A DNA stretch of 42,060 nucleotides from Acidobacteriota bacterium (GTDB lineage Bacteria > Acidobacteriota > UBA6911 > RPQK01 > JAJDTT01), in the NCBI GenBank assembly GCA_028874215.1, contig JAPPLF010000095.1, forward strand, positions 1-42,060. The letters are read 5' to 3'. Positions 1 through 42,060 of the stretch are shown piece after piece. Both the position numbers and the translations under genes were made by a program. The notes under the pieces are model-generated. The model did not search any database. It was given only the letters and a program-made list of their open reading frames with translations, and was not told where the DNA came from. How positions within the stretch are numbered: position 1 is the first letter of the stretch; each line of letters begins with the position of its first letter.

Positions 1-147
1 GTGCTTGCCACCATCGCCCGCGCCTATCGCCTGCGTATGGCGCCCGGACACCGGGTTGAAGCGCAAGGCGGGATTACCCTTCGCCCGCGCTACGGTCTGC
101 GCATGATGCTCGAGCCGCGCTCACCCGGGCTGCGGGCTGCATTCTGA
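1..147 (+). CDS. Cytochrome P450, C-terminal fragment (cut by window edge)
   Basis: The frame is open from base 1 and ends at TGA 145-147, giving the last 48 residues of a protein. The string LATIARAYRLRMAPG followed by GITLRPRYGL matches the conserved C-terminal beta-sheet of bacterial cytochromes P450, which follows the heme-binding Cys loop. The heme Cys itself lies outside the window, so substrate and class cannot be judged. P450s are heme-thiolate monooxygenases. The call rests on the tail alone. The downstream sequence switches at once to repeat-bearing intergenic DNA. Confidence 0.72.
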   Translation: MLATIARAYRLRMAPGHRVEAQGGITLRPRYGLRMMLEPRSPGLRAAF

Positions 148-209
148 CCTTCGTTGTTTCACGGCGCCCAGCGCGAAGCCGAGGTAGTCCTGGCGCGTAA
201 CCGTTCGTC

Positions 210-226
210 GCGAGACGGGGACAGTC
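210..226 (+). repeat. GGGGACAGTC repeat, copy 1
   Basis: The core GGGGACAGTC lies at 217-226. The 17-base prefix starting GCGAGAC at 210 is identical to that of the hairpin copy at 4363. The second arm is degenerate here. Confidence 0.7.
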
Positions 227-253
227 ACGTCGCGTCGAGACGCACGGAAACAC

Positions 254-275
254 GGGATGGGGACAGTCAGGTTCT
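254..275 (+). repeat. GGGGACAGTC repeat, copy 2
   Basis: The core lies at 259-268, in the variant context GATGGGGACAGTC, and is followed by GGTTCTC, a remnant of the TTCTCGC arm of the complete copy at 4363. Confidence 0.65.
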
Positions 276-716
276 CCCACTGAATGTCCGGGGAATTGAC
301 CGCTGAGGTAGCAGACTGGGTGGGAAACAACCGTACCGTCATGAACTCCCAAATGGAAGAGTCTTGGGTGTGTCAATGGCCATCGAGAATCCTTGCGACT
401 CCCACGACACGGTTCCCTCGGCAGCGAAGGGCTCACGAAGTCTTCGACCGACGGCGGGATGGATCGCTTTGGAGAGTTCGGCGTGTCGGCGGTTCCGGTC
501 GTAGATCTGGGTGGTGCGAGGGTCGCCAGCGCCTCGCGGCGGGGCGGAAAACACACTGGCCGGTATCAACAACTATGCTTGGGGTGTTGCAGTCGCTTTA
601 CGAGCAACAATCAAGCTTCGTTTGTGAAGTTCTGGTGTGGCTCCATAGACCATCTGGTCGGTTCCTCAGCATCCCGAGGTTCCTCAAGTCCAGTCTGTGT
701 CGTCACCCCGCCGGAA

Positions 717-1496
717 TTACGCGATTCGCCGTTCCATCTTTCGGCGCAGGTCTTCAATCGACGCGAGCGACGAGACTTGGTCTCCTCCCACATCCGAGAG
801 TCTAGCCAAGTCCATCCGGGGGATTTCGGTCTGATCGTTGAACACTAGAATCGAGTCGAAATCCAGGTGAATTCGGTGAAAGTGGGACAGGATGATCGTG
901 GTCAGACGGGCCTTGTCTCGATTCGGAATTCCATACAGGAAAACCTGTCCACCACTCTTCCCCTCAAATCGATAATCGATCGGATAGGCCTCCGAGTTCG
1001 GAATGTCGGGCAGAAGGTGGTCGCGCTGTATCTGTTCTTCCTCGGCTGTCTGGAGGATTAGGTCCGCGAGGTCATCGTAAAACGTGGTGACGGCCCGTGA
1101 CCGCGAGTGGAGAGTGAGGTCGTAAATTCGGGTGAGGGCGCGGCCGTACCGAAAGAGGGCACTAGAAAGACGGTCGGTGGGTGTATCCAGGTAGAATATG
1201 CCTCGGTTTTGGTCCACTCGTTCCTCACCGAGAATGCGCTCGATAAGGAGCCCGCGACTTCCGGCAAGGAAGGCCTCGATATCATGGTCGTAGCTTATGC
1301 GCATCAACGTGTCGCCCTTGTCGGATAGGCGGACGCCGCCCGGGGTTTCCGACAGGTAGATCGGGTAGCGGTCCCCATCGGGGAACTCGAAATCAGTAGC
1401 GAGCATGAACTCGCCATCGGAACGTTGCTCCACGCGAACGACCGCGCAGAGCTGGTCGCATAGTCGCCGCTGGATGTCGTCAGGATTGATGGCCAT
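717..1496 (-). CDS. DUF1828 domain protein
   Basis: This 259-aa protein begins MAINPDDIQRRLCDQLCAVV and continues with FPDGDRYPIYL and GVRLSDKGDTLM. These are hallmarks of DUF1828, which is often followed by a DUF1829-like C-terminal half as the length here allows. The biochemical function is unknown; members are found scattered in phage and accessory regions. The start ATG overlaps the end of the upstream same-strand frame (stop at 1480) by 17 bases, so the two were probably cotranscribed. It looks intact, although its partner is truncated. Base composition is visibly less GC-rich than in the core genes further right, which fits horizontal transfer. The family call is from remembered motifs. 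Confidence 0.7.
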   Translation of the reverse strand: MAINPDDIQRRLCDQLCAVVRVEQRSDGEFMLATDFEFPDGDRYPIYLSETPGGVRLSDKGDTLMRISYDHDIEAFLAGSRGLLIERILGEERVDQNRGIFYLDTPTDRLSSALFRYGRALTRIYDLTLHSRSRAVTTFYDDLADLILQTAEEEQIQRDHLLPDIPNSEAYPIDYRFEGKSGGQVFLYGIPNRDKARLTTIILSHFHRIHLDFDSILVFNDQTEIPRMDLARLSDVGGDQVSSLASIEDLRRKMERRIA

Positions 1497-1750
1497 TGAA
1501 CAAGCTCGGATGATCGCGTCTGGCGCGTACTCCAGACAGGCTAAAATCTTCGATTAGACATGCGAGCGCACCCTCAAGGGTGTTGTAGCGCAGAGTTCCT
1601 TCGGCCGCGTGTTCTGGTTTCCTTCCCGCCGAGATGGCAGCCTCCGTGGTTCGATGAATGTGAGGCTTGTAACGGATGTCTCCATGCTGATGGCTCGGCC
1701 CATTGTACCGGGCCAGCGTGAGCTTCGGACCACCTGGTGGCAGACGGATC
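1480..1750 (-). pseudogene. Truncated partner gene upstream of the DUF1828 gene
   Basis: The frame ending at 1480 encodes a stretch that looks like real protein: ARYNGPSHQHGDIRYKPHIH, followed by RTTEAAISAGRKPE and TLEGALACLIEDF. I cannot name the family, but small proteins with a similar GPSH/HIHR layout are known next to DUF1828-type genes. No ATG or GTG start with a ribosome site lies ahead of this stretch. Reading upstream, the frame runs straight into repeat copy 3 (1751-1771), which it translates as GTVPI. The simplest reading is a gene whose 5' end was lost where the repeat sits. An intact gene using a rare start codon cannot be excluded. Confidence 0.45.
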
Positions 1751-1771
1751 GAGATGGGGACAGTCCCTTCT
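1751..1771 (+). repeat. GGGGACAGTC repeat, copy 3
   Basis: The core GGGGACAGTCCC lies at 1756-1767 in the context GAGATGGGGACAGTCCCTTCT. It sits exactly where the minus-strand frame upstream of the DUF1828 gene loses recognisable protein sequence. Confidence 0.7.
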
Positions 1772-1887
1772 GGAACACAAGACTTTGAAGTCGGAAACTC
1801 GCGATTCCAATGGCAGGTTGATCGTTGATGACCGTCCGGGCTCGCAGGCCGGGACAAAACCCGGTTCAGATAGTGGGGACTTCGAAG

Positions 1888-2379
1888 TCATGAATCAGGG
1901 AAGAGTGTGCCCCGAGCGCCTCGCGGCTTCGACCTCTTGTACAGCGCCTCCGATTGACGCTTCAATCCCTCGCCAACATCGGTGAAACCGACGCGCATAT
2001 AACCGCCAGCACAAAGCAACACCAGCGGCGCGAGCAGACCGGTCAACCGGTCCGTGTTGTGGTAACGGCAGCTCGCCTCGCTTACGGGTTCCAGATGCTG
2101 CTCCCGCACTGCAGCCAGGAGCCAGCGCGCTCCGAATGTCTTGCCCCAAGCAATGAGCCGGGGTTCTTCGAACGCGGAGACGGTCTCGGCGATTCGCACC
2201 TTGGCCGGCCCCATTTTGACCAGCAGATGAGCGGGCGAACCGATCCTGAAATCGGTCCGTACTTGCGGCGTGAACGGATTCCACTCACCGTATCGTTCAA
2301 CGTCTTTCAGAACCTGCCAGACCAATCCGGCCGGGGCGTCAATCCGGATGGGTTCAGTCCGTACATGCAGGTCACTCAT
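1888..2379 (-). CDS. SRPBCC (START-like) domain protein
   Basis: A 163-aa protein starting MSDLHVRTEPIRIDAPAGLV. The pattern IDAPAGLVWQVLKDVERYGE followed by WNPFTPQV is the classic opening of the SRPBCC / polyketide-cyclase-like fold, which forms a deep hydrophobic ligand pocket. Ligand and role are not predictable. I chose the ATG at 2379 because the longer frame (to 2427) would only translate repeat copy 4 as VTVPV. The C-terminus (SKPRGARGTLFPDS) is not typical of the family and may be a readthrough tail. No cotranscribed neighbour is evident. Confidence 0.75.
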   Translation of the reverse strand: MSDLHVRTEPIRIDAPAGLVWQVLKDVERYGEWNPFTPQVRTDFRIGSPAHLLVKMGPAKVRIAETVSAFEEPRLIAWGKTFGARWLLAAVREQHLEPVSEASCRYHNTDRLTGLLAPLVLLCAGGYMRVGFTDVGEGLKRQSEALYKRSKPRGARGTLFPDS

Positions 2380-2397
2380 GCCCAACAGTCTGGCAAA

Positions 2398-2422
2398 CGA
2401 GACGGGGACAGTCACTATCTCG
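2398..2422 (+). repeat. GGGGACAGTC repeat, copy 4 (inverted repeat)
   Basis: The core lies at 2404-2413 with flanking arms CGAGA (2398-2402) and TCTCG (2418-2422), so it can form a hairpin. It lies 19 bases upstream of the start of the minus-strand SRPBCC gene. Confidence 0.7.
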
Positions 2423-2718
2423 CGCACGCGGCAGACCGCTTGCGCCCAGCGTGACCATCAGCGTCGGATCCCTTCCGCGGCTCCTGCCGGAGCCAACATT
2501 CTGACCGTCCGGACGGTTCCCCCTGTACGACATCCGTGAGCCAACTCAGGCGGAAAAATCACATTTACCGGTAGCCATCGTTTCTCGGGAGGATCGTTAT
2601 GAAGTTTGCCGGACGCATTACTTTTCTTCATTTCACCCCAGTTCGGTCCCGGTCTCGAGTCCAACCTTCGGTTCTCCGTCTGACTGGGGTTTGCGAAACG
2701 CCGTTGAAGGAGGCATCC
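2423..2718. other. Intergenic stretch ahead of the barrel gene
   Basis: Between the repeat and the barrel gene I find no convincing gene. The plus frame open from 2599 is an in-frame extension of the barrel protein but lacks a signal peptide at its N-terminus and a ribosome site. The long minus frame over 2458-3288 is antisense to the barrel gene. No clear promoter hexamers were found. Confidence 0.4.
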
Positions 2719-3261
2719 ATGACAACTGCACGTGTGATCCTGTACTGCGTCACAATCTCGTCGTTGATCCTGCAACCGATGTTCGGGCAAGAACGCAAGG
2801 TCAACCTGCGGGGAGAGGCCGGCTACACCCTGGGACTGGAAGACACGCCTCCGCACGCCTGGCTGGGCGGCGGAGCCGTCACCGCTGCGGCCGGGCGGAA
2901 CTTCAGGGTCGGAGTGGAAATCCTGAATGCGAACCTGTTCGGCAAGATCAGGTACTACAAGAGGCGCGCCCTCTTGGTCACTCCGATCGTGGAGTATGAG
3001 TTTTCGCCGGACCGGCGCATCAATCCCTACCTGGTGGCCGGATTCGGATTCACGCAGTACCGGAGTTTGGAACCCAACGTGGAGCACTACTATGACCGGT
3101 CGCTCCCGGAGTTCGAGTGGCGCAAGGAGGGAAGCTTCAACTTCACCGGAGGGTTCGGCATTCGGCTGTTCTTGAGCAAGCGTATCTTCGTGGCGCCGGA
3201 ACTCCGTATCGGGTTGATTCCCGCGGTGCATTCCACGGTCGCCGTGGGCTACGCATTTTGA
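2719..3261 (+). CDS. Small outer-membrane beta-barrel protein
   Basis: A 180-aa precursor. Residues 1-24 form a Sec signal peptide (MTTARVILYCVTISSLILQP, then MFGQ) with likely cleavage before QE or ER. The mature part has alternating hydrophobic/polar strands with aromatic girdles (VTPIVEYEF, NPYLVAGFGFTQY, FNFTGGFGIRLF) and ends in aromatic F (VAVGYAF), the C-terminal signature recognised by the BAM complex. Size suits an 8-stranded barrel of the OmpX/OmpA-like or 'outer membrane protein beta-barrel' class. Start ATG 2719 is preceded by GAAGGAGG at 2706-2713. It is monocistronic, between the SRPBCC gene and an oppositely oriented unknown gene. Ligand and role are unknown. Confidence 0.72.
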   Translation: MTTARVILYCVTISSLILQPMFGQERKVNLRGEAGYTLGLEDTPPHAWLGGGAVTAAAGRNFRVGVEILNANLFGKIRYYKRRALLVTPIVEYEFSPDRRINPYLVAGFGFTQYRSLEPNVEHYYDRSLPEFEWRKEGSFNFTGGFGIRLFLSKRIFVAPELRIGLIPAVHSTVAVGYAF

Positions 3262-3294
3262 GGCGGCGTCCGAATTCGACGTCCGCAACGCGAA

Positions 3295-4248
3295 TCAACT
3301 GGGGTCAGTCCCCGGGAGCGACAATCGTCGTGAGCGCCAGGAGTCGGCCCGGTCGATCCGGAATCCGGATTCGGTGTTTTCGAACGCCGGCCGGCGCTTC
3401 AGTTCGCGTTGGTGGAAGAGGGCCGATTGGGGTCCGCCCCAACGTTCCAGCGCGTTCCAGTCACTCCGAAAGAACGCCAGACGGATCTCTTCCATCTCCT
3501 GTTCCTCGTCGGACGTGAGCGGACGGCAGGCCTTCGGCCATTGCCCCTGGATCCAACGGCGCAAGATCCGATTGTCCCGTGCCAATCCGGCATCGTCGCG
3601 GACGACGGCCACGACCCGGATCCGGATTCCGTTCTGTTGCAATGCCCGCCAGAGTGGCGCGTGAGCCGATCCCCAGGACACCAGGTTCCCGCCGCTGCCG
3701 GAGCCGGACTCCGCGTAGACGAAAGTGGCCTTCCCGGGGCTGATGGAAATGGGGAGTTCCTGGGGAAAGTACCGGACCCAAACCGTCTCTTTCCGGGTGC
3801 AATAGCGGCGGGGGAGGAGATGGCGGGGAATGTCCAAGTCATCGAAGACGGCGACTTTTTCCTGTTCGGAGGTGAGCCAACGCTCCTGCGGGTGCTCCAG
3901 GATGTAATCGAGGGCCAGGAGCCGGCGCATCAGGACGAGACCGGAGGCGGTGTGGCGATGGCGCACGTTCTCGATGCCCAGCGCGCGGTAGATGGCCTTG
4001 CCGGAGATCCGGCAGGGCCGGGCGGCAGCCGGAAGACTGGCCAGATTCTCTTCGACCGCTTGACGGCGATCCCGCAAGCAGCGGACGAACCGGCGCGCCC
4101 GATGGGGCCGCGCGTGCAGGTAGCTGCAAAACTGGGAGTGGGTGAACAGGCCGCTATGCCGGCAGACCAAGGCGATCCACTCGGCCTCGCGGCCCGTCCA
4201 ACCGAATGGTTCCAGTTGGAACTCGCGGTGTGATTGTTCTGGAATCAT
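3295..4248 (-). CDS. Unrecognised 317-aa protein, possibly mobile-element linked
   Basis: No firm family match. The N-terminal part (residues 18-60: GREAEWIALVCRHSGLFTHS, then HRARRFVRCLRD) reads like a winged helix-turn-helix. The middle (ATFVYAESGS ... APLWRALQQNGIRIRVVAVV) loosely recalls the vestigial-nuclease half of replication-relaxation type proteins from conjugative elements; this is inference. The start is good: AAAGGAGGGGG precedes the ATG at 4248. The 3' end runs into a GGGGTCAGTCCCC palindrome (3301-3313), so the last residues (PGTDPS) are translated repeat. Another repeat hairpin lies 115 bases upstream of the start. The gene is therefore bracketed by two repeat copies and may be the cargo or driver of a small mobile unit. 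Confidence 0.6.
   Translation of the reverse strand: MIPEQSHREFQLEPFGWTGREAEWIALVCRHSGLFTHSQFCSYLHARPHRARRFVRCLRDRRQAVEENLASLPAAARPCRISGKAIYRALGIENVRHRHTASGLVLMRRLLALDYILEHPQERWLTSEQEKVAVFDDLDIPRHLLPRRYCTRKETVWVRYFPQELPISISPGKATFVYAESGSGSGGNLVSWGSAHAPLWRALQQNGIRIRVVAVVRDDAGLARDNRILRRWIQGQWPKACRPLTSDEEQEMEEIRLAFFRSDWNALERWGGPQSALFHQRELKRRPAFENTESGFRIDRADSWRSRRLSLPGTDPS
3301..3313 (+). repeat. GGGGTCAGTCCCC palindrome (repeat family, copy 5)
   Basis: A GGGG/CCCC inverted repeat with centre TCAGT, a one-base variant of the GGGGACAGTCCC core. It overlaps the 3' end of the unknown gene at 3295-4248. Confidence 0.65.
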
Positions 4249-4296
4249 CGGCCATCCCCCTCCTTTCGGCGTTCGTCTCTATCCGGCAGGATATCG

Positions 4297-4330
4297 TTGA
4301 CTACAAGGCCATAAATTAATTGTAAGAAAA
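4297..4330. promoter_or_regulatory. AT-rich segment, probable promoter region
   Basis: TTGACT (4297-4302) followed by an AT-rich run (ATAAATTAATTGTAAG) stands out in this GC-rich DNA. A plausible -35 is present but no good -10 at the standard spacing. It could drive the rightward oxidoreductase (start 4477) or, read leftward, the unknown gene (start 4248). Confidence 0.3.
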
Positions 4331-4362
4331 CGTCATTCCCATCTGCGGCGCGGCTTGAGAGC

Positions 4363-4389
4363 GCGAGACGGGGACAGTCCCGTTCTCGC
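4363..4389 (+). repeat. GGGGACAGTC repeat, copy 6 (complete hairpin)
   Basis: The best-preserved copy. Arms GCGAGACGGG (4363-4372) and CCCGTTCTCGC (4379-4389) pair over ten bases with one bulged T around the centre GACAGT. It defines the family consensus: GCGAGA-Y-GGGGACAGTCCC followed by the complementary arm. Confidence 0.75.
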
Positions 4390-4476
4390 ATGTGTAGAGT
4401 AGGAAGACGAATTTGAGAGTTTGCAGAGCCGCTCCGGTTTCGGCGCCGGACGGCCGCCGCGGGAAGAGGAGGCGCA

Positions 4477-5805
4477 ATGACAACAGGTGAAGTCAATCGA
4501 AGGGAATTCTTGAAGGGGTCCGGGGCAGTGGCCACCGTTGCCGCGGCCTCCCCGGTTCTGACCTCGGTCCCGGCCGCAGCGGCCGGCGCCAACGACCGGA
4601 TCCGGTTCGCGGTCATCGGTTGCGGAGGACAGGGGCGGCGCTCCCACATCGGCCGGTTTCCCAAGGGGGTCAACACCGAGATCGCCTATGTGTGCGACCC
4701 GGACGATGAGCGGCGAAATCAGGCCTCCGCCGAGGCCGGCGGCGCCAAGCCGGTGGACGACCTGCGCAGGATTCTCGACGACACGTCCGTCGACGCGGTG
4801 ACCATCGCGACTCCCGACCATTGGCACACCCCGGCGGCGATCCTGGCCTTGGACGCCGGAAAGCACGTCTACCTGGAAAAACCCTGCTCCCACAATCTCC
4901 GCGAAGGCCGCCTCCTGGTGGAAGCCGCCCGGCGTTCCGGGCGTGTCCTCCAGCACGGGACCCAGGCCCGCAGCAGCCGGGGGTTCGTCGAGGCGGTCCG
5001 GATGCTCCACGACGGGATCATCGGAGACGTGCTCGTCGCCAAGGCCTGGAACGTCCAGAAGCGGCGCAACATCGGCCGCGAGCAGCCCGGCCCGCCGCCG
5101 GGCGGGTTCGACTACGACCTCTGGTTGGGGCCGGCTCCCAGGGTCCCTTTCCAGAAGAACCGGCACCATTATTCCTGGCACTGGTGGTACGACTTCGGCA
5201 CCGGCGATCTGGGCAACGACGGCGTCCACGAGTTCGACATGGCCCGCTGGGGCCTGGGGCTGGACGTTCATCCCGCCCGGGTGGCCGTAGCCGGAGGCAA
5301 GTTCTACTTCGACGACGACCAGGAGTTCCCCGACACCGTCACCGCGGCCTTCGACTATCCCGGCAACGGAGAAGTCGGCAAGCGCCGGCAGTTGGTGTTC
5401 GAGATGAGGATCTGGTCCGCCAACCATCCCTACGACGTGGACGGCGGCGTCGAGTTTCTGGGGACCGGGGGGAAGATGATGTTCAGCCGCCGGGGCCGGT
5501 TCCAACTCTGGGACGAAGAGAACAAGCCGCTCGACAAACGTCCGGGGGTGACGCCGAGAATGGACATGACCAGCAACTTCCTGACCTGGGTGAAGGCGAT
5601 ACGGGGGCAGGCCGATCTCACGGCCGACGCCGGGACGGCGCACCTGTCCACCTCGCTTTGCCACCTGGCCAACATCGCCGTGAGGGTGGGCCGTTCCTTC
5701 CACTTCGATCCGGAAAGGGAACGGATCGCCGGCGACGAGGAAGCGGACGCCCTGCTGGCCCGCACTTACCGGAAGGGCCACTGGGCGATCCCCCGCGGGG
5801 CGTAG
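4477..5805 (+). CDS. Tat-exported Gfo/Idh/MocA oxidoreductase
   Basis: A 442-aa NAD(P)-dependent sugar/polyol-type oxidoreductase. Residues 7-13 (NRREFLK) plus the following hydrophobic, Ala-rich stretch ending ...PAAAAG form a Tat signal, so the folded, nucleotide-loaded enzyme is probably periplasmic. The Rossmann motif VIGCGGQG lies near residues 46-53. EKP (residues 134-136, in KHVYLEKPCSHN) is the family's active-site motif. The C-terminal half (HWWYDFGTGDLGNDGVHEFD) is typical of the secreted subfamily. Start ATG 4477 follows GAGGAGG. It converges on the minus-strand aldo/keto reductase set, suggesting a shared sugar-acid pathway. The substrate is not predictable; some relatives act on N-acetylated or glycosidic sugars. 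Confidence 0.87.
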   Translation: MTTGEVNRREFLKGSGAVATVAAASPVLTSVPAAAAGANDRIRFAVIGCGGQGRRSHIGRFPKGVNTEIAYVCDPDDERRNQASAEAGGAKPVDDLRRILDDTSVDAVTIATPDHWHTPAAILALDAGKHVYLEKPCSHNLREGRLLVEAARRSGRVLQHGTQARSSRGFVEAVRMLHDGIIGDVLVAKAWNVQKRRNIGREQPGPPPGGFDYDLWLGPAPRVPFQKNRHHYSWHWWYDFGTGDLGNDGVHEFDMARWGLGLDVHPARVAVAGGKFYFDDDQEFPDTVTAAFDYPGNGEVGKRRQLVFEMRIWSANHPYDVDGGVEFLGTGGKMMFSRRGRFQLWDEENKPLDKRPGVTPRMDMTSNFLTWVKAIRGQADLTADAGTAHLSTSLCHLANIAVRVGRSFHFDPERERIAGDEEADALLARTYRKGHWAIPRGA

Positions 5806-5819
5806 GGGCGTCACCCGGC

Positions 5820-6671
5820 TCAGGGCCGGCTCAGGGCAATGGCCTCGATGAAGGTGGTCTCTTCCCGGGAGAGCCGCAACGATCGAACCGCCAGGTCCTC
5901 CAACATGTGGTCCCGGCTGCTGGTGCCCGTGAGGGGCTGCATCCCCACCTCCAGGGCGAACCGGAAGACCACCTGGGCGGGGCCGACTCCCAGACGGCCG
6001 GCGATCTCCCGCACCCGGGGATGGAACAGGACCGGGCGATTGGCCGTCAGGAGCGAGAATCCCTGGTAGACGATCCCGTGGGCGCGGCAGATCTCCCGGA
6101 CCCTGAAGTCCCATCCCAGGACGGCGAAGCACCGGTTCTGCACCACCATGGGCTTGACTTCGGCCTTCCGGCAGAGTTCGTCGAGTTGTTCGGCGCTGAC
6201 GTTGCTGATCCCGATCACGCGGGTTCCGCCCGACTTGTAGATCCCTTCGATGGCCTCCCAGACTTCCCAGTCCTCTGCCCCCAGCCCCATTCGCGAATAA
6301 GGACCGTGCAGGACGTACGAATCCAGGGTGTCGGTGTGCAGATGCCGGAGGGAGCTGCGGAAAGACTGCCCCACCTGGGTGGTGATGTCCGCGGACGCGT
6401 CGTAAGGGGTCCGGTGGTCCTGGCCTCCGGCGGACGTGAACTTGGTCTGCAGGAAGAGGGATTCCCGCTCGATTCCCTGGCGGCTCAGATCCAGCAGGGC
6501 GTCCCCGACCCGGGCCTCGTCGTAGTGGATGATCTGGTTGGCGGTGTCGATGGCGGTGAAGCCGCTCGAGACCGCCAGCTTGACCAGGCGGGTGGTCTCT
6601 TCCTTCTTCCAGGCGGTCCCGTACATGAACTCGGGCATGGCAACGCCGTTGTAGGTCCGGTGGCTCCCCAT
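5820..6671 (-). CDS. Aldo/keto reductase
   Basis: A 283-aa (alpha/beta)8-barrel NAD(P)H-dependent carbonyl reductase. The catalytic tetrad is complete: Asp42 (AIDTA), Tyr50 (IIHY), Lys77 (LQTKF) and His122 (YVLHGP). The C-terminal cofactor region includes PLTGTSSRDHM. No signal peptide, so cytoplasmic. ATG 6671 was chosen over the long upstream extension because the latter only reads antisense through the aldolase gene. The start lies 2 bases past the stop of the DHDPS-like gene, so the two are translationally coupled. Context suggests it reduces the aldehyde or ketone produced by that aldolase; the true substrate is unknown. Confidence 0.87.
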   Translation of the reverse strand: MGSHRTYNGVAMPEFMYGTAWKKEETTRLVKLAVSSGFTAIDTANQIIHYDEARVGDALLDLSRQGIERESLFLQTKFTSAGGQDHRTPYDASADITTQVGQSFRSSLRHLHTDTLDSYVLHGPYSRMGLGAEDWEVWEAIEGIYKSGGTRVIGISNVSAEQLDELCRKAEVKPMVVQNRCFAVLGWDFRVREICRAHGIVYQGFSLLTANRPVLFHPRVREIAGRLGVGPAQVVFRFALEVGMQPLTGTSSRDHMLEDLAVRSLRLSREETTFIEAIALSRP

Positions 6672-6673
6672 GT

Positions 6674-7600
6674 TCAGGCCTCGCCGCGCAGACTGCGGTA
6701 GTAATCCAGGCTGATCTTCGCCTCTTCGCCGGTGAACCCCTCGTACGGCGGCAGCAGGCGAATGGGAAACGTGGGGTCCGTCAGCCAGACCATCAGCTTG
6801 TCGTAGGCACCGTCGATCATGGGCCGGTTCAGGTGACCGAAAAGGCCTTCCCCGTGGCGCCTGAACTTTTCGGCGATCTCCAGCGCCCGGGCGATGTCCC
6901 CCTTCCGGCCGGCGCCGAAGTACTCGCGGGTCAGACGGGGAAACGCGCCGTGCATGCTGCAGAGAAGGGAGCACTCTCCGAACTGGCAGGCGTAGGCGAA
7001 GCAGGTTTCAAGCATGAAGTGCTGCATCTCGGGGGCCTTGACCATCCAGTCCCGGACCCGGTTCATGTCGGTGGTGCTCTGTTTGCTGGCCACCAGGTTG
7101 GGGACCTGGTCCAGGATCTTCCGGTAGTCGTCGCCGGTGAGGAGGCGCTTGGTCCGAACCAGGTTGTAGTGCAGGAAGTCGGAATCGGGGAACCGGCCGC
7201 AGACGGTCTTGAAGAACCCCATCATTTCCGCGTCCTCAAGCGCTCCCCAAGCGGGCAGGGAGATCTGAAACGATCGGACTCCCTGGGCGTGGGCGTACTC
7301 CAGCCGCTCCACGACCTGCTCCATGGCCAGGGAGATGACCCCCACCTGGGCCTCGATGCCCGAGCCGGACATCTCTTCCACGAACACGTCCACCACCTCG
7401 CAAAAGCGTGTGTCCGACATGGCGTAGCCTTCGCCCGCCGTCCCCATGATGTAGAGCCGCCCGGCTCCCAGCGTCTGCAGCCGCCGGATCAGCCCCCGGA
7501 AATGCTCCTGGTCCAGGGAAAAATCGGCGTTCCAGGGGATGTCCACGGCGCCCAGCATTCCCGCTTTCGTCCGCTTGAGAGCGCCTGGGTCCCGGCTCAT
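6674..7600 (-). CDS. DHDPS/N-acetylneuraminate-lyase family aldolase
   Basis: A 308-aa class I (Schiff-base) aldolase or dehydratase barrel. GTAGEG (residues 53-58) is the carboxylate-binding motif, Tyr145 (LHYN) the proton-relay tyrosine and Lys173 (VASKQS) the Schiff-base lysine. The family condenses or cleaves pyruvate-containing substrates: dihydrodipicolinate, N-acetylneuraminate, 2-keto-3-deoxy sugar acids. It is second in a minus-strand set (glycosidase-like, this gene, aldo/keto reductase), which fits 2-keto-3-deoxy acid catabolism better than lysine synthesis. The ATG at 7600 follows a weak GCGGAGA site. The annotated substrate should stay open. Confidence 0.83.
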   Translation of the reverse strand: MSRDPGALKRTKAGMLGAVDIPWNADFSLDQEHFRGLIRRLQTLGAGRLYIMGTAGEGYAMSDTRFCEVVDVFVEEMSGSGIEAQVGVISLAMEQVVERLEYAHAQGVRSFQISLPAWGALEDAEMMGFFKTVCGRFPDSDFLHYNLVRTKRLLTGDDYRKILDQVPNLVASKQSTTDMNRVRDWMVKAPEMQHFMLETCFAYACQFGECSLLCSMHGAFPRLTREYFGAGRKGDIARALEIAEKFRRHGEGLFGHLNRPMIDGAYDKLMVWLTDPTFPIRLLPPYEGFTGEEAKISLDYYRSLRGEA

Positions 7601-7662
7601 GGCGTTGGTCTCCGCATACCGCCCACGAGGATACGTTCGAGGGGAGGACAAACCAAGAGGCG

Positions 7663-9264
7663 TCAGTCGTCCGCCGCGGCGAAGCGGTAGGAAAAGAGGC
7701 TGGTGGCGTTGTCCGACTGGATGTGAAGCCGCACCTTCTCGCCCACAAAGGCGGAAAGGTCCTTGCGGCCGGGACCCCAGGTGACGGGAAAATCGGTCTC
7801 GTCCCCCTTTTCCAGGCCGTTGCAGTCCTCGAAGGCGTAGCCGGGCGCAACCGCTCCATCGTGAATGACCCGGATCCGGACGGTGCCGAAGAAGGAGTAG
7901 GCGTTGAGGTAGAGTTTGGGGCCGGCCACCGTCACCGCCTCGGTCATGACGTCGCCGCCCCGGATGCCGCTGCGCAGCGCTACGAAACCGTCCTTGCGCA
8001 GGGTCAGGACCCCGATGGAGCTCTTCCACATTCCGGAGGTGCCATGGGCCTGGGGACGGCCCGAATACCAGAGATAGAGTTCGTTCCCCTTCAGGACCGG
8101 CGGATTCCCCGACGGCGTGGACCACGCCCCGTCCCAACTTCCCGGAGCGCCCACCGGCAGGAATTCCTGACGGCGTCCGACCCGGCGCCAGTGGGCCAGA
8201 TCGCGGGCGCTGGCCAGTTGTGTCGGCCCCAGCTCGGTGGAGGAGTGGAGCATGCCGATGAACCCGATGTACTGGTTTCCGTAGGCGAAGGCGGTCATGA
8301 CGTACATCTGGTCCCGGGGATGGTCCAGATCGTCCGGCTTGAGGATCGTCTTCAGCGGGGTCCAATGGACGAAGTCCTTGCTGGTGGAGAGGGCGATGAC
8401 GCGGCGATACCGTTTCCACTCCACCACGAAGTGATCCATGATGGTTCCGAACCGCCGCGTCGTGGCCAGGTATTGCCGGCCCAGCGGATCGTAGACCATC
8501 GCCCCGGCGTCGCCGCCCCGGGGGACCAGGATCTCCTCTCCCAGGGTCCACCGGATCCCGTCGGGAGAGAAGGCCGCGTACATTCCGTGCCGGTCCCGTA
8601 TGGCCTGCAACAAGACCTTCCGCGCCCGGTTCTTTTCCTCCCGATTCATGCCGGGGCGCTCCAGGTCCGACTCGGCGCCGGTGGGACGTTGCTGGTACAT
8701 GCCCATCTTGTAACGCCGGGCCGGGTCCGGCTCGTCAGGGTCCTTGACCACGCCCCAGGGGTCGAGGCCCCAGGAGGCGGGCACTTCCGGCGTGGGGTAG
8801 ACGACGTTGTTGGCGGCCGAGCCGTCGATCGGCACGAGCCCCAGGTTCGGTTTCTCCCAGACGATGCCGTCCTTGGAAGTGGCGTAGCACATGAGGTATC
8901 CGCGCCCCGTGCGGCGGTACATGGGGGTGTTGGCGGAGAAGTACCACATCTTGAAGACCCTCTCCTCCCGGTCGTAGAGGACCGAGCCCCAGAGCTGCAA
9001 CGCGTGCCCTTCCCAGGGGCGGTCGGGCACCAACACCGGATCGCGCCGGATCCGGGTCGGATTCTTGACTACCCGGCTGAATCCGGGCCGGTCCTGCACC
9101 TCTTCGTCGTCCAGGAAGAGGTGCAGTCCGGGGTCGTGGAGCTCCCGTCCCCCCTTGATCCGTTCGGCGTGGGACGACGCCCCGGCCTGGTCCGGGGCTG
9201 CCAAGCCGATCAGGAGAACGATTGCAGTGACGGTGCCGATGGAACTGAGTATTGATTTCCGCAT
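7663..9264 (-). CDS. Exported beta-propeller glycosidase-like protein (GH43/GH32 type)
   Basis: A 533-aa precursor with a Sec signal peptide (MRKSILSSIGTVTAIVLLIG, then LAAPDQAGA). The body has repeated propeller-type phrases: FKMWYFSANTP, YAAFSPDGIRWTLGEEILVP, ALSTSKDFVHWTPL, LYLWYSG. These match the 'glycosyl hydrolase family 32/43-like, five-bladed propeller' proteins of planctomycetes and acidobacteria. The last about 80 residues look like a small beta-sandwich (VTWGPGRKDLSAFVGEKVRL). Catalytic carboxylates cannot be assigned by eye. Start ATG 9264 follows GAGGAAA. It heads the minus-strand set with the aldolase (62-base gap) and the reductase, so it probably feeds them sugars released outside the cytoplasm. 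Confidence 0.72.
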   Translation of the reverse strand: MRKSILSSIGTVTAIVLLIGLAAPDQAGASSHAERIKGGRELHDPGLHLFLDDEEVQDRPGFSRVVKNPTRIRRDPVLVPDRPWEGHALQLWGSVLYDREERVFKMWYFSANTPMYRRTGRGYLMCYATSKDGIVWEKPNLGLVPIDGSAANNVVYPTPEVPASWGLDPWGVVKDPDEPDPARRYKMGMYQQRPTGAESDLERPGMNREEKNRARKVLLQAIRDRHGMYAAFSPDGIRWTLGEEILVPRGGDAGAMVYDPLGRQYLATTRRFGTIMDHFVVEWKRYRRVIALSTSKDFVHWTPLKTILKPDDLDHPRDQMYVMTAFAYGNQYIGFIGMLHSSTELGPTQLASARDLAHWRRVGRRQEFLPVGAPGSWDGAWSTPSGNPPVLKGNELYLWYSGRPQAHGTSGMWKSSIGVLTLRKDGFVALRSGIRGGDVMTEAVTVAGPKLYLNAYSFFGTVRIRVIHDGAVAPGYAFEDCNGLEKGDETDFPVTWGPGRKDLSAFVGEKVRLHIQSDNATSLFSYRFAAADD

Positions 9265-9411
9265 GGTTTCCTCGAAAAGTCCGGGTTCCGCCCGCCGGGA
9301 ACCGTGACCGACGGGAGTGACGGAAAAGGGTAACATGAGGGCGGGTAGCGTCACCCCGTGCGGGTGCCCTCCTGGACACGTTTTCGTTATGCCAACGCAA
9401 GTGGAGGCGCC

Positions 9412-10608
9412 ATGAATAGTCGGCCGGCCCGGAATCGATGGGAGAAACTTGGTGTGGTCCTGCTGATCCTGATGGGCGGGGCCGCATCCTGCACCCGGGA
9501 AGAGGTGAAAACCATGGATCAACCGGAGAGCTCAGGTGATCTGCTCGTCTTTTTCGGCACCTACACCAGGACCGACAGCGAAGGGATCTACACCTACCGG
9601 ATGGATCCCGAATCGGGGGCTCTGGAACGCCTTTCTGTGGTCTCGGGGATCGAAAGCCCTTCTTTCCTGGCGCTCCACCCCAACGGCCGCCATCTCTACG
9701 CGGTCAGCGAGATCGGCGAGTTCGAGGGCGGCAAGACGGGGACCGTCTCCGCCTATTCCATCGATTCTTCCAGTGGCCAACTCTCCTTCCTGAACCTGCA
9801 GCCTTCGCAGGGCGCCATTCCATGCCACCTGGTGGTGGACCGGACCGGACGCACCTTGCTGTTGGCCAACTACTCGGGGGGAAGCGTCGCCTCCTTCCCC
9901 ATCGATTCCGAAGGCCGCCTGGGCCCTGCAATTTCGGTCATCCAACATGAGGGTTCCAGCGTGGACCCGGTGCGGCAGACGGGTCCCCGGGCCCACAGCA
10001 TCAATCTGGATCCGGAGAACCGGTTCGCCGTGGCGGCAGATCTGGGCACGGACGAGGTCCTGGTCTATCGCTTCGACGCCGGAACGGGAGAACTGGAACC
10101 GAATACGCCGACCTCGGTCCCGGTCGATCCCGGTGGGGGACCCCGCCATTTCGCCTTCCATCCCAGCGGCCGGTTCGGCTACGTCATCAACGAGATGGGC
10201 TCCACCGTGACCGCCTTCCGTTACGATGGCGAGAAGGGGACGCTGGATCCGATTCAGACCATTACCACGCTTCCCGAAGGTTTCGAGGGCGTCACCCACA
10301 CCGCCGAAGTGCGGGTCCATCCTTCGGGCCGCTTCCTCTACGGTTCCAACCGCGGACACGACAGTATCGCGATCTTTGCCATCGACCAGGAGACGGGCCG
10401 GCTGACGGCCCGGGGCCAGGAACCGACCCGGGGGAAGACGCCTCGGAACTTCGAGATCGATCCCACGGGGACCTGGCTGTTGGCGGCCAACCAGGACTCG
10501 GACAGCGTGGTGGTCTTCCGGATCGACTCGCAGACCGGAGCGCTGGAGGCCAACGGCCAGACGGCGGATGTCCCCATGCCGGTCTGCATCCGCATGTTGG
10601 CGCGCTGA
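9412..10608 (+). CDS. Lipoprotein lactonase (YbhE/6-phosphogluconolactonase propeller family)
   Basis: A 398-aa seven-bladed propeller. The family signature phrases recur: LLVFFGTYTRTDSEGIYTY, PSFLALHPNGRHLYAVSE, CHLVVDRTGRTLLLANYSGG, GPRHFAFHPSGRFGYVINE. The N-terminus has a short basic region, a hydrophobic core and the lipobox GAASC, so it should be a membrane-anchored periplasmic protein, unlike the cytoplasmic E. coli enzyme Pgl. GGAGG precedes the ATG at 9412. Family members hydrolyse sugar lactones, but several are annotated without proof. It is followed 4 bases later by a cupin. Exported lactonase plus exported sugar oxidoreductases nearby suggests periplasmic sugar oxidation. Divergent from the glycosidase-like gene. 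Confidence 0.85.
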   Translation: MNSRPARNRWEKLGVVLLILMGGAASCTREEVKTMDQPESSGDLLVFFGTYTRTDSEGIYTYRMDPESGALERLSVVSGIESPSFLALHPNGRHLYAVSEIGEFEGGKTGTVSAYSIDSSSGQLSFLNLQPSQGAIPCHLVVDRTGRTLLLANYSGGSVASFPIDSEGRLGPAISVIQHEGSSVDPVRQTGPRAHSINLDPENRFAVAADLGTDEVLVYRFDAGTGELEPNTPTSVPVDPGGGPRHFAFHPSGRFGYVINEMGSTVTAFRYDGEKGTLDPIQTITTLPEGFEGVTHTAEVRVHPSGRFLYGSNRGHDSIAIFAIDQETGRLTARGQEPTRGKTPRNFEIDPTGTWLLAANQDSDSVVVFRIDSQTGALEANGQTADVPMPVCIRMLAR

Positions 10609-10612
10609 CCCC

Positions 10613-11035
10613 ATGCAGACCAGGCGGATCTCCGGCCGGCTGTTGGATCGGCCCGCGCGGGAAGCAGGCGAGGCGGGCTATGACTGTCTGGCGCCCGACG
10701 GGTCCCGGATCCGGTTCCTGCCCGCTTTGAAGGGTGGGAGCATGGTCCACTGCGCCCTGGCCCCGGGTCAGGTGTCGAGCCCGGTGCTCCACCGGACCGT
10801 GGAGGAGATCTGGTACTTCCTGCGGGGAACCGGAGAACTGTGGCGCAAGCCCGCCGAGGCGGCCTCGGGGACCGTCGAGGCGGTGGGCCCGGGGACGGCG
10901 GTGGACATCCCCCTGGGCACCCGTTTTCAGTTCCGCAACACGGGCGCCGGTCCGCTGGAGATCGTCATCGTCACCATGCCTCCCTGGCCGGGAGAGGACG
11001 AGGCGCTACCGGTTCCCGGCTTCTGGGAGGCTTGA
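10613..11035 (+). CDS. Cupin domain protein
   Basis: A 140-aa single-domain cupin. The first cupin motif is HRTVEEIWYFLRGTGEL and the second includes GTRFQFRNTG; the metal ligands are reduced compared with the full GxHxH pattern. The ATG at 10613 lies 4 bases after the lactonase stop, so it is coupled to it. No signal peptide. It may be a sugar-binding, isomerase or dioxygenase-type cupin; the reaction cannot be assigned. It converges with the M19 dipeptidase gene. Confidence 0.78.
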   Translation: MQTRRISGRLLDRPAREAGEAGYDCLAPDGSRIRFLPALKGGSMVHCALAPGQVSSPVLHRTVEEIWYFLRGTGELWRKPAEAASGTVEAVGPGTAVDIPLGTRFQFRNTGAGPLEIVIVTMPPWPGEDEALPVPGFWEA

Positions 11036-11075
11036 TGCTCCGCCCCGAGCCCCGTCTGCCGGGCGAAACCGGCCG

Positions 11076-12131
11076 TCAGCTCCAGGTTTCCCGCAGCAGC
11101 CGGACCCAGTTGCCGCCCATGATGGAGGTCACGTCCTCCAGGCTGTAGCCGCGCCTTTCCAGCAGGGGGGGGATCTTCCGCAGGTCGGCGATGGTATGCA
11201 GATCGTGCGGACACTGCTCCCTGCCGTATCCACCGTCCAGGTCCGATCCGATGGCGGCGTGGCGGGCGTCGCCGGCCAACTGGCAGATGTGATCGATATG
11301 GTCGGTCACCGTCTCCAGGCTGATGGAGCTGTTGTCCTGGTCCTCGCCGCTCCAACTCGGTGAGAGCATCCAGACGTCGAGGGCCACTCCGATGACGCCC
11401 CCGCGGCTGATCAGGGTCCGGATCTGCTTGTCGTTCAACTGCCGGTCTCCCGGACAGAGCGCCTGGCAGCAGTTGTGCGTGGCCCCGACCGGGCCGCCGA
11501 ACTGGCCCAGCGCTTCCCAGAAGGCCTGCTCCGCCAAGTGGCTCACATCCAGGATCATTCCCGCCTCCTCCAGTGCCCGCAACAGCTCAGGGGCTCGTGG
11601 AGTCAGTCCTCCCGGGGCGCCCGTGCCGTGGGAATAGGTGCTCACGCCGTAGTGGCACAGGCTGACCAAGCGGAGGCCCTGGTCCCACCACTCGGGCACC
11701 TGTTCGGGACTCACGATGGGGTCGGATCCTTCCATGCTCAACACGTATCCCAGAGGCGCGAAGGAGGGGTTGCGGTCCCATTCCTCCAGATGGGATTCGA
11801 GTTCCTCCAGGTTCCGGATCTGGCGGAGCACTCCCTTGGACTCCATGATCCGATAGTAGGCCAGCTCCCCCCGGGCCTTGGCGTAGGCGATGTCCTGGTT
11901 GCGGACCCCCGCAAACCGGCGCCCCAGGGAGGCGATCCGGCAGTGGACCGTGGCGAAGAACAGGCCGATCCGCCCCTGGCGCAATTCCTGATAGTTCACG
12001 ACGCCCGCGCCCCTGCCTTTCTGCCCCATGCCGGCCTCCGATTCCCGAATGGCGTGGATGGGTTGAGTCAGGTCCCGGTTCCATTCCACGGCGTTGAAGG
12101 CCAGGTCCAGGTGAGAATCGACGGTCAGCAT
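11076..12131 (-). CDS. Membrane dipeptidase-type peptidase, family M19
   Basis: A 351-aa TIM-barrel metallopeptidase that cleaves dipeptides, often with a D-residue at P1'. Zinc ligands are recognisable: His7 and Asp9 (DSHLD), the bridging Glu in MEGSDPI, His in DVSHLAEQ and in GATHN, and Asp in IGSDLDGG. ATG 12131 was chosen over a TTG at 12140 because GGAAGGGA sits 9 bases before the ATG and directly against the TTG. No signal peptide is evident, so it is probably cytoplasmic. It lies 54 bases downstream of a small exported Cys-rich protein on the same strand. A peptide-recycling role is inferred from the family only. Confidence 0.88.
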   Translation of the reverse strand: MLTVDSHLDLAFNAVEWNRDLTQPIHAIRESEAGMGQKGRGAGVVNYQELRQGRIGLFFATVHCRIASLGRRFAGVRNQDIAYAKARGELAYYRIMESKGVLRQIRNLEELESHLEEWDRNPSFAPLGYVLSMEGSDPIVSPEQVPEWWDQGLRLVSLCHYGVSTYSHGTGAPGGLTPRAPELLRALEEAGMILDVSHLAEQAFWEALGQFGGPVGATHNCCQALCPGDRQLNDKQIRTLISRGGVIGVALDVWMLSPSWSGEDQDNSSISLETVTDHIDHICQLAGDARHAAIGSDLDGGYGREQCPHDLHTIADLRKIPPLLERRGYSLEDVTSIMGGNWVRLLRETWS

Positions 12132-12185
12132 GTTGGGCAATCCCTTCCGTGTTGTGTTTCGACTGGTTTCAATTCCCCCGTCCCG

Positions 12186-12632
12186 TCATTGAGGAGGAGG
12201 CGTCAGGGTCTCGCGAAACTCGAACTCGTCCTGGCAGCACCAGCAGGGTCCGTACGCGTAGGCGGTGATGTGGCAGACCTCGCACCGGTAGTAGACATGG
12301 TGGAGGCGTCCGTCGACGATGGATTTGACCCGGACGATCTCCAACCGGTCCGGCGGGTTCAGGCGGCCGGTGATCTGGAGTTCCCGCCTCCGGACCCGGG
12401 GATCGTCAAACATGGTGACCTTGGGATCGTCGGGAAGGAACCGGTAAAGGCGTCCGGTGTCATCCAGCAGGGCGCGTACCGGAGCCTCGGACGGACAATC
12501 GACGGGTTCAGGCGGCTCGGCGCCGGCCTCCACGCAGATCAGCCGTCCCTGGACCTGCACCGTGTCGGATCGAGCCTCCACTGAAGGAAGAAAGAGAAGA
12601 AGGCCCAAGGTGATCGTGGTCAATTCCGACAT
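12186..12632 (-). CDS. Small exported Cys-rich protein, unknown
   Basis: A 148-aa precursor with a probable signal peptide (MSELTTITLGLLLFLPSVEA). The C-terminal third has a treble of cysteine pairs, CEVCHITAYAYGPCWCCQ, which looks like a zinc-ribbon or metal site. The middle (TGRLYRFLPDDPKVTMFDDP, then RELQITGRL) resembles small acidobacterial/planctomycete exported proteins but I cannot name a family. Two further Cys (LICVEAG, PVDCPSE) may form a disulfide. The ribosome site is weak. It may be cotranscribed with the M19 peptidase. Divergent from ferritin. Confidence 0.6.
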   Translation of the reverse strand: MSELTTITLGLLLFLPSVEARSDTVQVQGRLICVEAGAEPPEPVDCPSEAPVRALLDDTGRLYRFLPDDPKVTMFDDPRVRRRELQITGRLNPPDRLEIVRVKSIVDGRLHHVYYRCEVCHITAYAYGPCWCCQDEFEFRETLTPPPQ

Positions 12633-12761
12633 CGTCTCGATTGCGAAAATGCTTGCCGCCAGCTTCCCGTAGTCTAGCAGTCCGTGGCAAAGGTCGTCGC
12701 GGCATCGGACCGGCCATCTGGTCTCCCCTCTGTGTCATCATAGTGGCGCCAAGGAGGAAGC

Positions 12762-13262
12762 ATGAGTCTGAACAGCAAGATCGAAAAAGCCCTCAACCAG
12801 CAGATCCGGAGCGAGTTCTACTCTTCGTACGTTTACCTTTCCATGTCGGGGTACAGCGATTCGCAGAACCTGCCCGGGTTCGCCGCCTGGATGCGGGCCC
12901 AGAGCGAGGAGGAGCGGGGCCATGCCATGCGCCTCTTCGACTATGTCCAGAACCGCGGGGGCCGGGTCCGGCTCGGCAGCATCGCTCAGCCCCAATTGGA
13001 TTTCGAGTCTCCCCGGGTCATGTTCGAGGAAGCGCTGAGGCAGGAGCAGTCGGTGACGCGGACCATTCACGAACTCTACCGGTTGGCTCAGGAAGAGAAG
13101 GACTACCCCACCGAGGTGGAGCTGCAGTGGTTCGTCCAGGAACAGGTGGAGGAAGAAAAGACCATCCTGGACATCCTGGCGCAACTGGCCATGATCGGAG
13201 ACCATCCGGCGTCGCTGGTCATGTTGGATCATCGCCTGGGAGGCCGGACGGACGAGGCCTGA
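12762..13262 (+). CDS. ftnA: Ferritin (non-heme iron storage)
   Basis: A 166-aa four-helix ferritin of the bacterial FtnA type, which oxidises Fe(II) and stores it in a 24-mer shell in the cytoplasm. Ferroxidase ligands are in place: Glu18 (IRSEF), Glu51 and His54 (SEEERGH), plus the later EEALRQEQ and FVQEQVEEE helices. There is no heme-binding Met at the bacterioferritin position that I can identify. AAGGAGG precedes the ATG. It is followed by the 2-hydroxyacid dehydrogenase after 36 bases. The upstream gap (12633-12761) may carry its promoter but no clear hexamers or Fur box were seen. Confidence 0.92.
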   Translation: MSLNSKIEKALNQQIRSEFYSSYVYLSMSGYSDSQNLPGFAAWMRAQSEEERGHAMRLFDYVQNRGGRVRLGSIAQPQLDFESPRVMFEEALRQEQSVTRTIHELYRLAQEEKDYPTEVELQWFVQEQVEEEKTILDILAQLAMIGDHPASLVMLDHRLGGRTDEA

Positions 13263-13298
13263 GCCCGCCGCGTCGCTCAATCGTTCCAAGTTTCGCCC

Positions 13299-14261
13299 AT
13301 GTCTGAATCGATCGCGTCCACCGGGCCCCTGCCCGCGTGGGCTCGGGAGCTGTTCTCCCCCTACACCCTGTTGTTTTCCGATCAGTTCACCCGGGAAGCC
13401 GTCCTGGCCCGGATGAGTCCCGAGGTGGTGGGAATCCTGGCCCGGGGACCGGTCCTCATCGATGCCGGGATGATGAGAGCCGCTCCGAATCTGAGGGTTA
13501 TCGGACGCGCCGGCGTCGGTTACGACACGGTGGACGTGGCGGAGGCGTCCAGGCGGGGCGTCCCGGTGGTCTATACGCCCGGGGCCATGGCCCGGGCCGT
13601 GGCGGAGCACACCCTCTCGCTGATGCTGGCCGCCGCCAAGAACCTTTCCCACTGGCGCCGCGTGCTCCTGGAAGGGGAATGGAAGGACCGCTACGGGAGG
13701 CGTAACCTGGATCTGCAAGGGGCCACTGTCGGAATCGTGGGGTACGGCCGCATCGGCAGGCAGGTCCGGAGGCTGCTGGCGCCGTTCGATTGCAAGGTCC
13801 TGGTGAATAGCCCCAATCTCGCGCCGGATGAAGTGGCGGACCATGGCGTGGAAGCGGTGCCGTTGCCCGAGCTTCTGGGCAGATCCGACATCGTGAGCCT
13901 GCATCCCCCTCTCAACCGGGAGACGCGCGGACTCATCAATTCGAAGAACATCGGGAGCTTCAAGCCGGGTTCGATCCTGGTCAACTTGGGACGAGGGGCT
14001 CTGGTCGAAAGCCACGATCTTCTCTACGACGCCCTGGAGACGGGCCGGCTGCGGGCCGTGGCCCTCGACGTCTTCCTGGACGAGCCGCCCGACCGGTCCC
14101 ATCCCCTTTTCCGGCATCCCAACGCGGTTCTGACTCCGCATGTGGGGAGCGCGACTTTGGGTGCCCAGCGGGGAGTCCTGGAAACGGTGGCGGGGGACAT
14201 GATGGCGGTGCTCGAGGGGAGGCGGCCCACCGAAGACAACCTGGTCAACCCGCCCACGTAG
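13299..14261 (+). CDS. D-2-hydroxyacid dehydrogenase (SerA-like)
   Basis: A 320-aa NAD-dependent dehydrogenase. The dinucleotide motif GYGRIG is at residues 148-153. The catalytic triad is present: Arg in LVNLGRGAL, Glu in VFLDEPP and His in LTPHVGSAT. Residues 65-110 (VIGRAGVGYDTVDVAEASRR) are the usual substrate-domain signature. Without a C-terminal ACT domain it may act on 3-phosphoglycerate, glyoxylate/hydroxypyruvate or another 2-keto acid, so I give no symbol. It sits between ferritin and a HAD phosphatase; no ribosome site stands out at ATG 13299. Confidence 0.85.
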   Translation: MSESIASTGPLPAWARELFSPYTLLFSDQFTREAVLARMSPEVVGILARGPVLIDAGMMRAAPNLRVIGRAGVGYDTVDVAEASRRGVPVVYTPGAMARAVAEHTLSLMLAAAKNLSHWRRVLLEGEWKDRYGRRNLDLQGATVGIVGYGRIGRQVRRLLAPFDCKVLVNSPNLAPDEVADHGVEAVPLPELLGRSDIVSLHPPLNRETRGLINSKNIGSFKPGSILVNLGRGALVESHDLLYDALETGRLRAVALDVFLDEPPDRSHPLFRHPNAVLTPHVGSATLGAQRGVLETVAGDMMAVLEGRRPTEDNLVNPPT

Positions 14262-14277
14262 GGGCGCCCCGCCTCCC

Positions 14278-14308
14278 TTGTCCGGCCTGCTTCACCGGCT
14301 GCTATAAT
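14278..14308 (+). promoter_or_regulatory. Promoter of the HAD phosphatase gene, possibly leaderless
   Basis: A perfect -10 hexamer TATAAT (14303-14308) lies 7 bases before the ATG at 14316. A TTGTCC (14278-14283) could serve as -35 at a long 19-base spacing. A start about 7 bases after the -10 would put the mRNA 5' end at or next to the ATG, and no Shine-Dalgarno sequence is present. Confidence 0.5.
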
Positions 14309-14315
14309 CCGACGC

Positions 14316-15038
14316 ATGAGGCTCGTCCTCTTCGACATCGACGGGACCCTCCTCCTCTCCGGAGGGGCCGGTACGAGGTCCTTGTATCGCGCCTTCCAGA
14401 TTCGGTATGGGATCGAGCCCGATTGGACGGCGATTCGGTTCGACGGGAAGACCGACCCCCTGATCATTCAAGAGATCGTCTCCAAATACGGCGTGGACGA
14501 TGAACCCGGACAGGACCTCTATGACATCTACCTGTCCATCCTGCCGGACGAAGTTCGCCGGAGCCCCGGTTTCCAGGTCCTGGCCGGAGCGCGGGAACTG
14601 GTGATCCGGCTTTCGGCCGATCCCGGTTTTCTCATCGGACTGGCCACCGGAAACGTCGAAACCGGAGCGCGATTGAAGCTGGAGAGGGCGGGGCTCAGCT
14701 CCTACTTCCCTTTCGGCGGATACGGCTCCGATTCGGGAGATCGAACCGAGTTGATCCGGGCCGCCATCCGCCGGGGAAGCGAATTGGCGGCTCCGCTGGC
14801 GGTAGGGGAAGTGTTCGTCATCGGCGACACCCCCCGGGACGTCCGGCACGGCCGCGCCGCGGGCGCCACCACCATCGCGGTTGCCACCGGCAACTACGGG
14901 CTCGATGAACTGAAGGACTGCGGTCCCGATCTGGCGGTGGCGGGGCTCCAACCCATGGGACCGATTCTGGAGTTCATGGAGAGCGGTTCCCGGACCGGGC
15001 GGGAAGCCGCCGTCGTGGAGGATGGGCCGGGTCCATGA
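14316..15038 (+). CDS. HAD-family phosphatase (Gph-like)
   Basis: A 240-aa haloacid-dehalogenase hydrolase. Motif I is FDIDGT (Asp7 nucleophile, Asp9 acid), a helical cap follows (TRSLYRAFQIRYGIEP), motif II is around LATGN, and motif IV reads VFVIGDTPRDV. The layout matches phosphoglycolate phosphatase-like enzymes, which dephosphorylate small phosphate esters in the cytoplasm; the exact substrate is open. The stop codon overlaps the start of the M14 peptidase gene by four bases (ATGA at 15035-15038). No Shine-Dalgarno is visible, in line with a leaderless transcript. Confidence 0.85.
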   Translation: MRLVLFDIDGTLLLSGGAGTRSLYRAFQIRYGIEPDWTAIRFDGKTDPLIIQEIVSKYGVDDEPGQDLYDIYLSILPDEVRRSPGFQVLAGARELVIRLSADPGFLIGLATGNVETGARLKLERAGLSSYFPFGGYGSDSGDRTELIRAAIRRGSELAAPLAVGEVFVIGDTPRDVRHGRAAGATTIAVATGNYGLDELKDCGPDLAVAGLQPMGPILEFMESGSRTGREAAVVEDGPGP

Positions 15039-16654
15039 CTCGATCCACTTTCGATCGGTCCGTTCCCGTCGGCACCGGGATGAAACGGGCGTACGGCGCC
15101 ATCCTGATTCTCGCGATCCTGCTCTGCGGCGTGCCTTTGAAAGCAGGCGCGGCCCCGGGTCCCAAATTCGGTCCCGCCGTCCATCCCACGTTCCCCCAAC
15201 TTGAGAACCGGCTGCTGGAATGGGAGAAGGCCCACCCCCGGATCATGACGCTTCGGAAGCTGGGGAAGTCGGCCCAGGGCCGGCCTCTGCTGGCGGCGGT
15301 CCTGACCGACCCCGACGCCCCCGCCGATCAAAAGGAGCATGTCCTGATTACGGCGCTCCATTGCGGCGGGGAACGTTCGGCCGCCACCGGGATCTTCTAT
15401 CTCATGGACTGGCTGCTGAAGGGGAGTCCGGGCGCCCGAGAGATCCTCCGGGGGCAGGTGATCGCCTTCATGCCGGTGGTCAACCCGGACGGTTACGTGG
15501 CCGGCAGCCTGCGCAACAGCCACAATCGGGATACCTACAAGGAGTGGAACCGGGAGGGGCCCCTGTACCCGGAGCAGATGCCGGAGGCCCTGGCGGCAAA
15601 GAGTCTCATGGACGAGCTCCAGGCCGAACTCCACGCCGACTACCACGGGACCGGAATGCAGTTTCGCGGTTACATCATGGCCGAGAACTCGGGGGCGGCC
15701 TACTCCAACATCGCCCTGAAGTCGTACAAGCACGAGATCATTCGGCAGATGGACCAGGCCGCGCTGGCCGAGGGCTACCCTTCCGACCAGTTGGAGCAGG
15801 ACGCGGAACGGATCTACTGGGGACCGGAGATCGAGGAGCTGGGGTCCAAGTTGTGGAGCGGAAGGCCCCTCTACTACGCGGCGACCTACGGCTACGAGCA
15901 CTACCACACTCTGGCCTTCGCCAACGAGAACGCCTGGGAACGGAGCAGCTTCCTGCGTCATCGCCGCCTGCTGGAGATCGGCCACGAGATCTGGCCCGGC
16001 GAGTACTATCCCGGCTACCCCACACGGGTCATCCTCAAGAACGAGCTTCACTTCGTCACCGCCTATGGGGAGACGGCCGCTGCCCGCCGCCGGTCCCGGG
16101 TGGAGCTCTGGAACAAGCAGGGACAGATCGTCACCGCACTCAACAACCCTCAGACCGAGGGGATGGTTCTGTTCGTCTGCTCCACCACCGGAAGAGCCGC
16201 CCGCCGCTGGCTCGCGGACAAGAGTCTTCCCCGGTTCGCCCGGCGAATCGGCGGGCACGGGAGCATCGAAGCCGGACCCATCCAGTCGGCGCTGAAGGAT
16301 CATCCCGATGCGGACGGCCAATTCAAGGCGCATCTCCTTTTGATGTCGGGCCGCGCCGACGAGTCGGAGCTGCCGCCGATGGCGGAGAGCGAGCCCATCG
16401 AAAACGGGCTTTCGCTTCGCCTGCGAATCCCCTATCCCAAGGCTCGCCTATCCGAGGTCCGGGTCAACGGCCGCCTCGCGCCCGTCTCGTCCCGGGAGGG
16501 TTACCTGAGTTGGGTTGCCCGGGGCTTCACCTATGTCCAGGTCAACATTCCACCGGAGCGGTCCCGGAAAGAGGATCTCTTCGTGGTGACCTGCCTCTAC
16601 GACCCGGGGGAAGAGCGGGTCTTCGGTCTCGGTTGGCAAGAGCCGGCGCCATGA
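15035..16654 (+). CDS. Exported M14-family zinc carboxypeptidase
   Basis: A 539-aa precursor. A signal peptide (from about residue 16: MKRAYGAILILAILLCGVPL) sends it to the periplasm or outside. Carboxypeptidase features: the zinc motif region ALHCGGERSA (His109, Glu113), the NPDGY motif in FMPVVNPDGYV, NSHNRDTYKEWN matching the substrate-binding Asn-Arg, and LHADYHG for the third zinc ligand. The His and Glu are spaced HxxxE rather than the usual HxxE. A C-terminal region of about 150 residues looks like an added beta domain. The ATG overlaps the HAD stop (ATGA); an internal ATG at 15080 could be the real start. The stop overlaps the amidohydrolase start. Confidence 0.78.
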   Translation: MTRSTFDRSVPVGTGMKRAYGAILILAILLCGVPLKAGAAPGPKFGPAVHPTFPQLENRLLEWEKAHPRIMTLRKLGKSAQGRPLLAAVLTDPDAPADQKEHVLITALHCGGERSAATGIFYLMDWLLKGSPGAREILRGQVIAFMPVVNPDGYVAGSLRNSHNRDTYKEWNREGPLYPEQMPEALAAKSLMDELQAELHADYHGTGMQFRGYIMAENSGAAYSNIALKSYKHEIIRQMDQAALAEGYPSDQLEQDAERIYWGPEIEELGSKLWSGRPLYYAATYGYEHYHTLAFANENAWERSSFLRHRRLLEIGHEIWPGEYYPGYPTRVILKNELHFVTAYGETAAARRRSRVELWNKQGQIVTALNNPQTEGMVLFVCSTTGRAARRWLADKSLPRFARRIGGHGSIEAGPIQSALKDHPDADGQFKAHLLLMSGRADESELPPMAESEPIENGLSLRLRIPYPKARLSEVRVNGRLAPVSSREGYLSWVARGFTYVQVNIPPERSRKEDLFVVTCLYDPGEERVFGLGWQEPAP

Positions 16655-17565
16655 TGCGGATCCATCGCCGGGAGTTGCTGCGCCAGGTGGGCGGAGCTGG
16701 TCTGGGCCTGCCGCTGCTGGCCGCTTCCGGCACCCGTGGAGAGGCGGGCGTACCCCTGCTCATCCTTGACATCCACCAGCACCCGGACTTCGACGGCCGC
16801 CCGGCCGAAACGCTCATTCGCCACCAGAGGTTCCACCGGGTCAAGACCACGGTCCTGCTTCCGGCGGACGGCTGGATGACCGGGAGGATCAGCGGAAACG
16901 AGGCGGCCTGGAGCCACGTCCGCAGGTATCCGGACGAGGTGGTCACTTTCTGCAACGTGGACCCGGAGCGCGAAGATTCGACCCAGGTTCTGCGCCAGCA
17001 GTTGGAGAAGGGGGCCCGGGGCATCGGAGAGCAGAAGTTCGAGGTGGACGCCGACTCTGTTCCCATGCGCCGGGTGTACGAGGTGGCCCGGGAGTACGGA
17101 GTCCCGGTGCTGCTCCATTTCGGCTCCCGGCACAACCACGGGCTGGACCGGTTTCACAAGATCCTGGAGCGGTATCCGCAGGTGAATTTTCTGGGCCATG
17201 CCGGGACCTGGTGGGCCAACATCAGCCGGGACGGCGAGGGGCGGGGCCGGGTCGTCAAGGGCGGCCTCACCGACAGGCTCCTGTCCGACTATCCCAACAT
17301 GTTCGGAGACCTTTCGGCCGGGTCGGGACTCAATTCCCTCAGCCGGGACCCGGACTTCGCCGCCGATTTCGTCGCCCGTCACTCGCGCAAGCTGCTCTGG
17401 GGAAGCGACTGCTACTGCCACGACGGCAGGGGTGCGACCTACCCGCCAGGCTACTGCATCGCCCAGCGGTCGCTGGACCGCCTGCGGGAGTATCTTCCCG
17501 ACCCCCTGATGTTGAGGAGGATCACCTACGACAACGGGGCCCGGATGCTCCGGCTGCGGAATTGA
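16651..17565 (+). CDS. Amidohydrolase-2 family metal hydrolase with Tat-like signal
   Basis: A 304-aa TIM-barrel hydrolase. The N-terminus MMRIHRRELLRQVGGAGLGL plus PLLAA is Tat-like (HRRELL). Metal-site motifs: DIHQHPDFD (HxH), VLLHFGSRHNHG, NFLGHAGTWW and LLWGSDCYC (the barrel-end Asp). This fits the amidohydrolase_2/ACMSD-like branch, which decarboxylates or hydrolyses small substrates. The start is a double ATG; the first overlaps the M14 stop as ATGA, so HAD, M14 and this gene are likely one transcript. Function of the trio is unknown; an exported peptide or amide breakdown route is a guess. Confidence 0.78.
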   Translation: MMRIHRRELLRQVGGAGLGLPLLAASGTRGEAGVPLLILDIHQHPDFDGRPAETLIRHQRFHRVKTTVLLPADGWMTGRISGNEAAWSHVRRYPDEVVTFCNVDPEREDSTQVLRQQLEKGARGIGEQKFEVDADSVPMRRVYEVAREYGVPVLLHFGSRHNHGLDRFHKILERYPQVNFLGHAGTWWANISRDGEGRGRVVKGGLTDRLLSDYPNMFGDLSAGSGLNSLSRDPDFAADFVARHSRKLLWGSDCYCHDGRGATYPPGYCIAQRSLDRLREYLPDPLMLRRITYDNGARMLRLRN

Positions 17566-17585
17566 AGGCCCCCTGCGCGGGAGGG

Positions 17586-19985
17586 CTACGCTGTCCGTGA
17601 CAGGATCCTCACCGTGTCGGCGGCCGCCGTCACCGGATCCAATGCCGTGTCCGCGATTCCGGAAACCACCTTGGTGATGTTGTGGTCGGTGACCCCGGCA
17701 CGGGCCCAGGTGCGGACCGGCGAACGGGTCATGTAGACGGAGAAGGCGTGGTGTCCCGATCCGGGCCTCTCGCCGATGACGTGGAGGATCGCGCGTCTGC
17801 GGCCGGTCTCGCGAAGATTCCCGAAGAGCATTTCGCCGATGCGGTAGCCGGCGCGGACCCGTCCGTTCCGCACCACGATGTGCTCCGGCGCCAAATCGTG
17901 GCCGACGGCTTCGAGGCGGGTCCGAAGAGCCGCCAGGTAGGGATTCAGATGGCCGTCGTCGGTGAGCGAGTAGGCGTTCAAGCCGTCGGAGATGACGAGC
18001 TGCACGTCGTAGCGGTCCCCGCGGGCTTTGGCCAGACGGCGAATGGCCGAGGTCGAGGCGGCGTCCAGTTCCTCTCCGGTGGGGGGATGCAGGATGTAGT
18101 CGTTCCGGTCCCTGGACCGGCTTTTCACCATGATCGCCGAGGGGAGCCGGGTTTCGAAGTCCTTGGGCAGTTCGGCCCGGATGCACTTCTTGGAATCCCG
18201 GTAGAGATAGCGGACTCGTTGCCGGAGCCGGGGCTCCGGATCCCAGGGGTTCTTCCCGTGCCCCTCCGCGATGAACACGCCGCGTTTCCGCACCTCCGCA
18301 ATCCGGCGCCTGCCCTCGGCCAGGATCTCCCGGTCCGGGCGCCGGTCGCCCTTGGCCCGCAGGTACTGGAGATAGACCCACGTGGGTTGGCCGAAATGCT
18401 CCGTGGGCCTTCCCTCCGCGTCGATCACCTTCAGGGCCTGGAAGAAACGCCACATCACGTCGTTGACCTTGAACCCGAACTTCTCGCGGACACGGACGTG
18501 ATCCAGGAAACCGGTGGTCAGGTAACTCAGCATGGGATCGTTCTTGGTGGGCAGCGCCATCAGATAGGCTGGGTTGGCGGGCATCACCCGTTCGATGCAC
18601 CAGTTCAGGTCGTCCAGGTCGATGTCCATGTGGAGGGTCGAGCAGATGTCGAGGCCGATGGGCAAACCGTGAAGCTTGCCCATGACCGTGTCCTCCAGGC
18701 AGCAGCGAACGAGCTGCTCACGGGTCCTGAAGATCTCCGGCCCGATGAATCCGGCCACGTCGTTCAGGTGCAGCCAGGGCGCCGGCGTCCGGCCGGCGCT
18801 GCGCTGCGCCTTGGCCACCTCGTGAACCAGGGCCCGGGCGAACCCGTACTTGCGCGTTTCGTGCAGCACCATGTCGAAGCCTTTGCCGTGACCGTTGGTG
18901 GCATCGGCGCCTTGTCCCGTCTCGAAGTAGAAGCCGTACTTCCCGGTCCTCCGCTCGGCGTGGGACACCATCTTCTCGACCGAGAGGTCGAAGGTCGTAT
19001 TGGCGTCCGTGACGCCGCCGAGGCTCTGGAACCAGATCGCGGTGGACCCGGGGTCCCGCCGTTCCACCTCGGCCTGCACGTCGACGTGGGAGAGGACGCA
19101 ATGGGGCAACGCGTCTTCCAGGCCGAACACCTCCAGGATTTCAGCCAGAGCGCGTTGAATGGAGGCGACAGAAGCGACTTCGCTGGAGACCGGGTTGGTT
19201 CCCAGCACCACGTCTCCGACGGCGTACGACCACCCGTCGAAGACCTGCCATCGGATGTCGTCGACGTTGTCCGTGGGCGAGTTCGGCTGAATCCGGGCGC
19301 CCATGTACCCTTTGGCGCCGAGGTTGGAATGGGGCAGCGGATTGAAGACCTTCCGTCCCACCGCGATCAGTTCCTCGTTGCTCATCAACTTGACCACGCA
19401 CCCGATGATGTCGCTGGGCAGACCGGGCATGATGTCCTTGATGGCAGCTTCCTCTTTCCGGAGCAGGAAACGTTTCAGGTCGCCCAGCGTCCAGCCGGCG
19501 ACGGTTCGGGTGATCTCGCGGTCAACCACGGTGTCGATGTACGACGAAACGGAGTCTTCGAAGACCGGACGGGCGATCAGATCGCCGACGCGAGTGTTGG
19601 CCAGCAGGGCCCGGGCCCGGGCTCGCGCCTGCTCGTCCGGTGCGGCCACGCCGATGGCCTGGTCTCCTTCCTTGAATTCATTGGCGGCCCCCAGCAGTTG
19701 CCGGTAGAGCGCCGGGTCGAACCGGCCTTTCAAGCGCGCGATGTAGGCAAAGATGCCCTCGTCGCGATCGGAGGCGGAAGTTGCAACCCCGGCCTTGCGG
19801 ACGGCTCTGGCGCCCGCTCCAACGACCCAGAGCGAGGTTCCCGCAAGCAGGCGCGAAAGGAAGGATCGGCGAGGGGAGGTCAGGCGGGTTGGAAACTCCG
19901 GGGAGAACGATTCGGTTTCCGGCCGCCGCCGTAGTGCGGAGGAGTCATCAAAACGGGATTCGGGGGTCCGGACTTGGGAAGGCAT
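17586..19985 (-). CDS. eutBC: Fused EutB-EutC ethanolamine ammonia-lyase with apparent Tat signal
   Basis: A 799-aa single chain with both subunits of adenosylcobalamin-dependent ethanolamine ammonia-lyase (ethanolamine to acetaldehyde plus ammonia). The EutB part (about 75-530) keeps GARIQPNSPTD, LGTNPV, FYFETGQGAD, GLDICSTLHMDIDLDD and MALPTKNDPMLSY, which carry the active-site Arg, Gln, Asn, Glu and Asp of the E. coli enzyme. The EutC part (about 660-799) keeps VQLVISDGLNAYSL, VRNGRVRAGYRIGE and VIGERPGSGHH. Residues 39-60 (PRRSFLSRLLAGTSLWVVGA) look like a Tat signal. ATG 19985 follows AGGAG; a longer frame would run into tRNA-Pro. No eutA, aldehyde dehydrogenase or microcompartment gene is near. 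The usual enzyme is cytoplasmic with separate subunits. Confidence 0.85.
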   Translation of the reverse strand: MPSQVRTPESRFDDSSALRRRPETESFSPEFPTRLTSPRRSFLSRLLAGTSLWVVGAGARAVRKAGVATSASDRDEGIFAYIARLKGRFDPALYRQLLGAANEFKEGDQAIGVAAPDEQARARARALLANTRVGDLIARPVFEDSVSSYIDTVVDREITRTVAGWTLGDLKRFLLRKEEAAIKDIMPGLPSDIIGCVVKLMSNEELIAVGRKVFNPLPHSNLGAKGYMGARIQPNSPTDNVDDIRWQVFDGWSYAVGDVVLGTNPVSSEVASVASIQRALAEILEVFGLEDALPHCVLSHVDVQAEVERRDPGSTAIWFQSLGGVTDANTTFDLSVEKMVSHAERRTGKYGFYFETGQGADATNGHGKGFDMVLHETRKYGFARALVHEVAKAQRSAGRTPAPWLHLNDVAGFIGPEIFRTREQLVRCCLEDTVMGKLHGLPIGLDICSTLHMDIDLDDLNWCIERVMPANPAYLMALPTKNDPMLSYLTTGFLDHVRVREKFGFKVNDVMWRFFQALKVIDAEGRPTEHFGQPTWVYLQYLRAKGDRRPDREILAEGRRRIAEVRKRGVFIAEGHGKNPWDPEPRLRQRVRYLYRDSKKCIRAELPKDFETRLPSAIMVKSRSRDRNDYILHPPTGEELDAASTSAIRRLAKARGDRYDVQLVISDGLNAYSLTDDGHLNPYLAALRTRLEAVGHDLAPEHIVVRNGRVRAGYRIGEMLFGNLRETGRRRAILHVIGERPGSGHHAFSVYMTRSPVRTWARAGVTDHNITKVVSGIADTALDPVTAAADTVRILSRTA

Positions 19986-20070
19986 TGAACTCCTGCCCGG
20001 TGGATCGGCGCCGCAACCGGGGCGGCCCGTGCAGCTCGCGGGGCGCCGCTGGAAAGGACTCCGGAAATGC

Positions 20071-20147
20071 TGGTCGGGACGGGGAGATTCGAACTCCCGA
20101 CCCCCTGAACCCCATTCAGGTGCGCTACCAGACTGCGCCACGTCCCG
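20071..20147 (-). tRNA. tRNA-Pro (anticodon GGG)
   Basis: All arms fold: acceptor CGGGACG/CGTCCCG, D-arm GCGC/GCGC, anticodon stem CCTGA/TCAGG with loop ATGGGGT (anticodon GGG), and T-arm GGGAG-TTCGAAT-CTCCC. The 3' CCA is encoded. It follows merR and ihfA on the same strand, an order also known in Pseudomonas. Confidence 0.96.
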
Positions 20148-20164
20148 GCCGGCGAATGACGGCC

Positions 20165-20170
20165 AGTATA
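20165..20170 (-). promoter_or_regulatory. -10 element upstream of tRNA-Pro
   Basis: On the minus strand TATACT lies 17 bases before the tRNA 5' end. A matching -35 is weak (TCACGG at 17-base spacing), so the call rests on the -10 and its position. Confidence 0.4.
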
Positions 20171-20238
20171 GCAGCCCGTGTGGAAAGCCGTGACGGTTTT
20201 TGCCGCGGGCGGTTGGGCCAGGCGGCCGCGAAAGCTGG

Positions 20239-20661
20239 CTATTCGCCGTTTTCGCCGCGCCCGCCGGGCTGTTTCCGATTTGCCGGTCGCCTGTTGGCGG
20301 AGGGAAGATCCTGGTCCAGAAGCGTCATCAGTTCCTGAAGCTCGCCCCGGATCTGGGCCAGGAGTATCTTGGAAGAATCGGCCCCGGCCTTGGAGAACAA
20401 CGGCGTCTTCCGCAAGTTGGCGCCGTTTCGGCGGAGCTGCTTGCGGGCCCCGGCGATGGTGTAGCCCTCTTCGTACAGCAGCCGCTTGATTTCGGCCACC
20501 AGTCGCACGTCTTTCTCCCGAAAGATGCGTTGCCCGGAGCGGTTCTTGTTGGGGGACAGCCGCGGAAATTCGGTCTCCCAGTAACGCAGGACGTGAGCGG
20601 GAACGTCGCAGATCTTGCAGACTTCCCCGATCTTGTAGAAGAGCTTGCCTTTCCTGGCCAT
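20239..20661 (-). CDS. MerR-family transcriptional regulator
   Basis: A 140-aa protein with an N-terminal MerR winged helix: YKIGEVCKICDVPAHVLRYW (helix-turn-helix) and NRSGQRIFREKDVRLVAEIK (wing). The C-terminal part (QIRGELQELMTLLDQ) is a short helical dimerisation segment without Cys, so metal sensing is not suggested. It lies 10 bases downstream of ihfA and upstream of tRNA-Pro. This ihfA-merR pairing is widespread and the regulator's target is unknown. The C-terminal tail is basic and low in complexity. Confidence 0.9.
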   Translation of the reverse strand: MARKGKLFYKIGEVCKICDVPAHVLRYWETEFPRLSPNKNRSGQRIFREKDVRLVAEIKRLLYEEGYTIAGARKQLRRNGANLRKTPLFSKAGADSSKILLAQIRGELQELMTLLDQDLPSANRRPANRKQPGGRGENGE

Positions 20662-20671
20662 CAGGATGGAT

Positions 20672-20938
20672 TCACACGTTGATCAGGCGAGAGGGGCGAA
20701 ACGTCACGCGCCGGCTCGGCCCCAGCCGCATCTGGGCTCGAGTCTGGGGATTGCGGCCGATTCGAGGCTTCAGTGAAATGACGCGGAACGAACCGAAACC
20801 GGACAATTTCACATTCTCTCCACGTAGCAGTTCCGACTTGATGCTGTCGAAGATGAGCTTGACCACCTCCTTCGACTCCTGATGAGTCAAACCGCCGTGG
20901 GTCTCGTAGACAGCGCGCGCCAGATCCGCTTTGACCAT
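20672..20938 (-). CDS. ihfA: Integration host factor alpha / HU-family DNA-bending protein
   Basis: An 88-aa HU/IHF protein. KLSGFGSFRVISLKPRIGRN followed by PQTRAQM is the DNA-bending arm region with the intercalating Pro; VKLSGFGSF is the dimer-core turn. Length is near the family norm of 90-100. It bends DNA in nucleoid organisation, recombination and transcription. It precedes merR by 10 bases on the same strand, as in other IHF-alpha loci, which favours IHF-alpha over plain HU; pheST is not next to it here. The C-terminus (RPSRLINV) is slightly short. Confidence 0.87.
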   Translation of the reverse strand: MVKADLARAVYETHGGLTHQESKEVVKLIFDSIKSELLRGENVKLSGFGSFRVISLKPRIGRNPQTRAQMRLGPSRRVTFRPSRLINV

Positions 20939-21004
20939 GAAATACCTGCTCAGGAGGCGGTGTCACAAGCTGCGATTCATATTAGGCACGCCCTTTTTCG
21001 GGTG

Positions 21005-22342
21005 TCAAGACAGCTCCCGCCTCCTCTTTCCGCTGCGTTGGAGGATCCGGATCGGCGTGGCGTGAAAATGGTATTTCTCCCGAAGCCGCCGGGCCAGATG
21101 CCGGCGGGTGGGAAGATCCAGCTTTCCGGATCCCCGCGTGAAAAAGACGAAGGTGGGAGGCGCCGTCGCCACTTGACAGGCGTACTTCAAGCGCGATTTC
21201 CGGGCGCTTCCCTCGGGAGTCAGAGCCGCGGCCACGTACCGTTCCAGGTAGACGTTCAGCTCGGCAGTTCCGACCCGGATCATCCGGCCCTCGTAGGCCC
21301 GGTCCACCCGGGAGAAGATCTTGGAGACGCCGCTTCCCGTCTTGGCCGACACGAAGGCCAGCGGCGCGAAGACCAGGGCCGGCATCCGGTCCCGGTAGGC
21401 CGCGGTCATGGCGGCGCGAGTTTCCGGATCGGAGGGCATCAGGTCGGACTTGTTGACCGCAATCAGAATGGAGACGCCCGCGTCCTGGGCGTACCTGCCG
21501 ATGATTGCGTCGAGAGTGGTGGGAGGTTCGGAGGCATCCAGCACCAGGAGCGCCACGTCGGCCCGTTCCAGGTTCTTGCGAGCCATGACCACGCTCAGCT
21601 TTTCGGCGATCTCCACCGTCTTGCTCTTTCTGCGAATTCCCGCGGTGTCCACGAACCGGTACGCCTGAGCCCCCACGCGAACCAGCGTGTCCACGGCGTC
21701 TCGGGTCGTGCCCGGAATCGAGGTCACGATCGAGCGTTCCTCACCCACGATCCGGTTCAGCAGAGAAGACTTGCCCACGTTGGGACGCCCCACGATGGCG
21801 ACCCGGATCTCGTCGGCTTTGGAGGCGCCGGGAGCCGCGTCGGGCAGGCGGGTCAGGATCTCCCCGATCAAGGACTCCATTTGAAGGTTGTGCTCGGCGG
21901 AAACCGGAAACAGATGCCTCAGTCCCAGGGAATGGAACTGGAGCGCCTCCGTTTCCATGCGGAGAGTCTCCACCTTGTTCACCACCAGCACCGGCTCCCG
22001 GCCACGGGCTCTCAGCATGGAGCTCAGACTCTCGTCCAGGGGCTGCAGACCGTCGCGCACGTCGACCACCAGGAGGATGAGGTCCGCTTCCCCGATGGCG
22101 ACCTCCACCTGCCGGAGAACCTGCTCGGGAATATGTTCCCGGTCCCCCGGCGTGATGCCGCCCGTGTCCATGACCTCGAAAGTCCGGCCGCTCCATTCGG
22201 CCATCCCGCAGATCCGGTCCCGGGTCATTCCCGGACGGCGGTCCACCAAGGCTCGGCGGGTCCCGGTCAGCCGATTGAAAAGTGTGGATTTCCCGACGTT
22301 GGGCCGCCCCACGATGGCCACTCGGAAACGGCTACGCTGCAT
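21005..22342 (-). CDS. der: Ribosome-assembly GTPase Der (EngA)
   Basis: A 445-aa protein with two tandem GTPase domains and a KH-like C-terminal domain, the unique Der layout. Domain 1: GRPNVGKSTLFNRL (P-loop), DTGGI, NKVE. Domain 2: GRPNVGKSSLLNRI, DTAGIRRKSK, NKSD. The C-terminal domain begins after AYEGRMIRVGTAELN. Der is an essential 50S-subunit assembly factor. Length is normal. The ATG at 22342 has no obvious Shine-Dalgarno; the gene lies 31 bases downstream of ypdA on the same strand and may be cotranscribed with it. Confidence 0.96.
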   Translation of the reverse strand: MQRSRFRVAIVGRPNVGKSTLFNRLTGTRRALVDRRPGMTRDRICGMAEWSGRTFEVMDTGGITPGDREHIPEQVLRQVEVAIGEADLILLVVDVRDGLQPLDESLSSMLRARGREPVLVVNKVETLRMETEALQFHSLGLRHLFPVSAEHNLQMESLIGEILTRLPDAAPGASKADEIRVAIVGRPNVGKSSLLNRIVGEERSIVTSIPGTTRDAVDTLVRVGAQAYRFVDTAGIRRKSKTVEIAEKLSVVMARKNLERADVALLVLDASEPPTTLDAIIGRYAQDAGVSILIAVNKSDLMPSDPETRAAMTAAYRDRMPALVFAPLAFVSAKTGSGVSKIFSRVDRAYEGRMIRVGTAELNVYLERYVAAALTPEGSARKSRLKYACQVATAPPTFVFFTRGSGKLDLPTRRHLARRLREKYHFHATPIRILQRSGKRRRELS

Positions 22343-22373
22343 CGGCTTGTGTCGAGTGAAGTTGGGACGGCGG

Positions 22374-23372
22374 TCAGTCCGCCGTCGCCGCCGGTGCGGG
22401 AAACTCCCAATGGCGGAAGATCTGGCCGCCGTGGAAGCGTCCGTTCTCGATGAAGATGCGGTTCGTCATCTTGCCGGCGCAGATGGAACCGGCCAGATAG
22501 ATGCCGGCGACGTTGGTTTCCAGGGTCTCGGGGTCATGGTCGGGAATGTGGGTCTCGGATTCGACCCGGATTCCCATCTGCCGCAAGAAATCGGAGTCGG
22601 GGTGGTAGCCGGTCATGGCCAGGACGAAGTCGTTGTCCAGCTCCACGATTCCGCCCGGCGTGTCGACCACGATCTTCCGGGGCCGGATCTCCACCACGCG
22701 GCTGGACAGGAGAGCCGGGATCTCTCCGTTCTTGATCCGGTTCTCGATGTCGGGAAGGACCCAATACTTGATCTTGCTTCCCATGCGCTCGCCCCGGTGA
22801 ATCAACGTCACGTTCGATCCGCTGCGGAACAGTTCCAAGGCCGCCTCGGCGGCGGAGTTGTTCCCCCCGATGATGGCCACGTTCTTGCCGTAGTAGGGGT
22901 GGGGATCGGTGTAGTAGTGGCTGACTTTGGGCAGGTCCTCTCCGGGAATTCCCAGCAGGTTGGGATTGTCGTAGTAGCCCGTGGCCACTACGATCCGGCG
23001 GGTGTGATAGCCGTGCGAGTTTCCCAGCCGGTCCCGGGTATTCACCATGAAGTTCCCCAGACTTCCCTGGACGGTGAGAACCTCCTCGTAGTCCCGAATG
23101 GGAAGCTGGTAGTGCTCCACGACGCGGCGATAGTACTTGAGGCCGTCGACCCGCTTGGGCTTGTCGGCGGAGATGATCATGGGCACGTCGCCGATTTCCA
23201 GGAGATCGGCGGTGGTGAAAAAGGTCATGTTGACCGGATATCTGTAAATGGAGTTGACGAGGCAGCCTCGCTCCACCACCCAGAAGTCCAGACCCCGTTT
23301 CCGGGCTTCGATGGCGCAGGCCAGACCCGCGGGTCCGGCTCCTATGATGATCAGGTCCAGTAGTTGACTCAC
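22374..23372 (-). CDS. ypdA: YpdA-type NAD(P)/FAD bacillithiol-disulfide reductase
   Basis: A 332-aa flavoprotein with two dinucleotide motifs: GAGPAGLACAIEARKRG (FAD, residues 11-27) and IIGGNNSAAEAALELFRSG (NADPH). The phrases CLVNSIYRYPVNMTFFTTAD and GICAG-like AGSICAGKMTNRIFIENGR are typical of the YpdA family, which in Firmicutes reduces bacillithiol disulfide. It lacks the thioredoxin-reductase CxxC. Presence implies, but does not prove, bacillithiol use. The start is GTG (23370-23372) with a poor ribosome site, and it overlaps the -35 region of the divergent tRNA-Val promoter. Confidence 0.87.
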   Translation of the reverse strand: MSQLLDLIIIGAGPAGLACAIEARKRGLDFWVVERGCLVNSIYRYPVNMTFFTTADLLEIGDVPMIISADKPKRVDGLKYYRRVVEHYQLPIRDYEEVLTVQGSLGNFMVNTRDRLGNSHGYHTRRIVVATGYYDNPNLLGIPGEDLPKVSHYYTDPHPYYGKNVAIIGGNNSAAEAALELFRSGSNVTLIHRGERMGSKIKYWVLPDIENRIKNGEIPALLSSRVVEIRPRKIVVDTPGGIVELDNDFVLAMTGYHPDSDFLRQMGIRVESETHIPDHDPETLETNVAGIYLAGSICAGKMTNRIFIENGRFHGGQIFRHWEFPAPAATAD

Positions 23373-23393
23373 TTCGACACGACTTTCTAGAAT
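23364..23393 (+). promoter_or_regulatory. Promoter of tRNA-Val
   Basis: TTGACT (23364-23369) and TAGAAT (23388-23393) are separated by 18 bases and end 14 bases before the tRNA. The -35 overlaps the start codon region of ypdA on the other strand. Confidence 0.6.
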
Positions 23394-23407
23394 GAATTTC
23401 CTGTTTC

Positions 23408-23484
23408 GGGCGATTAGCTCAGCTGGTTAGAGCGCCGTCTTCACACGGCGGAGGTCACTGGTTCGAATCCGGTATCGCCCACCA
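23408..23484 (+). tRNA. tRNA-Val (anticodon CAC)
   Basis: Acceptor GGGCGAT/ATCGCCC, D-arm GCTC/GAGC, anticodon stem CCGTC/GGCGG with loop TTCACAC (anticodon CAC), T-arm ACTGG-TTCGAAT-CCGGT, and an encoded CCA. It is flanked by ypdA and midA, both on the other strand. Confidence 0.96.
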
Positions 23485-23524
23485 TCCCCTCCCCGGCAAC
23501 CTCAGGCTCGGAAACCGGATTGTA

Positions 23525-24544
23525 TCAGATCCGGCTTGCTCCGAAGCTGCCGCCTGCCGCCGGGAGGCGGACCGCCTGCACCTGCACCTTGAGTGTATCG
23601 GAGATTCCCCCCGGCGCCAGAAGGGCCTTGATTCCGAGCCGATCCTCCACTCTTTCCGCCCGCAGAATGCCCCTCCTCTCCTCTTCCAGCAAGCGGGCCT
23701 CCAGGCCCCATTTCATCAGGAACCGGCGCTGGCTTCGAAGCGGACGGTTGGTCCAGCCCAGGCGCGCAGCCGTCTTGCGGAACACTCGAAAATTGACGTG
23801 GGAGGTCAGGTCCTGGCGGCCCAGATTGATGTAGGGGTCGGAATGAACCCGGTGGCGATGGTAGCAGAGCAACGTGCCGTCCCTCCGGTCCATGGCCTCG
23901 TATTCGGACGCCTCGAATCCGTAATCCAGGGTGAGGACGAAACCCCGATGGATGCGGCGGTCCAGGTCTTCCAGGACCTCCACCATCCGGAGATTCGCCT
24001 CGTAGACGTATCCCTCGCGCCAACGGGGGAATCCGAGCCGCATGTACTCCGGAATGCGCGGGTCGGAGAGTTCTCCCTCCACCTCGGCAACAGGCTCGCC
24101 CAGGCGGACGAAGATCTCCTTCAATTCGGATTGGGACACCCGCACCCGGTGCACGGGCAGCGCGTCGAAGAGTTCGTTGGAGAAGACGGCGCCGTGGATT
24201 CGGTCCGGCAGGCCGGCGTCTCCAAACTCCACGCCCCGGTATCGGACGCGGGCGAAGATCCCGGGATGCCGGTTCGCCAGCCGGTCCAGAACGCCCTTTC
24301 CCAGAATCCCCTCGCCGGCGCCCAGTTCGATGAGGTCCAAGGGTCCATCCCCGTCCAGGCGGGAGAGATACCCGGCCAGGGCGTCTCCCAGGATCCGGGC
24401 GAACAGGGGATGGGTATAGGGAGACGTGTAGAAGTCTCCGCGGGGACCGAAGACCTTGGCCCCACGGCGGTAGTAGCCTGTTTGCGGATCATAGAGGCAG
24501 AACTCCATGAACCGGGCGAAGGTCATGGTTTCGCCGGAAGACAT
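23525..24544 (-). CDS. MidA/NDUFAF7-family SAM-dependent methyltransferase
   Basis: A 339-aa protein of the COG1565 family. Signatures: FMEFCLYDPQTGYYRRGAKV, GDFYTSPYTHPLF, the SAM-binding LIELGAGEG and VFSNELFDALPVHRV. In mitochondria the homologue NDUFAF7 methylates an Arg of complex I; bacterial roles are unproven. It is the last gene of the minus-strand sucC-sucD-ndk-DUF2905 set, 6 bases after the DUF2905 stop. The ATG at 24544 lacks a strong ribosome site and is probably coupled to the gene before it. No membrane segment. Confidence 0.86.
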   Translation of the reverse strand: MSSGETMTFARFMEFCLYDPQTGYYRRGAKVFGPRGDFYTSPYTHPLFARILGDALAGYLSRLDGDGPLDLIELGAGEGILGKGVLDRLANRHPGIFARVRYRGVEFGDAGLPDRIHGAVFSNELFDALPVHRVRVSQSELKEIFVRLGEPVAEVEGELSDPRIPEYMRLGFPRWREGYVYEANLRMVEVLEDLDRRIHRGFVLTLDYGFEASEYEAMDRRDGTLLCYHRHRVHSDPYINLGRQDLTSHVNFRVFRKTAARLGWTNRPLRSQRRFLMKWGLEARLLEEERRGILRAERVEDRLGIKALLAPGGISDTLKVQVQAVRLPAAGGSFGASRI

Positions 24545-24550
24545 GGGGGG

Positions 24551-24772
24551 CTAGCGCCGGAACCACTGGATCAGCCAGTAGACGAGAGTCAGGGCGACGC
24601 TGACCAGCAGGCAGGTGACGACGGGAAAGTGCAGGCTCCAGTTTTCCCGCCGGATGTGCAAGTCCCCCGGAAGGCGTCCCAGCCTCAGCGACGGCATCCA
24701 GGTCAGCAACAATCCGGCCGCCGCCAGGGCCAGTCCCAGGAAGATCAGGACTTTTCCCAGGTCTTGGAACAT
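24551..24772 (-). CDS. DUF2905 small membrane protein
   Basis: A 73-aa protein with two transmembrane helices (about 8-26 and 48-68) around the hallmark loop LGRLPGDLHIRREN of DUF2905. Function is unknown; the family often sits beside housekeeping genes. Gaps are 7 bases to ndk and 6 to the methyltransferase, so it is part of the sucC operon. The loop likely faces the cytoplasm given its positive charge, but topology is not proven. Confidence 0.9.
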   Translation of the reverse strand: MFQDLGKVLIFLGLALAAAGLLLTWMPSLRLGRLPGDLHIRRENWSLHFPVVTCLLVSVALTLVYWLIQWFRR

Positions 24773-24779
24773 GGGGGGC

Positions 24780-25199
24780 CTACCCGGAGAGTTCCAGAGC
24801 GTTGAAGAAGTAAGCGATCTCGAAGTTTGCCGATTCGGGACTGTCGGAGCCGTGAACGGCGTTGCGTTCGATGTTCTGGCCGAAGTCCTTGCGGATCGTG
24901 CCCTCGCCGGCCTGGCCCGGGTCGGTGGCGCCCATCAGGGCCCGCCAGCGATCGATGGCGTTTTCCCCCTTGAGAACCATGACTACGCACGGCCCCTCGG
25001 ACATGAAGTCCGTCAAACTGTCGAAGAAGGGGCGGTCGCGGTGCACTGCGTAGAATCCCTGCGCCAGCTCGCGGGTCAGGTGCACCATCTTCAAGCCGGC
25101 GACGGTCAGGCCGCCTGCCTCGAGCCGTTTCAGAATGGGGCCCAGCGACCCGGTCTTCACCGCGTCCGGCTTGACGATGCCCAGAGTGGACTGGTTCAT
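24780..25199 (-). CDS. ndk: Nucleoside-diphosphate kinase
   Basis: A 139-aa enzyme passing phosphate from ATP to NDPs through a phosphohistidine. The active-site His lies in [12 protein letters not shown], and the nucleotide-binding phrases GIVKPDAV and GATDPGQA are intact. Length is normal for bacterial Ndk. The start ATG (25199) overlaps the sucD stop as ATGA, so translation is coupled; the longer upstream frame is antisense-like and was rejected. sucCD-ndk linkage is well known and fits GTP/ATP exchange after succinyl-CoA synthetase. Confidence 0.96.
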
Positions 25200-26065
25200 C
25201 CCAGGGCTTCCTCCATGGCGGCGCCGATCCGGGCCGGACTCTCCAACACGCGAACGCCGCACCGCCGCATCGTCTCCATCTTTTCCGCCGCCGTTCCCTT
25301 GCCCTGGGAGATGATGGCGCCGGCGTGGCCCATGCGGCGGCCCGGAGGCGCCGTCTGCCCGGCGATGAAACCGACCACCGGTTTCCGGAAGTGGTCCCGG
25401 ATGTACTCCGCCGCTTCTTCTTCCGCGCTGCCGCCGATTTCTCCGATCAGGACCACCCCGTCCGTATCCGGATCCTTTTCGAAGGCTTCCAGGGCGTCGA
25501 TGAAACCGGTCCCGATGAGTGGATCGCCTCCGATCCCGATGCAGGTGCTCTGCCCGATGCCCCGGGAGGTGAGCTGGTCCACCGCCTCATAGGTCAGGGT
25601 GCCGCTCCGGGAAATGCATCCCACCCTTCCGGGACGGTGGATGTGCCCCGGCATGATCCCGATCTTGCACTGGCCGGGAGAGATGATGCCGGGGCAGTTG
25701 GGACCGATGAGGCGCGTCTTTCCGCCTCTGACGAAGTTGCAGACCTGCAGCATGTCCCGCGCCGGGATCCCCTCGGTGATGCAGACCACCAGTTCCAGGC
25801 CGGCGTCGGCCGCCTCCAGAATGGCGTCTGCCGCAAAGGGGGGCGGCACGAAGATGACGCTGGCGTTGGCTCCCTCCCGGACGGCGGCTTCCCGGACCGT
25901 GTTGTAGACGGGAAGGCCGTCGTGCCGGGATCCTCCCTTGCCGGGAGTGACGCCGGCGACCACCTGGGTGCCGTAGCTGCGGCACTGGGCCGCGTGAAAG
26001 CTGCCCTCACGGCCCGTGATGCCCTGAACCACGACTCGGGTCGTCGAATCCACCCAGATTGACAC
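25196..26065 (-). CDS. sucD: Succinyl-CoA synthetase, alpha subunit
   Basis: A 289-aa TCA-cycle enzyme subunit (succinyl-CoA plus ADP/GDP and phosphate to succinate plus ATP/GTP). CoA-binding phrase [37 protein letters not shown], and the phosphorylated His in [10 protein letters not shown] are all present. Full length. It directly abuts sucC (sucC stop at 26066) and overlaps ndk by four bases. Confidence 0.97.
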
Positions 26066-27250
26066 TCAATTATTCTCCGTTGACGGGGCAGCCTCGCCGG
26101 CCAGGCGACAGACCTTCTCGGCTGCATCCTGCATTCCATACGCGACTTCGAAATCCAGACCCGAGTCGCGGAGGATTTCCCGGCCTCGCTCGACGTTGGT
26201 CCCCTCCAGCCGCACCACCACCGGAACGCCGACACCCACTTCCCGCGCGGCTTGGACCACGCCCTCGGCCAGCGTGTCGCAGCGCATGATTCCACCGAAA
26301 ATGTTGATCAGCACGGAGCGGACGCTGGGGTCGGAAATCAGGATCTCGAACGCCGTCTTCACCTGCTGCACGCTGGCTCCGCCCCCCACGTCCAGAAAGT
26401 TGGCCGGGTTGCCGCCGGCCAACTTGATGATGTCCATGGTGGCCATGGCCAGACCGGCGCCGTTGACCATGCAGCCCACGTTCCCGTCCAGCTTGATGTA
26501 GTTCAGGCCGGAACGGTGGGCCAGGATCTCCAGCGGCTCCTCCTCGTGATAGTCGCGCAGCTCCCGCAGCTCCGGATGCCGGTAGAGGGCGTTGTCGTCG
26601 AAGTTCATCTTGGCGTCCAGAGCGTAGAAATCGCCGTCACCGGTCAGCACCAGCGGGTTGATCTCCACCAGCGAGGCGTCGGTCGCGGCAAAGGCCTCGG
26701 AGAGTGCCTTCATGAACCCGGCGGCCCGGCCCACGGCCTTCTTCTCCAGGCCGAGACCGTAGGCCAGATTCCTTCCCTGGAAACCCTGGAGTCCCAAGGC
26801 CGGGTCCACCTGCTCCTTCAGGATCAGTTCGGGAGTCGTCTGGGCCACCTCCTCGATTTCCATGCCCCCTTCGGTGCTGGCCATGAGCACCGCACGCTCC
26901 CGGCTCCGGTCGATGACCATGCCCAGGTAGAACTCCCGCCGGATGTCCAAACCCTCCTCGATCAAGACCTGGCGCACCAGGGTCCCCTCCGGGCCGGTCT
27001 GCGGAGTCACGAGCCGGGTCCCCAGCATCGCCCGGGTGCTCCGCTCCGCCTCTTCCGGAGAGCGGACGATCTTGACGCCTCCCCCCTTGCCGCGGCCCCC
27101 GGCATGGACCTGGGCCTTGACCGCTACGACCCCTCCCAGGGACCGTGCGATCTCGAAGGCTTCGGCGGGACTCTGGGTGACCTTTCCCCGGGGAATCCTG
27201 ACTCCGTACCGGGCCAGAATCTCCTTGGCCTGGAACTCGTGAATTTTCAT
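26066..27250 (-). CDS. sucC: Succinyl-CoA synthetase, beta subunit
   Basis: A 394-aa ATP-grasp subunit pairing with Suc[21 protein letters not shown] is the standard N-terminus; [16 protein letters not shown] binds nucleotide; [20 protein letters not shown] and [10 protein letters not shown] are the C-terminal CoA-ligase motifs. It is the first gene of a five-gene minus-strand operon. The 84-base gap to the divergent S9 peptidase gene must hold promoters in both directions, but I could not assign hexamers with confidence. Confidence 0.97.
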
Positions 27251-27334
27251 CGCCGCTATGAAACACCATACAATGGGCGCAGTTCAAGACGGTGCCGGAG
27301 AGATCGGGAAAAAGGAACCGAAAAGCGAGCCGGA

Positions 27335-29230
27335 ATGAACAGCGCGGCGGGCCGACTCTGGGAGAGTCCCTTGGCGCCCGGCCAAGGGGCGGCGCGGGTC
27401 CGGCCGAGTGACGTCCAATGGACGGCATCGGGAGGTCTGGTCTGGCGGGAAAATCGTTCCGCGACAGGGGTTCTGGTGGTTCGCGAATCCCTCGACGGTC
27501 CGCCCCGGGACCTGGTCTCCGGGCGTTCCGTTCGAGCCCGGGTGGGATACGGCGGCGGCGACTTTTCGGTGTCCGGCGACCAGGTTTTTTTCGTCTCCGG
27601 GGGGAGGATCTTTCGCCGGGGATTGGAGGACTCGGAATCCGCGCCCGTGACCCCGCCGTGGGGCAAGGCGGCGGCGCCGTCGGCGTCTCCGGACGGCCGC
27701 CGGCTGGTCTATGTCCATTCCTCCGAGGGTGTGGACTGCCTCGGTCTGGCGCCGACGGACGGCTCCGGCTGGCCGGTCCAATTGGCGTCCGGACGCGACT
27801 TCTACATGCAGCCGGCCTGGCACCCGGACGGCCGCCGGGTCGCCTGGGTCGCGTGGGACCACCCCAACATGCCTTGGGACGGAAGCGGCCTCTACCTGGG
27901 CGAGGCCGGCTGCCGGACAGGGGCCGGAGATGGACCGGAGCCGGTGCTGGTGGCCGGTGATCCGGCAGGTTCCGTCGCGGTCTTCCAACCTGCTTTTTCC
28001 CCGGACGGCCGCTACCTGAGCTTCGTCTCCGATCGGGAAGGCTGGTTCAACCTCTGGCTTTACGACCTGGCGGACGGATCGCTGCAGCCGTTGGTGCGCG
28101 AGCCTTGCGAGTACGCGGGGCCGGCTTGGATCCAGGGGCTCAGATCCCACGCCTGGACCCCGTCGGGCGACGCGGTCTACGCGATTCGGCTGACTCGGGG
28201 CCGTGCGGCGCTGGTGCGGGTGGACCTGGAGGAACGGCGACCCCAGCCGGTCGGCGGCGGCCTCTCCCGCTATTCGGCGTTGAGCCAGCTCTCGCCGGCG
28301 CCCGAAGGCGAGCGGGTCGCACTCGTCGGCTCCTCCCCGCTGCTTCCGCGCCGGGTCCTCACCGTTTCAGCTCATGGCGCGGTGGAGACCTGGTCCCAGG
28401 TGACTCCCGATCCGCCGGAAGCAGCCTACCTGGGCCATCCCCGTCCCCTTTCCTGGCGAGTGCGGTCCGAGGTCGATCTTCCGGAACCCCTGGACTGTCA
28501 TGGCTTGTACTACCGTCCCAGAAATCCCGCGCACCGGCCAACGGCTCCGCCCCCTGCGGTCATTCGGGTCCATGGCGGTCCCACCTCTCAGGCCCTGGTC
28601 GAATACCGTTTCGAAATCCCTTTCCTGACCAGCCGGGGATTCGCCGTGCTGGATCTCAACTACCGGGGCAGCTCCGGTTACGGCCGCACATACCGGGATG
28701 CCCTGAAGGGTCAATGGGGAGTGGCCGACGTCGAGGACACCCGGTCCGCCGCCGAAACCCTGGTCTCCAGCGGACGAGCCCGTCCCGATCGCCTCTTCGT
28801 CCTGGGAGGCAGCGCCGGGGGGTTCACCGTACTGTTGTGCCTGATCCGTTATCCGGGCCTGTTTCGAGCCGGAGTCTGCCTCTACGGAGTCTCCGATCTA
28901 CTCGCCCTGACCCGGGAGACGCATAAGTTCGAGGCGCATTACCTGGACTCGCTGGTGGGACTCCTGCCCCGGGACGAGTCCCGCTACCGGGACCGCTCGC
29001 CTTTGGGGCGGGCCGGGTCGATCCGGGATCCGGTCGCACTCTTTCAGGGCGAAGACGACGAAGTCGTTCCCCCCAGCCAATCGGACCGGATCGCCGAAGT
29101 TCTGGCGGGGCGGGGAGTCCCCCATATCTACCATCGGTTCCCGGGTGAAGGACACGGCTGGAAGAAGTCGCAGACCATCGAGACCTACCTGGAGGCGTTG
29201 CAGGAGTTCCTGGCCGAACACGCGGCCTGA
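27335..29230 (+). CDS. S9-family prolyl oligopeptidase / acylaminoacyl-peptidase-like
   Basis: A 631-aa serine peptidase. Residues 1-370 form a beta propeller with TolB/WD40-like repeats (ASPDGRRLVYVHSS, AWHPDGRRVAWVAWD, FSPDGRYLSFVSDREGWFNL), followed by an alpha/beta-hydrolase domain. The catalytic triad is Ser493 (LGGSAGGFT), Asp574 or 575 (GEDDEVVP) and His607 (GEGHGWKK). HGGPTSQ is the oxyanion-side motif. No signal peptide, so cytoplasmic. ATG 27335 is chosen; the frame remains open far upstream only because it runs antisense through sucC. No Shine-Dalgarno is clear. It cleaves short peptides; specificity is unknown. Confidence 0.88.
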   Translation: MNSAAGRLWESPLAPGQGAARVRPSDVQWTASGGLVWRENRSATGVLVVRESLDGPPRDLVSGRSVRARVGYGGGDFSVSGDQVFFVSGGRIFRRGLEDSESAPVTPPWGKAAAPSASPDGRRLVYVHSSEGVDCLGLAPTDGSGWPVQLASGRDFYMQPAWHPDGRRVAWVAWDHPNMPWDGSGLYLGEAGCRTGAGDGPEPVLVAGDPAGSVAVFQPAFSPDGRYLSFVSDREGWFNLWLYDLADGSLQPLVREPCEYAGPAWIQGLRSHAWTPSGDAVYAIRLTRGRAALVRVDLEERRPQPVGGGLSRYSALSQLSPAPEGERVALVGSSPLLPRRVLTVSAHGAVETWSQVTPDPPEAAYLGHPRPLSWRVRSEVDLPEPLDCHGLYYRPRNPAHRPTAPPPAVIRVHGGPTSQALVEYRFEIPFLTSRGFAVLDLNYRGSSGYGRTYRDALKGQWGVADVEDTRSAAETLVSSGRARPDRLFVLGGSAGGFTVLLCLIRYPGLFRAGVCLYGVSDLLALTRETHKFEAHYLDSLVGLLPRDESRYRDRSPLGRAGSIRDPVALFQGEDDEVVPPSQSDRIAEVLAGRGVPHIYHRFPGEGHGWKKSQTIETYLEALQEFLAEHAA

Positions 29231-29310
29231 TCCGGAAAAAGGGAGAAGGAGAAACCCGGAACCGCCCCGGCGGCTTTCCCGGGACCGAAGATCAACCGGT
29301 GCTTCAGCAG

Positions 29311-30345
29311 TTACAACGCGTCGCCGGTGGTATGGAAATTTTCCTCGCGGCGATGAGGAGTGGACCGGTGCGACGCGGGGAGGTCGAGATCCTTGCTCAG
29401 TCGAATGACGATTTCCGTCCCGGCTGGAATTACGATGTCCCTCCCCCGGGTCACCAGAATCCCGGCCGCTCCCACTGCGGCCCCGGCGGCCGCCCCCACG
29501 GCGACCCCTTCCTTACCGCCGCCGATCAGGCCGATCAGCGCACCGATGGCGGATGAGGCCCCGATCTTGCCGGCATCCCCGGCCTTTTCCCCAGGTTCCT
29601 TCAGCGTGCCTTCTTCGTCGGGGACGCTCCTCTTGCGCGGCTCCACCAGGGAAGCCATCAGGGCATCCATGGGGACCACTCGTCCGTCTCTGAAGCGCAG
29701 CTCCTTGAAGTGCAGGTTCATGCGGGCCCGGCCCCGGATCCGGCCGGCCCTCACCAACTGGGAGATGGAACCGCGAACCTCGACGCCCTTGGGTATGGCC
29801 CTTGCCCTCCCCGCATCGATTCTCTGAATCACCCGGGCTGAGAAAGTGTCTCCGACTTTGTGGGTTCTGGTGGTGAGCGGTTCCTTCATTCGAACGCGAA
29901 TCTCGGTCCCGGCCGGGATCCGGAGCTTGGATTCCGAGTCCGCTGCGGCCGGAGATCGGGCCTCCGGACCATCCGGTTCCGGTGCCGGGGCACGCCGCCG
30001 GGAGCCCGGCCGGTCAGGATAGAACCCGTCGTCATAGCCGGCTTCGAAACCCCGGCGATAGCCGTTTCGATAGATTTCGGGGTCGTCCCGGTCCGGATCG
30101 ACCCCGGGATCCAACCGCTGATATTCCCGCTTGTTGGCCATGTCGTAGTAATGGCGCGCCGCCCGATCGCTTTCTCCCGACCGTTGTCCGTCCACGTAAC
30201 CGCGGCCATACGCGGTCCTGTAGGTATCGGATGAACCGTCCTGCCCCAACAGGTTCGAGGTCCAGACCTGGGGGCAGAGCAGGACCAGGACCAGGAGAAG
30301 CCTTCCTGCCGGATTGCCGGGAAATCGATGCACCGGTCTCGTCAT
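29311..30345 (-). CDS. Exported glycine-zipper protein, unknown
   Basis: A 344-aa precursor with an N-terminal signal (PAGRLLLVLVLLCPQV). Residues about 45-110 carry Tyr-Gly repeats (YRTAYGRGYVDGQRSGE, YRNGYRRGFEAGYDDGF). The central region (PAGTEIRVRMKEPLTTRTHK, VGDTFSARVIQ) resembles a beta-rich conserved acidobacterial exported domain. A Gly/Ala zipper follows (IGALIGLIGGGKEG, VGAAAGAAVGAAG), able to insert in or pack against a membrane. The end repeats IPAGTEIVIRL. Function is unknown. Its start overlaps the stop of the next gene upstream (30342) as ATGA, so the two exported proteins are coupled. Order on the strand: hemE, 204-aa protein, this gene. Confidence 0.68.
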   Translation of the reverse strand: MTRPVHRFPGNPAGRLLLVLVLLCPQVWTSNLLGQDGSSDTYRTAYGRGYVDGQRSGESDRAARHYYDMANKREYQRLDPGVDPDRDDPEIYRNGYRRGFEAGYDDGFYPDRPGSRRRAPAPEPDGPEARSPAAADSESKLRIPAGTEIRVRMKEPLTTRTHKVGDTFSARVIQRIDAGRARAIPKGVEVRGSISQLVRAGRIRGRARMNLHFKELRFRDGRVVPMDALMASLVEPRKRSVPDEEGTLKEPGEKAGDAGKIGASSAIGALIGLIGGGKEGVAVGAAAGAAVGAAGILVTRGRDIVIPAGTEIVIRLSKDLDLPASHRSTPHRREENFHTTGDAL

Positions 30346-30956
30346 TGCCGTTGTCTGAATTGCAGATCCCCTTCGGTCTGGCGTGGAGTGGAGATCAAGA
30401 CGCGATCCTTGATGTCGTTCCACTTTAGCAGAAAGTTGTCCAACAGTAGATCCGTGCCGCTGGAGTGGAGGCCGCCCTCCTCATCCTTGTATTGGAAATA
30501 GTGCAGCGTGTACCCCTTGACGGCGTAAAGTCCTCCGCTGCGGTGATACGGAACGATGTTGGAAAATTCTCCCAGCCGCTCGCCGTCGCTGGAGTAGACG
30601 GAAACGCCCTCCAGGGATTCCTCCGGGATTGTCCTGAGCAGGTTGTTGGTCAAGGGAAAGAAGATCTCTTGGCGGCGGACCCGGAACAACTGCGCCGGCG
30701 TCAACGAACATTCCGTTTCCTCGACGGCCTCCCGCACCCGGGTGACGACCTTGTCCACGTTCTCCCAACGTCCCCGTTTCGGCTTTCCCCGGGTCTTGAG
30801 CTTGGCCGGGACCTTCAGGCCGGGGAGGATCGATTCGCAGTCCGGGCCGGCTGCAACCGGCTCCGTCCCGCCGAAAAGGAACAGGAACGGGAACAGGATG
30901 GTGCATCCGAATCGAAATCGGGGCACGGCGCACATGATCTTCCGGTGGACGCCCAT
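30342..30956 (-). CDS. Exported protein of unknown function
   Basis: A 204-aa precursor; the start could be ATG 30956 or ATG 30935 (preceded by GGAAGA). The signal (RFGCTILFPFLFLFGGTEPV) predicts export. The mature part (QEIFFPLTNNLLRTIPEESL, YSSDGERLGEFSNIVPY, GLYAVKGYTLHYFQYKDEEG, LLDNFLLKWNDIKDRVL) reads as a compact mixed fold, with no motif I recognise. It lies 32 bases after hemE and overlaps the glycine-zipper gene by four bases. The pair may work together at the envelope. Confidence 0.6.
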   Translation of the reverse strand: MGVHRKIMCAVPRFRFGCTILFPFLFLFGGTEPVAAGPDCESILPGLKVPAKLKTRGKPKRGRWENVDKVVTRVREAVEETECSLTPAQLFRVRRQEIFFPLTNNLLRTIPEESLEGVSVYSSDGERLGEFSNIVPYHRSGGLYAVKGYTLHYFQYKDEEGGLHSSGTDLLLDNFLLKWNDIKDRVLISTPRQTEGDLQFRQRQ

Positions 30957-30988
30957 TCCTATCTTGATGGAATCCCTGGCGAAAACGA

Positions 30989-32035
30989 TCACTTTGACTC
31001 CTCTCGAACCCAATCGACCATGGCCGCGACGGCGTCCGGATCGGTGGGCGGCAAAACGCCGTGACCCAGGTTGAAGATGTGTCCCCGGCGTCCCCGGGCC
31101 TGGGCCAGAACCTCGCGCACCTTCCGCTTCAGGACCGGCCGGGGGGCCATCAGGGCAAGCGGGTCGAGATTCCCCTGGATGGCCTGACCCGAACCCAGCC
31201 GTTCCCAGACCTGGTCCAGGTCGACCCGCCAATCGACACCCAGCACCGTCCCGTCCGCTTCCTGCATGTCTTCCAGAAGAGCCCCGGTTCCGGTTCCGAA
31301 ATGGATCAGGGGGACCCCCCGATGTTTGAGCCCTTGGAACAGGGCCCGGGAAAAGGGAAGGACGTACTCCCGGTAGTCGGCCCGGCCCAGGCTGCCGACC
31401 CAACTGTCGAAGAGCTGGACCGCCTGGGCTCCCGCATCGACCTGCGCATTCAGATAGGAGACCTGCACTTCCACCAGCTTTCCCATCAACTCCTTCCAGG
31501 CGTCCGGATGGGTGTACATGAACTTCTTGGTCTCCTGGAAGTTCTTGGACTTGCCCCCTTCGATCATGTAGCTGGCGAGAGTGAAGGGAGCGCCGCAGAA
31601 TCCGATCAAGGCCCGCCCCGGGTCCAACTCCTGCCGCACCAGCCGGAGCGCCTCCATCACGTGGGACAGGTGCTCCCAGGGATCCATGGTGTGGAGCGCC
31701 CGGACCGCTTCGGGGCTCCTGACCGGCCGGGAAATGACGGGACCCTCTCCGGCGGCGAACCGGAAATCCAGGCCCATTCCCTTCAGCGGCAGGAGGATGT
31801 CCGCGAAAATAATGGCCGCGTCCAGATCGAAACGCCGGATGGGCTGCAGGGTCACCTCAGCCGCCAACTCCGGGTTTCCACAGATTTCCAAGAGGGTGTA
31901 ACGCTCCCTCAACCGCCGGTATTCAGGCAGGTAGCGGCCCGCCTGGCGCATCACCCAGACCGGAGTGCAATCCACCTCCCGGTGCCGGCAAGCCCGCAGG
32001 AAGCGTCCCTCCCGTCGATGGTTCCTATCAGTCAT
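30989..32035 (-). CDS. hemE: Uroporphyrinogen decarboxylase
   Basis: A 348-aa heme-pathway enzyme that converts uroporphyrinogen III to coproporphyrinogen III in the cytoplasm. Conserved: RQAGRYLPEYR (residues 30-40), IIFADILLP with the key Asp, GFCGAPFTLASYMIEG, FDSWVGSL and the C-terminal FNLGHGVLPPTDP. Length is standard. ATG 32035 was chosen because the longer frame adds no conserved residues. No other hem gene is in the window. A TATACT at 32104-32109 (minus strand) could be its -10. Confidence 0.96.
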   Translation of the reverse strand: MTDRNHRREGRFLRACRHREVDCTPVWVMRQAGRYLPEYRRLRERYTLLEICGNPELAAEVTLQPIRRFDLDAAIIFADILLPLKGMGLDFRFAAGEGPVISRPVRSPEAVRALHTMDPWEHLSHVMEALRLVRQELDPGRALIGFCGAPFTLASYMIEGGKSKNFQETKKFMYTHPDAWKELMGKLVEVQVSYLNAQVDAGAQAVQLFDSWVGSLGRADYREYVLPFSRALFQGLKHRGVPLIHFGTGTGALLEDMQEADGTVLGVDWRVDLDQVWERLGSGQAIQGNLDPLALMAPRPVLKRKVREVLAQARGRRGHIFNLGHGVLPPTDPDAVAAMVDWVREESK

Positions 32036-32103
32036 TGATCCGTTCCCAGTCGCTGGTCCGGAGTTCCCGCCGGTTTGCTCCGTACGCTCCGGAAAGACTA
32101 GAG

Positions 32104-32109
32104 AGTATA
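32104..32109 (-). promoter_or_regulatory. -10-like TATACT upstream of hemE
   Basis: A good -10 match 69 bases before the hemE start, with no good -35 at standard spacing. It is one of the few AT-rich spots in this divergent gap. The yifB side of the gap shows no hexamers. Confidence 0.3.
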
Positions 32110-32320
32110 CCCCGGAACCTTGAACTCCACCCGGCTCCGGCCTCCGGCTCCCTCCCAAGGCGCGTTGGAACCGGCCTGCCGCTTCGCATTTTCCCTGCCC
32201 GGGACGTTAACAAGCGGTTGAAGCGCACCATAGCGTGCTCGGCTCGGCGCCGGGCGGGCGATGGTGAGAGGATCTGCCGCAGCGGGCGGCGGTCGTGTGA
32301 ATTCAGGGGTGTTCCGGGCC

Positions 32321-33877
32321 ATGCTGCTCAAAGTCCACAGTGCCTCCGTGTTGGGCATCCAGGCCGAAATCGTCGACGTGGAGGTCAATTTTACCCAGAG
32401 CATGTATTTCCGGTACCACGTGGTCGGCTTGCCCGACAGGGCGGTCAAGGAGAGCGGCGAGAGGGTGCGGGCCGCCATCCGCAATTGCGGCTTCAAGTTT
32501 CCCGGCCAAGGGACCATCATCGTCAACCTGGCTCCCGCGGGATTCAAGAAGGAAGGCAGTTGCTACGACCTGCCCATCGCATTGGGGATTTTGGGTCTGA
32601 CCGGTAAACTGGAGAACCGGGAACTGCGGAAATGGCTGATCCTCGGCGAGTTGTCGCTGGATGGAATGGTGCGTTCCATTCGAGGCGCGCTGCCGGTGGC
32701 CCTGGGAGCCGTCAAGCGGAAGTTCAAGCGGCTCCTGCTCCCGGCCGGCAACGCCCGGGAGGCGGCGGCCGTCCGGGAAATCGACGTCTATAGCGGGGTC
32801 AGTCTGCCCCAGGTCCTGGACCTTCTCAACGGCAACCGGCGCGAGGGTCCCCTCACCATCGATCCGGAGGCAGGAGACTCGGGACCGGAATACCGCTTGC
32901 CCGATTTCTCTCACGTCAAGGCGCAACAGGCGGCCAAGCGGGCCATGGAGGTGGCTTGCGGCGGGGGACACAACCTGCTCCTGATGGGCCCGCCCGGCGC
33001 CGGGAAGACCATGCTGGCGCGGCGCATTCCCTCCATTTTACCCTCCATGAGCTTCTCCGAATCCCTGGAGACGACAGCGGTCCACAGCGTTTCCGGATTG
33101 CTGGGCAAGGGCCGCTCCATCCTGGCGAGGCGCCCCTTCCGGTCTCCCCACCACAGCATCAGCGGAGCCGGCCTGGTGGGCGGGGGATCGCCGCCCCGGC
33201 CCGGCGAAATCTCCCTGGCCCACAATGGGGTCCTCTTTCTGGATGAGCTGCCCGAGTTCCACCGGCGGGTGCTGGAAACGCTTCGCCAACCCTGCGAGGC
33301 CGGAGAAGTCACCATCAGCCGGGCCGCCCGCAGCTTGACCTTTCCCTCCCGTTTCATGCTGGTGGCCGCCATGAACCCTTGTCCCTGCGGCTATGCCACC
33401 AGTCTTCACCGGGAGTGCGTCTGTTCTCCGCTGGCGATCCACCGCTATCTGACGCGGATTTCGGGACCCTTCCTGGATCGGATGGACCTGCAGGTCGAGG
33501 TCCCCGAGGTGCCGTACCGGGACCTGGCGGCCCAGCCTTCGGGAGAGCCGTCACGCGCCATCGCCAAGCGGGTCGCCCGGGCGCGGGACGTCCAGCGGGA
33601 CCGCTTCTCGGGAACGCCCATCTTCTGCAACGCTCAGATGGGGGGTCAGGAGATCCAGCGGTTCTGCACCCTGAGTCCCACGGTCAGGCGGTTGTTCGAC
33701 GACGCCCTTCCCAGGTTGGGATTCTCGGCTCGAGCCTACGACCGCATCCTCAAGATGGCGCGCACCATCGCCGATCTCGACGGGTCGTCCGGACTGACCA
33801 CCTCCCATGTCTCCGAGGCCATCCAGTACCGGTCCCTGGACCGGAGTTTCTGGAAAAGGACCCGGAGCGGCGGTTAG
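32321..33877 (+). CDS. comM: YifB/ComM-type magnesium-chelatase-like AAA+ ATPase
   Basis: A 518-aa protein. N-terminal ChlI-like domain (MLLKVHSASVLGIQAEIVDV, VGLPDRAVKESGERVRAAI), central AAA+ module with Walker A GPPGAGKTML (near residue 223) and Walker B GVLFLDELPEF, then a C-terminal domain with NPCPCGY and a Cys pair (HRECVC). In Vibrio the homologue ComM is a branch-migration helicase that aids natural transformation, but this family is widespread in bacteria not known to be competent. ATG 32321 matches the family's usual N-terminus; upstream ATG or GTG codons (32261, 32276) are less likely. No dprA neighbour. Confidence 0.92.
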   Translation: MLLKVHSASVLGIQAEIVDVEVNFTQSMYFRYHVVGLPDRAVKESGERVRAAIRNCGFKFPGQGTIIVNLAPAGFKKEGSCYDLPIALGILGLTGKLENRELRKWLILGELSLDGMVRSIRGALPVALGAVKRKFKRLLLPAGNAREAAAVREIDVYSGVSLPQVLDLLNGNRREGPLTIDPEAGDSGPEYRLPDFSHVKAQQAAKRAMEVACGGGHNLLLMGPPGAGKTMLARRIPSILPSMSFSESLETTAVHSVSGLLGKGRSILARRPFRSPHHSISGAGLVGGGSPPRPGEISLAHNGVLFLDELPEFHRRVLETLRQPCEAGEVTISRAARSLTFPSRFMLVAAMNPCPCGYATSLHRECVCSPLAIHRYLTRISGPFLDRMDLQVEVPEVPYRDLAAQPSGEPSRAIAKRVARARDVQRDRFSGTPIFCNAQMGGQEIQRFCTLSPTVRRLFDDALPRLGFSARAYDRILKMARTIADLDGSSGLTTSHVSEAIQYRSLDRSFWKRTRSGG

Positions 33878-33978
33878 GAAACCGTTCCGGTGTTGGGAAG
33901 GGCGATTTCCTGATCGACCGCCACGGCTCCTATTCTCTTGCTGCTCGGGAATCGGCGGTTAGGAAACCGCCGCTCCGG
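33863..33978. repeat. Cluster of AGGAAACCG hairpin repeats
   Basis: Three related units. Unit 1 at 33869-33885 reads CGGCGGTTAGGAAACCG and overlaps the yifB stop. Unit 2 at 33901-33920 is an inverted, diverged copy (GGCGATTTCCTGATCGACC). Unit 3 at 33953-33972 is a perfect hairpin, CGGCGGTTAGGAAACCGCCG. They lie between yifB and a cupin gene. Confidence 0.65.
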
Positions 33979-34057
33979 GAGCTTTGCTCTTTCCTCCTGC
34001 CCCGGTTTCGGAGAAGATCGGCCGGGTAGCCGCCGAACATCCTGGAGGACGGAGCAG

Positions 34058-34498
34058 ATGATCGTTGCCAGTCTCAACCGGTTGAGTTCCCGCCGATTCC
34101 CGGCCGGCCGCGAGTCGAGGAACCTGGTGGGAGGCCCATCGCCCATTCAAGCCGCCAGCTTCTGCATGGGGTCCGTGGTCCTGGACCCGGACGGAGGCCA
34201 GGTCCCCTGGCACAATCAGGAGCAGGAGGAGATCTACTACGTCGTGGAGGGGACCGGAGAGATGTGCCTGGGCCGGGAGCGGAGAACCTTGAGCTCCGGG
34301 GACGTCGTCTATATTCCGCCGGGCGTTTACCATCAGCTCACCAACCTGGGAAAGAAACCCTTGACCTTCATCTATTGCTACGGTCCCGCCGGAGACGTGG
34401 CCCACTGGCGCCAGGAACTCACGGGCACCCTTCCCCGCGCCGGCCGCGAGGCGCCCTCCCTGCCGGAGGGGGCCCGCTCCCAACACGATTGGCGCTGA
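34058..34498 (+). CDS. Cupin domain protein
   Basis: A 146-aa single-domain cupin. Motif 1 is WHNQEQEEIYYVVEGTGEM (His, Gln, Glu ligands) and motif 2 is PPGVYHQLTNLG with the second His. No signal peptide. ATG 34058 follows GGAG at 34051-34054. It ends 3 bases before the Gfo/Idh gene, so the two are translationally linked, and it may bind or isomerise the sugar used by that enzyme. The reaction cannot be assigned. Confidence 0.85.
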   Translation: MIVASLNRLSSRRFPAGRESRNLVGGPSPIQAASFCMGSVVLDPDGGQVPWHNQEQEEIYYVVEGTGEMCLGRERRTLSSGDVVYIPPGVYHQLTNLGKKPLTFIYCYGPAGDVAHWRQELTGTLPRAGREAPSLPEGARSQHDWR

Positions 34499-34501
34499 AA
34501 C

Positions 34502-35671
34502 ATGTCCGCAGACTCCCCCCTCCGGATCGGCGTCATCATGAACGGGGTCACCGGCCGCATGGGGACCAATCAGCATCTGCGCCGGTCCATCCTGAGTATC
34601 CGCCGGGACGGAGGAATGGAGATCCCCGGCATCGGCCGGATCCTTCCCGAGCCGGTTCTGGTGGGGCGGAACCCGGTCAAGCTGGAGCGGCTGTCCCGCG
34701 AGACCGGCGTCGAAACCTGGACCGACCGGTTGGACCGGGCCTTGGAAGACCCCGCCAACCGGATCTACTTCGACGCTCAGACCACTCCGCTGCGGGCTGC
34801 GGCGATGGAACGGGCCCTGGAGGCGGGCCGGCACGTCTACTGCGAGAAACCGGCCGCCGCCACCAGCGCCGAGGCGCATCGGCTCTACCGGATGGCCCAA
34901 GGGAGGGGACTCAAGCACGGCGTGGTCCAGGACAAGCTCTGGGTGCCCGGGATCGTTCGCTTGAAACGGTTGTTGCGAGACGGAAGTCTGGGGCGGATCC
35001 TTTCGGTCCGGGGAGAGTTCGGCTACTGGGTCTTTGACGGGCGGGATGCCCCCTTGCAGCGGCCGTCGTGGAACTACCGCAGGGAAGAGGGGGGCAGCAT
35101 CATTCTGGACATGTTTCCCCACTGGAGGTATCTGCTGGAAAACCTCTTCGGCCGCGTGCGGGCCGTCTCCTGCCTGGGAGCCACCCACGTTCGCAGGCGA
35201 TGGAACGAAAAGGGCCGGGAGTACGCGGTCACCGCCGACGATTCGGCCTACGCCACGTTTCTACTCGACGGAGACGTGGTCGCCCACTTCAACAGTTCCT
35301 GGGCGGTTCGAGTGCGCCGGGACGACCTCTTCACCCTTCAAGTCGACGGAACTCTGGGATCGGCCGTCTGCGGCTTGAACCATTGTTGGGTGCAACTCGC
35401 CCGCTCCACCCCCCGGGTGACCTGGAATCCGGATCTGGAGCAGTCGCACGCCTGGCTGGAATCGTGGTCGCCCGCACCCGGTCCCGCGCCGGCGTCCGGT
35501 CCCTTCCGGACGCAGTGGGAACTCTTCCTGCGCCATGTTCTTGCCGACGAACCGTTCCCCTGGAACATGCTGGAGGGAGCCAAGGGGGTCCAGTTGGCCG
35601 AGTGCGCCCGCGAGTCCTGGCTGAGCCGTTCCTGGGTCGATATTCCCGTGTTGTCGCCGGATTCCGGCTGA
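34502..35671 (+). CDS. Gfo/Idh/MocA oxidoreductase, cytoplasmic
   Basis: A 389-aa NAD(P)-dependent oxidoreductase. The Rossmann segment is unusual, GVIMNGVTGRMGTNQHL, closer to the DapB-like GxTGRMG form than to GxGxxG. The active-site motif EKP is at residues 115-117 (HVYCEKPAAA). The C-terminal half (GGSIILDMFPHWRYLLENLF) is typical. No export signal, unlike the two Tat-bearing relatives in this window. It is coupled to the upstream cupin. The substrate is a sugar, inositol or sugar acid by family; specificity unknown. Confidence 0.85.
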   Translation: MSADSPLRIGVIMNGVTGRMGTNQHLRRSILSIRRDGGMEIPGIGRILPEPVLVGRNPVKLERLSRETGVETWTDRLDRALEDPANRIYFDAQTTPLRAAAMERALEAGRHVYCEKPAAATSAEAHRLYRMAQGRGLKHGVVQDKLWVPGIVRLKRLLRDGSLGRILSVRGEFGYWVFDGRDAPLQRPSWNYRREEGGSIILDMFPHWRYLLENLFGRVRAVSCLGATHVRRRWNEKGREYAVTADDSAYATFLLDGDVVAHFNSSWAVRVRRDDLFTLQVDGTLGSAVCGLNHCWVQLARSTPRVTWNPDLEQSHAWLESWSPAPGPAPASGPFRTQWELFLRHVLADEPFPWNMLEGAKGVQLAECARESWLSRSWVDIPVLSPDSG

Positions 35672-35708
35672 CGGGCCTCCCATCAAGCCGGGGACACCGG
35701 TCGGTGGA

Positions 35709-36983
35709 TCAGGTCCAGTAGAGATTCTGGGGGATTTCCACCTTCTGCCGGGAATCCATGGACTCGCCGGCCTTGATCATGGGCACGCACACGTTCATGG
35801 CCGACGGCCCGTCGCAAAGATTCTCGGTCCCGTAGCGGATGGTCCGGCAGAATCCTTCCAATTCCTTGGAATACCCCCTCAGAGCCGAGGCCGCGCTCTT
35901 GCCTCCACCCGTGACCTGGGACCCGGCGGCATCCCGGACGCGGCTTTCCGAAGCCTCCAGCAGAGGAGCGTCTCCCATGGCCTGGGTCTTGAGCTCGGTC
36001 GCCGCCGCCTTCCCACCCTCCGAGAAGAGCATGGCTTCCCGCTCCCGGGTGAGGATGATGGTGCCCTCGGTGCCCATGAACTGCTCGTAGAAGTGGTCGA
36101 AGGCGTTGGTCTGAATGGACGAGAACGTGTAGGTCAGGCCTCCCGGATACTCGTAGGTGACGTAGATGTGATCCTCCACCTCGCGGCCGTCGTCGTAGGC
36201 GTAGATCCCGCCCGAACCGTAGACGGCCTTGGGCAGCTTGCCGGTGAACCAGTTGACCACCTGCAGATGGTGGCTGCCCAATTCGGCATTGAGTCCGAAC
36301 GAGTACTTCCGGTAGAGCCTCCAGTTCCTCAGGTGCTCCATGTCCGGGTAACCCCAGGGTGATGGGTCGAAGTCGGTTTCGGGCACCGGGCGCCTCCAGC
36401 TCTTGTTCCGGTGCCAGAGGCTGCGGACGTGGTAGACGTCGCCGATGACACCCTCGCGGATGAGCTGGTAGGCCTCCTGGTACAAGGGGTTGTAGTTGCG
36501 CTGGTGACCCACCTGGAGATGCTTGCCGGCGGAATCGGCCGCCTGGATCATGCGTCGGCAACCGTCGATGCTGTGGGCCATTGCCTTTTCGGTGAAGACG
36601 TGCTTTCCCGCGTTCAGTGCGTCGATGGCGAGAGCCTCGTGCATCCAGAGGGGCGCCGCGATGAGGACGGCCTCGATATCACCGCGTTTCAACAGTTCGC
36701 GATGATCCGAGTAGGCCACGGCGTTCGGGTCGAACCGTTCCTGGGCGATCTTGAGGGCTTTCTCCCGGTTGGGGGGAAAGATGTCGCAGACCGCCGCGAT
36801 CTTCATGTGGCTGGGCGGGGCGTTCTCCATCAACACGCCGCCTTGACCTCCGATGCCGATGATGCCGGCCTTCACCGGCCACATGGAGGCAGTCTTCCAG
36901 AGCAGTGCTCCGGTGGGCGGAACCGTGGCCACGGCCTTGAGGAAATTCCTGCGTCCCAGTGTTCTCTGTTCGTCGCTCACCAT
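35709..36983 (-). CDS. Tat-exported Gfo/Idh/MocA-like oxidoreductase with EKA variant
   Basis: A 424-aa secreted member. GRRNFLKAVAT (residues 10-20) is a Tat motif. IIGIGGQGG (41-49) binds the dinucleotide. The active-site motif reads TEKAMAHS (Glu132-Lys133-Ala134) in place of the usual EKP; Lys is retained. The C-terminal half (LNAELGSHHLQVVNWF, YVTYEYPGGLTYTFSSIQTN) matches the secreted subfamily. ATG 36983 has an excellent GGAGGTGGGT ribosome site. It is downstream of, and on the same strand as, the DoxX/ApbE pair (106-base gap). The proline loss may alter hydride geometry or merely mark a subfamily. Confidence 0.83.
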   Translation of the reverse strand: MVSDEQRTLGRRNFLKAVATVPPTGALLWKTASMWPVKAGIIGIGGQGGVLMENAPPSHMKIAAVCDIFPPNREKALKIAQERFDPNAVAYSDHRELLKRGDIEAVLIAAPLWMHEALAIDALNAGKHVFTEKAMAHSIDGCRRMIQAADSAGKHLQVGHQRNYNPLYQEAYQLIREGVIGDVYHVRSLWHRNKSWRRPVPETDFDPSPWGYPDMEHLRNWRLYRKYSFGLNAELGSHHLQVVNWFTGKLPKAVYGSGGIYAYDDGREVEDHIYVTYEYPGGLTYTFSSIQTNAFDHFYEQFMGTEGTIILTREREAMLFSEGGKAAATELKTQAMGDAPLLEASESRVRDAAGSQVTGGGKSAASALRGYSKELEGFCRTIRYGTENLCDGPSAMNVCVPMIKAGESMDSRQKVEIPQNLYWT

Positions 36984-37089
36984 ACCCACCTCCATGGAGA
37001 TCGGATCGGATCGGGTCTTGCCATATTATCAATCAGGCCGGCGGTTTGTCCTCGCTTGCTCCACCCGGAAAACTTGATCTGCCCGGCCG

Positions 37090-37590
37090 CTACCTGTTGA
37101 ACCGGTTGGCCGTCCAGTGACGGACCAATATGTCCAGACCGGCGATCTGACCGGTGGGGAAGACCAGAATCAGCGACAGGGCCAGAGCCTCGATCAACGT
37201 CTTGGTGACGTAAAGCTCGGTCCCTTCGGCCGACTGGACCAGGAAGCCGTCCGACACCAGCGCCGGCGAAGCCAGGTAGAACAACATGAGCAGCGCGAAT
37301 CCCCCGAAGGCGGACAGGCGGGTGAACAATCCCAACATCAGTCCCAGACCCAAAATGACGAGTCCCCACTTGGTGCCGACGTCGGCCAGGGCCAGCATTG
37401 AAGGATTCTCCACGATCCAGTGAAAGACTCCGGAGAAAGGCCCCGTGGAGTTTTCCAGATAGCCGCGGGAGGTCCAATTCACAGCCAGGATCTTCCCCAC
37501 GCCCTGGTAGAAAAGGTGCCATCCGATGCAGAAACGCAGCACCAGCAGCATGAATTTATGGATCGGAGAGAGTTGATTGAATCGATTCAA
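37090..37590 (-). CDS. DoxX-family integral membrane protein
   Basis: A 166-aa membrane protein with about four helices: LLVLRFCIGWHLFYQGVGKI, VGTKWGLVILGLGLMLGLF, GFALLMLFYLASPALV and TLIEALALSLILVFP. This is the DoxX/DoxD layout; family members include small subunits of thiosulfate:quinone oxidoreductase, though many are uncharacterised. It starts with TTG (37588-37590), overlapping the apbE stop as TTGA, with GGAGGTC suitably placed inside apbE. The coupling suggests joint function with a flavinylated membrane partner. Confidence 0.82.
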   Translation of the reverse strand: MNRFNQLSPIHKFMLLVLRFCIGWHLFYQGVGKILAVNWTSRGYLENSTGPFSGVFHWIVENPSMLALADVGTKWGLVILGLGLMLGLFTRLSAFGGFALLMLFYLASPALVSDGFLVQSAEGTELYVTKTLIEALALSLILVFPTGQIAGLDILVRHWTANRFNR

Positions 37591-38654
37591 CGGAAGACCT
37601 CCAGATGATCGGCGTCCAGGCCCCAGTGATGGACCTGAACGGCTCCATCCCGGGGATCAGCGGCGACCACGACGGCTCCTATGCCCCGGCGCCGATGACA
37701 GTACGACAAAATATCGTCCAGGTCCATGACCAGAAAAGCCGTGGAAAGGGCGTCCGCCTCCGCCGCCGTGGGAGCCAGGGCCGTGGCGGCAAGATTCTTC
37801 TCCACCGGATGGCCGGTCCGAGGGTCCAGAACATGGCCATAGCGTCGATTTCCGGCCCGGAAGAACTGCTCCCCCACGCCCGAAGTGGAGAGGGCGCGAT
37901 TTCGAAGCTGCACGGCCGCCAGCGGTCCGGTCCGTCCCAACGGATCCCGGATGCTGACCTTCCATCCCGGAGACGGTTCCTTCCCGGGGCCCTGTCCCAG
38001 CGCCAGAATGCTGCTGTAGCCGGCGTGGAGCAGTGCGCGGCCCATGCCTTCCCGCTGCAGCAGCCGGCCGGCGCGGTCCAGTGCGTACCCCTTTCCGATT
38101 GCTCCCAGATTCAGCTCAAGGCCGCGGCGCCGGAAGCGAACGGTTCCGGCCGACGCGTCCAATTCCAGGAAACGGTAGCCCACCTGGCTTCGAGCCTTCT
38201 CGACCGCCTCCGGATCGGGAAGCGTGCCGCGGCGCCGGGAGAAACCCCAGACCTTCCAGAGGGGACCGGCCGTCATGTCGAAGGCTCCTCCCGTCTCGCT
38301 GGAAATTCTCCGTCCCAGGGTCAGCAACTCGAGGAGGCCGGTCTCGACGGTGACCGGACCTTCGAAGGCACGGCGGTTCAGGCGGGAGATCTCGCTGTCG
38401 TCCCGAAAGACGGTCATCCGGCCTTCCAGCTCCTGGATCAGATCCAGAGCCCGGTGGACCGTCATGATGCGAGCCCGGTCCCGGGTCGACAGGAAGATCT
38501 CGAATTGGCAGGCCATGGCCGGCCGTCCGGCCCGGATCAGCTCATCCGGGACGGCTTCGATTTCCGCAGGGACGCGCGGCAGGGCTGCGGCGGCCACAGC
38601 CGCCATGCGTTGGGGATGGAGCAGATCTCTCCGGCGGGTTCCGGGAGTCGCCAT
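37587..38654 (-). CDS. apbE: FAD:protein FMN transferase ApbE
   Basis: A 355-aa enzyme that covalently attaches FMN to Thr/Ser of target proteins, usually in the periplasm. MACQFEIFLSTRD starts the catalytic domain; ELNLGAIGKGYALDRAGRLL, LSTSGVGEQFF, HVLDPRTGHPV and EADALSTAFLVMD are core ApbE motifs including the Mg/FAD-binding region. The N-terminus (TRRRDLLHPQRMAAVAAAAL) could be a poor Tat signal. GAGGAAA precedes the ATG. It heads a pair with DoxX; no obvious flavinylation target (FMN-binding domain protein) lies in the window. Confidence 0.9.
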   Translation of the reverse strand: MATPGTRRRDLLHPQRMAAVAAAALPRVPAEIEAVPDELIRAGRPAMACQFEIFLSTRDRARIMTVHRALDLIQELEGRMTVFRDDSEISRLNRRAFEGPVTVETGLLELLTLGRRISSETGGAFDMTAGPLWKVWGFSRRRGTLPDPEAVEKARSQVGYRFLELDASAGTVRFRRRGLELNLGAIGKGYALDRAGRLLQREGMGRALLHAGYSSILALGQGPGKEPSPGWKVSIRDPLGRTGPLAAVQLRNRALSTSGVGEQFFRAGNRRYGHVLDPRTGHPVEKNLAATALAPTAAEADALSTAFLVMDLDDILSYCHRRRGIGAVVVAADPRDGAVQVHHWGLDADHLEVFR

Positions 38655-38800
38655 GTTCCGATTTCCTCGAACTCAGGGGGATGGTTTTCCCGCTGGGGTC
38701 CCTGGCGCCAGACAAGGTAACCGGAAATTCAGCACGAGATCAAGACGCGGCGTCCCCGGTCCCGGGGCCGGCGGCTCCGGGAGGACCGGATATTGCCGGC

Positions 38801-38817
38801 CGGGCCGATTCGGCCCG
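38801..38817. repeat. Perfect inverted repeat in the apbE/isomerase gap
   Basis: CGGGCCGA and TCGGCCCG flank a single T. It lies in the 245-base divergent gap between apbE and the isomerase gene and lacks a U-tract, so it is not a classic terminator. It may be an operator or a structural hairpin. Nothing else stands out in the gap. Confidence 0.35.
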
Positions 38818-38899
38818 TCTCCCAGCCTGCGACACTCTCCTCGCGTCGTAGTAGACTGGCATGGAAACAGGCCGTCGCCCGGAGGAGGAGAGATCGCTG

Positions 38900-39775
38900 A
38901 TGCTAACGGAACAGTTGAACCGCAGAGATTGGATGCACTTGTCCCTGGGCGTTGCCGGAGCGGGCCTGGCCACCGGCTTTTCGGGCTGTTCTTCGCCGCC
39001 GGCGGACTCGCCGGAACAACCGGAACCGGATCGCGGCTATGGGAACTACGAAATGGGGTTCCAGAGCTATTCGCTTCGGCATTTCGTGCCCATCGGGGAC
39101 TTTCTCGGACAGGCGAAACGGTTGAATCTGCCCTACGTGGAGATCTGGAGAGGCCACCTTCCGGAGAACGCCGGCGAGGAAGAGATCGTCCGCTTTCGAG
39201 ATCGGCTGCGGGAGGCGGGAATCATTGTGAACGCGTTCGGGGTGGAACGCTTCACCGACGAACACGAAAAAAACGAGGCGATCTTTGGACTGGCGCGGAA
39301 TCTTGGGGTTAGTGTCCTCAGCGCCAACCCTTCCAAAAGGGCCTTCGCCAGCCTGGAGAAGCTGGTGGATCAATACGACATCCGGATCGCCATCCACAAT
39401 CACGGTCCTGAGGACGAGCGCTGGCGGCGTCCCGAATGGATCATGGAGGCGGTCGACGGCCTCGACCCCCGCATCGGCGCTTGTGCCGACCTGGGGCACT
39501 TCATCCGCGCCGGAGTCGATCCGGTGTCGGCTCTGGAGATCCTTGGAAGCCGGGTCCTGGGCGTTCACCTCAAGGACTTCGATGCCGACGAGAATGACGT
39601 GGTCCTGGGCCAGGGCAGGCTGGACGTGGTCAAGGCCTTCGAGACCTTTCGGAAATTGGGGTTTCTCGGTCCCGTCTCGCTGGAGTTCGAAGGGGACAAG
39701 GAAGATCCCGTTCCGGCCATGCTCGAGTGCCTGGACATGGTTGCCGAAGCCATTTCCGCCGCCGGCTCCGCGTAG
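38900..39775 (+). CDS. Tat/lipoprotein sugar-phosphate isomerase/epimerase-like TIM barrel
   Basis: A 291-aa protein of the xylose-isomerase-like TIM-barrel superfamily. NRRDWMHLSLGVAGAGLATG then FSGC combines a Tat-like motif with a lipobox, so it is probably an exported lipoprotein. Barrel motifs: GFQSYSLRHF, LPYVEIWRGHL, IAIHNHGPEDE, GACADLGHFIRAG (metal His/Asp), GVHLKDFDA and SLEFEGDKEDP, giving the usual Glu/His/Asp metal ligands. ATG 38900 follows GGAGGAGGAGAG. Family members isomerise sugars or act on DNA; export argues for sugars. It ends 49 bases before tRNA-Lys. Confidence 0.83.
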   Translation: MLTEQLNRRDWMHLSLGVAGAGLATGFSGCSSPPADSPEQPEPDRGYGNYEMGFQSYSLRHFVPIGDFLGQAKRLNLPYVEIWRGHLPENAGEEEIVRFRDRLREAGIIVNAFGVERFTDEHEKNEAIFGLARNLGVSVLSANPSKRAFASLEKLVDQYDIRIAIHNHGPEDERWRRPEWIMEAVDGLDPRIGACADLGHFIRAGVDPVSALEILGSRVLGVHLKDFDADENDVVLGQGRLDVVKAFETFRKLGFLGPVSLEFEGDKEDPVPAMLECLDMVAEAISAAGSA

Positions 39776-39824
39776 GCGCGGCGCGCGGCGGTCTGTTAAA
39801 CTGGACTTCTTTCTGGGGTAGCTT

Positions 39825-39898
<74 letters not shown>

Positions 39899-40078
39899 CC
39901 CACTATTTTCAACGGTTTACGGGGACTCCATTATTTGAAATCCGGGGTTCTTCCAAAAAAGGTTCCGTATGGGTTCCACACCTACACTCGATATGCCGTG
40001 CGGAGCAAGCCGAAAATTTATGCCGAATGTCTCCCGATCCGATTCCACGACCTGTTGGAACGCTAGGGCGGTCCGGAG

Positions 40079-40288
40079 ATGAAAGGCCATGGGTTTCGGG
40101 CGATGGCAAGAACGATCCTGGATGAAGTGTTGGGATTCTGCCTTGACCTCATCGAGCACCAGTTGGCCCACGCGGTGCGGGACCCCAACGGGCGGGCGTA
40201 CAACCGCACGGCCTATCTCCCGGAACAGTGGGAGATGATACAAAAATAGCCAGACCTTGTGGACCAGCTGAAGGCAGTGACCAAGTAA
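40079..40288 (+). pseudogene. C-terminal remnant of a P4-type tyrosine recombinase (integrase)
   Basis: The reading frame MKGHGFRAMARTILDEVLGF, followed by LIEHQLAHAVRDPNGRAYNR, matches the C-terminus of P4/CP4-type integrases: HGFR carries the catalytic His-x-x-Arg, HQLAH the next His, and AYNRT the nucleophilic Tyr. The frame is broken by TAG at 40247-40249, in the place of a conserved Trp (QKW to QK-stop), and continues in frame (LVDQLKAV) to TAA at 40288. Upstream, the protein is out of frame or lost. It sits 180 bases after tRNA-Lys, the typical target class. The enzyme is dead unless a different copy lies off the window. Confidence 0.8.
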
Positions 40289-40570
40289 TTCCGACGCATC
40301 CTGGTTTCTGAGCGTGATAACCGGGCCGTAGTGGTGATCTGCGCGTATCGAATCGCGGACGGATAACTGCCGACGTTCGCTCTCCGGTTGCCGATGCTAG
40401 CATGGCCCGCACCGCGTTGAAATGGATCGTCGCCCATTCGGAAGAACACCTGCTCATCCTGAAGGACACACACCGGTTGCGACCTTTGATGACTCATCGC
40501 CGAAAGCTACAATGGAAAGTGGAAGTTGTGGACCATGTTTGGGGAATCGAAGAACTGATTGGAGTGGCTG

Positions 40571-40960
40571 ATGTCCAGAAATCAAATGGGACCCGAAGGG
40601 GTGGCCGACTATTTCGTCAACTACCTCTTCAATAACTACCAGGGCGCACGTCACGTTCGCCGGGTTGCGTCGTGGGTCGGTCTGATCGTACTCGCCGTCG
40701 ATAAAGTCGGAAACAGTTGGTGGCGCCGCCACACTCGCCAACTAGGGTTCACGTTTCAGGACTGCAAGTTCAAGGTCAAATATGACCACACAATTGGCAG
40801 CAGAGGGGGCATACAAGTCATCGAGATTTTGCCCGGCCGCGGAGAGCCAGAGGGCGGTATCGTGACGTCGATCACGAGCCTGCGTGAAGCGGAACAATTC
40901 TACCTCCACGCAGAGAAGATCCTCCGAAAATTGGTCCAGCAAAAAACGAATCGGCCATAG
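40571..40960 (+). CDS. Small protein of unknown function, island-borne
   Basis: A 129-aa soluble protein with no motif I recognise. N-terminal part: MSRNQMGPEGVADYFVNYLF; a basic stretch (HVRRVASWVG) and a Trp pair (NSWWRRHTRQLGFTF) follow; the C-terminal third is helical and charged (LREAEQFYLHAEKILRKLVQ). ATG 40571 is preceded by GGAGTGG; a TTG 12 bases upstream is possible. It lies 23 bases before the AlbA_2 gene on the same strand, so the two probably form one operon. Base composition is lower in GC than the core genes. Real coding is supported by the neighbour spacing and ribosome site, not by homology. Confidence 0.55.
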   Translation: MSRNQMGPEGVADYFVNYLFNNYQGARHVRRVASWVGLIVLAVDKVGNSWWRRHTRQLGFTFQDCKFKVKYDHTIGSRGGIQVIEILPGRGEPEGGIVTSITSLREAEQFYLHAEKILRKLVQQKTNRP

Positions 40961-40983
40961 TACACAGTCTGGAGGATGGCCCG

Positions 40984-42060
40984 ATGAACGGAGAACACAA
41001 TCGGCTTGAGGGCCTACTGAGCGATCCTCGGGAAGCACCTGATGTTGAGATCAAATGTTGGCTCGATCTCGCTGATGGCGACGACAAAGCGACACTCGCG
41101 AAGGCATTGCTTGCGTTGGCAAACCATGGCGGGGGGTATGTGATCATCGGACTCGATGAGACGTCCGGTTTCGCGCCTGCCTCGGGACGACCGGACGATC
41201 TCAAAGGCTACTCTCAGGATAACGTGAACGGAATTGTTCACCGTTACGCAGAACCTCCGTTTCATTGTTCGGTGCAGTGCATCCAAAATCCCATCTCAGG
41301 CGTCACTCATCCGATCATCGGCGTTCCGGGAAGTCACCCATTTCCCATACGCGCCAAGCGCAACAGTCCGAACAGTCAGACTGTTCAACAGCACGCAATC
41401 TACATCCGCCGTCCGGGGCCGCAAAGCGCACCGCCTCTTACTGGGCTCGAGTGGAATGAGCTATTTGCAAAGTGCTTAAGCGTCCAGCGTGATGAGTCGC
41501 TTGATCACATCCACGGTCTGCTTCGTCAAATCCACAATCTGCTGCCTGTCAGGCCTTCGCCGGGAGGAGATCAGGACGAAATGTCCCGACTGAATCGATG
41601 GGCGGAGGATTGTGAAAATATCTGGCGAGACAAAATCGCCGAACTCCAATCCGACAGCCCTGCACGTTGTCCGTACGGGTTCTTTACGTTCGCCTACCAC
41701 GTTGACGGCGGGACGCCCCTCCGATCAGACGGCGCCCTGCTGGATGTTCTGCGCGATGCACCGCGTCTCACGGGCTGGAACACGTGGTGGGCTCCAACTC
41801 GGCCGGCCCTTGCTCCATACATTAGGGGCGGCGCCATCGAGTGCTGGTTCGGTAGGCATACAGGCGAAAATCGCCAAGGGTATCTCCGAGATGCCGCCTA
41901 CTCCGATTTCTGGCGCGTCACGCGCGGTGGGCGCGCCTTCTTGCTTCGCGGCTACCAAGAGGACGGAACCCATGCAGCGCAGGCCGGTATCCAGCCCGGT
42001 ACCTGTTTGGACCCGACGTTGCCGATTTGGAGAAGCGGCGAAGGACTCCTGCACGCTAAG
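40984..42060 (+). CDS. Schlafen AlbA_2-type ATP-binding protein (cut by window edge)
   Basis: The frame opens at ATG 40984 after GGAGG (40971-40975) and stays open for 359 codons to the window edge. Residues about 18-60 (PDVEIKCWLDLADGDDKATL, AKALLALANHGGGYVIIGLD) are the AlbA_2 / Schlafen-type core: E-x-K followed by K-x-x-x-ALAN-x-GG-x-x-x-IGL. Such proteins occur as regulators and in defence loci. The rest (from about 150) has no recognised motif; DHIHGLLRQIHNLLPV may form a coiled helix, and the region past 220 (YGFFTFAYHVDGGTPLR, IECWFGRHTGENRQGYLRDA) is unfamiliar. Codon use and base composition differ from the core genome. Confidence 0.72.
   Translation, partial: MNGEHNRLEGLLSDPREAPDVEIKCWLDLADGDDKATLAKALLALANHGGGYVIIGLDETSGFAPASGRPDDLKGYSQDNVNGIVHRYAEPPFHCSVQCIQNPISGVTHPIIGVPGSHPFPIRAKRNSPNSQTVQQHAIYIRRPGPQSAPPLTGLEWNELFAKCLSVQRDESLDHIHGLLRQIHNLLPVRPSPGGDQDEMSRLNRWAEDCENIWRDKIAELQSDSPARCPYGFFTFAYHVDGGTPLRSDGALLDVLRDAPRLTGWNTWWAPTRPALAPYIRGGAIECWFGRHTGENRQGYLRDAAYSDFWRVTRGGRAFLLRGYQEDGTHAAQAGIQPGTCLDPTLPIWRSGEGLLHAK

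Follow-up and report, generated by a model that had tools for sequence, protein, structure and literature searches.

A predicted twin-arginine export signal on single-chain EutB-EutC ethanolamine ammonia-lyases from an Acidobacteriota bacterium and other phyla

Analysis of a 42,060-nucleotide contig from an Acidobacteriota bacterium (JAPPLF010000095.1, hereafter the window) identified a gene in which both subunits of ethanolamine ammonia-lyase (EAL), EutB and EutC, are joined in a single chain behind a predicted twin-arginine translocation (Tat) signal peptide. This tagged single-chain form is not peculiar to the window genome. We infer export, cofactor loading and activity from comparisons among relatives, which suggest that the fused enzyme is probably loaded with adenosylcobalamin in the cytoplasm, exported via Tat, and cleaves ethanolamine outside. 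To our knowledge adenosylcobalamin radical enzymes are known only from inside cells, and action outside the cytoplasm would be surprising for one of them. A literature search, which covered mainly papers available without subscription, returned no report linking EAL with twin-arginine signals or export.

The open reading frame extends from ATG 19985 to a stop at 17586 (Table 1), and the claim of the first-pass annotation that EutB and EutC share one 799-residue frame was borne out by these coordinates and by Pfam matches above the curated cut-offs for both EutB (PF06751, 451.7 bits) and EutC (PF05985, 106.1 bits). The protein also scored above the cut-off of the NCBIfam EutB model and below that of the NCBIfam EutC model (78 of 230 bits), indicating that the EutC half is divergent. 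It is the sole EutBC match in its 5.7 Mb genome, which is 97.5% complete. The closest solved structures are EAL chains of Listeria and E. coli, and the protein is about 30% identical to the large subunit of the E. coli enzyme. An AlphaFold2 model of residues 63-799 (pLDDT 91.9, pTM 0.90) fits both chains of the E. coli enzyme, with TM scores by target of 0.88 for 3abo_A and 0.69 for 3abo_B, as the EutBC fold predicts.

Table 1. Positions of the EutBC gene and its parts in the window.
Feature	Position	Strand	Basis
Single-chain EutB-EutC ethanolamine ammonia-lyase, 799 aa, with N-terminal Tat signal (predicted)	17586..19985	-	ORF; Pfam EutB and EutC; PDB matches 2qez_A, 3abo_A, 3abo_B
Ribosome-binding site AGGAG, four bases (TTCA) ahead of ATG	19986..19994	-	...GCAGGAGTTCA-ATG; identical AGGAGTTCA in same-genus homologue L002
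Predicted Tat signal peptide, residues 1-61: n-region, RR motif, h-region, AxA (A59-R60-A61)	19803..19985	-	Sequence; motif kept in relatives
Twin-arginine codons R39-R40 within TSPRRSFLSRLL	19866..19871	-	Sequence; consensus over relatives
EutB domain, residues 95-529	18399..19703	-	Pfam; R231, Q233, N264, E355, F413, D446 at substrate pocket
EutB-to-EutC linker, about 78 aa, mostly helical in AlphaFold2 model m47b4cb433e00	18165..18398	-	
EutC domain, residues 608-797, with GRVRAGY and GERPG	17595..18164	-	Pfam

The N-terminus has the sequence features of a Tat substrate, and the twin-arginine hydrophobic segment noticed in the first-pass annotation held up: an RR-x-hydrophobic motif (SPRRSFLS, twin arginines at residues 39-40), kept among relatives, is followed by an uncharged hydrophobic stretch (SFLSRLLAGTSLWVVGAGARA), after which A59-R60-A61 offers a plausible cleavage site, and the start codon lies upstream. 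The AGGAG-TTCA that precedes the ATG is the same in the nearest relative, a homologue from the same genus that is 95% identical (L002), and a codon comparison of the two genes across the signal is too shallow by itself to show selection. A start downstream of the twin arginines had been named in advance as a finding that would count against export, and an in-frame scan of the window gene found no usable start codon between the motif and the conserved core. The first in-frame start after the motif, a TTG, comes at residue 85, already inside the EDxFxYIxRxxGxFD stretch common to the family; the natural product must therefore carry the RR segment.

The motif recurs among homologues. A scan of genome contigs yielded 442 relatives, and the best 80 of the 442 were read; these were the ones most similar to the window protein, and the proportions therefore describe its near and middle relatives. 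Further loci were samples from the window's phylum and the phyla of genomes G306 and G310. The first-pass annotation had proposed searching fused EutBC homologues for conservation of the Tat segment, and had set homologues beginning after residue 70 or so with no RR motif as evidence against its reading; most were found to carry the segment. Across 130 single-chain EutBC loci, the RR motif was present in 106, 44 with a lipobox-like cysteine, while five had RK, one had KR and 18 had no signal (these counts are of loci and not of independent events, some being one genome met twice or near-copies). None of the 26 separate EutB genes carried RR, and one had a KR that is a chance match. This conservation, set against the separate genes, rules out a chance origin for the motif in the single-chain form; in shuffled upstream stretches, from an earlier subset of 105 proteins, an RR match arose in 11%. 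The relatives share a consensus of [S/R/H/N]-R-R-x-F-L and a Gly/Ala-rich hydrophobic run, and the distance from RR to the KEGD core in the RR-bearing loci is nearly constant at 54-75 residues, most commonly 69-72.

These data bear on the simplest alternative, that the window protein is an ordinary cytoplasmic fused lyase whose RR stretch is a chance occurrence or precedes the true start. Such fusions appear to exist, as the more distant loci L007-L010, L124 and L127 encode unsignalled, presumably cytoplasmic proteins, and some Myxococcota paralogues lack a signal too. Retention of RR-x-F-L and the hydrophobic stretch across phyla, together with the lipobox-like cysteines and the window gene's want of a start before residue 85, makes this explanation improbable for the window protein.

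By record titles, the tagged group includes Planctomycetota, Myxococcota, Acidobacteriota, Bacteroidota, Ignavibacteriota, Balneolota, Verrucomicrobiota and Thermodesulfobacteriota; the Balneolota member is present only in the RK form, so the RR motif is claimed for at least seven phyla. The exported type is usually the sole EAL type of its genome. On a 104-row non-redundant tree, signal (RR, RK or KR) versus no signal required a minimum of two changes. This was a quick tree with a long-branch warning at the outgroup, which makes the root and the placement of those Myxococcota paralogues that have no signal (L059, L062, L069, L109, L160 and L168) uncertain; on one reading, these paralogues and L150/L152 may have lost the signal.

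Several variants were seen among the relatives. EutBC without an export signal was found in Myxococcus/Archangium-type genomes (L059, L062, L069, L109, L160 and L167-L170), and some genomes carry a signalled copy beside an unsignalled one (pairs L039/L059, L041/L069 and L044/L062). RK replaces RR in L088, L090, L093, L100 and L107, from Cyclobacteriaceae and Balneolales. An Acidobacteriota locus nested within the tagged group, L006, has KR and a strongly hydrophobic, Sec-like signal ending in LASA.

The substrate pocket is intact. E. coli R160/Q162/N193/E287/F329/D362, the residues of that pocket, align with R231/Q233/N264/E355/F413/D446 of the window protein, and all six are invariant in 44 diverse relatives. 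In the EutC half, with its GRVRAGY and GERPG motifs, G708, R709, V710, R711 and G738-G742 are invariant in the same 44-row alignment, in agreement with the earlier observation that the EutB active-site motifs and the B12-side motifs of EutC are kept. The invariance of the six pocket residues weighs against the possibility that the protein is exported as a corrinoid-binding protein, its catalysis lost, that scavenges or holds cobalamin at the cell surface, since a mere binder would not need them. We regard that possibility as unlikely, despite the common lipoprotein form, the lack of an adjacent pathway partner, and the consideration that extracytoplasmic cobalamin would be easier to explain by capture than by supply. 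An exported B12 lyase acting on an amino alcohol other than ethanolamine would fit the modest identity to the E. coli large subunit and the low NCBIfam EutC score, but the unchanged ethanolamine-pocket residues make a different substrate very unlikely.

The fused enzyme, as we envisage it, would fold and acquire adenosylcobalamin in the cytoplasm, the site of cofactor synthesis, and the Tat system, which transports folded proteins, would then carry the loaded enzyme across the membrane, the fusion holding the two halves together through export. The enzyme would be released to the periplasm in the window organism, whereas Myxococcota and some Bacteroidota would anchor it as a lipoprotein. Outside, it would convert ethanolamine freed from phospholipid head groups to ammonia and acetaldehyde, both of which pass membranes unaided and can diffuse in, so that neither an ethanolamine permease nor a microcompartment would be needed. 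An ATP-dependent reactivase could not repair enzyme with spent cofactor outside the cytoplasm, and the lyase would thus be a use-and-replace enzyme. Predatory and polymer-degrading bacteria are among the frequent hosts, and for these we suggest phospholipid head groups as a likely ethanolamine source.

The earlier proposal of an exported, cofactor-loaded lyase gains support from comparative evidence, namely the conserved RR, the lack of a downstream start, a TatC in the window genome (214 bits) and two PduO-type cobalamin adenosyltransferases, the latter found when the genome was checked for B12 genes as had been advised. Against this reading stand the light sensitivity of adenosylcobalamin and its manufacture in the cytoplasm, the short life expected of a radical enzyme without a reactivase, the want of an adjacent partner to support any pathway, and the few members with RK or KR and the Myxococcota copies with no signal. 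Reductive dehalogenases have a fold unrelated to that of EutBC and perform redox chemistry, and they are not adenosylcobalamin radical enzymes. They resemble the window enzyme in being corrinoid enzymes with a Tat signal, which in PceA and its like is bound by a chaperone, and they are examples of corrinoid enzymes serving as Tat substrates (PMC8905343). On balance, we favor the broader view that a widespread adenosylcobalamin radical enzyme family works outside the cytoplasm, a loaded lyase, free or lipid-anchored, releasing ammonia and acetaldehyde with neither permease nor microcompartment.

If the enzyme is exported loaded, B12 leaves the cytoplasm enzyme-bound in many Myxococcota, Planctomycetota, Acidobacteriota and Bacteroidota. 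The arrangement would be a third solution to ethanolamine use, beside a permease with a cytoplasmic enzyme and microcompartments, and would spare the cytoplasm acetaldehyde production. Cultured hosts, including Myxococcus, Archangium, Algoriphagus and Echinicola, make direct testing possible.

Compared with the two-chain EutBC of E. coli (3abo) and the Listeria large subunit (2qez), with which it shares both domains, the fold and the mapped pocket residues, the window enzyme is a single chain with a Tat signal, and its gene has no adjoining eut operon, microcompartment genes or eutA. The first-pass annotation had remarked on this isolation, and the observation stands insofar as no eutA, eutE, shell gene or permease was found among the flanking genes scanned. 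Thirty-six sampled separate-EutB genomes from the same phyla are, like the exported-type genomes, without eutA, so a missing eutA is not diagnostic, and eutA loss was rejected as a mark of export. The only EutA match in the window genome (28 bits over 45 residues) was identified as FtsA by its sequence and its position downstream of FtsQ. Aldehyde dehydrogenases, also listed for checking, are encoded by several genes in the genome, none of them tied to the EutBC gene.

EutA proper (>170 bits) was found in four of 80 genomes (G304, G305, G371 and G391), and in the first three it lies directly before a divergent EutBC fusion on the same contig, as at G304:C72:11022-14392 (Polyangium) and G371:C58:72275-75784. 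The fusions of Polyangium G304/G305 and of G371/G391 are single chains, as in the window, but share only about 32-34% identity with the window protein, occur in genomes with true EutA and, in L124/L127 (G371/G391), have no Tat signal. Polyangium holds both EutBC kinds at separate loci; the G304 fusion shares its genome with the exported form.

The eat permease (TIGR00908) scored above cut-off in none of 38 exported-type genomes versus 13 of 36 separate-EutB genomes (Fisher p 2e-5, a value weakened by genome relatedness; stratified chi2 13.2), with next to no difference within Planctomycetota alone, and in none of six unsignalled-fusion genomes. The contrast is in keeping with an exported enzyme that would need no permease, but as a comparison among related genomes it does not show how ethanolamine is handled.

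A gene neighborhood conserved across phyla was considered and rejected, as no neighbor family of the relatives occurred in more than three of 126 nearest neighbors, and recurring cases were clusters within genera, common planctomycete families, or antisense ORFs of the EutBC gene. At Rfam gathering thresholds the window contained only tRNAs, with no cobalamin riboswitch or other RNA. Upstream of the window gene are a MerR gene and a tRNA-Pro (ggg; 20071-20147, minus strand), the latter sharing the strand of EutBC and lying 85 bases from its start codon. Also beside it are a convergent amidohydrolase gene and one for an M14 peptidase. The amidohydrolase gene (PF04909; 16654-17562, plus strand) is separated from the EutBC gene by about 20 bases between the stops, and its product begins MRIHRRELLRQVGGAGLGLPLLAASG, which is a Tat-like N-terminus.
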